From Candidatus Dadabacteria bacterium (GTDB lineage: Bacteria; Desulfobacterota_D; UBA1144; Nemesobacterales; Nemesobacteraceae), in contig RKRQ01000089.1 in assembly GCA_007571325.1 (NCBI GenBank), forward strand, positions 1-51,349: 51,349 nucleotides of DNA, in the 5' to 3' direction. Of the stretch, positions 1 through 51,349 are shown in pieces (the stretch's first letter is position 1; the number at the start of each line of letters is the position of its first letter). A model generated the notes under the pieces. It saw only the letters and a program-made list of their open reading frames with translations. It was not told where the DNA came from and searched no databases. The translations under genes were made by a program, and so were the position numbers.

Positions 1-87
1 GCTAGAAAGGTACTGGTCCACTTCTTAAACAGCGATCAAGATTTGTTAACCTTAATTATATTAAAATTATCAGACTGCTTAGAAATA

Positions 88-179
88 TGGCGGAGAGAGT
101 GGGATTCGAACCCACGAAGGGGCTTTCACCCCTTACTCGATTAGCAATCGAGCGCCTTCGACCACTCGGCCACCTCTCC
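88..179 (-). tRNA. tRNA-Ser (anticodon GCT), 3' CCA encoded
   Basis: Reverse complement starts GGAGAGGTGGCCGAGTGG, has anticodon loop with GCT, long variable arm, TTCGAATCC T-loop and CTCTCTCCG-CCA 3' end. Confidence 0.93.
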
Positions 180-247
180 CAAATTGGTGAAAGACAATGA
201 TAACTCAACGTAAACTAGAGTCAAAACTCTGTTACACCCGACCCTTT

Positions 248-1603
248 TTAACACCTTATCAAAGAAAAAACCTCAAGAGCAATTAGAGCCTCCTGCGCTT
301 TGTTTTCAACAGTACAGTTCTCTCCGTTTTCAAGGAAAACAGTTTGCCCCGGACCGAGTTCGCTACTGCCTTCCTCACGAATGATAAGAGCTTTTCCCTG
401 GAGAATCAGCAGTCGGAGGTTTCTTGAAAATATATTCTCCGTCCTAGCAGACTTGCCGGGAAAAAGAGTCATTTTGATTACTTCTGAGAACTCGCGCTTT
501 TCAATCTTCTCCCTACTTCCCCAAGGATAGTAAACTATTGCCGCGCAGGTTGCCTCTTTCCTGCCCTCCCCTCTGAGTTCCTCTACAAACGCTCCCGCGT
601 CATTTGAGCAGTCAAGGTCTGAAATAAAAACTGCATCTCTAGTTTCAATGACAGCAATATTGTTAAGACCGTTTACGCAAATAAGCCTTGAACTGCTTTT
701 TACAAGAGAATTCTCTGTGTTTCTCGCTACTATATCCCCCTCAAAAACGTTGCCCACTGGATCTTTTGGAAAAAACTCGTAAAAAAGCCGCCATGACCCT
801 ATATCACTCCACGAAAAAGAAGACGGTATTACAACTGCACGCGAAGTCTTCTCCATCACAGCGCGATCAAAAGGGACAGAAGGAATCTTAGCATAAGCAT
901 CCGAATTGATTTTCTGATAGAAAGCTTCTTTTACCGGCGCATATATCTCAGGACAAAGAGCCGCATACTCTTCAATCACAGTGTGGACCCGGAAAACGAA
1001 CATTCCGGTGTTCCAGAAAAAATTCCCCGAGCGCAGATACTCATTTGCAACCTCGGCGGTGGGTTTTTCGACGAATTTTTTCATTCTAAGCCCACCGTAT
1101 TGAATAGATTCTCCACCCTCAATGTAACCGTATCCAGTCTCGGGTGCGGAAGGAGTGACTCCAAAAGACACTATGTAATTATCTTCGGCAAGCGAAATAG
1201 CTCTGCGCACATGGTCACGGAAATTCCCGTCGTCCCCGATAACATGATCCGAAGGAAAAACCATTATCACCGCATTTTCATTCTCAGAAGCAATATTAAG
1301 AATCCCAAGTAGAATCGCAGGGGCAGTGTTTCTCCCCACGGGTTCGGTAACAATTCTTATTTTTCCTAGAAGGTTCTTAGACCGAAGACTCTCTTCAACT
1401 AACAGACGCTGACTTTGCTCAAGCACAATAAAAATATTCTCTGCGGCGACAAGGCGGGCAGCGCGGTTAAGGGTTTCGACCAGAAGCGATTCATCTCCAT
1501 TTATGTTGAGTAACTGCTTGGGAAAAGATTCCCTTGAGAAAGGCCAAAGCCTAGTTCCTCGCCCCCCGGCAAGTATAAGGCAGTAAAGATTTTCTTTAGA
1601 CAT
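248..1603 (-). CDS. manC: mannose-1-phosphate guanylyltransferase with degenerate C-terminal cupin (mannose-6-P isomerase type II-like) domain
   Basis: LAGGRGTRLWPFSRESFPKQLL, FPSDHVI, FVEKPT, WNTGMFVF motifs; C-terminal YYPWG cupin-like segment. Confidence 0.88.
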   Translation of the reverse strand: MSKENLYCLILAGGRGTRLWPFSRESFPKQLLNINGDESLLVETLNRAARLVAAENIFIVLEQSQRLLVEESLRSKNLLGKIRIVTEPVGRNTAPAILLGILNIASENENAVIMVFPSDHVIGDDGNFRDHVRRAISLAEDNYIVSFGVTPSAPETGYGYIEGGESIQYGGLRMKKFVEKPTAEVANEYLRSGNFFWNTGMFVFRVHTVIEEYAALCPEIYAPVKEAFYQKINSDAYAKIPSVPFDRAVMEKTSRAVVIPSSFSWSDIGSWRLFYEFFPKDPVGNVFEGDIVARNTENSLVKSSSRLICVNGLNNIAVIETRDAVFISDLDCSNDAGAFVEELRGEGRKEATCAAIVYYPWGSREKIEKREFSEVIKMTLFPGKSARTENIFSRNLRLLILQGKALIIREEGSSELGPGQTVFLENGENCTVENKAQEALIALEVFSLIRC

Positions 1604-1641
1604 CTTTAGAACTGAGTTCCGGAAAACAAGTTTCTAAAAAG

Positions 1642-3114
1642 TTAATTTACCTGATGAGGCTCTTTTAGAAGGTCCCAGACAGTCTTCACCGGATTAAACG
1701 TGGTGGAAGGAACCTCAACGAAAATCGTTATCCAGTCGGACATAGAACCATTCCAGAGGCCAGGAAGCTCAAGCACCTTTATTTTTTCAGTATCAAAGGT
1801 CTTTTCGGTAATAATTCCAGTTTCCGGGTCAGTAAAATCAGACAGATTGAACTTCTCTCCCTTAAAATTCTTCACTCCGCATACAATATCGACAGGATTA
1901 AAATGAGTTGAACTCTCCCAGATAAGCTGCTGGGGTGAAGAATCCCATTTGACCTCAGCGCTTTCAACTATCTGAAGAGATTTTTTTTCTTCTCCCTCTA
2001 CCCAGAACGGACCGCCTCCAGGTTCACCCAGGTTTTTAACAACGCCGCAGACTCTAATCGGTCTGTTAAGCGCACCAAGTAGTAGCTTTTTTCTGTTGAC
2101 CTCTGAAAGCCCTTTAAGCTCCTGTGAAAGGTCCATAAAAAGCTCTTCCAAACAAAAAGAAATTATCTCCCGCTCCAAGGATTCCGCAACAGGGTCGGAA
2201 AAAAGAGCTTCTATGTAGTGAAAAACTCTTTTTTGTACTGAAAAGAGAAGTCCCCCTAGTGCCTTTTTCCATTTAACCGTATCTTTAAGAAGCCCTTTTT
2301 TTGCCACATTATCTATATTTTTTATAAAAATACAGTCATAAAAAAGTTCATTGAGGTTCTTTAGAAGCGCACCGTGTCCGGCAGGTCTTCTAAGCAGGGA
2401 CCCATCTTTGTCCAGAACAGGTGTGTTTTTCATTGTTACTGCTATCGTATCCGTTTCAGGGTCCTGAACCGAGTAAGTTACGTCAAATGAGATTCCTTCA
2501 TAGGAGAAAAGAGAAACTGCATGGTGCTGCTCTTGGACAAACTGTTCCGCAAAAGCAGGGGGAATAGTAAAATGCATAGAAGCTTTGCAACGCGAACTTA
2601 CGTATCCGAGAGCTTCTCTGAAGTGTTCGCAAAAAGCCGTCTTCGGTTCTCCTCCGTAATTATGAAAAGGCACAAGCCCTTTGGGGATATTGCCGTAACC
2701 CAAGCCCTCACTTCCCAGAAGAGTGTCGAAAAGAAGCCTGAAATTCCCTGAAGAAACAACTTCTTTTACACTCTTCCCCAATCTCTCCTCAAGCAGACCC
2801 GTAAAAGGAAATTTCCTCAAGTTCAAGAGAAACTTTTCAAGTATCTTTTCCTCCTCAGAAGTAGGAACTTTTTTGTCCGAGGAAAAAAGTTCCCGGAGGA
2901 TATTAATATCCCGGAACATTCTTGAAGCCGCTCCAGATGCCGGAACGAATTTACAGACACTCGCTTCGGAAAGAAGACTCTCGTATTTTAGCTGCAGTGC
3001 TTGGAATTCATCTTCTCTCAGTTTTCTTATACCATCGCCAATTGTCGCAGGACGAAGGAGTCTTCTTAATGGATAGCCCTTTTCAAACCGCTCAATCTGT
3101 TTCTGAACATCCAA
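1642..3114 (-). CDS. DUF4301-like protein
   Basis: Motif FVPASGAASRMFRDI and overall length; likely TTG start at 3114 (MDVQKQIERFEKGYP) preceded by GAGAG rather than the 3231 start of the ORF track. Confidence 0.7.
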   Translation of the reverse strand: MDVQKQIERFEKGYPLRRLLRPATIGDGIRKLREDEFQALQLKYESLLSEASVCKFVPASGAASRMFRDINILRELFSSDKKVPTSEEEKILEKFLLNLRKFPFTGLLEERLGKSVKEVVSSGNFRLLFDTLLGSEGLGYGNIPKGLVPFHNYGGEPKTAFCEHFREALGYVSSRCKASMHFTIPPAFAEQFVQEQHHAVSLFSYEGISFDVTYSVQDPETDTIAVTMKNTPVLDKDGSLLRRPAGHGALLKNLNELFYDCIFIKNIDNVAKKGLLKDTVKWKKALGGLLFSVQKRVFHYIEALFSDPVAESLEREIISFCLEELFMDLSQELKGLSEVNRKKLLLGALNRPIRVCGVVKNLGEPGGGPFWVEGEEKKSLQIVESAEVKWDSSPQQLIWESSTHFNPVDIVCGVKNFKGEKFNLSDFTDPETGIITEKTFDTEKIKVLELPGLWNGSMSDWITIFVEVPSTTFNPVKTVWDLLKEPHQVN

Positions 3115-3263
3115 TATAACAACTCTCTGCAGGCACGGAAAATTACCAAAAGCACTACCAGTACCTTTAGTGAAAACTATACATAAAAAACAGTATGTCC
3201 TGTGAATGGTGAAAGGAATTCGGCGGGACAAGCGTAGGATTTAGTGTGACTCTTTAATCGGGG

Positions 3264-3341
3264 TGGCGGGACCGACGGGATTTGAACCCGCGACCTCTGG
3301 CTTGACAGGCCAGCGTTCTAACCAAGCTGAACTACGGCCCC
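3264..3341 (-). tRNA. tRNA-Asp (anticodon GTC), 3' CCA encoded
   Basis: Reverse complement GGGGCCGTAGTTCAGCTTGG...CTGTCAA loop...GGTTCAAATCC...CGGTCCCGCCA. Confidence 0.93.
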
Positions 3342-3355
3342 GTTTAAGAATCAGA

Positions 3356-3430
3356 TGGTGGGCGGTACAGGATTTGAACCTGTGACCCCCTGCTTGTAAG
3401 GCAGGTGCTCTCCCGCTGAGCTAACCGCCC
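3356..3430 (-). tRNA. tRNA-Val (anticodon TAC), 3' CCA encoded
   Basis: Reverse complement GGGCGGTTAGCTCAGCGGGAGAGC...CTTACAA loop...GGTTCAAATCC...ACCGCCCACCA. Confidence 0.94.
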
Positions 3431-3498
3431 GTAAAAAAATGCAGGCAATTTGTATAACTGAATAAAAACTCGTTGTCCAAAACCTGTACGAGGAAGAG

Positions 3499-4449
3499 TT
3501 ACAATCCATGTTCTTCTATGAATTTTTCCGCATCTATGGCCGCCATACATCCAGTTCCAGCAGCAGTTATAGCCTGCTTGTATCTTGTATCCTGTATGTC
3601 CCCCGCTGCAAAAACTCCCGCAACGTTTGTTTCAGAAGTGCCGTTTCCAGTAACCAGGTAACCGCTATCATCCATTTCGAGCTGTCCCTTGAAAATTTCG
3701 CTGTTGGGAGTATGCCCGATCGCTACGAACATACCCTGGCATTCCTTCACGTAACTCTCCCCTGTTACAATATCTTTTATCCGAACTCCCGTTACTCCAC
3801 TTTCTTTTGAACCCTGAACATCCTCAACAATGCTGTTCCAGATAAAATCTATTTTTTCGTTTTCTCTAGCCCGCTGCTGCATTATCGCAGATGCCCTGAG
3901 CTTCTCGCGCCTGTGAACTACTGTAACCCGGGTGGCAAACTTAGTGAGAAAGATAGATTCCTCCATAGCGCTGTCACCTCCTCCTACAACTACAAGTTCC
4001 TTGTCTCTGAAGAAAAACCCGTCGCACGTGGCACATGTTGAAACGCCGTAGCCCAAAAGCTCACGCTCTGAAGGAAGTCCGAGCATCCTCGCTGTCGCGC
4101 CTGAAGAAATAATGAATGTTGAGGCCAGTATCTGCTCATCTTCCGTTGATACTCGAAATGGTCTTTCGGAAAAATCAACCGCGGTTACAGCCTTCCGCAC
4201 GCATCGTGCCCCAAAACGTTCTGCCTGTTCCCTTATAAGATCCATAAGCTCAGGACCCATGATCCCATTTGGAAAACCGGGGAAATTCTCAACATCAGTG
4301 GTAGTCGTGAGTTGTCCACCCGCTTCTGGGCCCTCAAATACTAGAGGCTCAAGATTTGCCCGCGCTGAGTAGAGGGCCGCAGTAAGACCTGCCGGGCCGG
4401 AACCCATGATGACTACCTTATAGATTTGTTTCACTCCAGACCCCCGCAA
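3499..4449 (-). CDS. trxB: thioredoxin reductase
   Basis: GSGPAGLTAALYSARA FAD motif, CATCDG redox motif, GGGDSAMEE NAD(P) motif, FAAGD. Confidence 0.95.
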   Translation of the reverse strand: MRGSGVKQIYKVVIMGSGPAGLTAALYSARANLEPLVFEGPEAGGQLTTTTDVENFPGFPNGIMGPELMDLIREQAERFGARCVRKAVTAVDFSERPFRVSTEDEQILASTFIISSGATARMLGLPSERELLGYGVSTCATCDGFFFRDKELVVVGGGDSAMEESIFLTKFATRVTVVHRREKLRASAIMQQRARENEKIDFIWNSIVEDVQGSKESGVTGVRIKDIVTGESYVKECQGMFVAIGHTPNSEIFKGQLEMDDSGYLVTGNGTSETNVAGVFAAGDIQDTRYKQAITAAGTGCMAAIDAEKFIEEHGL

Positions 4450-4556
4450 TTTCTTTTTAGAACAGGGACTTTATACTACATTCAGGAAGTGGTTTTTCAA
4501 GGGACAGTATAAACTAATGCAGCGGGTACAACCCGTCCGTACAAACGCAGAAACCG

Positions 4557-5633
4557 ATGGAATGCACAACCAAAACTCCGCTTTATGAAAAACACTTAAC
4601 CCGTGGAGCAGTATTCTGTGAAACGGGAGGATTTTCCCTTCCCAAAAATTACGGTGACCCCGAAAAAGAAGTAAACACCGTAAGAAAATCAGTGGGGATT
4701 ATAGATGTTTCAAACAGGGGAAAACTTATCCTGTCAGGAGAAGATCACATAAAATTTCTTCAGGGAATACTTACAAACGACTTAAAGGAAAAGAGCCCAG
4801 GTACAGGGCTATACGCGGCAATACTCACACCTAAAGGGAAAATGATTTCAGATATGAGAGTTTTTAAGAAGGAAGACTCAGTGTATATGGATATAGAACC
4901 CGGCATGAGTGAGGACATAACACAACTTCTCAGAAAATTCAGACTTTCTTACAAAACCGAAGTGCTTGACGTTACAAAGGATTACTGCGTTTTGCACCTA
5001 TGCGGACCGGATTGCGGGAAATTCATAGAAAAACGCTTTGACGTCAGTATCGAACGGATGAACGAATATGATCACCGAACCTCCGGTGAGGTAAAAATAA
5101 TGAAGCTTAATAGAACTGGAGAAACCGGTTTTGACATTCTTTTTCCAAACCGAGATGCCACGGAGGTATGGGACCTCCTCCACTCCCCCTTGCAACTAGA
5201 GCTATCTGGACAGGAAGCTCTTGAAATTCTAAGGATTGAAGCCGGGATTCCTGTTTATGGAAAAGATATGGATATTTCCACAATACCTATTGAAGCCGGT
5301 ATCTGGAACGCCCTTGACTTCAAAAAAGGATGCTATGTGGGACAGGAAGTGATAGCCAGAATAAAGTGGAGAGGAAGGGTCAATTGGCATCTTGCGTATT
5401 TCGAGGCAGAGCAAGATGGTTTCCTATCACCTGAAGATATACTTTTGGTAAAAGAGAAAAAAGTGGGGAGGATAACTTCTTCTATCTACTCTCCGACCCT
5501 CGGCAAAAGGATCGCTATCGGCTATATAAGAAGGGAGTTCCGTGATTTTCAGGGAGAAATAACTGCTAAAGGGGAACAATACCATGATAAAGTAAAGATA
5601 GTGCGAAAACCTTTCCACAGAAGTTTTGAATAG
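4557..5633 (+). CDS. ygfZ: YgfZ/GcvT-family folate-binding protein
   Basis: GCVT-like fold sequence with KGCYVGQEVIAR signature typical of YgfZ. Confidence 0.85.
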   Translation: MECTTKTPLYEKHLTRGAVFCETGGFSLPKNYGDPEKEVNTVRKSVGIIDVSNRGKLILSGEDHIKFLQGILTNDLKEKSPGTGLYAAILTPKGKMISDMRVFKKEDSVYMDIEPGMSEDITQLLRKFRLSYKTEVLDVTKDYCVLHLCGPDCGKFIEKRFDVSIERMNEYDHRTSGEVKIMKLNRTGETGFDILFPNRDATEVWDLLHSPLQLELSGQEALEILRIEAGIPVYGKDMDISTIPIEAGIWNALDFKKGCYVGQEVIARIKWRGRVNWHLAYFEAEQDGFLSPEDILLVKEKKVGRITSSIYSPTLGKRIAIGYIRREFRDFQGEITAKGEQYHDKVKIVRKPFHRSFE

Positions 5634-5646
5634 CTAAAAAAGATGC

Positions 5647-5652
5647 TATAAT
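5647..5652 (+). promoter_or_regulatory. putative -10 box (TATAAT) upstream of mreB; possible -35 TTGAAT at 5626-5631 with a short 15-nt spacer
   Basis: Exact TATAAT match in the intergenic region before mreB; spacer is suboptimal. Confidence 0.35.
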
Positions 5653-5773
5653 TTAAAAGCTAGTTTACATTTAGATGTCAGCCTACTTTCTTTAACTAGG
5701 TCGTATGAGGTGGATTTCTTAGCATGCCCCCATTGTAAATTAGTGTCAGCTTAAAAGAGGTAATAATAAAACA

Positions 5774-6814
5774 ATGGCATTAGGCAAGTTTTTAAAGTTT
5801 TTTTCAAACGACCTAGCAATTGACCTTGGAACTGCAAACACTCTCGTATATGCAAAAGATAACGGAATAGTGTGTAACGAACCGTCTGTGGTGGTGGTAC
5901 ATGATGTTCCGGGACAAGGATCAAGACTCATTGCGGTTGGAAAAGATGCAAGAGAGATGATCGGAAGAACTCCTGGGTCCATTAGAGCCATAAGACCTCT
6001 TCGCGATGGAGTTATAGCTGATTTCGACGCAGCCCAGAAAATGATCGAGTACTTTATAAAGAAATCCAACGGAAACAAAAGAAACTTTATACGCCCGAGG
6101 GTAATAATATCTGTTCCACTTCAGATTACAGAAGTGGAGAAAAGAGCTGTAAGAGAATCGGCCGAAGCCGCGGGGGCAAGGAAAGTATATCTTATCGAAG
6201 AAACAATGTGTGCTGCTATAGGATCCGGTATAGACGTGACGAAACCCTCGGGGCATATGGTGGTTGATATAGGAGGCGGCACCACAGGAATAGGCATTAT
6301 CGCCTTATCCGGAATAGTTGTAAGCAAATCGATCAAGGTTGGCGGAGATAAAATGGATGAAGCAATACAAAACTGGCTAAAAAGAAACCGCAATATAATC
6401 ATTGGATATAGAGCAGCAGAAGAACTTAAGAAGAAATTTTCCTCATATGCAATAGTAAGCAATGTTAAAAAAGTACAGATGAAGGTTACAGGAAGAAACA
6501 ACATTTCCGGTGTTCCTTCAATGCTCTCCATTCATATAGAAGAGATTGAAGAAGCGCTGAGAGACACCACAAATCAGATAATTGAAGCAATTTTAGAAAC
6601 TCTAGAAAGAACCCCGCCCGAACTGTCTGCCGATGTCTATGAATCGGGAATAATGCTCGCCGGAGGAGGCTCTCTTCTCAAAGGACTAGCTGAGCGTATA
6701 CAAGAAGAAACCAGCATCAAAGTAACAAGATCTGAGAACCCTCTTGACTGCGTTGTCATGGGTTCTGGAAAAGCTATTGCAAACATAGAACTTCTTAACT
6801 CGGTAGCAATATAA
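5774..6814 (+). CDS. mreB: rod shape-determining protein MreB
   Basis: IDLGTANTLVY, VVDIGGGTT, LAGGGSLLKGL actin-like motifs. Confidence 0.97.
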   Translation: MALGKFLKFFSNDLAIDLGTANTLVYAKDNGIVCNEPSVVVVHDVPGQGSRLIAVGKDAREMIGRTPGSIRAIRPLRDGVIADFDAAQKMIEYFIKKSNGNKRNFIRPRVIISVPLQITEVEKRAVRESAEAAGARKVYLIEETMCAAIGSGIDVTKPSGHMVVDIGGGTTGIGIIALSGIVVSKSIKVGGDKMDEAIQNWLKRNRNIIIGYRAAEELKKKFSSYAIVSNVKKVQMKVTGRNNISGVPSMLSIHIEEIEEALRDTTNQIIEAILETLERTPPELSADVYESGIMLAGGGSLLKGLAERIQEETSIKVTRSENPLDCVVMGSGKAIANIELLNSVAI

Positions 6815-7009
6815 ACACAGACAATAAGACTCTGTATCTGCTTTGCAGTTACTCTTGTTATCCGTCGTTTTTACTTGAAATTTGAGTTTTTTTTAATATC
6901 TTAATAGCAAGGAATTTCAATGCGTTGCAAGTCATTACAAAAGAGGTTTATTAACAGTATTTTTTCCTAAAAGTTGTAATTAAGTGTTTATTTACCGTTA
7001 GAAATCTTA

Positions 7010-7816
7010 ATGCGGAAGATTTTTAGTAAGTATCAGCTATTTCTATCGCTTATCCTAATAGTTGCGTCAATCAATCTGTTACCCGTACTTTTTGACCTGA
7101 AGAAGAATGAGAACAGCCTTACCACAAGATTGATGCTTAACATTAATCTTAGTTCGGGGACTTTTGCAAACTACGTTAAGGATGGAGTACGATACTATTG
7201 GGATCATTATGTTGACCTAGTAAATACAAGCATTGAAAACTCCCATTTAAAAGCACAGTTGCAGGAAATGGAAGCGCAGAACCTTGTTTTGACAGAAGTA
7301 AGGCTTGAGAACGAAAGACTTAAAAACCTTCTTAATTATAAAGACTCTTTTAAAGTAGAAATGGTGGGAGCAAAAATTATAGGAAGCAACCCTTCAGTCA
7401 TAGGACCCGGTTTCCTCATAGTAGACAGAGGGTCATCTTCAGGGATAAAAAAAGGGTCTCCCGTTTTAAATGATGTCAGAGCTATAGGAACCGTAGATGT
7501 GGTGGGTGAAAAAACTTCCACTGTAATGCTAATGACAAATACTTCAAGCGTAGCTGATGCAATTGTACAGAGAAGTCGTGTACGAGGTATAGTCGTCGGA
7601 GCAGGTAATCATTACGTTATGAAATATATCGAACAGGAGGGTGATATTATAGTCGGAGACAAGATCATATCATCCGGAAAAGATAGTATGTTCCCGAAAA
7701 GCATTGTTATAGGAACCGTAACAAAAATCGAGTTGGATAAAGGACTTAAGAAGGCAAAAATAAAACCGGAAATCGATGTGAGTAAGATTGAAGAGGTACT
7801 AATACCTATTAATTAA
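7010..7816 (+). CDS. mreC: rod shape-determining protein MreC
   Basis: N-terminal TM, coiled coil, GxGFLIVDRGSSSGIKKGSPV, position after mreB. Confidence 0.92.
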   Translation: MRKIFSKYQLFLSLILIVASINLLPVLFDLKKNENSLTTRLMLNINLSSGTFANYVKDGVRYYWDHYVDLVNTSIENSHLKAQLQEMEAQNLVLTEVRLENERLKNLLNYKDSFKVEMVGAKIIGSNPSVIGPGFLIVDRGSSSGIKKGSPVLNDVRAIGTVDVVGEKTSTVMLMTNTSSVADAIVQRSRVRGIVVGAGNHYVMKYIEQEGDIIVGDKIISSGKDSMFPKSIVIGTVTKIELDKGLKKAKIKPEIDVSKIEEVLIPIN

Positions 7817-7845
7817 TCCTCCCGTAAGTTAAATCCGATTGGAAC

Positions 7846-8349
7846 ATGATGAGAATAAACTTCTCTTTTTTTTTCTACCTTTTTTGTTCTTTTCTGTTCA
7901 TAATTATCCAGACATCAGTAATCCCGACCTCTTCATTGGGTAAATTCACCCCTGACCTCAACCTAATTATAATAATATGGCTAGCAATCAGACCTGAAAT
8001 ACCTAATCTGTTCATTCTTGCTTTTCTAAGCGGATTTTTAATGGATATCTTCTCGGCCCAGAACTTGGGATTCCATACAGTCACAAGATTCATTGTGTTT
8101 CTGGGGTTGTGGTCAAGTGTACACAGCTTCAATTACAATCCCAAAAAGCTTTCTTCCCTCCTTGTTGGGTTTTTTGCAGGCACACTCCTTTTGTACCTAT
8201 TGTTGCTTGTACTGTTTCTTTCCAAGCAAGTAGGACAGATAGAATTTTTCAGTGTTGAATTAGCACTCTATCAGGCTATTATTAACACCGTTATCGGCGT
8301 TCCAATCGTAGTGCTTTTGAGAAAACTGGATGGAGTTACTGAAGCGTAG
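7846..8349 (+). CDS. mreD: rod shape-determining protein MreD
   Basis: Multi-TM small protein located between mreC and mrdA. Confidence 0.85.
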   Translation: MMRINFSFFFYLFCSFLFIIIQTSVIPTSSLGKFTPDLNLIIIIWLAIRPEIPNLFILAFLSGFLMDIFSAQNLGFHTVTRFIVFLGLWSSVHSFNYNPKKLSSLLVGFFAGTLLLYLLLLVLFLSKQVGQIEFFSVELALYQAIINTVIGVPIVVLLRKLDGVTEA

Positions 8350-10129
8350 ATTCGCAATAGCTTTTCTTGTCCCAACACTGTTTTTTATCGCCTTCTCGGC
8401 AAGACTGTTTTACCTCCAGATATACAAAGGCGATGTATACAGAAGCTTTTCGGAAAAAAACATCCTTAGGATACTTGAACTTCCTGCGCCCAGAGGGCGG
8501 ATTTTCGACAGGAACGGAGAAAAGATCCTTTTTAACAAACCATCTTTTAACATACAGGTATTTCCTAGAGAAATAACCAATGTAGATAAGCTCGCGGGAC
8601 AACTTTCAGAACTAATAGACAGTCCGAAAGAAGGTCTTCAGAACAAACTTAGTAAAATAGCTAAAAAGAATAGTTTTCATCCTGTTACGATAGCTAAAGA
8701 CATAAGCTGGGAAGAACTTCTCCTTCTTGAGAAAAATAAACAAGCTTTACAGGGAATATTTCTGGAGCTAGAGCCCAAGAGATTCTATCCATATGAAGAA
8801 GCCGTCGTGCTGCTCGGATACACCGGAAGTGCGGATATCAACGAGTTAAAGAACCTCCACATCAAGTCCGGAAGTCAGGTAGGGAAAATAGGCGTAGAGA
8901 AAGCTTTTGACAGCGAACTCAGAGGAGCAGACGGACTTAAATACATCATGGTAGACGCATACGGAAAGGCAATCTCTGATTCTCTCTCCGAATCACTTCC
9001 AACAAACCGCAAAGATAAAAAAATGGTCTACGGAAAAGACTTATACCTAACAATTGATATAGAGTTGCAGAAAGTCGCCTCTGAGGCTCTGGGTGATGAA
9101 AATGGTGCCATAGTCGCAATGGATGTGAGAAGTGGAGAAATCCTAGCAATGGTAAGTCACCCGTTTTATATACCCGAGTTTATCTCAAAAAAAACTTCAA
9201 CCCAAGAACAGGAAAGGAGGAAGAAAAAAGAATCCTTTCTTAACCGTTCAACTCAGGCAACATATCCGCCTGGATCAGTGCTCAAAATAATCACGGCCTT
9301 TGCACTACTGGAGGAAAAAATAGTTAATACGCGATCATCTATACACTGCCCAGGTTACTACTTCGTAAACAAAAAACGTTTTAACTGCTGGCGCAAAGAA
9401 GAAGGACATGGGCATGTGAATCTCTACAAAGCAATTGTCGAATCATGCGATGTATTCTTCTATAAATTCTCCCTGAAACTGGGGGTTGACAGGCTTTACT
9501 CTTACATGAAGCAATTCGGATTGGGGAAGGAAACCGGCATAGTGCTAGCTGAAAAACGGGGAATAAATCCATCAACTGCGTGGAAGAAAAAACATCTGAA
9601 AGAGCGTTGGTATCCGGGTGAAACCGCAATTTTATCAATAGGTCAGGGATATGTAACAACAACCCCTCTTCAAATAAGTGTTATAACCTCAGCAATAGCA
9701 AATGGAGGCAGAATAGTCAAACCAAAGATAAGAAAAACGGATAAAAAAATACTGCCGTTCACAACAGAGGAACCTCAGAGTTTCAACAAAGATTCAATAA
9801 TTTTTCTGAAAAAAGCGCTGCACGATGCAGTAAACGGGCACCAAGGCACCGGTATCTACGCAAAATCAAGCATCGTACCTGTTTCTGGCAAAACAGGTAC
9901 GGCACAGGTTGTTTCGGCACAAGTTGAATCAACTGAAAAACGGTTCCAAGACCACGCTTGGTTCACTTCTTACGCACCATCGGACTCAGCGGAGATAGCC
10001 GTAACCGTTCTTGTTGAAAACGGAGGGAGTGGAGGTTTGGTAGCAGCTCCAATGGCAAAAAAAGTCATTGAAACCTATTTCAGACTAAAAAAAGAACGGA
10101 GTGAGGCTCAAGTTGCTAAATCTAACTAG
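8330..10129 (+). CDS. mrdA: penicillin-binding protein 2
   Basis: PAPRGRIFDRNG, TYPPGSVLKI (SxxK region), SGKTGTAQ (KTG) motifs; overlaps mreD by 20 nt. Confidence 0.95.
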   Translation: MELLKRRFAIAFLVPTLFFIAFSARLFYLQIYKGDVYRSFSEKNILRILELPAPRGRIFDRNGEKILFNKPSFNIQVFPREITNVDKLAGQLSELIDSPKEGLQNKLSKIAKKNSFHPVTIAKDISWEELLLLEKNKQALQGIFLELEPKRFYPYEEAVVLLGYTGSADINELKNLHIKSGSQVGKIGVEKAFDSELRGADGLKYIMVDAYGKAISDSLSESLPTNRKDKKMVYGKDLYLTIDIELQKVASEALGDENGAIVAMDVRSGEILAMVSHPFYIPEFISKKTSTQEQERRKKKESFLNRSTQATYPPGSVLKIITAFALLEEKIVNTRSSIHCPGYYFVNKKRFNCWRKEEGHGHVNLYKAIVESCDVFFYKFSLKLGVDRLYSYMKQFGLGKETGIVLAEKRGINPSTAWKKKHLKERWYPGETAILSIGQGYVTTTPLQISVITSAIANGGRIVKPKIRKTDKKILPFTTEEPQSFNKDSIIFLKKALHDAVNGHQGTGIYAKSSIVPVSGKTGTAQVVSAQVESTEKRFQDHAWFTSYAPSDSAEIAVTVLVENGGSGGLVAAPMAKKVIETYFRLKKERSEAQVAKSN

Positions 10130-11183
10130 TCCCCTACAGATGCTGCTGCTGTTTAGCCTGTTATGCTTGGCAGGACTTGCCAACCTCTACAGCATTTCTT
10201 ACTTGTCCGACCTAGTAATATTTAAAAAACAATTAATATGGGTCCTAACGGGACTAGTGATTATGGTAGCCATAAGCCATTTAAAACCCATTGCCCTGAA
10301 GAGGTATTCGTTCACATTCTATCTGCTTTTACTCGTGCTGCTAGCGTTAATTTTCGTTTTTGGGAAAACGGTATCGGGGTCCAGAAGCTGGTTCCAGATA
10401 GGTCCGATATCGATTCAGCCCTCCGAATTTATTAAAATCGGGATAATAATGACGCTTGCCAATCACTACGCAAGTGATGTAATCATTAAAAAAACACATG
10501 GATTGAAAGACCTTGTTAAGCCTGTAGCTTTGCTTCTTGTCCCGACTTTGGCGGTCCTTGCTCAGCCAGATATGGGAACTGTGATAATAATGCTTTCTAT
10601 AGGTTCAAGCATTATTTTATTTATGGGAATCAGCAGGAAAAACCTGCTGCAAATAATAATAATAATACTGATATCCACTGTGCCTCTTTGGCATTTTCTA
10701 ATCAAAGATTATCAGAAGGAAAGAATATATTCCTTTCTGGACACTTCCTCCGACCCTTTTGGAATAAGCTATAACTCTATTCAGTCCCAGATTGCAATAG
10801 GATCCGGCATGGGTTATGGAAAAGGGTTTTCTCTCGGCTCACAATCCAACCTGAATTTTCTTCCCGCACACCATACGGATTTCGCATTTTCTGTGATTGC
10901 AGAGGAATGGGGGTTTCGAGGTTCGGTGTTTCTACTTCTTTTGTATTTCTCCATAGTTCTCTTTATTCTCAATATTGCAAAATCCCTAGAAGACCGCTTT
11001 TCTATAGTCACATGTTTTGGAATCGCAGCGATGTTCTTCTGGCATGCCGTGATAAACATTGCCATGGTTACGGGACTTCTGCCGATCATCGGCACTCCCC
11101 TTTTCCTAATTAGTTACGGCGGTTCCTCAACTTTGACAGCCTTTATAGGAATTGGCATCGTTCTATGCCTAGCGAAAAAATAA
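10101..11183 (+). CDS. rodA: rod shape-determining protein RodA (SEDS family)
   Basis: SEDS motifs SGSRSWFQIGPISIQPSEF, FLPAHHTDFAFSVIAEEWGF, ISYGGSS; GTG start overlapping mrdA by 29 nt. Confidence 0.95.
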   Translation: MRLKLLNLTSPLQMLLLFSLLCLAGLANLYSISYLSDLVIFKKQLIWVLTGLVIMVAISHLKPIALKRYSFTFYLLLLVLLALIFVFGKTVSGSRSWFQIGPISIQPSEFIKIGIIMTLANHYASDVIIKKTHGLKDLVKPVALLLVPTLAVLAQPDMGTVIIMLSIGSSIILFMGISRKNLLQIIIIILISTVPLWHFLIKDYQKERIYSFLDTSSDPFGISYNSIQSQIAIGSGMGYGKGFSLGSQSNLNFLPAHHTDFAFSVIAEEWGFRGSVFLLLLYFSIVLFILNIAKSLEDRFSIVTCFGIAAMFFWHAVINIAMVTGLLPIIGTPLFLISYGGSSTLTAFIGIGIVLCLAKK

Positions 11184-11272
11184 ACAGAGTTTGAAAATCC
11201 GGCTAAAAGGGCAACGGAATCGGATTCTTGACAGAGAATTAGCATCAGATACAATCTACGCCGATTTGAGAT

Positions 11273-12175
11273 ATGGGGAAATGGAAAAACCTATTTTTCC
11301 TCAGGGCTTCAAACATTTTTCATTTAGAAAAAAAAGGCCGGAAAACGGCTCCTTTCATGTGGAGGTTCTTCATTTTTCTCAGTGTTATGTGTATTTCAAA
11401 CACTCTTTCGCTTCTTCCAGTATCAGATACCCATGCGCTTTCAAACGTAAACGATGTAAAGAAAATAGGTTTTGACGAAAAACTCGCATCTTCTATTGAT
11501 CTTGATACGGAATTTCTTGGAGAAGCCGGAGAAACGGTGGGCATTTCCTCCTTTTTTGGCCAGAAAAAACCGGTGGTTTTGAGCCTTGCCTACTTCACAT
11601 GCCCAAGACTCTGTCTTCTTAGTACAGACGGAGTTCTGGAAGTTGTAAACCAGATGGATTCCTTCAGACCTGGTAAGGATTACACCGTAGTAACGATAAG
11701 CTTCGACCCTGAAGAACCCCCTGATGCCATCGGCGCCAGAGCCGCAAAATATAAAAGAGCACTCACAGGCGGGGAAAAGGAGTCCAGCAACTGGCACTTC
11801 CTCACAGGGACGGCAGAAAATATATTGGCACTTACCGATTCAGTAGGATTCCGCTTCAAAAAAGACGGAAAAGAATTCGCTCATCCTTCAGGAATAGTAA
11901 TCCTTACGCCAGACGGCATAATCTCCCGGTATTTATACGGAGTTCAGCATGATCCCCGTAACTTTAGATTATCGCTGATAGAAGCTTCGGAAGGTAAGAT
12001 AGGTTCCTCAGAACTGCTTAACAAGGTACTTATGTTCTGTTATCAATTTGACCCGGTCGGAAAAAGATACGCGCTTGCCGCTCTTAACATAGTCAAGGCG
12101 GGAGGAATGGTAACTCTGACTGTTCTCGTAGCATTTCTCTGCATCATGTGGAGAAGAGAAAGAAAAATCTTTTAA
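11273..12175 (+). CDS. SCO1/SenC family copper chaperone/electron transport protein
   Basis: FTCPRLC (CxxxC) motif, SFDPEEPPD, position before coxB. Confidence 0.88.
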   Translation: MGKWKNLFFLRASNIFHLEKKGRKTAPFMWRFFIFLSVMCISNTLSLLPVSDTHALSNVNDVKKIGFDEKLASSIDLDTEFLGEAGETVGISSFFGQKKPVVLSLAYFTCPRLCLLSTDGVLEVVNQMDSFRPGKDYTVVTISFDPEEPPDAIGARAAKYKRALTGGEKESSNWHFLTGTAENILALTDSVGFRFKKDGKEFAHPSGIVILTPDGIISRYLYGVQHDPRNFRLSLIEASEGKIGSSELLNKVLMFCYQFDPVGKRYALAALNIVKAGGMVTLTVLVAFLCIMWRRERKIF

Positions 12176-12201
12176 TTATTTGCGGAGGTTGTAAATCATA
12201 A

Positions 12202-13149
12202 ATGTCCACTTGGATACCGGAATCGGCTTCAAATCTTGCCGCAAGCGTTGATAACATAACCCTGTTTGTAACGATTATATCGATTTTCTTCTTTGTACTG
12301 ATTTCGGCAGTACTCGTAGGTTTTTCGATCAAGTATAGGAGAAAAAGCGAGGACCAGGAAACCGCTTACATAACTCACAATCCAATAATTGAAACTATAT
12401 GGACAATAATACCTACCATACTGCTCATGGTTATCTTCGCATGGGGCTGGATAGCTTTCAAGGAACTCCGCAATCCACCAGCTGAAGCAATTGAAGTCAA
12501 TGTTGTGGCAAAACAGTGGCTATGGGAATTTGAGTATTTCACCGGGAAAAAATCACTTAACGAACTTTTCGTGCAGCAGAACAAACCCGTAAGACTCATA
12601 ATGAGGTCGGACGATGTAATTCACAGCTTCTTTGTTCCTCAGTTCCGCGTAAAACAGGATATTCTTCCAGGAAACTACACGCAGCTCTGGTTTACCCCGA
12701 CCAAGGTCGGAACCTTTGACCTTCTATGTGCCGAATACTGTGGTTCCGGGCACTCGAAAATGCTTGCAAAAGTGAATGTTCTGAGTCCAGAATCATTTGT
12801 AAGATGGGAAAAAGGTGATGAGTTTGAAGACGGTGCTGTCATGACGGCAACAAACATATCTCCGGCGGAAAGAGGAAAAGATCTTTATTCTCAGAGAGGA
12901 TGTCTTGCCTGTCACAGCATAGACGGTAAAGAGGTTATAGGACCTACTTTCAAAAACCTTTACGGGAAAATGGAGAATCTTGAAGATGGTTCATCGGTTC
13001 AGGTAGATGAAAACTACCTAAGGGAATCAATTTATGAACCTCAGGCGAAGATGGTGAAGGGATACCCGCCAAACATGCCTTCGTTCAAAGGCATACTGTC
13101 TGAGGAAGAAGTAACTGCTCTTATTGAGTATATAAAAACGCTGAAGTAG
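12202..13149 (+). CDS. coxB: cytochrome c oxidase subunit II with fused C-terminal cytochrome c domain (caa3-type)
   Basis: CuA region CAEYCGSGHSKM; C-terminal CLACH heme-binding motif. Confidence 0.95.
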   Translation: MSTWIPESASNLAASVDNITLFVTIISIFFFVLISAVLVGFSIKYRRKSEDQETAYITHNPIIETIWTIIPTILLMVIFAWGWIAFKELRNPPAEAIEVNVVAKQWLWEFEYFTGKKSLNELFVQQNKPVRLIMRSDDVIHSFFVPQFRVKQDILPGNYTQLWFTPTKVGTFDLLCAEYCGSGHSKMLAKVNVLSPESFVRWEKGDEFEDGAVMTATNISPAERGKDLYSQRGCLACHSIDGKEVIGPTFKNLYGKMENLEDGSSVQVDENYLRESIYEPQAKMVKGYPPNMPSFKGILSEEEVTALIEYIKTLK

Positions 13150-13170
13150 GAAATATCAAAGGAGAACAAG

Positions 13171-14775
13171 ATGGCAAACGGAGTCATGACGCAAACCCAG
13201 CATATACCGTTTCTAGCTCAGAAAGGTTTAAAGTCGTGGATTTTGACAACGGATCATAAACGCATAGGGATCCTTTACCTCATCACGATCTCATTTTTCT
13301 TCCTTATAGCCGGCCTTACGGCTCTGGGCATGAGGTACGAACTTATGACTCCCGAGCTTGATTTCTTCAGAAATCCGACGGAGTATAACGTAGCATTTAC
13401 TCTTCACGGTTCCCTAATGGTGTTCTTTTTCATCGTTCCAGGAATCGCAGCAAGCTTCGGAAATTTCTTGATACCGCTTATGATTGGGGCTAGGGACGTA
13501 GCCTTCCCCAGAATCAACCTGCTGAGTTTCTGGATATACCTGGTCGGAACGGCAATTTTGCTCTATGCACTTATGCAACCGGCTGATACTGGCTGGACAT
13601 TCTATACCCCCTACAGTATTCAGACGGGAACCAAGGTGATAATGATAACTTTAGGGGTTTTCGTTCTCGGATTCTCATCAATTTTAACAGGAATGAACTT
13701 CATAGTGACCATACACAAGCTTCGTGCGCCTGGAATGACTTGGTCCAGGCTTCCACTCTTCATATGGGCTTCCTATGCAACTGCAATACTGCAGTTGCTA
13801 GCAACACCTGTTGTGGGAATCACTCTTCTTCTTTTGATAGCGGAGAGAGCGTTTGACATAGGCTTCTTTGACCCGGCTAAAGGAGGAGACCCAATACTTT
13901 TTCAGAACTTTTTCTGGTTTTATTCCCATCCTGCCGTCTACATAATGGTCATTCCAGCCTTTGGAATCATATCGGAAATAATCCCTGTTTTTGCAAGAAA
14001 ACCCATTTTCGGATACAAGGCTATTGCGTATTCAAGCTTTGCAATAGCCATAATAAGCTTTTTCGTCTGGCTACATCACATGTTTGTAAGCGGTATATCA
14101 GAGACAGCAGCGGCAATATTTTCTTTTCTAACTATGTTGGTAGCCATTCCCACAGCTGTAAAGGTATTTAACTGGACGGCCACTCTTTACAAGGGGTCTA
14201 TAGAGTTTCACTCGTCTATGCTTTACGCTTTGTCGTTTATAGTACTTTTCACGATTGGGGGATTGACCGGAGTTTATCTTGGGGCTCTGGCCGTTGATGT
14301 GCACCTGCACGATACATACTTCATAGTAGCCCACATGCATTACGTTATGATAGGAGGAACAGTGATGGGATTTTTCGGAGCCCTTCACTTCTGGTACCAG
14401 AAATGGTTCGGAAAAGTATTTAATGAACTGATTGCGAAAATCTCATGGTTTCTTGTTTTCGCAGGGTTCAATGTAACGTTTTTTCCACAGTTTTTCATGG
14501 GCTTTCAAGGAATGCCTAGAAGATACGCAACCTATCCCGTCGAGTACGAATCGTATCACGCGCTTTCAACTTACGGATCATGGATACTAGGAGTCGGGGT
14601 TCTTATTATGACTGTAAACCTGATTTTGCCGCTTATGAAAAAAGGGCAACCAGAATCGCCAAATCCTTATGGTTCCCTATCTCTTGAATGGCAGGTTCCT
14701 TCCCCACCACCCCATGAAAATTTTGACGAAATACCGACTGTAACTGATTGGACGTATGCTTACGGGAAAAAATAG
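13171..14775 (+). CDS. ctaD: cytochrome c oxidase subunit I
   Basis: HHMFVSG, HDTYFIVAHMHYV, WATDHK-like TTDHKRIG motifs. Confidence 0.97.
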   Translation: MANGVMTQTQHIPFLAQKGLKSWILTTDHKRIGILYLITISFFFLIAGLTALGMRYELMTPELDFFRNPTEYNVAFTLHGSLMVFFFIVPGIAASFGNFLIPLMIGARDVAFPRINLLSFWIYLVGTAILLYALMQPADTGWTFYTPYSIQTGTKVIMITLGVFVLGFSSILTGMNFIVTIHKLRAPGMTWSRLPLFIWASYATAILQLLATPVVGITLLLLIAERAFDIGFFDPAKGGDPILFQNFFWFYSHPAVYIMVIPAFGIISEIIPVFARKPIFGYKAIAYSSFAIAIISFFVWLHHMFVSGISETAAAIFSFLTMLVAIPTAVKVFNWTATLYKGSIEFHSSMLYALSFIVLFTIGGLTGVYLGALAVDVHLHDTYFIVAHMHYVMIGGTVMGFFGALHFWYQKWFGKVFNELIAKISWFLVFAGFNVTFFPQFFMGFQGMPRRYATYPVEYESYHALSTYGSWILGVGVLIMTVNLILPLMKKGQPESPNPYGSLSLEWQVPSPPPHENFDEIPTVTDWTYAYGKK

Positions 14776-14786
14776 ATCGGAGGCTA

Positions 14787-15413
14787 ATGCAAAAAATGAG
14801 TAGTAGTACAGCAGAACACGCCGAAAGCCACGCGCACGGACATGGACTGGGAGAAGCCGTAACGCATAGTGCGGCAAAATTCGGTATGTGGCTTTTTCTC
14901 GGAACAGAAATTCTTCTCTTCGGAGGACTTTTCGCAGCGTACGCGCTTTTCAGGGCAAAATTTCCGGATCTTTTTTACGAATCGCACAAAAAACTGGATA
15001 TAACCCTTGGTACCATAAATACCATAGTGCTTATATTCAGCAGTTTTACTATGGCTCTGGCAGTTTCGGCTTCACAGAAAAGAAACAGGAAGTGGCTGAT
15101 AATATTGCTTTCTGTAACCTTTATATGCGGAGCGGCTTTCGGAGTGAACAAGTACTTTGAGTACAGCGCCAAGTTCCACCACGGTATCTTTCCTGATACG
15201 AATATATTCTACGCCCTTTACTTCATGATGACCGGACTTCACATGATCCATGTGTTTATCGGAATGGGTATAATCTTCGCCCTAATAATAATGGCCAAGC
15301 AGAGACGGTTCGAAAAAGGAAGGTATACACCGGTTGAAGTAGGAGGACTTTACTGGCATCTGGTTGATCTGATATGGATATATCTGTTTCCGCTGTTGTA
15401 CTTAATTGGATAG
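14787..15413 (+). CDS. ctaE: cytochrome c oxidase subunit III
   Basis: GMWLFLGTEILLFGGLFAAY, TGLHMIHV, GGLYWHLVDLIWI; start at 14787 or 14796. Confidence 0.94.
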   Translation: MQKMSSSTAEHAESHAHGHGLGEAVTHSAAKFGMWLFLGTEILLFGGLFAAYALFRAKFPDLFYESHKKLDITLGTINTIVLIFSSFTMALAVSASQKRNRKWLIILLSVTFICGAAFGVNKYFEYSAKFHHGIFPDTNIFYALYFMMTGLHMIHVFIGMGIIFALIIMAKQRRFEKGRYTPVEVGGLYWHLVDLIWIYLFPLLYLIG

Positions 15414-15426
15414 ATGGAGAAAGAAA

Positions 15427-15735
15427 ATGAGCGCACATAACCACACTGAAGAACACCACACTGGTATAAGGGTATACGCCGCGGTATGTCTTGCACTGTT
15501 TGTTCTTACCGGAGTCACGGTGTACGTCGCGAAATTTGATTTCGGCGATATGAACATCGTTGTCGCCATGTTAGTAGCATCTATAAAGGCGTCAATAGTC
15601 GCCCTTTACTTCATGCATCTAAAATTTGAAGACAGACTGACTTGGATATACGCTCTTTATCCTCTTTTTCTGCTTTTCCTTTTAATCGGTTTCACCATTA
15701 TGGAAACCTTCACAAGGGTGCCGGTAATAAAGTAG
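15427..15735 (+). CDS. ctaF: cytochrome c oxidase subunit IV-like (CtaF/prokaryotic COX4)
   Basis: Small TM protein with ASIKASIVALYFMHLKFEDR; position after subunit III; ATG at 15427. Confidence 0.88.
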   Translation: MSAHNHTEEHHTGIRVYAAVCLALFVLTGVTVYVAKFDFGDMNIVVAMLVASIKASIVALYFMHLKFEDRLTWIYALYPLFLLFLLIGFTIMETFTRVPVIK

Positions 15736-15747
15736 TAATATAACGGC

Positions 15748-16617
15748 ATGCTTGCAAAGACCGCTCTAGGACTTCTATTCATACTTCTTATATGGGGAAA
15801 CGCTGTGTCAGGGCTAAAAGCAGGGCTCGCATGTCCCGACTGGCCGCTTTGCCATGGTGAGATAATTCCACCTTTCAGATGGGACATCTATGTCGAATTC
15901 TCTCACCGCGTTATAGGCGGCATAACATCCGTGGTACTTTTCATCCTCTGTTACAAAAGATTCCGTGTGTACAAAAAAAATTACAGAATACTTCCACTGA
16001 CGGTGGTTGTACTTCTTCTGTTTCAGATAGTACTGGGAGGAATCGTGGTCCTCACTAGACTTCCCGTTAACCTCACCACCATTCACTTCACAAATGCGAT
16101 TATAATCTTTTCCATTACCTTCTATCTAGTGTACTTTGACGGCATAAGCAAAAAACCCGATTTCTGTTTTTCAGGTCCAGCCGGACTTTTTTTTATTCTT
16201 TTCCTGCTCGTATTTATCCAGGCTTCTCTCGGAGCTTATGTAAGGCATTTGGGAGCAGGGCTCGCATGTCCCGATTTCCCCACATGTCTTGGTTACTGGA
16301 TTCCACCTGAGCTTTCAGGCAAAGTGCTGGCGCATTTTACTCACAGGACGGTAGCATATCTGCTCACGGTGGCATTTATATTGGTATTATTTATTTCAAG
16401 AAAATCCGAAAAATTGAAAGAAGCACGGAAAAACATGTCTCTAGCCGTTACTCTGCTTTTTCTGCAGATAGGACTGGGGATTCTGGTCGTAACATCAAAG
16501 CTTCTTTTTTATATCACGGCGCTTCACCTCTCAATAGGTCTTTTGGTTCTGTCTCTCTGCCTTGTTACCTGGTTCGTTTATATAAGTAAGAACACAGCTG
16601 CTAAGGAGGCCTACTGA
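15748..16617 (+). CDS. ctaA: heme A synthase (COX15/CtaA family)
   Basis: GLACPDWPLCHG and GAGLACPDFPTC repeats, multi-TM. Confidence 0.92.
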   Translation: MLAKTALGLLFILLIWGNAVSGLKAGLACPDWPLCHGEIIPPFRWDIYVEFSHRVIGGITSVVLFILCYKRFRVYKKNYRILPLTVVVLLLFQIVLGGIVVLTRLPVNLTTIHFTNAIIIFSITFYLVYFDGISKKPDFCFSGPAGLFFILFLLVFIQASLGAYVRHLGAGLACPDFPTCLGYWIPPELSGKVLAHFTHRTVAYLLTVAFILVLFISRKSEKLKEARKNMSLAVTLLFLQIGLGILVVTSKLLFYITALHLSIGLLVLSLCLVTWFVYISKNTAAKEAY

Positions 16618-16619
16618 AC

Positions 16620-17540
16620 TTGCAGAAAACGGAGAAAAAATCTGTGGGAAATATGGCGGTTTCCGCCGTTATTCTCTCCAAGCCCGGAATAATCATGAGT
16701 GTAGCATTTACGGGTCTTGCGGGGATGGTGGTAGCCAATCGCGCTCTGCCTTCTACTCAGGTGATTTTCCTATGCGTTGCATCCCTTCTTCTAAGCGCAG
16801 GGGGAGCAGCGATTCTGAACAATCTACTGGACAAAAAAATTGACAGACAGATGACCCGTCTTAATAAAAGAGTAAAAGCCCTGCAGGTTCTCGGGGAACG
16901 AAATGCTTGGATAATTTCAATATTTATGATGGTTGTGGCTCTTTTTCTCTCGTTTTCTTACTTCAATTACGTAAATGCAGCACTTATTCTCCTTGCCATT
17001 CTGAGCTATACCCTTATTTACACCCTTTTCCTCAAAAGAACTTCCCCTTTTGGCACCATCTTAGGGGGAATACCGGGGGCTCTTCCGGTACTCATAGGGT
17101 ACACGACCATAAAACCTGTTCTGCAGCTTGACGCAATAATAGTATTCGTATTCATGATGCTCTGGCAGCCTCCCCACTTCTGGGTACTAGCGCAGAAATA
17201 CAAAAAAGATTACGAAAAAGCCGGAATAAACGTTCTTCCCGTTGCCTTGGGTACAAAGTACACGAATATGCTTATACTTATCTATTCTCTTTCGTTGATA
17301 CCTTTAACCTTTATACTCTGGCTTACTGGAACAAATACGGTTTACTTCGCGGTTTTCGCAGCCATATCAGGAATATATTTCAACTATCTGGTAGTAAAGA
17401 GCGTCTTTGCCAACAGTGGTTATGGAAAAGCCTTCTCGGCTTCAATTATCTATATGCTTCTGATAATGCTCGGTATAGTGATCGACATACTTGCTAAGTC
17501 GCTCTCTCCTGTGGAAAGAGTTATAGGGAATTTTCTTTAG
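16620..17540 (+). CDS. ctaB: protoheme IX farnesyltransferase (heme O synthase)
   Basis: NNLLDKKIDRQMTRLNKR, WQPPHFWVLA motifs; TTG start. Confidence 0.93.
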   Translation: MQKTEKKSVGNMAVSAVILSKPGIIMSVAFTGLAGMVVANRALPSTQVIFLCVASLLLSAGGAAILNNLLDKKIDRQMTRLNKRVKALQVLGERNAWIISIFMMVVALFLSFSYFNYVNAALILLAILSYTLIYTLFLKRTSPFGTILGGIPGALPVLIGYTTIKPVLQLDAIIVFVFMMLWQPPHFWVLAQKYKKDYEKAGINVLPVALGTKYTNMLILIYSLSLIPLTFILWLTGTNTVYFAVFAAISGIYFNYLVVKSVFANSGYGKAFSASIIYMLLIMLGIVIDILAKSLSPVERVIGNFL

Positions 17541-19320
17541 CGACGGATGGGAGAAGTTCTTTTAGTTCCTCAAGCGGGCGTGATAACGTAAAAATAGCCT
17601 CCTTCCAGAAATCTTTGCTTGTTATATCATCTCCTATTGATCTTTTCACGGCTCCCTCAGCATCATCTGAACCCGTAAGTCTGAGAAATTCCTCGTAAAC
17701 AGGTATAAACTCCTCTCCGCGCTGCAGGAATTTTTCGAAAAGTGCCCTGCTCAGAAGGTAACCGAAAGTATATGGAAAATTATAGAAACTGACGCCTGTT
17801 ATATAAAAATGAAGTTTCGACGCCCAAAAAAACGGATCATATTCTAAGAGTACATCTCCGAAAATTTCCTTCTGGGTTTCGGTCATAAGTTCTTTGAGTT
17901 CGCTTACCGTTAGTTCCCCTTTGGTACGTTGCTCATACAGCTTTTTTTCAAACTCGTACCTGACGGGTATGTCCAGAAGATATATAGCCCCGTGGTTCAC
18001 TTCCACATCCCTTACAAGTACCTTATCCTCAACATTTGCTGAAGGATTACGCAGAAGCCCTTCAGCGAGCAACATTTCTCCGAAAGTCGAAGCGGTCTCG
18101 GCAAGCGTCATAGGATAGAACTGAGAATAGGGGCGAAGATCTCTCATGATATGGGAATGGAAGGCGTGACCCGCTTCATGGGCAAGAGTAAGGATATCAC
18201 CTATCCCGGCATTATATGTCATAAATATTCTTGACTCCCCCGTTAAAAGAGAACCTGTGCAGAAACCGCCGGGTCTCTTTCCCTCTCTTACCTCCCAGTC
18301 TATCCATTCGCTTCGGCACATATGGTTGAAAAACCCGCCGAGGCGTGGATAAGCCTCTGAGAAAGAATCGTGAACCATGGATTTCGCACCGCTCCAGTCA
18401 ACCCTTCCGGTTTTTCCCAGGTTCATCGGGGCCCCCAGATCGTACCATGACACTCCATCAAGTCCCAGCGTTTTGGCCTTAAATCTCAGTATGTTTCTGG
18501 GTAGTTCAATAGCCTCTTTTATAGCTTCCATCATTGAATCCAGCGTCTGTCTTGAGACCGCAGCGTCAAAAAGCGCCACATCAAGAAAATGAGCAATTTC
18601 CCTGTGCCTGTAGAGTGTATGTCTCGTTCCCGATATGGCATTTACGGCCCCAGCGGCTAGGTCTTCAAAATCCTCCCAAGCCGCATTGCCGCCAAAAAAA
18701 GCTGCTTTCCTTATCTCCCTATCCGGATTTTCCATAAGCGATCTTCTCTGAGACATTGGAAGCCTTTTCTCGGTCCCGTCAGGATAAACCATATCAAACG
18801 TCATTTTTGAAGATACCGTATCGTATATACGTCCCCAGGCGTTTATCCCATCGACCCCTAGTTCAGAAGCAAGAATTTCCTTTGGGGCAGACATGCTGAA
18901 CCGGGAATTCTTCCAGACGCGCCTTACGTAGTAGGAGGCCGATTCTATCTCTGGAAAAGAAACAAGTTCGGAAATTAAATCCTCATTGGCATCTCTAAGA
19001 GCTCTTTGCAACTGAACCTCAAGCTTCTCAATATCTGAGCCGAGAAGAGAAATCGCGGCTTCCTCACGCAGGTAATCTTCCCGATTCGAATCCGAAGCGC
19101 TGAGACATCCTACATAAGAACGTATGTGAGAATATCTGCTTACAAGTTCCTCAACTTCCAAAAAAACATCTCTCCAGAATGCAAGGTTTTCTCTGCGGAG
19201 AGGATCAGAAGCGGAAGCCTTTTCATCAAGACTCTTTATACAGTCAGAGAAATCCTGTTTGAATTCTTTATACTCAGATCCCTGAAATTCAGGGAAATAA
19301 GAAGTCAAATCCCAGTTCAT
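17521..19320 (-). CDS. pepF: oligoendopeptidase F (M3 family)
   Basis: LAHEAGHAFHS (HExxH) motif and M3 family context; 3' end overlaps convergent ctaB by 20 nt. Confidence 0.92.
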   Translation of the reverse strand: MNWDLTSYFPEFQGSEYKEFKQDFSDCIKSLDEKASASDPLRRENLAFWRDVFLEVEELVSRYSHIRSYVGCLSASDSNREDYLREEAAISLLGSDIEKLEVQLQRALRDANEDLISELVSFPEIESASYYVRRVWKNSRFSMSAPKEILASELGVDGINAWGRIYDTVSSKMTFDMVYPDGTEKRLPMSQRRSLMENPDREIRKAAFFGGNAAWEDFEDLAAGAVNAISGTRHTLYRHREIAHFLDVALFDAAVSRQTLDSMMEAIKEAIELPRNILRFKAKTLGLDGVSWYDLGAPMNLGKTGRVDWSGAKSMVHDSFSEAYPRLGGFFNHMCRSEWIDWEVREGKRPGGFCTGSLLTGESRIFMTYNAGIGDILTLAHEAGHAFHSHIMRDLRPYSQFYPMTLAETASTFGEMLLAEGLLRNPSANVEDKVLVRDVEVNHGAIYLLDIPVRYEFEKKLYEQRTKGELTVSELKELMTETQKEIFGDVLLEYDPFFWASKLHFYITGVSFYNFPYTFGYLLSRALFEKFLQRGEEFIPVYEEFLRLTGSDDAEGAVKRSIGDDITSKDFWKEAIFTLSRPLEELKELLPSVAKENSL

Positions 19321-19508
19321 AATTTATATTCTTTACGATTAGGTCCGCAGCAATATTCCAGCTGCAATAACTTTTTCAGACCACAAATGATACAACAGAA
19401 TTCGTTAATTTGGAACAAAAAGGCTTTTCCCCGAAAGGAATTCTAGTCCGACATTCTGTGAGAGCATTTGACATTGCCCAAGGCGCATATATTTTAACCG
19501 TCTTAACA

Positions 19509-20642
19509 ATGAAAAAAGCTTATCTCGCACTTGAAAACGGCAAAGTGTTTGAAGGCACAAGCTTCGGAGCACTGGGAGAAGCAACCGGAGAAGTGGTATT
19601 CAACACTTCCCTAACCGGTTATCAGGAAATACTCACGGACCCTTCTTATAACGGTCAGATTCTCGTGATGACCTACCCTGAAATAGGAAATTACGGAGTT
19701 AACCCCGAAGATTTCGAATCAGAAAAACCCTACTTAAGCGGTTTTGTCGTGAAGGAATACTGGGATTATCCAAGCAACTGGAGATCAAGGGAGAGTCTGG
19801 GCAATGTTCTTTCAAGATACGCAATACCAGGCATACAAGGAATTGATACCAGAGAACTTACCAGAATCATACGAATCGGTGGAGCGGTAAAGGGAATTAT
19901 CTCAACAATTGAGACAAACCCAGAAACCTTGATTGAAAAAGTCAACTCTTCTCCCGGAATAGTGGGACGCGACCTGGTAACGGAAGTAAGCTGCACACAG
20001 CCTTATCAATGGAGTGAAGGAACGGGAGAGTGGCGTCTAAACAGATATGGTAGGGAACCAGAAGAACTCTTTAAAAGATTTAAAATCGCTGTCTACGACT
20101 TCGGAATAAAGAGAAACATTCTCAGAGAACTTTACGATCTTGGATGCGATATAACAGTCTTTCCATCAACAACAGACCCTAAGGATATATTGGCTTTTGA
20201 TCCCGACGGCATTTTTCTCTCAAATGGACCCGGGGACCCTGCCGCGGTCAAGTATGCCTCTAAAAACATGAAAAAACTTGTCGGGAAAAAACCCATCTTC
20301 GGAATCTGCTTGGGACACCAGATTCTGAGTCTTGCGCTCGGGGGAAAAACTTTCAAACTTAAATTCGGGCACCGTGGAGGAAATCAACCAGTTAAAAATC
20401 TTATGACCGGAAAAGTAGAGATAACTTCCCAGAATCACGGCTTCGCAGTGGACCCCGATTCGCTAAAAGGCAATGTAGCCATCTCTCACATAAACCTAAA
20501 CGATCAGACCGTTGAAGGGCTAGAGCATAAGGAATATCCCCTATCCTGCGTTCAGTATCACCCCGAAGCTTCCCCCGGCCCTCATGATTCCTCTTATCTT
20601 TTCAGAGGCTTCCTTGATATGATGGAAAATTTCTCTTCCTGA
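19509..20642 (+). CDS. carA: carbamoyl-phosphate synthase small subunit
   Basis: MKKAYLALENGKVFEG, GVVFNTSLTGYQEILTDPSY-like, FGICLGHQ amidotransferase motif. Confidence 0.96.
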   Translation: MKKAYLALENGKVFEGTSFGALGEATGEVVFNTSLTGYQEILTDPSYNGQILVMTYPEIGNYGVNPEDFESEKPYLSGFVVKEYWDYPSNWRSRESLGNVLSRYAIPGIQGIDTRELTRIIRIGGAVKGIISTIETNPETLIEKVNSSPGIVGRDLVTEVSCTQPYQWSEGTGEWRLNRYGREPEELFKRFKIAVYDFGIKRNILRELYDLGCDITVFPSTTDPKDILAFDPDGIFLSNGPGDPAAVKYASKNMKKLVGKKPIFGICLGHQILSLALGGKTFKLKFGHRGGNQPVKNLMTGKVEITSQNHGFAVDPDSLKGNVAISHINLNDQTVEGLEHKEYPLSCVQYHPEASPGPHDSSYLFRGFLDMMENFSS

Positions 20643-20651
20643 ATATCAAAG

Positions 20652-21365
20652 CTACACGCAAGCATTTTTTTTAAGCAAAGCAACGTATTTATCGGCAAGT
20701 CTCGTAGGTTCTGGAATCCTAAGACCCCGGCAACACTCAAGGGTAACTGCAACAGCCGTATCAAGATCGATTCTGTTCCCAACAGATATGAAAACCGGTT
20801 TCACACCGTCCCTGGTTCTCAAAGCGGTACCGACAACTTCACAGTTTTTTCCCCTCATTAACGCTTTTTTGCCTTTCTCAAGGCCCGGTTCACTGAAAGT
20901 TCCATAAAGACACTTTTTCGCGACACCGATTGCCGGAATATCGAGCAGAACTCCGACATGACAGGCAAGTCCAAACCCTCTTGGATGAGCAATCCCATGT
21001 CCATCTATCATAATCACGTCACAGCGTCCACGAAGTTCACTAAAGGTCCTTATAAGACAGGGAGCTTCTCTAAAGCCTAGAAGTCCCGGCACATAAGGGA
21101 AGACCTCATCCGACACAGTCCAAACCCTTTCAATCTCTTTGAGTTCCGGGTAGGAAAAAAGAATAATTCCACAGACAAGCTTTTTTTTGCTGACGCAAAC
21201 AGCTATATCCGCACCGGCAATCGTACGGATTCTTTTTGTATCGGAGGTTTTAACGACCCTAAGAGAAAGTTCTTTCTGAATACGAAAAGCCTCTTTAACA
21301 GACGGAGGCTCTCCAGAATAAAGCATCTCAAGGTCTTTTATCAAGCTGTCTGTAGAACTCATCAC
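20652..21365 (-). CDS. nfi: endonuclease V
   Basis: AGADIAV, DGHGIAHPRGFGLACHVGVLLDIPAIGVAK. Confidence 0.94.
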   Translation of the reverse strand: MMSSTDSLIKDLEMLYSGEPPSVKEAFRIQKELSLRVVKTSDTKRIRTIAGADIAVCVSKKKLVCGIILFSYPELKEIERVWTVSDEVFPYVPGLLGFREAPCLIRTFSELRGRCDVIMIDGHGIAHPRGFGLACHVGVLLDIPAIGVAKKCLYGTFSEPGLEKGKKALMRGKNCEVVGTALRTRDGVKPVFISVGNRIDLDTAVAVTLECCRGLRIPEPTRLADKYVALLKKNACV

Positions 21366-21466
21366 AAAAAATGCAGGTGAAAGTCTCCCTTACTTCACAC
21401 ATAAAAGATTTTAACCGCGCTTTTATTTGTAAACAGCATTTTGATTCAATTAGAATATACGAAGAA

Positions 21467-22339
21467 ATGTTCGGCGAGAATTTTAAAAAACGCAGAATAC
21501 ATATTAATGGAATTGATATAAACACCGTCTGGGGAGGAAAAGGGAAACCCGTTCTTCTCCTACACGGCTACCCGCAAACGCACATAATGTGGCACGAGGT
21601 AGCACGTACTCTCGCCTCGCATTTTACGCTAGTGTGTCCTGACCTCCGGGGCTATGGAGACAGTTCCAAACCCGCCGGGGAAAAAGATCATTCAAACTAT
21701 TCAAAAAGAACCATGGCTTCAGATATGGTCTCTTTGATGGAAACCTTAGGATTTGATCAATTCTATTCCGCCGGGCACGACAGGGGAGCAAGAGTTCTTC
21801 ACCGCATGTGCCTTGATCATCCTGAAAGAGTCCGCAAAGCCTGCATTATGGATATAGCTCCTACGCACCATATGTTCAAAACAGCGGATAGGCATTTTGC
21901 CACGGGTTACTACCACTGGTTTTTTCTTATCCAGCCCGACGGACTTCCGGAAAAAATGATAGGAATGGACCCGGGATACTACCTTATGGAAAAGCTCAGA
22001 CGCTGGAGTGCTCCTGGAGCGAAGTTTCATCCCGAAGCCGTAAAAGAGTACGTACGCTGTTTCAGCGACCCCCAATCAATCCATGCCAGCTGCGAAGACT
22101 ATAGAGCCGCAGCCTCCATAGATATTGTTCACGACGAAGAAGATATGGACGCGCGGATAGAGTGCCCACTTCTCGCTCTCTGGGGAAACCGCGGATTCAT
22201 CCACAGAACATACGACGTGCTTGACGTATGGAGAAACAAGGCGTTAAGCGTGCAGGGAAAACCGCTTGACTGCGGCCATTTTCTCCCTGAAGAAAAACCC
22301 CGGGAGACTTCTGCGGAACTACTATCGTTTTTCGGATAG
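21467..22339 (+). CDS. alpha/beta hydrolase (haloacetate dehalogenase / epoxide hydrolase-like)
   Basis: VLLLHGYPQTHIMWHEVA, GHDRGARV nucleophile elbow, DCGHFLPEE. Confidence 0.85.
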   Translation: MFGENFKKRRIHINGIDINTVWGGKGKPVLLLHGYPQTHIMWHEVARTLASHFTLVCPDLRGYGDSSKPAGEKDHSNYSKRTMASDMVSLMETLGFDQFYSAGHDRGARVLHRMCLDHPERVRKACIMDIAPTHHMFKTADRHFATGYYHWFFLIQPDGLPEKMIGMDPGYYLMEKLRRWSAPGAKFHPEAVKEYVRCFSDPQSIHASCEDYRAAASIDIVHDEEDMDARIECPLLALWGNRGFIHRTYDVLDVWRNKALSVQGKPLDCGHFLPEEKPRETSAELLSFFG

Positions 22340-22434
22340 AGGGATTCTCCGGTACCGCATAAGTGGAGCTGGCTTTTTGTAGGGCAACCCCGCCTGATAT
22401 TGTCCGCAAACGCTATTTTGTATAGAGTATCACC

Positions 22435-23394
22435 ATGTCGAAAATGCTTTTCGTAATGGACCCGATTGAATCAATAAACATAAATAAGGACACAACCTTC
22501 GTCTTAATGCTCGAATGTCAAGCGAGAGGACATGAGGTTCGCTACTGTGAGCTTCAGAATCTTTTTGTCAGAAATTCCAAAGCGTGGGCAGATTCGACGG
22601 CGCTTCGACTTGAGAGAAAAACTGATTATTACGCTAAGGGCTCCGCGGAAACCTCTCCACTTGACGATTTTGACGTCGTATGGATGAGAAAAGACCCTCC
22701 TTTCAACATGGACTACATATACTCAACCTACATACTGAGCAGGGTTGAGGAATCCTCAACTCACGTAATTAACCATCCGGCTGGAATAAGGGAATCGAAC
22801 GAGAAAATGTACAGCCTTAATTTCACCGACTACATACCACCAACACTTGTTTCAAAAGATATAGAAAAGCTTAGAGAATTTCTCCTTGAGGTCGACAACG
22901 AAATGGTGGTAAAACCTCTTGATGGTTACGGAGGAGAGGGAATATTCTTCGTAAGGGGCGACGACCCTAATCTCAATGTAATCCTTGAGAGCATAACTCG
23001 TTTTGGGCAGACCTACGTGATGGCCCAGAAATTCATAAGAGAGGTTTCACAAGGAGACAAAAGAGTTATAATTTTAAATGGCCAACCCATAGGAGCCGTA
23101 ATGAGAGTCGCAGCAAAGGGAGAATTCAGAAGCAACTTCCATTCAGGAGGCCATCCAGAAAAGACTATTCTTACGGAAAGAGATATTGAAATATGCGATG
23201 CTCTTCGACAAAAACTTTTGGAGGACCGCCTCTACCTAGTTGGAATTGACATAGTCGGAGGATATTTGACTGAAGTTAACACCACGAGTCCTACATGTGT
23301 TCAGGAAATAAATTTTTTCAGTGGAGTAAAGCTTGAATCGCAGATAATTGACTTTGCAGAAAGCATAATCTGCGGTCTTTCTGCAAACCATTAA
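22435..23394 (+). CDS. gshB: glutathione synthetase
   Basis: FVMDPIESININKDTTF, KPLDGYGGEGIFF, TEVNTTSPT motifs. Confidence 0.94.
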   Translation: MSKMLFVMDPIESININKDTTFVLMLECQARGHEVRYCELQNLFVRNSKAWADSTALRLERKTDYYAKGSAETSPLDDFDVVWMRKDPPFNMDYIYSTYILSRVEESSTHVINHPAGIRESNEKMYSLNFTDYIPPTLVSKDIEKLREFLLEVDNEMVVKPLDGYGGEGIFFVRGDDPNLNVILESITRFGQTYVMAQKFIREVSQGDKRVIILNGQPIGAVMRVAAKGEFRSNFHSGGHPEKTILTERDIEICDALRQKLLEDRLYLVGIDIVGGYLTEVNTTSPTCVQEINFFSGVKLESQIIDFAESIICGLSANH

Positions 23395-23431
23395 AAATAT
23401 TTCCAGACGAAAAAACACCTCACAGAATTTC

Positions 23432-23809
23432 ATGAAAATATCAAAAAAAAATGTGCTCAATACAGCTGAACTCGCAAGGCTCGAGTTTGATGAAGAAACG
23501 CTTTCGAAATTTGTCCGCCAGTTAGGAGATATCCTCGTCCACATAGAGGATCTTGCAGAGCTCGATACGGAAAACATTGAACCTACATCACACGTGCTTG
23601 ATCTCTCAACCCCTTTTCGAAAAGACGAGGTTATTCAATCAATAACAAGGGAAGAAGCTCTTCGCAACGCGTCCAGTCAAGAAAATGGCTTTTTCACTGT
23701 CCCCAAAATCATAATTAACCTTGGACCCACTGATGACCCTATATCAGTTCATCCAATTATACAATCGGAGCTAACTGTATTGCCCCCGAAAGCTAAGAAG
23801 CAAGACTGA
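23432..23809 (+). CDS. gatC: Asp-tRNA(Asn)/Glu-tRNA(Gln) amidotransferase subunit C
   Basis: [26 protein letters not shown]; adjacent gatA. Confidence 0.9.
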
Positions 23810-23813
23810 CCCA

Positions 23814-25277
23814 ATGTCCATTCCAAGAACCATAAAACAAACGGCAACATTGATAAAAAAAAGAGAAGTTTCCCCCACGGAGCTTACGGATCTTTTTCTT
23901 GAGCGCATATCCGTCCAGGATGAAAAAATAAACTCATACATAACCGTTTGGAAAAAGGCTGCCGTTGAGGCTGCCCTGATGGCCGAAAAAGAGATATCCA
24001 GAGGAAACTATCTGGGCCCCTTACATGGAGTCCCCATAGCGCTTAAGGATATTTTCGTAACAAAGAACTCGCGGACAACCTGCGGGTCGAAAATGCTGGA
24101 GAATTTTGTTGCCCCTTACGATTCCACCGTGGCCGAAAAACTTATTGCAAGCGGCTCGATAATACTTGGGAAAAACAACATGGACGAATTCGCCATGGGA
24201 TCTTCAAACGAAACATCCTACTTCGGGCCGGTAAAAAACCCCTGGGATACCGACAGGGTTCCGGGAGGGTCAAGCGGAGGCAGTGCCGCGGCAACGGCTG
24301 CAAATCTGTGTATAGCTTCAGTCGGAACAGATACAGGAGGTTCCATAAGGCAGCCCGGTTCGCTTTGCGGAATAGTGGGAATGAAACCTACCTATGGAAG
24401 AGTAAGCCGTTTTGGCATGATTGCCTTTGCGTCTTCCCTTGACCAGGCGGGACCGCTTACAAAGACCGTTGAAGACACGGCGATAATTCTTTCCTCCATA
24501 GCAGGCCATGACCCCCTGGACTCAACATCCGTAAACCTTCCAACAGTTGATTACGCAAGTGCGCTCAGTTCGGACATAAAGGGACTTCGAGTAGGCATAC
24601 CGAAGGAATACTTCGTTTCAGGAATGGATCCTGAAGTGGAGAAATCCGTCCGTGAAGCCATAGTCGAACTTGAAACTCTGGGAGCGGAAATTGTGGAGAT
24701 TTCACTTCCTCACTCCCGTTACGCAGTTTCAACCTATTATATAATAGCCCCTTCGGAAGCAAGCTCTAATCTCGCCAGGTACGATGGAGTACGATACACT
24801 TACCGCTGTGAGGAACCGGAGAGCTTAAGAGACCTCTTTTTCAGAAGCCGTTCGGAAGGATTCGGAGATGAGGTAAAACGAAGAATAATGCTTGGAACCT
24901 ATGCACTCTCCACAGGCTACTATGACGCCTATTACCTAAAAGCACAGAAGGTAAGAACCCTGATAATAAGAGATTTTGATAGGGCATGGGAAGAAGTTGA
25001 CGTTATAGCAAGCGCTACTTCTCCTGAAACTGCTTTTAGAATTGGTGAAAAGGCAGAGGACCCCTTGAAAATGTACCTATCTGATATACTCACCATTCCC
25101 TGTAACATAGCAGGTCTGCCGGGAATATCGGTTCCCTGCGGATTCAGTTCCGAGAAACTTCCAATAGGGCTTCAGATAATCGGAAAACCGTTTGACGAGC
25201 AGACAGTGCTAAATATCGCTTACGCCTATGAGCAAAGCACTAAATGGTACGAAAAAGAAGTTGCTTCACTAGGATAA
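23814..25277 (+). CDS. gatA: Asp-tRNA(Asn)/Glu-tRNA(Gln) amidotransferase subunit A
   Basis: Amidase signature [33 protein letters not shown]. Confidence 0.97.
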
Positions 25278-25293
25278 CCAGAACTGCAAGCCT

Positions 25294-26130
25294 CTATTTC
25301 TCCCAAATTTCCAAGGCCATTTTGTATACGCTGTTTCTCGATTCCCCCGAAGACTCACAGACAGTTTTCACAGCATCACTGAGAGTAGCCCCACTCTTTT
25401 TCATCTCCTGCAGCTTCTTCCGCAGTTCTTCTGATGAAGTCTCCTCTCTCCCTCCCCTGTCGCCCTCTATAACTACCGTTACTTCTCCTTTAATTGAGTC
25501 TCTCTCCGAAAAAGCGGAAATGACTTGCGAAACTGGTCCCCGAACCATCTCTTCATAGAGTTTTGTCATCTCTCTTGCAACGCATATATTCCTTTCCCCA
25601 AGCGTTTCTAGCAGAATATTCAATGTTTCCGAGAGTCTTCTCACAGAATCGTAGAAAACCAAAGTATATGGATAGTCCTTTATATTTTTTAGAAGTTCTT
25701 TTTTTTTGACAACGGTCTTCGGAAAGAACCCGAGAAAGAGGAAACTGTCTGTAGGAAGTCCCGAAACAGTAAGTGCTGAGAGAACAGCTGAAGGGCCCGG
25801 TACCGGAATTGTTTTTATATCATTTTCTATTGAGAGATTTATAAGCCTCCACCCCGGGTCGGAAACTGAAGGAGTCCCAGCATCAGAAACAAGCGCCACA
25901 TCTTTTCCATCTTTAATTACTTGAAGCAATTTTTGTGACTTCTCAACCTCATTATGTTCATGATAACTTGTAATTGCGGTATCAATTCCATAGCGGGTAA
26001 GAAGCTTTTTTGTGATTCTCGTATCCTCGCATGCTATAACATCACAATTTCTGAGAACATTGAGAGCTCGTAAAGTTATATCTTCCAGATTTCCTATCGG
26101 GGTAGAAACCACGAAAAGTTTTCCAAACAT
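25294..26130 (-). CDS. rsmI: 16S rRNA (cytidine-2'-O)-methyltransferase
   Basis: VVSTPIGNLEDITLRAL, SDAGTPSVSDPG, VPGPSAV. Confidence 0.95.
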   Translation of the reverse strand: MFGKLFVVSTPIGNLEDITLRALNVLRNCDVIACEDTRITKKLLTRYGIDTAITSYHEHNEVEKSQKLLQVIKDGKDVALVSDAGTPSVSDPGWRLINLSIENDIKTIPVPGPSAVLSALTVSGLPTDSFLFLGFFPKTVVKKKELLKNIKDYPYTLVFYDSVRRLSETLNILLETLGERNICVAREMTKLYEEMVRGPVSQVISAFSERDSIKGEVTVVIEGDRGGREETSSEELRKKLQEMKKSGATLSDAVKTVCESSGESRNSVYKMALEIWEK

Positions 26131-26157
26131 ACTATGACCAGTTTATTCTCTTAGGTT

Positions 26158-26907
26158 TCATTGAAATATCTTGATTCCCATCCAAAATATTTCTGTTTCT
26201 CCTCTCTTTTCAATTGTCGTCTCTTCAGTTTGAATCTCTTCAGCGCTTAAATCAGCTCCTTTTGCTTCTCGCAACAATTCTTTTTCTGGTTCTTTTTTCC
26301 CTGAAATGGTTTTCGGTGCTCTTGGCGGAGTTTCCGACATAGCAACAGATGTAGGGACCTCTTTTGAACTAAACAAAACACTGAATGTTAGTATGATCAC
26401 GATAATAATCAATATCGATATATTCTGTATCTTCTTATCTTCTTCAGGGTGAGATGTGGGAACAGGGTCGTATTCTCTTTTTCTACGTCCGTGCCCCCTC
26501 AACTTGTACAAATTAACTAAAACCTGCCCCTTCAAATCTCTGTCACCCCCTCCCCATGTTTGAATCAAGTAATCAGAGTATCCATTCTCACTATACCATC
26601 TGATCTTCTTGGCAATGTATTGTCGGTAAGAGTAATCATCAAGCATCCCCCAATGTTCCCAGTAATACTGTTTACCATTAATAAAGAGTGTGAAGTCTGG
26701 ATAACGGCAGGAAAAACCGTCGAGACTAAGCAGCTCTCTTTCATACTCAAAAGAAATACCCTCTTGAGTAAGAATATTCGCAATAAACCTCTCTTGCTTG
26801 CTTCGAACCATATCACCGGAATCAGTACGATAGATTTTCCCTGACTCCCAGTCGTCCGTTACCGACAAGCTCATTTCATTCTCCCTGTTCTTTGAACTGA
26901 AAAACAC
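26158..26907 (-). CDS. hypothetical protein: PD-(D/E)XK nuclease-like N-terminal domain plus single TM helix
   Basis: VRSKQERFIANILTQEGISFEYERELL...RYPDFTLFINGKQYYWEHWGMLDDYSYRQYIAKKIRWYSENGY resembles nuclease-like domains found in helicase-associated proteins; hydrophobic NISILIIIVIILTFSVLF. Confidence 0.6.
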   Translation of the reverse strand: MFFSSKNRENEMSLSVTDDWESGKIYRTDSGDMVRSKQERFIANILTQEGISFEYERELLSLDGFSCRYPDFTLFINGKQYYWEHWGMLDDYSYRQYIAKKIRWYSENGYSDYLIQTWGGGDRDLKGQVLVNLYKLRGHGRRKREYDPVPTSHPEEDKKIQNISILIIIVIILTFSVLFSSKEVPTSVAMSETPPRAPKTISGKKEPEKELLREAKGADLSAEEIQTEETTIEKRGETEIFWMGIKIFQ

Positions 26908-27089
26908 CTAATGGAATTATATACAACTAGTCAAACTGCAATAAGAGGTGGTACAAATGGAGTAAAAAACAGGTGTTTTACACAACGAGAAAAAGAGTTC
27001 TAATAACTCTCAAGTTAACGTAAGGAACTGGATGCTGAGACAGGTCAACTGACCCTCAAGATAGACTTTTTATCTTTTAAGTAAGTCTT

Positions 27090-27620
27090 TTACTTCGTTC
27101 TCATTCGTTCAAGGTACACGGAGGCATCAAGTTCTTCAAGCCGCACAGCCTTTTTCTTTACTTCGGAAGAAAGTTTTTTCTTGTACTCAGTCACAGAGCG
27201 TAAAAGCTTAGGGTCGGCAACAGAAAGAATCTCAACAGCAAGAATGCCCGCATTTTTTGCCCCACCAAGAGCAACTGTGGCAACCGGAACACCTGAAGGC
27301 ATCTGGAGAATGGAAAGTATAGAATCCCATCCATCAATAGAATTTGAGGACTTTATCGGAACTCCTATGACAGGAAGGGGCGAAACCGAAGCCACCATTC
27401 CTGGGAGATGCGCAGCACCTCCCGCTCCGGCTATTATGACCTTTATTCCCCTTTTATGAGCTTTTTTTGAAAAATCGACAAGACGCTCCGGAGTTCTATG
27501 GGCAGAAACTATGGTAACTTCATAACCTATTCCAAATTGTTCTAGAATCTCAACTGCTCCAACCATAACTGAGAGGTCGGAGTCAGAACCCATTATAACA
27601 CTTACCACAATCTGTTTCAT
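27090..27620 (-). CDS. purE: 5-(carboxyamino)imidazole ribonucleotide mutase
   Basis: VIMGSDSDLSVM, SAHRTPERL, AGAGGAAHLPGMVA. Confidence 0.96.
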   Translation of the reverse strand: MKQIVVSVIMGSDSDLSVMVGAVEILEQFGIGYEVTIVSAHRTPERLVDFSKKAHKRGIKVIIAGAGGAAHLPGMVASVSPLPVIGVPIKSSNSIDGWDSILSILQMPSGVPVATVALGGAKNAGILAVEILSVADPKLLRSVTEYKKKLSSEVKKKAVRLEELDASVYLERMRTK

Positions 27621-28774
27621 GCTATAGCCCTCAGGTTATTCATTATGAACTTTGCCTTGTCAATTGCATTTGAAATATCGTCGTCAAGTACTGTAACATG
27701 TCCCATCTTTCTGTAAGGCTTAGTCTTGGCTTTACCATATATGTGAAACTTCGCTCCTTTAATACCCATACATCCCAGCAATCCCTCGTATCTTACTTTA
27801 CCTTCAAAACCCGGTTGCCCGAGAATATTAATCATAACGGAAGGAGTTTTTATTTCAGTATCACCCGGGGGAAGATCCAAGATTGATCTAAGACACTGTT
27901 CGTACTGAGAAGTGCTGGAGGCATCAATAGTGTGATGTCCGCTGTTATGTGGTCTCGGAGCGGATTCGTTTATAAGAATATCGCCTTTTTTCGAAAGAAA
28001 CATCTCAACTGCGAGTATTCCGCATACGTCTAAAGACCTTATGGTCTGCTCGGCAAGCTCACATGCCTGAGCCGATAGAGCATCGTCAAGCTCACAGGGA
28101 CTTATAAGAAATTCAACTATGTTCGCTTGACTGTTAAACACCATCTCAACCGGAGGAAAGCATTTTATTTCCCCAGCGGGATTGCGTGAAACTATAACGG
28201 AAATCTCCTTCTCCACGTCAACAAGATCTTCAATTACTGATTCTCCCTCTAAAAGATGGTCTAAGTGTTCTTTTCCCCTTACTATATATACTCCCCTCCC
28301 GTCATAACCCGTTTTTGAAAGTTTTTGGACAAAAGGAATTTTTATCTTTCCAGACTCAACAGCCGCAGCTATCTCCTCTTTTCCCGGAAAAACCAAAAAG
28401 TCGGAAGTCGGAAGCTTTTGTGATACGTAGAACTCTTTCTGTTTTGCCTTGTCCTGTATAATTTCAAGCGCGTGCGGTCCGGGTCTTATAACAACCCCCT
28501 CCTCCTGCAAGCGAAAAAGCGCCTTTAGATTCACATGCTCAATCTCTATGGTCAGAATGTCGACATTTTTTCCGAAGGCGTAAACATCCTCGTAATTTCT
28601 GAAATCACCATGTGAAAATCTGGTGCACACGGAGGCCGCGGGACAATCTGATGAAGGGTCGAGCACGTAGGTGCTTAGGTTCCAGTTGCTTGCTACGAGG
28701 CAAAGCATTTTCCCCAGCTGTCCGCCTCCGAGAATCCCCAGTTTTACATTTTCAAAATCCATAGCTATCAACAC
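27617..28774 (-). CDS. purK: 5-(carboxyamino)imidazole ribonucleotide synthase
   Basis: LGILGGGQLGKMLCLVA, NESAPRPHNSGHHTIDAS; overlaps purE. Confidence 0.96.
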   Translation of the reverse strand: MLIAMDFENVKLGILGGGQLGKMLCLVASNWNLSTYVLDPSSDCPAASVCTRFSHGDFRNYEDVYAFGKNVDILTIEIEHVNLKALFRLQEEGVVIRPGPHALEIIQDKAKQKEFYVSQKLPTSDFLVFPGKEEIAAAVESGKIKIPFVQKLSKTGYDGRGVYIVRGKEHLDHLLEGESVIEDLVDVEKEISVIVSRNPAGEIKCFPPVEMVFNSQANIVEFLISPCELDDALSAQACELAEQTIRSLDVCGILAVEMFLSKKGDILINESAPRPHNSGHHTIDASSTSQYEQCLRSILDLPPGDTEIKTPSVMINILGQPGFEGKVRYEGLLGCMGIKGAKFHIYGKAKTKPYRKMGHVTVLDDDISNAIDKAKFIMNNLRAIA

Positions 28775-28782
28775 GCCGGAGA

Positions 28783-29442
28783 CTATAAGTTAACGATAGA
28801 TAGAAGCTCCATAGGAGTTTCTATAAGGTGCTCCGCTCCGTTTTTTCGAAGCTCATCACTTGTTCGAAACCCCCAGAGAACTCCCACCGGAAGCATTCCC
28901 GCCCCAACAGCCGTGAGCATATCCACCCCAGAATCTCCCAGATAAACCATCTGCGATGAGTCAATTCCAAGTTCACTTGATATCCGCAGCGCTCCCCAAG
29001 GATCAGGTTTTCTTGGAATTTCATCCGTATGACCTATAACCACTTCAAAATTCCAGTCCGCAAGCAGGTCATCTACATATTTTTCCGTAAACAAATGTGG
29101 CTTGTTGGTCAGAATCGTCTTTTTCACACCTCTTTCGGAAAGTTCGTCAAGAAGCTCCGGTATTCCTTCATAAAGTTTGGTTTTTACATTGAAGGCACGA
29201 CTGTAAATAATGTTGAAATCATCAAGACACTTTTCAACAATCGCTTCGTCGTTTCTTTTGTTCTCTGGAAGGGCTCTTGACACCATGGTTCTAGCCCCGT
29301 TTCCTATAAAATACTTGAAACATCCGGTCGCGTGCGTTGGAAGCCCGTTCATATCAAGTGCCTGATTCACCGCATCAGCAAGATCTTCAAGAGAGTCAAT
29401 CAAGGTTCCATCAAGATCAAATACAACTGCTCCGTAGTTCAT
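28783..29442 (-). CDS. gph: HAD-family phosphoglycolate phosphatase
   Basis: VVFDLDGTLIDSLEDLADAVNQAL, TNKPH, YLGDSGVDMLTA. Confidence 0.9.
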   Translation of the reverse strand: MNYGAVVFDLDGTLIDSLEDLADAVNQALDMNGLPTHATGCFKYFIGNGARTMVSRALPENKRNDEAIVEKCLDDFNIIYSRAFNVKTKLYEGIPELLDELSERGVKKTILTNKPHLFTEKYVDDLLADWNFEVVIGHTDEIPRKPDPWGALRISSELGIDSSQMVYLGDSGVDMLTAVGAGMLPVGVLWGFRTSDELRKNGAEHLIETPMELLSIVNL

Positions 29443-29660
29443 AGTCTCACGCTCAGTTAAACAATTAATATAATACCCAAAGAAAACAATTTGTTTTCCC
29501 GATAATAACCCTGATTCATGGTGAGCATTAGATACTTAAGGCAACTGCATTTTTGATTCTCTTTCGCTTCGCAATGATAATATAGTTTTTCAGAATCCAG
29601 AAACCCTTTTAGACCAGAAAGCAGGCTAGACCTGAATCAAACAGTTTTGAGGTTTTTTTC

Positions 29661-30989
29661 ATGAGCAAAAAACAATCATCAATAATCGTAATAGGCGCGG
29701 GACTAGCCGGAGTCGAAGCCGCAAACCAGATAACGAAGTTCGGCATACGGGCAACTCTATACGAAATGAGACCGAGCAGAAAAACCGCCGCGCACAAAAC
29801 CTCAGGACTTGCAGAGCTTGTGTGCAGCAATTCTCTGAAATCAGCATCAACGGAAAATGCCTCCGGAATACTTAAAGAAGAAATGAAACATCTTGGCTCT
29901 CTCGTCATCGAGGCAGCCGAGGCATCAAGGGTTCCGGCGGGAAAGGCTCTTGCGGTTGACAGGGATATGTTTTCGGATTACATAACGCGAAAAATCCAGG
30001 CTAACAATCTTATAGACTTAAGAAGAGAAGAGGTAACGAACATACCTAAAAAGAGTATAACAATAGTAGCGACAGGTCCCCTCACCTCAGATGCGCTCTG
30101 CGCTGAGATTTGCTCGCTTACAAAATCGGAACATCTCTACTTCTACGACTCCATCTCCCCGATAATTGACGCAGACACAATCAACCGCTTGAAAACTTTC
30201 AGAGGATCAAGATATGACCGCGAAGACTCGGGAGAAGGAGATTATCTTAACTGTCCACTATCGAAGAATGAGTACTACCAGCTTGTAGATGGCTTACTTC
30301 AAGGAGAAAAAGTAGAAACCAGAGAGTTTGAGAAGGCTCTTTATTTTCAAAGCTGTATGCCGGTTGAGATTATGTGCGAAAGAGGAAGGGATACTCTTCG
30401 GTTCGGACCCTTAAAGCCCGTAGGCCTTACTGACCCAAAAACCGGCAAAACTCCATTCGCTGTTCTGCAGCTAAGAACAGAGAACAAAGAAGAAACAATG
30501 TATAACATGGTGGGTTTTCAGACAAAACTCAGATACCCACAGCAAAGAACTGTTTTCAGGAAAATTCCAGCACTTGAGAGAGCAGAATTTCTAAGATACG
30601 GAAGCATGCACAGAAACACATATATAGATTCCCCCAAACTGCTTGAAAAAGATCTTTCTTTGAGTTGCCGCCCAACCGTTTTTTTCGCAGGCCAGATCAC
30701 AGGAGTTGAAGGATATGTCGAATCTGCCGCAACAGGAATAATATGTGGAATAAACGCCTCAAGAAAAGCGCTCGGACTTAAACACATCCCCATCCCTAGG
30801 GAAACATCTATAGGTTCCCTGCTTGAGTACATCTCGGTCCCTAGAAAAAGCGGGTTTCAGCCAATGAATATAAACTTCGGGCTCTTTCCCAAGGTGGAAA
30901 AAGAAATCGGAAAGGAGAAAAAACGCAAGATCATCTTTCAGAGAGCAATCAGAAGTATGCTAGGGTACGACCCTTACGGACAGATGTAA
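29661..30989 (+). CDS. trmFO: methylenetetrahydrofolate-tRNA-(uracil-5-)-methyltransferase
   Basis: VIGAGLAGVEAANQI, YEMRPSRKTAAHKTSGLAELVCSNSLKS, GQITGVEGYVESAATG. Confidence 0.96.
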   Translation: MSKKQSSIIVIGAGLAGVEAANQITKFGIRATLYEMRPSRKTAAHKTSGLAELVCSNSLKSASTENASGILKEEMKHLGSLVIEAAEASRVPAGKALAVDRDMFSDYITRKIQANNLIDLRREEVTNIPKKSITIVATGPLTSDALCAEICSLTKSEHLYFYDSISPIIDADTINRLKTFRGSRYDREDSGEGDYLNCPLSKNEYYQLVDGLLQGEKVETREFEKALYFQSCMPVEIMCERGRDTLRFGPLKPVGLTDPKTGKTPFAVLQLRTENKEETMYNMVGFQTKLRYPQQRTVFRKIPALERAEFLRYGSMHRNTYIDSPKLLEKDLSLSCRPTVFFAGQITGVEGYVESAATGIICGINASRKALGLKHIPIPRETSIGSLLEYISVPRKSGFQPMNINFGLFPKVEKEIGKEKKRKIIFQRAIRSMLGYDPYGQM

Positions 30990-31063
30990 TATGCAGTGTG
31001 CTTTAAGGAACATTCAGTGCAGATTGTCGTAAGTATTTTAAGGCCAGGTTTTTAGCAGCAAAC

Positions 31064-31072
31064 TGGTATAAT
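31064..31072 (+). promoter_or_regulatory. putative extended -10 promoter element (TGGTATAAT) upstream of glyQ
   Basis: TGnTATAAT exact match about 29 nt before the ORF start. Confidence 0.4.
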
Positions 31073-31100
31073 TTTATTCTTCTATTTTAATGGTAATATT

Positions 31101-31997
31101 TTGCCGGTCATGACTTATCAAGAGCTAATTCTGTCCCTTCAGGATTACTGGTCATCCAAAGGATGTCTTGTGGTACAACCGTACGACACAGAGAAAGGTG
31201 CCGGAACTTTTAATCCGGCCACTTTCCTTCGGTGTCTTGGTCCTGAACCATGGCATGTAGCCTATGTTGAACCTTCGAGGAGACCAACAGACGGAAGATA
31301 CGGTGATAACCCGAATAGACTTCAGCACTACTATCAGTTCCAAGTTATAATAAAGCCTTCACCTGACAACATTCAGGAACTGTTCCTAGACAGTTTGAAA
31401 TCATTCGGAATAAACACCGTCGAGCACGATATAAGGTTTGTCGAGGATGACTGGGAATCTCCGACGCTTGGAGCCTGGGGGCTTGGATGGGAGGTATGGC
31501 TTGATGGAATGGAAATAACGCAGTTTACCTACTTTCAGCAAGCAGGCGGAATAGATCTTGATCCAATATCTGCGGAAATCACCTACGGAACTGAAAGAAT
31601 AGCAATGTACCTGCAGGAAGTAGAAAGCGTTTACGACCTTGAATGGACAAAGGGAATAACGTACGGGGAGATTCATCACCAGAGCGAAGTCCAATTCTCA
31701 AGATATAACTTTGAGGAATCAGACCCGGCAATGCTTAGCGACCTCTTTAACATGTACGAGCAGGAATGTATGTCCCTTATAGAAAAGCAACTTCCTCTTC
31801 CCGCCTACGAATACTGTCTTAAAAGTTCGCATACCTTCAATCTTCTTGATGCAAGAGGGGCTATAGGTGTAGCAGAACGGGCCTCATACATAGCAAGAGT
31901 AAGGACGCTTGCAAACCTATGTGCAACTCTATATCTGCAGACAAGAGAAAATCTGGGGTTCCCTCTTCTTAAAAACAACCCATGGAAAAAGAACTGA
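31101..31997 (+). CDS. glyQ: glycyl-tRNA synthetase alpha subunit
   Basis: [47 protein letters not shown]. Confidence 0.97.
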
Positions 31998-34072
31998 TTC
32001 TGGAAATCGGAACTGAGGAAATACCTGCGCTTTTTCTTAAAAAAGCCCGGGAGGACCTTGGCAACACTCTGAGCGGAAAACTCAGTGATAAAGGCATTGA
32101 CTTCGGGGAAATGGAAATTTTCTATACCCCAAGAAGGATATCGGCAAGGGTAAGTGGACTTGAGAGAAAGCAGAAAGACCGCACAGCAGAAAACTTCGGC
32201 CCGCCAAAATACATAGCTTTTGACGAGAACGGAAAGCCCACCAAGGCTTCTTTAGGTTTTGCGAAATCCCAAGAAGTCGATGTTGAAAAACTTGTTATAG
32301 CGAGAAGGGATAAAGGAGAATTTCTCTGTGTACGGAAGACGATAAAAGGAAAAAAGACTTCATCTGTCCTAAAAGAAATTCTTCCGGAAGTGATCTCATC
32401 GATTCCTTTCCAAAAATCAATGAGATGGGGTAGCGGAAAGCTAACTTTTGCAAGACCCATAAGATGGATACAGGCCCGTTACGACGGTAAACCTGTAAAA
32501 TTCAATGTCGAGAACATAAAAAGTTCTGATCAGAGCTTCGGCCATAGATTCACTTCCCCAAAACCTTTCCGAGTAATATCCTGGGAGAACTATCTAAAAG
32601 ACCTTGAGAAAAAAAACGTAATAGTAGACCCTGAGAAAAGAAAGGAAATTATAACAAGGGATATGGAAGCTGTGTTAGCAAAAATAGGGGGAGTCGTAAA
32701 AGAGGATCCCGAACTGCTCGAAACCGTAGTGAACTTGGTGGAACATCCGACCGTTTTGGTGGGAAAATTCGAGGAAAAATACCTGCGCCTGCCTGAGGAA
32801 GTACTGATAAGCTCCATGAAGAACCACCAGAAATATTTTCCCGTTTATTCCGAGAAGACTGGGAAACTGCTATCCAGCTTCATCTTTGTCTGCGGAACCC
32901 CGATTAAAAATAAAAAGGTTGTTATAAGGGGAAACGAGAGGGTAATAAGGGCAAGACTAAACGATGCTGAATTCTTTTTCTCAGAAGATACCAAGAAGAA
33001 AATAAGCTCCTACACAGAATATCTTGAAAGCATGGTGTTTCTATCAGGCATAGGAAGCTACAGGGAAAAAGTTGAGCGCATGAAGACGCTCGCAACCTAT
33101 ATGTTCGGTAATCCCGATCTCGAGAGAGCAGCAGAACTTTCAAAATCGGATCTGGCAACCCAGATGGTCTTTGAGTTCGCTGAACTCCAGGGTGTTATGG
33201 GAAAGTATTACTCGCTTGCCTCCGGTGAGAAGAAGGCTATTGCAAATGCCATTGAAGAACAATACATGCCACTTACCAGAACCAGCGAGATTCCCCGAAC
33301 TAGGACCGGAGCAATGTTAAGCATTGTGGACAAAACGGACAATATCTGTTCGTGTTTTATCGCAAACCTCATACCTACCGGATCTTCTGACCCCTATGCT
33401 CTCAGAAGACAGACTCTTGGAATAATAAGGATCTGCATAGAGAAAAAGTTCGACATTTCTCTTTACAAAATCCTTGAGCACAACATTAAACTCGTACTTG
33501 AATCTATAGACGTGCAAAAGAATCTTAATGGCGAATCATCTGAGCAGAAGCTTAAAGAAAATATCCTCGCGTTTTTCTCTGAAAGGTTCAGAAATTTTCT
33601 CGTCGAATCCGGATACGATAGAAACATCGTCGATTCCGTTACCTCAGCCGGATTTGACAATCCCCTTGACGCCTACAACAGAATAAACGCTCTAGGCAAA
33701 TTCGCTAAAAGCAGAGACTTTGAAGTTCTTGCGACGGGCTTTAAAAGAATTTTTAACATAGCGAAAAACAAACCCTCTTCACCGTTTGACAAAGAACTCC
33801 TTAAGCAAAAAGAGGAAAAGGACCTCTACAGAGCTTTTACGAGAACGCAGACTGAGGTTTTAAAAAGAATAAGTAGCTCCAAAAAAGCCACAAGCCAAAG
33901 GGATTATCTAAGTTCTCTTGAGTCCATAAAAACGCTGGCAGGTCCCATAGACCGCTTTTTTGACGCAGTAATGGTCATGGATAAGAATCGCAAGACCAGA
34001 AACAACCGTCTGGCTTTATTAAATGAAATAAAAAATCTGTTTTTCATGATCGCCGATTTCTCAAAAATCTAA
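31982..34072 (+). CDS. glyS: glycyl-tRNA synthetase beta subunit
   Basis: [32 protein letters not shown]; overlaps glyQ by 16 nt. Confidence 0.97.
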
Positions 34073-34283
34073 CGGCACGAACAATCAGTAACAATATCGT
34101 CCAGAATAAAACTGTATTTCAAAACAATGAACCAGATCATCTCCGGCATCCCTGCGAAATGGATTTGTTGATTTGACATTTAACTGTAGCTGCTTATCTG
34201 AGTTGTTCTATAAACGGAACTTCATGGAAATTATTCTGAAAACATTTGAGAAGCTTTAGTATTCGGTTATCATTTCCACCATA

Positions 34284-34463
34284 ATGTTCGGTCAATTCGG
34301 CATATGGGAATTAATTCTGATACTGGCAATACTGCTTATAGTTTTCGGTGCGAGCAGGTTTGAAGATTTGGGGTCATCGCTGGGTAAAGGAATAAGCGGA
34401 TTCAGAAAATCTTTGAAAGACGACGAATCAGACAATAAGGAAAAGAAGCCAAGCAGTTCCTGA
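34284..34463 (+). CDS. tatA: Sec-independent translocase subunit TatA (59 aa; not in ORF track)
   Basis: Manual translation MFGQFGIWELILILAILLIVFGASRFEDLGSSLGKGISGFRKSLKDDESDNKEKKPSSS: FG-TM-FG-amphipathic helix LGxSLGKGIxxFrKSLK. Confidence 0.88.
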   Translation: MFGQFGIWELILILAILLIVFGASRFEDLGSSLGKGISGFRKSLKDDESDNKEKKPSSS

Positions 34464-34477
34464 TCAAAGACCAGTTT

Positions 34478-34900
34478 TCAATCCTTATTCTTCTCTGCAA
34501 GCTCCACTAGCACTCCATTCATTGACTTAGGATGTATAAAGGCAACCTTGGAATTATAAGATCCCGGCCTCGGATGTTCATCAATAAGCCTGACTCCTTT
34601 ATCCTTTAAAGCTTTGAGAGAAGATTCTATATCTTCAACTAAAAAACAGATATGATGGACTCCTTCCCCTCTTTTTTTCATAAATTCCGAAATCGGAGAA
34701 TTATCGTCTAGGGGTTCAATAAGTTCCACTGCTGAACCTTCTCCCGATTTGGGGGAAAGCATTGATGTTTTCACTCCATAGTTAACAACATCCTCTCTGT
34801 GAACAATCTCAAGCCCAAGCAATTTGGAGTAAATGTCTTCAGCCTTCTTTATATCTTTTACGGCGATAGCCACGTGATAAAGAAATCCATCCTTACTCAA
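34478..34900 (-). CDS. methylmalonyl-CoA epimerase / glyoxalase-family protein
   Basis: HVAIAVKDIKKAEDIYSKLLGLE, GEGVHHICFLVEDI, HPKSMNGVLVELAE. Confidence 0.9.
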   Translation of the reverse strand: MSKDGFLYHVAIAVKDIKKAEDIYSKLLGLEIVHREDVVNYGVKTSMLSPKSGEGSAVELIEPLDDNSPISEFMKKRGEGVHHICFLVEDIESSLKALKDKGVRLIDEHPRPGSYNSKVAFIHPKSMNGVLVELAEKNKD

Positions 34901-34918
34901 CTAGAAACCTCCTTCTCT

Positions 34919-36409
34919 CTAATCCAAGTCTTCTTCTCGGGAAATGGTGAATTTTTCGAGAAGATATTCATCTGATTTGAATTTTATCTTAACACCTCTT
35001 TCCCTCTGAATTCTTCTTATGGCTCTTCCCTCTATCTCTCTGACTTTCGCTATAACATTCTTGTTCGCATGTACCACAAGAGGTCTTTCAGCACTTTGCT
35101 TTGTCCACTGATCGATATCCCTCAATATTTCATAACATGTGGTATATATAGATTTTATCCTTCCGCTACCCTCGCACACATCGCAAGGTTCAGTCAGAGC
35201 GGAAAGCACGCTTTCCCTGACTCTGCGCCTTGTAAGCTGGACTATACTGAAAGATGATATTTCTTGGATAGTCGTTCTGGCCTTGTCCTTTTTCATCTCG
35301 GTGGTAAAAAGCGATTCTATCTTCCTTCTGGATTTAACAGACTGCATATCTATAAAATCGATAACTATGATGCCTACTAAGTTGCGAAGTCTGATCTGCC
35401 TTGCAGTTTCTACTGCAGCTTCCTGATTTGTTTTCATAATTGTTTCTTTATGAAATTCCTCTCCGACAAGTTTTCCGGAGTTGACATCTATTACAGTAAG
35501 CCCTTCTGCCTCGTCTATGATCAGATAACCTCCAGACTTCATCCAGACCTTTTTTCTGTACATTTTCTCTATCTGGCTCTCGATTCCATACCTGTGGAAT
35601 ATAGGTTCCTCTTTGTCATATATATCGACTTTGAAGTCGTCTCTTTTAATCTTGTCAGAAAAGTATTTGGTGATACGGCCATGGGCTTTGTGAGAGTCAA
35701 CAACTATTTTCTTGAGGCCGTTTCCCATCAAGTCTCTGACAACCTTGATACAGGTATCGGCTTCTTCATATACCACGCCCGGGTTTTTCAAACCTTCATA
35801 TTTTTTCTTTATCCTTTTCCACTTCCTTACAAGCGACCTCATCTCAAACTTGATGTCTTTCTCATCCGCACCCATGCAGGCTGTCCTCACTATAAAACCC
35901 AAGTCCTGGGGCTTTTTCTGCATAAATTCGGTAAACCTCTTCCGGCTTTTTTTGTCCGTTATTTTTCTGGACACATTAACAGAATCTGACCCAGAGAGAA
36001 GAACAAGATACTTGCCCGGTATCCCGACGTGAGAGGTTAGCTTGGGTCCTTTGTTTCCTGTGGGTTCCTTTGTTACCTGAACCATCACTTCTTGACCTTG
36101 CTGCAACATATCCTGTATTGGCTGGTGTTTTTTTCTATAGGTCTTCGCAGTCTCTTCCTCTTCAAGAAAAAGCTCAAGTGACTCTTCATATACATCCTCC
36201 GCAGAGAGAAACCCTGACTTGTCACTCCCTATGGTTACAAATGCCGCTTGCACACCTGGGACTATTTTTTCTACTTTTCCTTTATAGATGTTCCCCACCA
36301 TGGAAGAGCTTGATTTTCTCTCAATGAAAAGTTCGCTCAGTTTACTCTTCTCCAGAACCGCTATTCTGGTCTCGTTGTAAAGTGAGTTGATGATGAGTTG
36401 AGTATGCAT
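34919..36409 (-). CDS. rng: ribonuclease G/E family protein
   Basis: GNIYKGKVEKIVPGVQAAFVTIG S1-like domain, IDEAEGLTVIDVNSG, GIIVIDFIDM, CDVCEGSG. Confidence 0.95.
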   Translation of the reverse strand: MHTQLIINSLYNETRIAVLEKSKLSELFIERKSSSSMVGNIYKGKVEKIVPGVQAAFVTIGSDKSGFLSAEDVYEESLELFLEEEETAKTYRKKHQPIQDMLQQGQEVMVQVTKEPTGNKGPKLTSHVGIPGKYLVLLSGSDSVNVSRKITDKKSRKRFTEFMQKKPQDLGFIVRTACMGADEKDIKFEMRSLVRKWKRIKKKYEGLKNPGVVYEEADTCIKVVRDLMGNGLKKIVVDSHKAHGRITKYFSDKIKRDDFKVDIYDKEEPIFHRYGIESQIEKMYRKKVWMKSGGYLIIDEAEGLTVIDVNSGKLVGEEFHKETIMKTNQEAAVETARQIRLRNLVGIIVIDFIDMQSVKSRRKIESLFTTEMKKDKARTTIQEISSFSIVQLTRRRVRESVLSALTEPCDVCEGSGRIKSIYTTCYEILRDIDQWTKQSAERPLVVHANKNVIAKVREIEGRAIRRIQRERGVKIKFKSDEYLLEKFTISREEDLD

Positions 36410-36558
36410 AAAACGTTGAAATATAAGGCAGGTATCTGGGTAGTATAACTGTAAGTATCAGATGTGAAAAAAATCAAGCGCGTTTTCTAGTAAGAATTGC
36501 GTTAGACATCCTGCTGAAACGAATATCCCACGCAATTGCGTACAGAAGCAAAGGATTT

Positions 36559-36990
36559 TTATCTGTTTTTGACAAACTCAGAAGCATTTCTTCCAAGCTC
36601 AACGATCATGTCAAAGTGCTTTTTTTCGATCTTCATGACTGAGAGTCTGCTCTGTCTTATAAGAGCTATATCCTTAAGTCTCTCGTCGCTTTTTATCTGC
36701 TTTAGAGATACCTTATTCTCAAGCGTCTCAACGGGCTTAAGATCCACTACCACCCATCTCTCGTCTTCTGTCGTGGGGTCTTGGTAGTACTCCCTTATAA
36801 CCTCGGATATCCCCACTACTTCAAGCCCCTTGTTGCTATGATAAAAAAGAACCCGATCGCCCTTTTTCATGCTTTTAAGATTATTCCTAGCCTGGTAGTT
36901 TCTAACCCCATCCCAATACGTCCATCCGTCCCGGAGAAATTCTTCCCACGAATATTTAAATGGTTCGGATTTAACAAGCCAGTAATTCAC
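36559..36990 (-). CDS. EVE domain-containing protein
   Basis: NYWLVKSEPFKYSWEEF, VRNYQARNNLKSMKKGDRVLFYHSN. Confidence 0.93.
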   Translation of the reverse strand: MNYWLVKSEPFKYSWEEFLRDGWTYWDGVRNYQARNNLKSMKKGDRVLFYHSNKGLEVVGISEVIREYYQDPTTEDERWVVVDLKPVETLENKVSLKQIKSDERLKDIALIRQSRLSVMKIEKKHFDMIVELGRNASEFVKNR

Positions 36991-37209
36991 GACTCAACTA
37001 ATATAGCGACACGTGGATACGGATTCAACCCCCGTACAAGGCTTTAAAAGAGAGGACCGATCCAGACTAACATTTAAGTATATCAGTTGGAAATACCACG
37101 CGATTGGATAATTACCTGAGTTTAAATCGGTATTTATTTGAAATATACTTATAATAACTTCTTCTCTTGTGTATTATTCCCCTGTTTTTAAGTTCAATGA
37201 GGTTTTAAA

Positions 37210-37935
37210 TTGTTAATAATTCCCGCAATAGACTTAAAAGACGGAAATTGCGTACGGCTTCTAAAAGGAGAAGAAGGTACGGAGACCGTATTTTCAGAGA
37301 GCCCGGCCGATACAGCGAAAAAGTGGGAACGGTGCGGAGCCAAGTGGATTCATGTCGTAGACCTCGATGGAGCTTTCAGAGGGAATCCCAGAAATTTCGA
37401 AGCGGTAGAAGAAATAGTTCGTTCCGTTTCCTCAAATGTTCAGGTTGGAGGAGGCATAAGAAATATAGCCACTGTAGAAAAATACCTGGAAATTGGTATC
37501 AAGAGAGCGATAATAGGCACCTCGGCTTTTACTGACAGACCCTTTCTTGAGAATATCTGCAAAAGATTTCCCGGCAAAATAGCTGTTGGAATCGATACAA
37601 GGGGAGGAAAAATAGCCCTGCGCGGATGGAAAGAAACAATAGACGCAAGTATTGCCGAAACAATGTTTGTATTGCGTGATATAGGGGTATCGATTGTAAT
37701 CCATACAAATGTTGACAGGGATGGAACCATGGAGGGAATAGATACTACCTCCATAAACAATTTTCTTTCTCTGTGTCCCCTTCCAGTAATTGTTTCAGGC
37801 GGTATCGCATCGCTTGCCGACTTGAGAGAGATAGAATCCATCGGAGATAACAAACTGCTTGGAGCCATCTTGGGAAAATCACTTTACACAGGCTCCATCA
37901 ATCTTAAAAACAGTATACAAAGGTTCCAGAAATAA
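37210..37935 (+). CDS. hisA: ProFAR isomerase (HisA)
   Basis: [39 protein letters not shown] start. Confidence 0.96.
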
Positions 37936-37936
37936 A

Positions 37937-38698
37937 ATGATTTCTAAAAGAATAATTCCATGTCTTGATGTAAAAGACGGAAGAGTGGTAAAAGGGGTAC
38001 GCTTCGTTAATCTCCGAGATGCCGGAGACCCTGTTGAAGTGGCAAAAAAGTACAGCGAAGAAGGAGCCGATGAAATAACGTTTCTTGATATTACAGCTTC
38101 CCACGAAAAAAGGAAAACGATGATAGATGTGGTTGAGCGGACTGCGAGTGAGGTTTTTGTACCTCTAACGGTAGGAGGGGGTTTAAAAACCGTGGAAAAC
38201 ATAAGAGAACTTCTACTGGCAGGAGCAGATAAGGTTGCAATCAACACGGCGGCCATAACAGATCCAGATTTCGTAAAGCGGGCTTCTGACAGGTTTGGAA
38301 CCCAGTGCATAGTGGTCGCCATAGATGCAAGGAGAAAAAAGGACGAGGGTTGGGAGGTCTTCACTCACGGTGGACGCAATCCGACCGGGATAGACGCAAT
38401 CGTCTGGGCCGCGAAGATGGAGAATTTCGGAGCGGGTGAAATCCTTCTAACTAGCATGGACAGGGATGGCACAGAGGATGGGTATGATCTTGAACTCACA
38501 AAAGCGGTATCTGAGACGGTCGGCATTCCTGTAATAGCTTCGGGAGGGGCGGGAGAACTCGTACACCTGCTCGAAGCCGTAGAGACGGGGCGGGCGGATG
38601 CCGTATTGTGCGCCTCAATTTTTCATTACGGCAAGTATTCAATAAATCAAGCGAAGGAATTTTTGTCAGAGAAAGGAGTACTTGTAAGACTGCCGTAA
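37937..38698 (+). CDS. hisF: imidazole glycerol phosphate synthase subunit HisF
   Basis: [33 protein letters not shown] at 37937. Confidence 0.97.
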
Positions 38699-38716
38699 AA
38701 AGAGGTTTACTAAATC

Positions 38717-39763
38717 TTGCTTATACGAAACCAGACCGAGGAAAATGAAAAAAAGTTGCTCAATCCAAGAGCAGCTCTGAGTTGCGAATCCAAGGGAAGA
38801 GTGAAGCCTGAGCGTGAATGCGATATAAGAACATGTTTTCAGAGGGACCGAGATAGAATAATTCACTGTAAAGCCTTCAGAAGACTCAAGCACAAAACCC
38901 AAGTATTCATTTCTCCCACCAACGATCACTACCGCACTAGGTTGACCCACGTAATAGAGGTCTCCCAGATAGCTCGAACCATATCTAAAGCACTTATGCT
39001 TAACGAAGATCTGACCGAAGCCATAGCACTTGGTCACGACCTCGGTCACACTCCTTTCGGCCACTCCGGCGAAGAAGGACTGAATGAAGTGTGTCCCGGT
39101 GGATTCAAACATGTTTTTCAGAGCATACGTATTATAGATGTAATTGAACGTGACGGGGCGGGGCTTAACTTGACGCATGAAGTCAGAGACGGAATTGCAA
39201 AGCACTCCAAGAGATGGGGCAAAGAAGGAATAGAAACTGAAGAAGACAGACCACTTACACTTGAAGGCCAAGTAGTCAAGATCTCAGACCTTGTGGCTTA
39301 TGCAAATCACGATCTTGATGACGCGGTCCGCTCGGGTATCATATCGGCCAGCGATGTTCCCGCAGAATATATCTCGGTCCTCGGAGGTACAGCTTCACAA
39401 AGAATAAACACAATGGTGGTCGACATTGTGGAGCAGACCATCTCAAGAGGCGGAACGAGAATTCTAATGAGCGATAAAGTGTTTGAAGCGCTTCTGGACC
39501 TCAGAAGGTATCTCTACGAGAACGTCTACGTAAGCGAGAGACTGCTTTCACTTCACAATAAATCCAAAAAAGTCGTAAAGGAACTCTACTCATATTTCTG
39601 CCAAAACGAGAAAATCTTCCGCCAGAACTATAATAGAATCCCCGTACGAAAGGATGAACTACTGGAAACAACCGTGTGTGATTTCATAGCGGGAATGTCC
39701 GATCTTTACGCTCTATCGCTTTACCAAAAAATATTTCTTCCGACCAGATGGACAAACAACTAG
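38717..39763 (+). CDS. dgt: deoxyguanosinetriphosphate triphosphohydrolase-like (HD domain) protein
   Basis: FQRDRDRIIHCKAFRRLKHKTQVF, TRLTHVIEVSQIAR, ALGHDLGHTPFGHSGE. Confidence 0.92.
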   Translation: MLIRNQTEENEKKLLNPRAALSCESKGRVKPERECDIRTCFQRDRDRIIHCKAFRRLKHKTQVFISPTNDHYRTRLTHVIEVSQIARTISKALMLNEDLTEAIALGHDLGHTPFGHSGEEGLNEVCPGGFKHVFQSIRIIDVIERDGAGLNLTHEVRDGIAKHSKRWGKEGIETEEDRPLTLEGQVVKISDLVAYANHDLDDAVRSGIISASDVPAEYISVLGGTASQRINTMVVDIVEQTISRGGTRILMSDKVFEALLDLRRYLYENVYVSERLLSLHNKSKKVVKELYSYFCQNEKIFRQNYNRIPVRKDELLETTVCDFIAGMSDLYALSLYQKIFLPTRWTNN

Positions 39764-39809
39764 GAGATGCAGGATATAGAAGCATGAACAAAAAAAGGGG
39801 GACAGGCCG

Positions 39810-40619
39810 TTGATAAATCTCGGTGCGGCGCCTTTCCTTAACATGCGACCGCTCATTTACCCTCTGGAGAAAGGGATAGTGAAGCACAGCTTCAATATAA
39901 TGTATTTTGACCCTTTTCTTCTTTCTGAAAACCTGTCTAAAGGAGTAATAGACGTCGCGCCCATTCCCTCAATTGAATTTCTAAAAACCGAAGATTACTC
40001 CATCCTGCCGGGTATTTCCATATCCTCCTTCGGAAAAGTCGACAGCGTAATACTCAATGCGCACACAAAAATAAAAGAAATAAAGAGCGTGTCGGTTGAC
40101 AGTAGGTCTAGGAGTTCGACTGCATTGCTGAGAATAGTTATGGAGCTCTTCTTGGGTCTTAAACCCGAATACGTAAAAAGAGAACCCGGAAACGGTTTCC
40201 TCAAAGGGGTTGATGCCGGAATGCTTATAGGAAACGCCGGTCTTCAGGCCCGTCATCTTCTTGCTGACAAAGCTCCTTTCACCTACGACCTCGGGGAACT
40301 ATGGACAAAGGAAACGGCTCTTCCTTTTGTATATGCCGTAATGGCTATTAAAAAGGGAGACTATGTAACTGCTGAAGGCTGCAGATGTCTTCTTTCAATA
40401 AGAGAACAAGGCGTGGTACTCGCCCCAGAAATAGCAGATATAGAATCTGAAAAACTCGGACTCAGCAGAGAACAATGCCTGACCTACCTCCAAAAAAGAA
40501 TCAAATACGACTTTGACATATCTAAGATTAACGGACTCACGAAATATCGCGATCTTCTTTTTGAACTCAACGAAATAAAGAGCAAATATGAAATCGACTT
40601 TTACTCATACACGTCGTAG
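39810..40619 (+). CDS. mqnA: chorismate dehydratase (futalosine pathway, MqnA)
   Basis: INLGAAPFLNMRPLIYPLE; adjacent mqnD; IGNAGLQ-like segment. Confidence 0.87.
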   Translation: MINLGAAPFLNMRPLIYPLEKGIVKHSFNIMYFDPFLLSENLSKGVIDVAPIPSIEFLKTEDYSILPGISISSFGKVDSVILNAHTKIKEIKSVSVDSRSRSSTALLRIVMELFLGLKPEYVKREPGNGFLKGVDAGMLIGNAGLQARHLLADKAPFTYDLGELWTKETALPFVYAVMAIKKGDYVTAEGCRCLLSIREQGVVLAPEIADIESEKLGLSREQCLTYLQKRIKYDFDISKINGLTKYRDLLFELNEIKSKYEIDFYSYTS

Positions 40620-40642
40620 ATGAAATTAAGAAGGAGATAAAA

Positions 40643-41476
40643 ATGGAAAAACTGATTATGAAGCTGGGGCACAGTCCTGACGCGGATGACGCATTTATGT
40701 TCTACGCAATAGCGAGCGGCAAGGTAAATTCAGAACAAATTGCCTTTGAGCACGTGATCGAAGACATACAATCCCTTAATAGAAGAGCCCTAAAAGCAGA
40801 ACTTGAAGTCACGGCAATTTCTGCCCACGGGTACTTGAGCGTACAGGACAACTATCGGATTCTCTCCTGCGGAGCCAGCATGGGAAAAGGTTACGGACCC
40901 ATAGTAGTTGCCAAGGAAAAAATTTCTAATCTTAGAGGAAAAACCGTAGCTGTACCTGGAAAACTCACCACTGCCTATCTTCTTCTGAACCTCTATGCGG
41001 ATGATTTCATCCCGGTGGAAGCATCTTTTGACGAGATAATGGACAAAGTGCTTTCTGGAGAAGTGGATGCGGGTCTTCTGATACATGAAGGGCAGCTTAC
41101 TTATGAGGAGCTTGATCTCGAACTTCTGCTTGATCTCGGAATGATATGGGCACAGGAAACCGACCTTCCGATGCCGCTTGGGCTTAACGTCATAAGAAGA
41201 GACATACCTCAAGGGCTTGACACTGAAACTCTACGGGTACACAAAGAAAGTATAGAATATGCTCTTTCAAACAAGGTAGAAGCTCTTGATTACGCAATGC
41301 GCTTTGGAAGGGGGATGAGCGAAGATACGGGAGAAAAATTCGTCTTAATGTACGTGAATGAATGGACTAGAGATTTGGGTGAAAGCGGAATTGGAGCACT
41401 TGAACATCTTTTCGAAAAAGCTCAAAGAAAAGGAATGATTTTAGAAAAGCCTAGGCTTGATATTCTTTGCGACTGA
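40643..41476 (+). CDS. mqnD: 1,4-dihydroxy-6-naphthoate synthase (MqnD)
   Basis: LGHSPDADDAFMFYAI, AISAHGYLSV, LIHEGQLTY, LPLGLNVIRRD-like. Confidence 0.92.
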   Translation: MEKLIMKLGHSPDADDAFMFYAIASGKVNSEQIAFEHVIEDIQSLNRRALKAELEVTAISAHGYLSVQDNYRILSCGASMGKGYGPIVVAKEKISNLRGKTVAVPGKLTTAYLLLNLYADDFIPVEASFDEIMDKVLSGEVDAGLLIHEGQLTYEELDLELLLDLGMIWAQETDLPMPLGLNVIRRDIPQGLDTETLRVHKESIEYALSNKVEALDYAMRFGRGMSEDTGEKFVLMYVNEWTRDLGESGIGALEHLFEKAQRKGMILEKPRLDILCD

Positions 41477-41483
41477 TTCTCCT

Positions 41484-42536
41484 CTATATAATTTTGTCAA
41501 CAAATCCCAGCAGAAAATTTATGAGACGACGAAACTCTTCTTCCCGTCTCCACGGCATTCTTAGTCTGTCGCTTATTTCAATCTGGATTGCAGGAACCGA
41601 AAACCGGTTCGCGGCGAATTTTGCCACAGTCATCTGTTTTGCGGCGGGGAATATATCAGTGCCTCCAGCCAAGATTCCATGTTCTTCTGTGGTAAGATAG
41701 AATTTATCAAGAATATCGAAAGCCGATAAAAGAAATTCCCTCCCCTTTCCCACACCCGGAAATAGATCCTGAGGTCTCTCGTTTCCGGTACCGTGTATGT
41801 CGAGGATAAGATCTACCTTCCTCTCGGAAAGAATTTCCCCAAGTTTATTTTTAAAACTACAGTCGTCATAGTAATTCGGGTCTTTCTCCTGTTCTCTGTT
41901 TGAATAGAGACAGTGACAGCCAAGAACTATATGCAGAACTGCCCCGAGAGCGGCAGTATAAAACTCATGACGCTTGAGCTTCCCCATTCTCCTATGAGCG
42001 GTCGAATGTGGACAAGTAACCAGAACAGGGACAGTGCCTTCAAGAAAAATGTTTTCTTCGCAGCCGCCATAGGGTTTCATCCTGTAATACTGTTTTTGGA
42101 TATTCTCAAAAGCAACGGCAAAAGAAAAAGGGTCCGTATCAGATAGACTGAAATCTGAAAACCAGTTGCCGTTTCTTATTATGTCTAAATCTCCTATACG
42201 CTTTCTAAGTTCAAATCCAGGCTCATAGGCGTAGAAAAACTCTTCTTCGCAACAGATAGTAGTTCTTGAAAAAAGCTTTTCATCTACAGACTCAAGAAAG
42301 TCAATGCGCCTCATAAAAACTTCTGAGTCCTTGGGAAGTTCATAAAGCTCTCCCTGAACCGCTAGTGGGGAAGCTTCATCAAACATAGCTGCCGGATAGC
42401 TAAAAGGAGTACTGTATAGAGTTCCGGGAACTCTCATCATCCTAAGCAATTTGCATTGTTCGAGGTGCTTGCTTCTCCGTTCGCCTTTTCGCAGGGTTCC
42501 ATAGACAAAAAACTTTCCGGGTTTCCCTTGAGTCAT
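41484..42536 (-). CDS. gamma-glutamylcyclotransferase-like N-terminal domain fused to N-formylglutamate-amidohydrolase-like C-terminal domain
   Basis: N-terminus FFVYGTLRKGERRSKHLEQCKLL...VQGELYELP (GGCT/AIG2 fold); C-terminus VTCPHSTAHRR...LILDIHGTGNERP...IQIEISDRLR. Confidence 0.7.
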   Translation of the reverse strand: MTQGKPGKFFVYGTLRKGERRSKHLEQCKLLRMMRVPGTLYSTPFSYPAAMFDEASPLAVQGELYELPKDSEVFMRRIDFLESVDEKLFSRTTICCEEEFFYAYEPGFELRKRIGDLDIIRNGNWFSDFSLSDTDPFSFAVAFENIQKQYYRMKPYGGCEENIFLEGTVPVLVTCPHSTAHRRMGKLKRHEFYTAALGAVLHIVLGCHCLYSNREQEKDPNYYDDCSFKNKLGEILSERKVDLILDIHGTGNERPQDLFPGVGKGREFLLSAFDILDKFYLTTEEHGILAGGTDIFPAAKQMTVAKFAANRFSVPAIQIEISDRLRMPWRREEEFRRLINFLLGFVDKII

Positions 42537-42552
42537 CCTAGATAATGAAAAA

Positions 42553-43812
42553 CTAATGCTTGTGGCAAGCGCAGGAGTCTTTGCGGTAGATAAAATTTCC
42601 CCCTGCCATGGAGAACTGAAGATTCTCCCGCTTTGAAGATACTATGCAGAGATAAGGATCGGGATCAATCTTGTTCTGATAATTAATGCATATGATATCA
42701 GCACTTTTTCCAATCTCGAGACTTCCCGTATTTTCTTCAATAAAAAGGGCTCTGGCTCCACCAAGAGTTGCAGCATATACCGCCAAGCTGGCACTACTCT
42801 GTCCTATTCCCTGTTTAACCATCATATAATACAGAGATCTAATCTCCTCAAAGAAATCAAGGTCCGTATTGCTTGAAAGTCCATCGGTTCCAAGTCCTAC
42901 CCTGCCATGATCAAGAATAAGACGCAAGTTTGGTTTCCCCACTTTCAAAAAAACATTGCTCCTGGGGCAAAGAATAATTCCTAAATCAACGCGTCGGGCT
43001 ATCTCCATGTCTTCTTCAGTTACCTGGACCATGTGAACCGCGGACAGTTTTACATCCTTTCCGCGAAGATACTTTTCTATGTATCGCGTCGGAGTATCAG
43101 CAACCGGCCTTTCAAAAGTTTTTTTTCCTATCAATGGAAAGACTTTGCGCTCAAATTCATTGGGAAGTTTTTTTAAAAAATCGACTTCTTCAGGACTTTC
43201 ACCTAGATGAATTCCCGATGCAACCGAATTCTCGCACGCACAAGCGAAAACAGCATCCAAAAGTTCCGGTCCGCAGGAATAAGGCGCATGAGGAAAAGGC
43301 CTTTCCTCGTAAAGATATTCATTTTTAAACTCAATTGAGGGAAGTTTCGGTAAAATGCGGTCAAAAAGTTCAAGAAACGCGATTACTCTTGCTCCCGAGT
43401 TTCTGAGTATTTCCCTTCCACAAAAATCCAAAGATGATATCTCCCCTACAGTTGTGACCCCGCTTTCTATGACATCACGAAGACCAACTCTCATTGAATC
43501 CTTCACAAAGTCCTGATCTATTCCACCGGACTTAAGAACGATTAAGCGCTCAAGCCATCCGGTAAAATTCTTAAAACCCTTGATCTTTCCCTTCGTCCAG
43601 CTTAGTTCAAGGTGGGTGTGAGCATTTATAAAACCGGGGAGTATTATCGAGTTTGGCTTTTCCACTTTCTGAAAACCGGGATAGGATGGCTCGATATTTC
43701 CTGATTCCCCTATATCAACGATACGGCCTCGGTCTATAACCACCGCTCCGTTTCTAATTGGCTGGGAACTTATCGGAACAACAAAGTCAGCCGTTAAAAG
43801 CAGTTTTTCCAT
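42553..43812 (-). CDS. amidohydrolase, probable aminodeoxyfutalosine deaminase (MqnX-like)
   Basis: ILPGFINAHTHLELSWTKG, GIHLGES, HMVQVTEED, LGTDGLSSNTDLD; next to mqnA/mqnD. Confidence 0.75.
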   Translation of the reverse strand: MEKLLLTADFVVPISSQPIRNGAVVIDRGRIVDIGESGNIEPSYPGFQKVEKPNSIILPGFINAHTHLELSWTKGKIKGFKNFTGWLERLIVLKSGGIDQDFVKDSMRVGLRDVIESGVTTVGEISSLDFCGREILRNSGARVIAFLELFDRILPKLPSIEFKNEYLYEERPFPHAPYSCGPELLDAVFACACENSVASGIHLGESPEEVDFLKKLPNEFERKVFPLIGKKTFERPVADTPTRYIEKYLRGKDVKLSAVHMVQVTEEDMEIARRVDLGIILCPRSNVFLKVGKPNLRLILDHGRVGLGTDGLSSNTDLDFFEEIRSLYYMMVKQGIGQSSASLAVYAATLGGARALFIEENTGSLEIGKSADIICINYQNKIDPDPYLCIVSSKRENLQFSMAGGNFIYRKDSCACHKH

Positions 43813-43834
43813 TGAAAATAGGGAACCAGCCGGT

Positions 43835-44713
43835 CTAAAAATTCATCGCGGAGGGATTTTTAAGCTTGGAAAGCAGACTGTCGCTTAATACTCCCGAAAA
43901 AACCTCTTCTACCTCGCCACGCATTGTTATTGACCAGTCTTCCGCAATGTTTATATCAAGATGCCCACCGGGCATCAAAACTCTGAGCTGTCGTTCAGTA
44001 AGACCTGATTTTACGCATGCGGCTGCGACGGCACATGAACTGCTGCCGGAGGCAAGAGTGTAACCCGCTCCTCTTTCCCAGATCAGAATACGAACGCTGT
44101 CGCGCGAGACCACCTGAGCAAACTGAACATTCGTTCTGTTCGGAAAGAAGGGGTGATTTTCTATTTCGGGTCCAAGTTTTCTTATAATATCTTCTCTAAG
44201 TTCATCACAGAAAATAATACAGTGCGGATTGCCCACTGAAACGGCCGTAAAATCAAATTCCCCTGCCCTGAGTACAAGACGCTGAGACACAACTTCTTCT
44301 TTGTTTATGTCTACAGGGATTTCATCCGCCCTGAAAGTTGCCGTTCCCATTTCCACAGTGACATGGTGGACTTTTCCTTCTCTTTCCTCAACTTCGGCTT
44401 TAACAAAACCACCTGGAGTGTCTATGGAAAAAGCTTTACTAGAGGCATGTTTTCTTTCATAAAGGTACTTGGCGAAAATCCTGAGCCCGTTTCCGCTCTT
44501 CTCCGCTTCACTTCCGTCAGGATTGAGAATCCTAAGTCCGAAATCCGCCTTGGCGGAGGGGACAAGAAGCAGTATACCGTCCGAACCTATACCATAATTT
44601 CTATGGCATAAAAGTTCTATGGCAGCCTTGTCGAGATTAAAGTCTATTTCAGTACTGTCTAAGACAATATAATCATTTCCCAACCCGTGTGATTTAACAA
44701 AACAGTTCATCAC
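43835..44713 (-). CDS. dapF: diaminopimelate epimerase
   Basis: KSHGLGNDYIVLD, NPDGSEAEKSGNGLR, GAGYTLASGSSSCAVAAA. Confidence 0.96.
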   Translation of the reverse strand: MMNCFVKSHGLGNDYIVLDSTEIDFNLDKAAIELLCHRNYGIGSDGILLLVPSAKADFGLRILNPDGSEAEKSGNGLRIFAKYLYERKHASSKAFSIDTPGGFVKAEVEEREGKVHHVTVEMGTATFRADEIPVDINKEEVVSQRLVLRAGEFDFTAVSVGNPHCIIFCDELREDIIRKLGPEIENHPFFPNRTNVQFAQVVSRDSVRILIWERGAGYTLASGSSSCAVAAACVKSGLTERQLRVLMPGGHLDINIAEDWSITMRGEVEEVFSGVLSDSLLSKLKNPSAMNF

Positions 44714-44751
44714 TTTATTTTCAGTTTTGGGAAAATATTCTGGAAAAAATG

Positions 44752-44955
44752 CTAATCCTCCAGAATGAAAGTGATTCTGACATGGGAACGGTACTCGGTG
44801 ACCTTCCCATTTTCTATATGGGCATTCATTTTCGTTATCTCGACTCCGGTAAGGCCTCTTATTGTCTTGTTCGCCCTATCAAGAGCCTCTTGTACAGCAT
44901 CATCCCATGATTTCTCGGATGATCCTATCACTTCCGTCACTCTAGCTACAGCCAT
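44752..44955 (-). CDS. dodecin-family flavin-binding protein
   Basis: 67 aa; EVIGSSEKSWDDAVQEALDRANKTIRGLTGVEI. Confidence 0.93.
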   Translation of the reverse strand: MAVARVTEVIGSSEKSWDDAVQEALDRANKTIRGLTGVEITKMNAHIENGKVTEYRSHVRITFILED

Positions 44956-45057
44956 AGCAATCCTCCTTAGAACAGTCCGTCGGTATAATTACAACCCTAC
45001 ATTGTAACTTCATTTCTGCATCTTTGTAAACCTCCGCCGCAGAACATTTGTTTTGCA

Positions 45058-45861
45058 TCATTCAAATTTGTGCTGTCCCGGGGAAATATACCCCACAACA
45101 AACGTTATCACCACAATACAGAATCCAATCACAGCCCCTAGTGCAGCCTTCCTACCTTTCCACCCAAGCGAAAGGCGTCCATTTATCAAAAAGGCGTAAA
45201 GAAGCCACGTAACAGTCGACCATGTTTCCTTTGCCCCCCACGTCCATACCTCGCTCCATATTTCCCTTGCCAGCATAAAACCGATTACCAAACTGATGGT
45301 AAGAAGTGGAAACCCAAGGAGAAGGCTCAGGTGATTTATTTTATCAAGAGTTGTAAGGGAAGGAAATTTTTTCAGATGGTTTCCGATTTTTTTCGACTTT
45401 AGCTGGTTTTCCTGAAATATGTAGATTGCACCTGTGAGAAACGATATAGCGAAAAATGCTTCTCCAAGAAAAATGGAAAGTATATGCGTGAGTATCCAGG
45501 GGTTGGCAAGAGTCGGGTCTTGGGTAATCATGCCATTCGGAATGATCAGGTAGGGAAAGGTTCCAAGAAAAGCAACAGGAAGCACGAACGCACCAAGCAC
45601 CGGGGTCTTGAATTTTAGCTGTGAGACTAAAAAGACAAGAGCTATTAACCACGAAAAAATAAAAAGGGACCTAGACATGCTTCCAGCTAGCGTATCCCCG
45701 CGGATGAGAAAAACGATCAGAAGTGAGGTATGGATAAGCACTCCCGCAATAGCAAAATAGACCCCGACCCGGGAGATTCTTCTTTTCTGAGACCAGAGGT
45801 ACGTTCCATAGGAAAGGGAAGAAAGCAGGTAAAAGAGCGAAATCAGATATATGACCTTCAT
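45058..45861 (-). CDS. cytochrome c assembly protein CcsA/HemX-like
   Basis: Multi-TM; WTWGAKETWSTVTWLLYAFLI (WGxKE-W motif of cytochrome c assembly family). Confidence 0.87.
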   Translation of the reverse strand: MKVIYLISLFYLLSSLSYGTYLWSQKRRISRVGVYFAIAGVLIHTSLLIVFLIRGDTLAGSMSRSLFIFSWLIALVFLVSQLKFKTPVLGAFVLPVAFLGTFPYLIIPNGMITQDPTLANPWILTHILSIFLGEAFFAISFLTGAIYIFQENQLKSKKIGNHLKKFPSLTTLDKINHLSLLLGFPLLTISLVIGFMLAREIWSEVWTWGAKETWSTVTWLLYAFLINGRLSLGWKGRKAALGAVIGFCIVVITFVVGYISPGQHKFE

Positions 45862-45913
45862 TGAAGGTATATTCTATTTGCGTGGCTTGGCAAATACAAG
45901 TTGAGAAAAACTG

Positions 45914-47002
45914 TCAGTTCTCCGAAAGATTTTTCAGACTTTCGGCCTGAAAATGGGAAGTGAGTGGCTCAAGCAGAGGATCAAGGTCTCCTCTGAGCAC
46001 CTCCTCAACCTTATGGAGAGTCAGGCCTATTCTGTGATCTGTTATCCTTCCTTGGGGAAAGTTATAAGTTCTTATCTTCTCGCTTCTGTCACCACTTCCA
46101 ACTTGGGTTTTTCTTGTGCGGGAAATTTCGCGCACCCGTTTGCTCTCCTCCAACTCATAAAGTTTAGCGCGTAGCATGCTCATGGCATGAACTCTGTTTT
46201 TCTGCTGTGAGCGATCATCCTGACATTGTACAACTATTCCTGTGGGAAGATGCGTTATCCTTATAGCTGAATCTGTTTTGTTTACATGCTGACCCCCGGG
46301 ACCGGAGGATCTGAAAGTATCCACTTTTATCTCCTTATCATCTATTTCCACGTCAACCTCGTCAGCTTCGGGCAGCACGGCGACAGTCGCCGTGGACGTA
46401 TGTATCCTCCCGCCAGCCTCTGTAGATGGTATTCGCTGTACTCTGTGAACCCCGCTTTCATATCTGAGCTTACCGTAAACATCTCGCCCTTCAATCTTCA
46501 CAACAAGTTCTTTTATTCCTCCAATTCCTGTCTCGTTTATTGTTATGGTATCGACCTTCCAGCGGCGATTTTCACAATACCTTGAGTACATTCTGAGAAG
46601 GTCAGCCGCGAAAAGCGCCGCCTCTCCTCCTCCGGCTCCGGCTCTGATCTCAAGAAAAACGTTTTTGCCGATATTTGGATCTTTAGGCAAAAGAAGTTTT
46701 CTGAGTCTCTCTTCTAGCTCACTTCTCTCTTTAGAAAGCTCATTGAGTTCTTCGCGTGCAAGAGGGGCAAGTTCCCTGTCATCAAGTAATTCACGGCTTT
46801 GATTAGATATATCAACAACTTCTTTCAGCCTAGCGTAGACAGAAACCACGTCCTCAAGTTCAGAACGTTCCTTAGAACACCTGATTCTTTGTTGTGCGGA
46901 GATGTCAGGGGCACCGAGCTTTTTTTCAAGTTCAATGAACTTCCGCTCAAGCTCCTCAAGTTTTTCAAACAGCTTTCTGTCTTCTATGGGACTTGTTTCC
47001 AT
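45914..47002 (-). CDS. prfA: peptide chain release factor 1
   Basis: EIRAGAGGGEAALFAADLLRMYSRY, SGPGGQHVNKTDSAIRITHLPTGIVV. Confidence 0.97.
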   Translation of the reverse strand: METSPIEDRKLFEKLEELERKFIELEKKLGAPDISAQQRIRCSKERSELEDVVSVYARLKEVVDISNQSRELLDDRELAPLAREELNELSKERSELEERLRKLLLPKDPNIGKNVFLEIRAGAGGGEAALFAADLLRMYSRYCENRRWKVDTITINETGIGGIKELVVKIEGRDVYGKLRYESGVHRVQRIPSTEAGGRIHTSTATVAVLPEADEVDVEIDDKEIKVDTFRSSGPGGQHVNKTDSAIRITHLPTGIVVQCQDDRSQQKNRVHAMSMLRAKLYELEESKRVREISRTRKTQVGSGDRSEKIRTYNFPQGRITDHRIGLTLHKVEEVLRGDLDPLLEPLTSHFQAESLKNLSEN

Positions 47003-48054
47003 TACAGGAGGAAATTATAGACAAAAAATTTCTAAAACGTAAAAAACCTCCGCCCTGAATTTCTATTAAGCAAGGTAAGCGAGAATTTTTAGGGTAAGAC
47101 GTCAAAATTTTTTTTATGATATCTATGGTGTCGCACTGAGCCATGTAGTGGGTTCTCTCAGACGCCTTCAAAAATCAAATATAAGGGTCAGGTCTTAAAA
47201 TTGACTCAAGACGTACTTCCCTCAGACACTCAATCAGTATGTAACCAAAGGCGGAGAAGTATATTCTCAACTGGTTTTAAACCATATACTGTGTAGGAGT
47301 ACGGTCTGAGAACAGCTGCAGTTGCTGAACTTCAATCCTTGTTTTCCATCTCTCCTTGGCACAATACGGCTCCTTGTAAAGAGTCTTTACGTCATATTGT
47401 TCATGTTTAAGCAGGATAGAAATTCTAATTGATGTTATACTGTATATTGATAAGGTTGTTCTCTGATTATATTCTAACTAGCTGAAATAATTATATTATA
47501 AGTACAAATAGCTTTTCCATGTCTCCTGTGAGAAATCCAGTCTTCTTCAAATAGTTTAGGTGAAAATTGAGGCCAATGCCTCTGATGACATAATCAAGCT
47601 TCAACTCTTTACGAACGCGTTTAATGATGCGCAATACACCCATGTAGTTACGCACCGGCAGTCGGTATGGCTCATTCATATAAAGCGGCAAGTGCCAATC
47701 GACAGCCAGCAAACTTTGTCATTGGCATTATGTGTCTACTTCACCAAACAGGGATATTCCCAAGTCAGAAGATAGCTTGTGGGTATTAGAGATAACTTTC
47801 TCTAGCACGATGGAAGGGGTCAAGTCTTGTAGAAAATCCCTCGCAGGCACGGAATCTTGAGAGTTGTGTGGTTTTGAAACGGACTTTGACCGACTATATG
47901 CAAAAAAACTTGCAAATGCTGGTTTTCAAGGTAAGTTAAATCGGCAATGTCGTAAAGCTTTTTTATCAAATATGAAAACTCCATTTGTTTAGCGTTACAC
48001 TTTGTGTTCATAAGGTTTTTGTCTTCTATCGTTTTAAGTTGCGAAGTGATTAGG

Positions 48055-48071
48055 TTTTTTTACCCCCCCCC
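48055..48071 (+). repeat. homopolymer tract T7-A-C9 upstream of repeat-protein ORF (candidate slippage site)
   Basis: T run 48055-48061, A 48062, C run 48063-48071; 32 nt before ATG at 48104. Confidence 0.85.
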
Positions 48072-48103
48072 ATTATGAGAAAGTTTAGGAAAAGGAGGAA
48101 AAA

Positions 48104-51100
48104 ATGGGATTATCTCTCTATTCCACTATGTACTACTTGTATTGTAGGCTAAACTACCTTACAGGCATTGTCTTAGCCGGTTTTATTTTAACTTTCCTTA
48201 TATATAACCATAGCACCTTTGCCACTCCGGTTCAAAACAACGAGTGTGGCTCCCTGCCATCTGCCAGCGGCACCATCACCTGCGACACCTCCACATACAG
48301 CACGTCGGGCGACGGGGGCATCTGGTACGATATAACTGCTTCCAGCACTTCTAACAAAAATTTCACGTTCGACTTAGATGATGAAATCGATATCAAATTC
48401 GTCACTGAGTACGATTCTGTTAACGGTTGGACTAAAATTCTCGACTCAGTTATGGAGAACGACCTTCACGGAAGTAAGTGCGATGACCCTTATGATTTCG
48501 GTGAATGTGAGGATGCCGCTGCTGTCAGGATTTTGAGGAATACTTATGTCGGGGACATAACCATCAATTCGTCTGCAAATATCGATGCAAGAACCAAGGA
48601 TGACTTCCATATTTTTGAGGACGAGGAGATGGGTATATATGTCAGGCAAAGGACTAAAGCCGACCTGACCCTGAACGCAACGGGCGGGACCATTATGTCT
48701 AGTGGGGAAGGTATATACTTAAGCCATACGGGTGCAAGCGGCGATATAAATCTAAACCTGTCCGGCGTCACAATCATTGCAGGTGATCGAGGCAATAATG
48801 ATGATGACAGCACTCCAGAACCGGTATCTAGTATAACACAAGGCGTTTTTGCGCAGATGGAACCCAGTACTACAGGTGATTTAACAATCACTATGTCTGG
48901 AGGAAGCATCAAAAATCTCTATGGACATGGCATCTTGGCAAATCAGGAAGGGAGAGGAACTTTAGACATAACGATATCGGGTACAGCGAAAATAGAGTCA
49001 GTGGATGCTTCCGGGGTCTCGGGGCTCCTTAGTTACAATAGTAGCAGTGGCTTTAGTAGCAGTGGCTTGAAAATTAATATGTTGGGAGGAAAAATCCATG
49101 TCGAGGGAAACCGAACTGGATCTGAAGGTAGAGCCCATGGTATCCATGCCCGGAAGAGTACTTCCAACACGGTGAATGGCGACTTCAATATAAAAATGTC
49201 CTGGGGAGAAATCGTGACAGAGAAAAAGCTCGCCCACGGTATTTTTGCAGATCAGATATGGACAGGGGACATCAATATCGATATGTCGGGGTATATCCAG
49301 ACGAAAAAATCAGAAGCTCTCGGCATCCACGGAAACCACACCGGAACCGGCGATATCACTATCAATCTGAAGGATGACGGATACATACGGACTGAAGGGT
49401 CAGAAGCCTACGGTATCTATGCAAACCACACCGGAACCGGTGATGTCGCCATCAATTTGAAGGACACCGACGATACCGAGACCAGTAAAATACAGACGGA
49501 GGGAAACGATTCCTACGGTATCTATGCAAACCACACCGGAGATGATGATATCACCATTGATGTATTCGGCGTTTTAATCCGGACGGGCGTAACCAAACAA
49601 GACGGGACGGTGACCGGAGACTCCGCCCACGGCATCTATGGAAAACACACAGGCGGTGGCGACCTGACTATCAGCCTGCGCGGCGAAGGAAAAATCCAGA
49701 CGATCGGAGACTCCGCCCACGGCATCTATGGCTACCGAACCGGAGCCGGTAGCGGTAAAATCAACATTGACATGTTTGTCGAGAGCGCCAATACCGGAGA
49801 CTGCAGCAGTAATAATACCGCAGACTGCGACATTCTGACCAAAGGTAACGACTCTCACGGTATTTATGGCTACCGAACCGGAAACGGCAACATTGACATC
49901 GATATCGATATGACCGGCGGAGACATTCTGACCGAAGGTACAGAATCCCACGGCATTTATGGCCGCCAATTCACCGGAAGCGGCAATATCGACATCGATA
50001 TGACCGGCGGCAGCATTCTGACCGAAGAGGTACGCTCCTACGGCATCTATGGAAACCATACAGGATCCGCTGCCAATTCTTCCGATAATGTAATCGATAT
50101 AAAGATGGCCGGCGGAGGTATTTTGACCAAGGGCGACTACGCCACCGGCATCAGGGGAATCAGCTCTACCGCAACCGGCGATGTCTCGATCGAACTTATG
50201 GGAGATGGCTCCATCCACACCCAAGGGGACTACGCCGAGGGCATCTATGGAAACTACACCGGAAACGGTGATCTCACGATCAGCCTGCGCGGTGGTAAAG
50301 GAGAAATCCAGACAACGGGAGACTCCGCCCACGGTATCTATGGAAATCACACCGGAAACGGTGATCTCACGATCAACTTCAACGGCTCCATTGAGACGTT
50401 AGGGGCGGGCGCTCATGGTATTCTCGCAAATCACAGTGGAACCACAGCCGATATATCCATTCACATGTCTGGCGGCAATGTCGTTACCCATGCCAGTGAC
50501 GCCTACCCGATCCATTTCATGTCCTCAAGCGCCAACAAAACCCTGACACTTAGCAACACCCTTATTGAACACGACATCGCAGACGGCAGTTTCGGAACTG
50601 CAATCAGCTTTTCGGGCAACAGCGACGACTTGTTGAGGGTCGAGGGTGGGGGTAAAACCACGATCCGTGGAGATGTGAATTTCTCTGAAGGAAATGACAG
50701 CCTCGTATTCTACACAGACCCAAACCAGGGAACCGTGGAGTTTGCCCATGAAGGCGGCATGATGATCGACCTTGAGCATATCTCCAAGATTGGTTCGGGA
50801 GTGGCGAGGCTACACTCTCTAAGCGTAGAGAGCGGGATTATGTCGCTTGAGAACGGCGATCTGCGTTTGAACGGCCATCTTGATCTCGGTGCAGACGGAG
50901 TTTTGATGATTCACGACCCGTCTCGGTTGATTTTTGAGTCAGGTGAAGAGCCGGATGACTACGGGCGTATAACGGCCAGTAAAGTAAGCTTCATGAGTCA
51001 GAACTCCAGGTTATATCTAAGTGAAGGAGCAAATCCTGCGCTTGACGAAAAGGACGTACTGCTGGTGAACTCGGAAGAACAAGAAGTCAAAGGAGGACAT

Positions 51101-51349
51101 TTCAGCACAGAACCCCCGGGTTCCGATCCAAACCCTGACGTGGAGCCTGTGCTATATGACGAGAACGATATGGAGATAGGTCTTGTCACGAACGACGGAA
51201 TCATTTGTTTAGCTGGCACTCCTAACAATTCTCCATGTCCATTAATTATCGAACCGCCGGACGACAAGGAACCGCCGGACGACAAGGAACCGCCGGACGA
51301 CAAGGAACCGCCGGACGACAAGGAACCGCCGGACGACAAGGAACCGCCG
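48104..51349 (+). CDS. secreted repeat-rich beta-solenoid protein (autotransporter/adhesin-like), truncated by the window end
   Basis: Manually translated open frame of 1082 codons with no stop; RBS AAAGGAGG; hydrophobic signal-like N-terminus (YLTGIVLAGFILTFLIYNHSTFA); about 20 repeats like AHGIYGNHTGNGDLTIxLxGxIxTxG; C-terminal EPPDDK array. Missed by the ORF track because no stop lies within the window. Confidence 0.88.
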   Translation, partial: MGLSLYSTMYYLYCRLNYLTGIVLAGFILTFLIYNHSTFATPVQNNECGSLPSASGTITCDTSTYSTSGDGGIWYDITASSTSNKNFTFDLDDEIDIKFVTEYDSVNGWTKILDSVMENDLHGSKCDDPYDFGECEDAAAVRILRNTYVGDITINSSANIDARTKDDFHIFEDEEMGIYVRQRTKADLTLNATGGTIMSSGEGIYLSHTGASGDINLNLSGVTIIAGDRGNNDDDSTPEPVSSITQGVFAQMEPSTTGDLTITMSGGSIKNLYGHGILANQEGRGTLDITISGTAKIESVDASGVSGLLSYNSSSGFSSSGLKINMLGGKIHVEGNRTGSEGRAHGIHARKSTSNTVNGDFNIKMSWGEIVTEKKLAHGIFADQIWTGDINIDMSGYIQTKKSEALGIHGNHTGTGDITINLKDDGYIRTEGSEAYGIYANHTGTGDVAINLKDTDDTETSKIQTEGNDSYGIYANHTGDDDITIDVFGVLIRTGVTKQDGTVTGDSAHGIYGKHTGGGDLTISLRGEGKIQTIGDSAHGIYGYRTGAGSGKINIDMFVESANTGDCSSNNTADCDILTKGNDSHGIYGYRTGNGNIDIDIDMTGGDILTEGTESHGIYGRQFTGSGNIDIDMTGGSILTEEVRSYGIYGNHTGSAANSSDNVIDIKMAGGGILTKGDYATGIRGISSTATGDVSIELMGDGSIHTQGDYAEGIYGNYTGNGDLTISLRGGKGEIQTTGDSAHGIYGNHTGNGDLTINFNGSIETLGAGAHGILANHSGTTADISIHMSGGNVVTHASDAYPIHFMSSSANKTLTLSNTLIEHDIADGSFGTAISFSGNSDDLLRVEGGGKTTIRGDVNFSEGNDSLVFYTDPNQGTVEFAHEGGMMIDLEHISKIGSGVARLHSLSVESGIMSLENGDLRLNGHLDLGADGVLMIHDPSRLIFESGEEPDDYGRITASKVSFMSQNSRLYLSEGANPALDEKDVLLVNSEEQEVKGGHFSTEPPGSDPNPDVEPVLYDENDMEIGLVTNDGIICLAGTPNNSPCPLIIEPPDDKEPPDDKEPPDDKEPPDDKEPPDDKEPP
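51251..51349 (+). repeat. perfect 18-bp tandem repeat (gaaccgccggacgacaag), 5.5 copies, encoding (EPPDDK)n, continues beyond the window
   Basis: Direct reading; in frame with the ORF starting at 48104. Confidence 0.98.

What the first reader, a model, noticed from the sequence alone, without database searches (positions are those of the whole stretch)
48104..51349. Unlisted giant ORF: secreted beta-solenoid repeat protein with a 'GIYGNHTGxGDxTI' repeat
The supplied track shows only antisense fragments here, but frame +2 from ATG 48104 is open for all 1082 codons to the window edge. It has a strong RBS, a signal-like N-terminus, about 20 degenerate repeats of roughly 28-46 aa (anchor A[HY]GI[YHF][GA]NHTG-xGDxTIxLxGGxIxTxG), then a non-repeat segment (RLHSLSVESGIMSLENGDLRLNGHLDLGADG) like autotransporter passenger C-termini, then a charged Pro-rich linker. 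Alternating short beta-strands with G/T turns suggest a right-handed beta-helix. This is the strongest candidate here for an undescribed surface protein.
Basis: partly seen in the sequence, partly recalled or inferred. Interest (0 to 1): 0.78.

Follow-up and report, generated by a model that had tools for sequence, protein, structure and literature searches.

The report
Repeat-built autotransporter of a probable sponge symbiont
This is a real gene for a large bacterial surface fibre that probably pushes itself through the outer membrane; its relatives sit mainly in bacteria living in marine sponges, and sister genes in the same genome carry the same kind of fibre on a completely different anchor.

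Summary
Frame +2 from ATG 48104 is open to the window edge (1082 codons), with AGGAGG upstream, a signal-like leader and 19 repeats of 28-46 aa. The window ends because the assembly breaks inside an 18-bp tandem repeat (EPPDDK)n. Contig C67 of the same genome shares that exact 99-bp end and continues the frame into about 290 aa with 12 amphipathic strands and a terminal FRF beta-signal. The gene is therefore very probably a classical-type autotransporter. Its own barrel matches no HMM and could not be folded here. AlphaFold gives an all-beta solenoid for the window's passenger (pTM 0.77, repeat core pLDDT 85-94), nearest to the Vag8 passenger. Same-genus genomes and Proteobacteria MAGs, mostly from sponges, carry complete relatives with the same type of passenger plus mostly PF03797-recognised barrels. 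The notable extra is anchoring. At least ten other tails in this genome end not in a barrel but in GGC-x-hydrophobic helix-basic tail (MYXO-CTERM-like), and passenger paralogs with such tails share the window gene's repeats and cap. The genome encodes a myxosortase-like CPBP protease. Best function: surface adhesin or stalk (inferred). A new variant of a known kind.

The parts
48093..48098 (+). Shine-Dalgarno AGGAGG, 5 bases before the ATG
   Evidence: sequence printed
48104..51349 (+). 5' part (1082 codons) of an autotransporter gene, cut by the contig end; continues on contig C67 (L005:14357-15394 minus)
48104..48223 (+). signal-peptide-like leader, residues 1-40, possible cleavage after STFA
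   Evidence: hydropathy maximum at residues 19-33; SignalP not available
48245..48283 (+). conserved Cys pair (C48-x11-C60) just after the leader, a probable disulphide cap
   Evidence: invariant in alignment A3; C-x(10-13)-C seen in most sponge relatives
48701..50626 (+). 19 beta-solenoid repeats of 28-46 aa, anchor GI[YH][GA]NHTG-xGDxTI, residues about 200-841
50627..51193 (+). non-repeat passenger cap (ISKIGSGVARL..ENGDLRLNGHLDLG..SRLIFES..YGRITAS), shared with paralogs that carry a different anchor; possible autochaperone
51251..51349 (+). (EPPDDK)n 18-bp tandem repeat linker; exact 99-bp overlap with the end of contig C67

Best explanation
The gene encodes a classical-type (type Va) autotransporter. 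Step 1 (inferred from the leader): Sec exports it to the periplasm. Step 2 (inferred from the barrel-like C-terminus and its beta-signal): BAM inserts the C-terminal barrel into the outer membrane, and the passenger is drawn through and folds from its C-terminal cap as a beta-solenoid. Step 3 (solenoid predicted by AlphaFold; display inferred): some 19 repeats form a long rod held on the barrel by a charged EPPDDK spacer, with an N-terminal disulphide cap. No catalytic motif was seen, so I commit to an adhesin or stalk that holds the cell to its host matrix or neighbours. Relatives are found mostly in sponge-derived genomes, so the likely partner is sponge tissue or the sponge microbiome. Several paralogs carry a related passenger on a GGC-type C-terminal tail, presumably processed by a myxosortase-like protease. 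Architecture: about 0.88. Adhesin role: about 0.5.
For: The C55 right end and C67 right end share an exact 99-bp overlap. The unrelated pairs C55 left/C32 left and C81 left/C16 right also share exactly 99 bp, so 99 bp looks like the assembler's graph overlap. No other contig holds that repeat. The C67 continuation has 12 amphipathic strand peaks (z 2.4 against shuffles; known barrels 2.3-4.1; non-barrel controls -1.9 to 0.2) and ends M-x-M-x-I-x-F-x-F. AlphaFold of window residues 180-1000: all beta, pTM 0.77; nearest fold Vag8, Foldseek probability 0.97, then Fap2 and PfbA, with EspP and pertactin further down. Same-genus L033 is a complete 1009-aa relative with PF03797 at 6e-20. Sponge-MAG relatives L035 and L038, and L040 (origin not confirmed), have PF03797 at 6e-18 or better. 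L035 folds as solenoid, linker, helix and barrel, with Foldseek 9e-12 to EspP and TM up to 0.76 to NalP.
Against: The C67 barrel hits no Pfam or NCBIfam barrel model, no relative in 58 class genomes and no profile match to the relatives' barrels. Its strand z-score is at the low end of the known barrels, and the window's solenoid passenger scores about the same (2.3), so that measure shows beta-richness rather than a barrel specifically. The contig join is inferred from the shared 99 bp, not seen in reads. The best Foldseek E-value for the window model is only 0.08. No functional evidence for adhesion.
Confidence: 0.85

Rival explanations
1. The passenger's true C-terminus is a GGC-type (MYXO-CTERM-like) tail as in its paralogs, and the C67 barrel belongs to another gene that happens to share the EPPDDK repeat.
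For: At least ten GGC-type tails occur in this genome, most at contig ends. Passenger paralogs C18 and C41 carry such tails, and C41 is 49% identical to the window protein over residues 908-1035. The C67 barrel is unlike all known relatives.
Against: The EPPDDK DNA repeat exists on only these two contigs, both ending in it with the assembler's 99-bp overlap. Tail paralogs use other linkers (PPGDGD, DPDPDP). Same-genus L033 and L067 put this kind of passenger on a barrel.
Confidence: 0.08
2. A secreted or surface enzyme (for example a polysaccharide lyase-type beta-helix) rather than an adhesin or stalk.
For: Pectate lyases, alginate lyases, epimerases and tailspikes appear among the weak fold neighbours.
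Against: No hit to any enzyme family above cut-off. The top fold neighbours are binding or adhesin passengers (Vag8, Fap2, PfbA). The repeats are alike along the rod, which suits a scaffold rather than one active site.
Confidence: 0.1
3. A decaying or non-expressed repeat gene maintained by recombination among paralogs.
For: Some relatives are broken: G008:C19 has an in-frame stop and its passenger and barrel lie in separate open frames. The family is patchy, 4 of 58 class genomes.
Against: The window frame is intact over 1082 codons with a strong ribosome-binding site, an intact leader and an intact continuation.
Confidence: 0.05

Closest known systems
Classical type Va autotransporters with beta-helix passengers (Vag8, pertactin, EspP) and their barrels (EspP, NalP, AIDA-I)
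   Same: Leader, beta-helix-like passenger with C-terminal cap, linker, barrel-like C-terminus ending in Phe. Foldseek puts the window passenger nearest Vag8; relative L035's barrel is EspP/NalP/AIDA-I-like.
   Different: No passenger family model hits. Long EPPDDK array before the barrel. The barrel itself is below detection by PF03797 and TIGR01414.
Autotransporters of sponge-derived Rhodospirillales and Gammaproteobacteria MAGs (RHO3_bin_80, COS4_bin_31, CO36386bin_20, Ca. Porisulfidus TsSOB)
   Same: Cys pair after the leader, GI-x-[AG]-x-H-x-G-x-GDI-x-I repeats, Pro-rich linker in most, barrel.
   Different: 25-31% identity to the window passenger. A different cap (VFLAGGGRVVIG..WIINDGGGTTI) and a PF03797-type barrel (not recognised by the HMM in L037 and L042).
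MYXO-CTERM / myxosortase sorting (Myxococcus TraA-MrtX, PMC11980579)
   Same: Paralog tails have an invariant Cys in GGC, a hydrophobic helix and a basic end. The genome has one CPBP protease with EExxxR and HxxxN whose best NCBIfam hits are myxosortases.
   Different: Not the window gene itself. Tails score 9-17 bits against a cut-off of 20; the protease scores 71 against 100 for Mrt_core. The genome's class has a small set of held genomes and was not shown to be Myxococcota.
GDSL-esterase autotransporter (EstA/EstP type) on C17 of the same genome
   Same: Another autotransporter in the same cell.
   Different: Enzymatic passenger and a clear PF03797 barrel at 9e-35.

Membership tests
Type Va (classical) autotransporter | N-terminal Sec signal peptide | tested here: inconclusive
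   Hydrophobic leader at residues 19-33 with an A-type site at 40; no SignalP.
Type Va (classical) autotransporter | beta-helix or other extracellular passenger | tested here: met
   AlphaFold all-beta solenoid, pTM 0.77; nearest neighbour Vag8.
Type Va (classical) autotransporter | C-terminal ~12-strand barrel ending in an aromatic residue | tested here: inconclusive
   12 amphipathic peaks and a terminal F on contig C67, but no structure could be run and the join is inferred.
Pfam PF03797 / TIGR01414 autotransporter barrel | HMM score above cut-off | tested here: not met
   C67: no hit. PF03797 is met in relatives L033, L031, L035, L038 and L040.
Repeat-passenger family of sponge-derived autotransporters | Shared repeats, Cys pair and architecture | tested here: met
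   Cys pair C48/C60 invariant across window, paralogs and same-genus relatives and present in most sponge relatives; alignment A7 at 25-31%; the window protein alone finds same-genus G008 at 3e-26.
MYXO-CTERM (paralog tails only) | TIGR03901 above cut-off 20 | tested here: not met
   14.5 and 9.3 bits for C18 and C16, 16.7 for a G008 protein; tripartite layout with invariant Cys present.
Myxosortase (own-genome CPBP protease C62) | NCBIfam Mrt_core above cut-off 100 | tested here: not met
   71.3 bits; myxosortase models are nevertheless its best hits, and EExxxR and HxxxN are present.

The most novel reading that the evidence does not exclude
One passenger family in a genus not shown to be myxobacterial is deployed on two unrelated outer-membrane anchors: a type V barrel (window gene, L033, L067) and a myxosortase-type GGC C-terminal tail (at least ten tails in this genome, plus L032). 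The passenger cap is homologous across the switch, and the family has moved among sponge symbionts of different phyla.
Probability: 0.55. Interest if true: 0.62.

Novelty: new variant of a known kind. Interest (0 to 1): 0.52.

Why it matters
If right, it offers a test case for how one surface-fibre module is switched between two export and anchoring routes, self-transport through a barrel versus C-terminal sorting. It also points to a repeat family shared by sponge-associated bacteria of different lineages that sponge-symbiosis studies based on eukaryote-like repeat Pfams would miss, because no Pfam model covers it.

Tried and rejected
A first genome-contig scan with the window/paralog cap found nothing; the cap of same-genus relatives (A6) worked. 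Profile comparison of the C67 barrel with relatives found no match; PDB and plasmid searches of it found nothing useful. Pfam DUF5077, PA-IIL and GldM hits are below cut-off and taken as chance. NCBIfam SslE and ClfB hits to C16 fall on its DP repeat. The taxon could not be named: an early guess of Alphaproteobacteria was dropped because only 58 genomes are held for the class. Paper searches on sponge symbionts gave no description of this family.

Full report
OBSERVATION. The window is G000:C55:1-51349, one contig of a 1.31-Mb, 105-contig genome. Frame +2 from ATG 48104 is open for 1082 codons to the last base. Simulated sequence of the same dinucleotide make-up never gave a stop-free run above 274 codons. 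AGGAGG lies 5 bases before the ATG, and residues 19-33 are the most hydrophobic stretch of the protein. Nineteen repeat anchors are spaced 28-46 aa; a strict core pattern occurs 13 times against 0.08 expected.

WHERE IT GOES NEXT. The last 99 bases are a perfect 18-bp tandem repeat, (EPPDDK)n. Contig C67 ends in the same 99 bases and no other contig holds them. The window's left end shares exactly 99 bases with C32, and C81 shares exactly 99 with C16, so 99 bp appears to be the assembler's overlap and C55-C67 an adjacency. The repeat unit is 18 bp, so any copy number keeps the frame. C67 continues with a 345-aa open frame that ends after about 290 aa of beta-rich sequence in ..NLMQMRIEFRF. It shows 12 amphipathic strand peaks, z 2.4; recognised barrels score 2.3-4.1 and non-barrel controls -1.9 to 0.2, though the solenoid passenger itself scores 2.3. 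No barrel HMM matches it, no relative exists in the 58 genomes held for its class, and profile comparison with relatives fails. I therefore call it barrel-like rather than a PF03797 member.

STRUCTURE. AlphaFold of residues 180-1000 with sponge relatives gives an all-strand model, pTM 0.77, repeat blocks mostly pLDDT 85-94, with the cap and linker mostly below 65. Foldseek's best PDB match is the Vag8 passenger (probability 0.97, E 0.08, TM 0.52 by target), followed by Fap2 and PfbA, with IgA1 protease, EspP and pertactin among lyases and phage tail proteins further down. From what I know of these families the leading bacterial hits are right-handed parallel beta-helices; no match reaches E 0.001.

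RELATIVES. In the same genus, G009 holds a complete 1009-aa protein (L033) with the repeats, a Pro-Thr linker and PF03797 at 6e-20. G010 holds a 1031-aa open frame with weaker, similar repeats and a barrel. G008 holds a broken barrel version and an intact 908-aa version with a GGC tail. A passenger profile finds only these genomes: 4 of 58 in the class, all one genus. A scan of named genomes returned ten loci, all Proteobacteria MAGs. RHO, COS, APA and CO names fit the sponge species of PMC8163846 (the matching of prefixes is my inference), and the TsSOB record names a sponge in its title. The origins of SB0662 and jk18x1b were not confirmed. Several carry PF03797, and L035 folds as solenoid, linker, helix and EspP/NalP-like barrel. 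A Cys pair directly after the leader is shared by window, paralogs and most sponge relatives, which argues for common descent rather than convergent repeats. Patchiness within the class plus presence in other lineages suggests horizontal transfer; no tree was built.

TWO ANCHORS. Paralogs C18 and C41 carry the same cap as the window protein (38% and 49% identity over the matched stretches) but end in GGCSIGGGD..GLLLFLxGLILFLxTxRKTxKKLK. The GGC is invariant in five tails. At least ten such tails, some cut before the GGC by the contig end, occur in this genome, many at contig ends, and weaker candidates in every member of the taxonomic family. G008 shows the same switch, with a cap homologous between the barrel and the tail protein. 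The layout is that of MYXO-CTERM, but scores stay below the cut-off. The genome has one CPBP protease over the Pfam cut-off (C62), whose best NCBIfam hits are myxosortase MrtP and Mrt_core at 2e-20 and 6e-20, below their strict cut-offs, with EExxxR and HxxxN present. It is found in 13 of the 14 genus members and 35 of 58 class genomes. In Myxococcus the cysteine is proposed to be lipidated and the helix is cut by MrtX (PMC11980579); that this happens here is inference.

MECHANISM AND FUNCTION. Shown: the gene, its repeats, a predicted solenoid, a beta-rich C-terminus with a beta-signal on the adjacent contig, and complete relatives with barrels. Inferred: Sec export, BAM insertion, C-to-N passage and display. 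The adhesin or stalk role is a guess from fold neighbours, repeat regularity and host association.

TAXON. A class with few held genomes, some near 1 Mb, and sponge relatives would fit Dadabacteria (PMC8115339 describes ~1.2-Mb pelagic Dadabacteria and a clade that includes marine sponges), but this is untested.

Noticed in passing
G000:C62:2017-2619 minus (L034:1480-2082): Single-copy myxosortase-like CPBP protease found in 35 of 58 class genomes, absent from the ~1-Mb family f8.
   Followed up: partly
G000: C12, C16, C18, C41 (two), C81, C84, C53, C95, C69: At least ten GGC-type hydrophobic-basic C-terminal tails, mostly at contig ends; this gene family may cause part of the assembly's fragmentation.
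   Followed up: partly
L031:2147-3160 plus: Spondin_N domain protein with a GGC tail next to the broken autotransporter in G008.
   Followed up: no
L113:2-1480 (G000:C88): Metalloprotease-like 493-aa frame ending in a GGCMLAGEY hydrophobic tail: a candidate further client of the sorting protease.
   Followed up: no
G000:C17 (L020:4348-6264 minus): GDSL-esterase autotransporter with a clear PF03797 barrel; barrel hits of similar strength occur in nearly all genus members.
   Followed up: no
L015, L016, L017 N-termini: Tail paralogs have a long Arg-rich N-terminal extension (ISTWxxRSRxRLxSPExRL) before the hydrophobic leader, reminiscent of extended signal peptides; the window gene lacks it.
   Followed up: no
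window 48104-51349: G+C of the gene is 49.8% against 43.6% for the window, compatible with transfer or with repeat composition.
   Followed up: no
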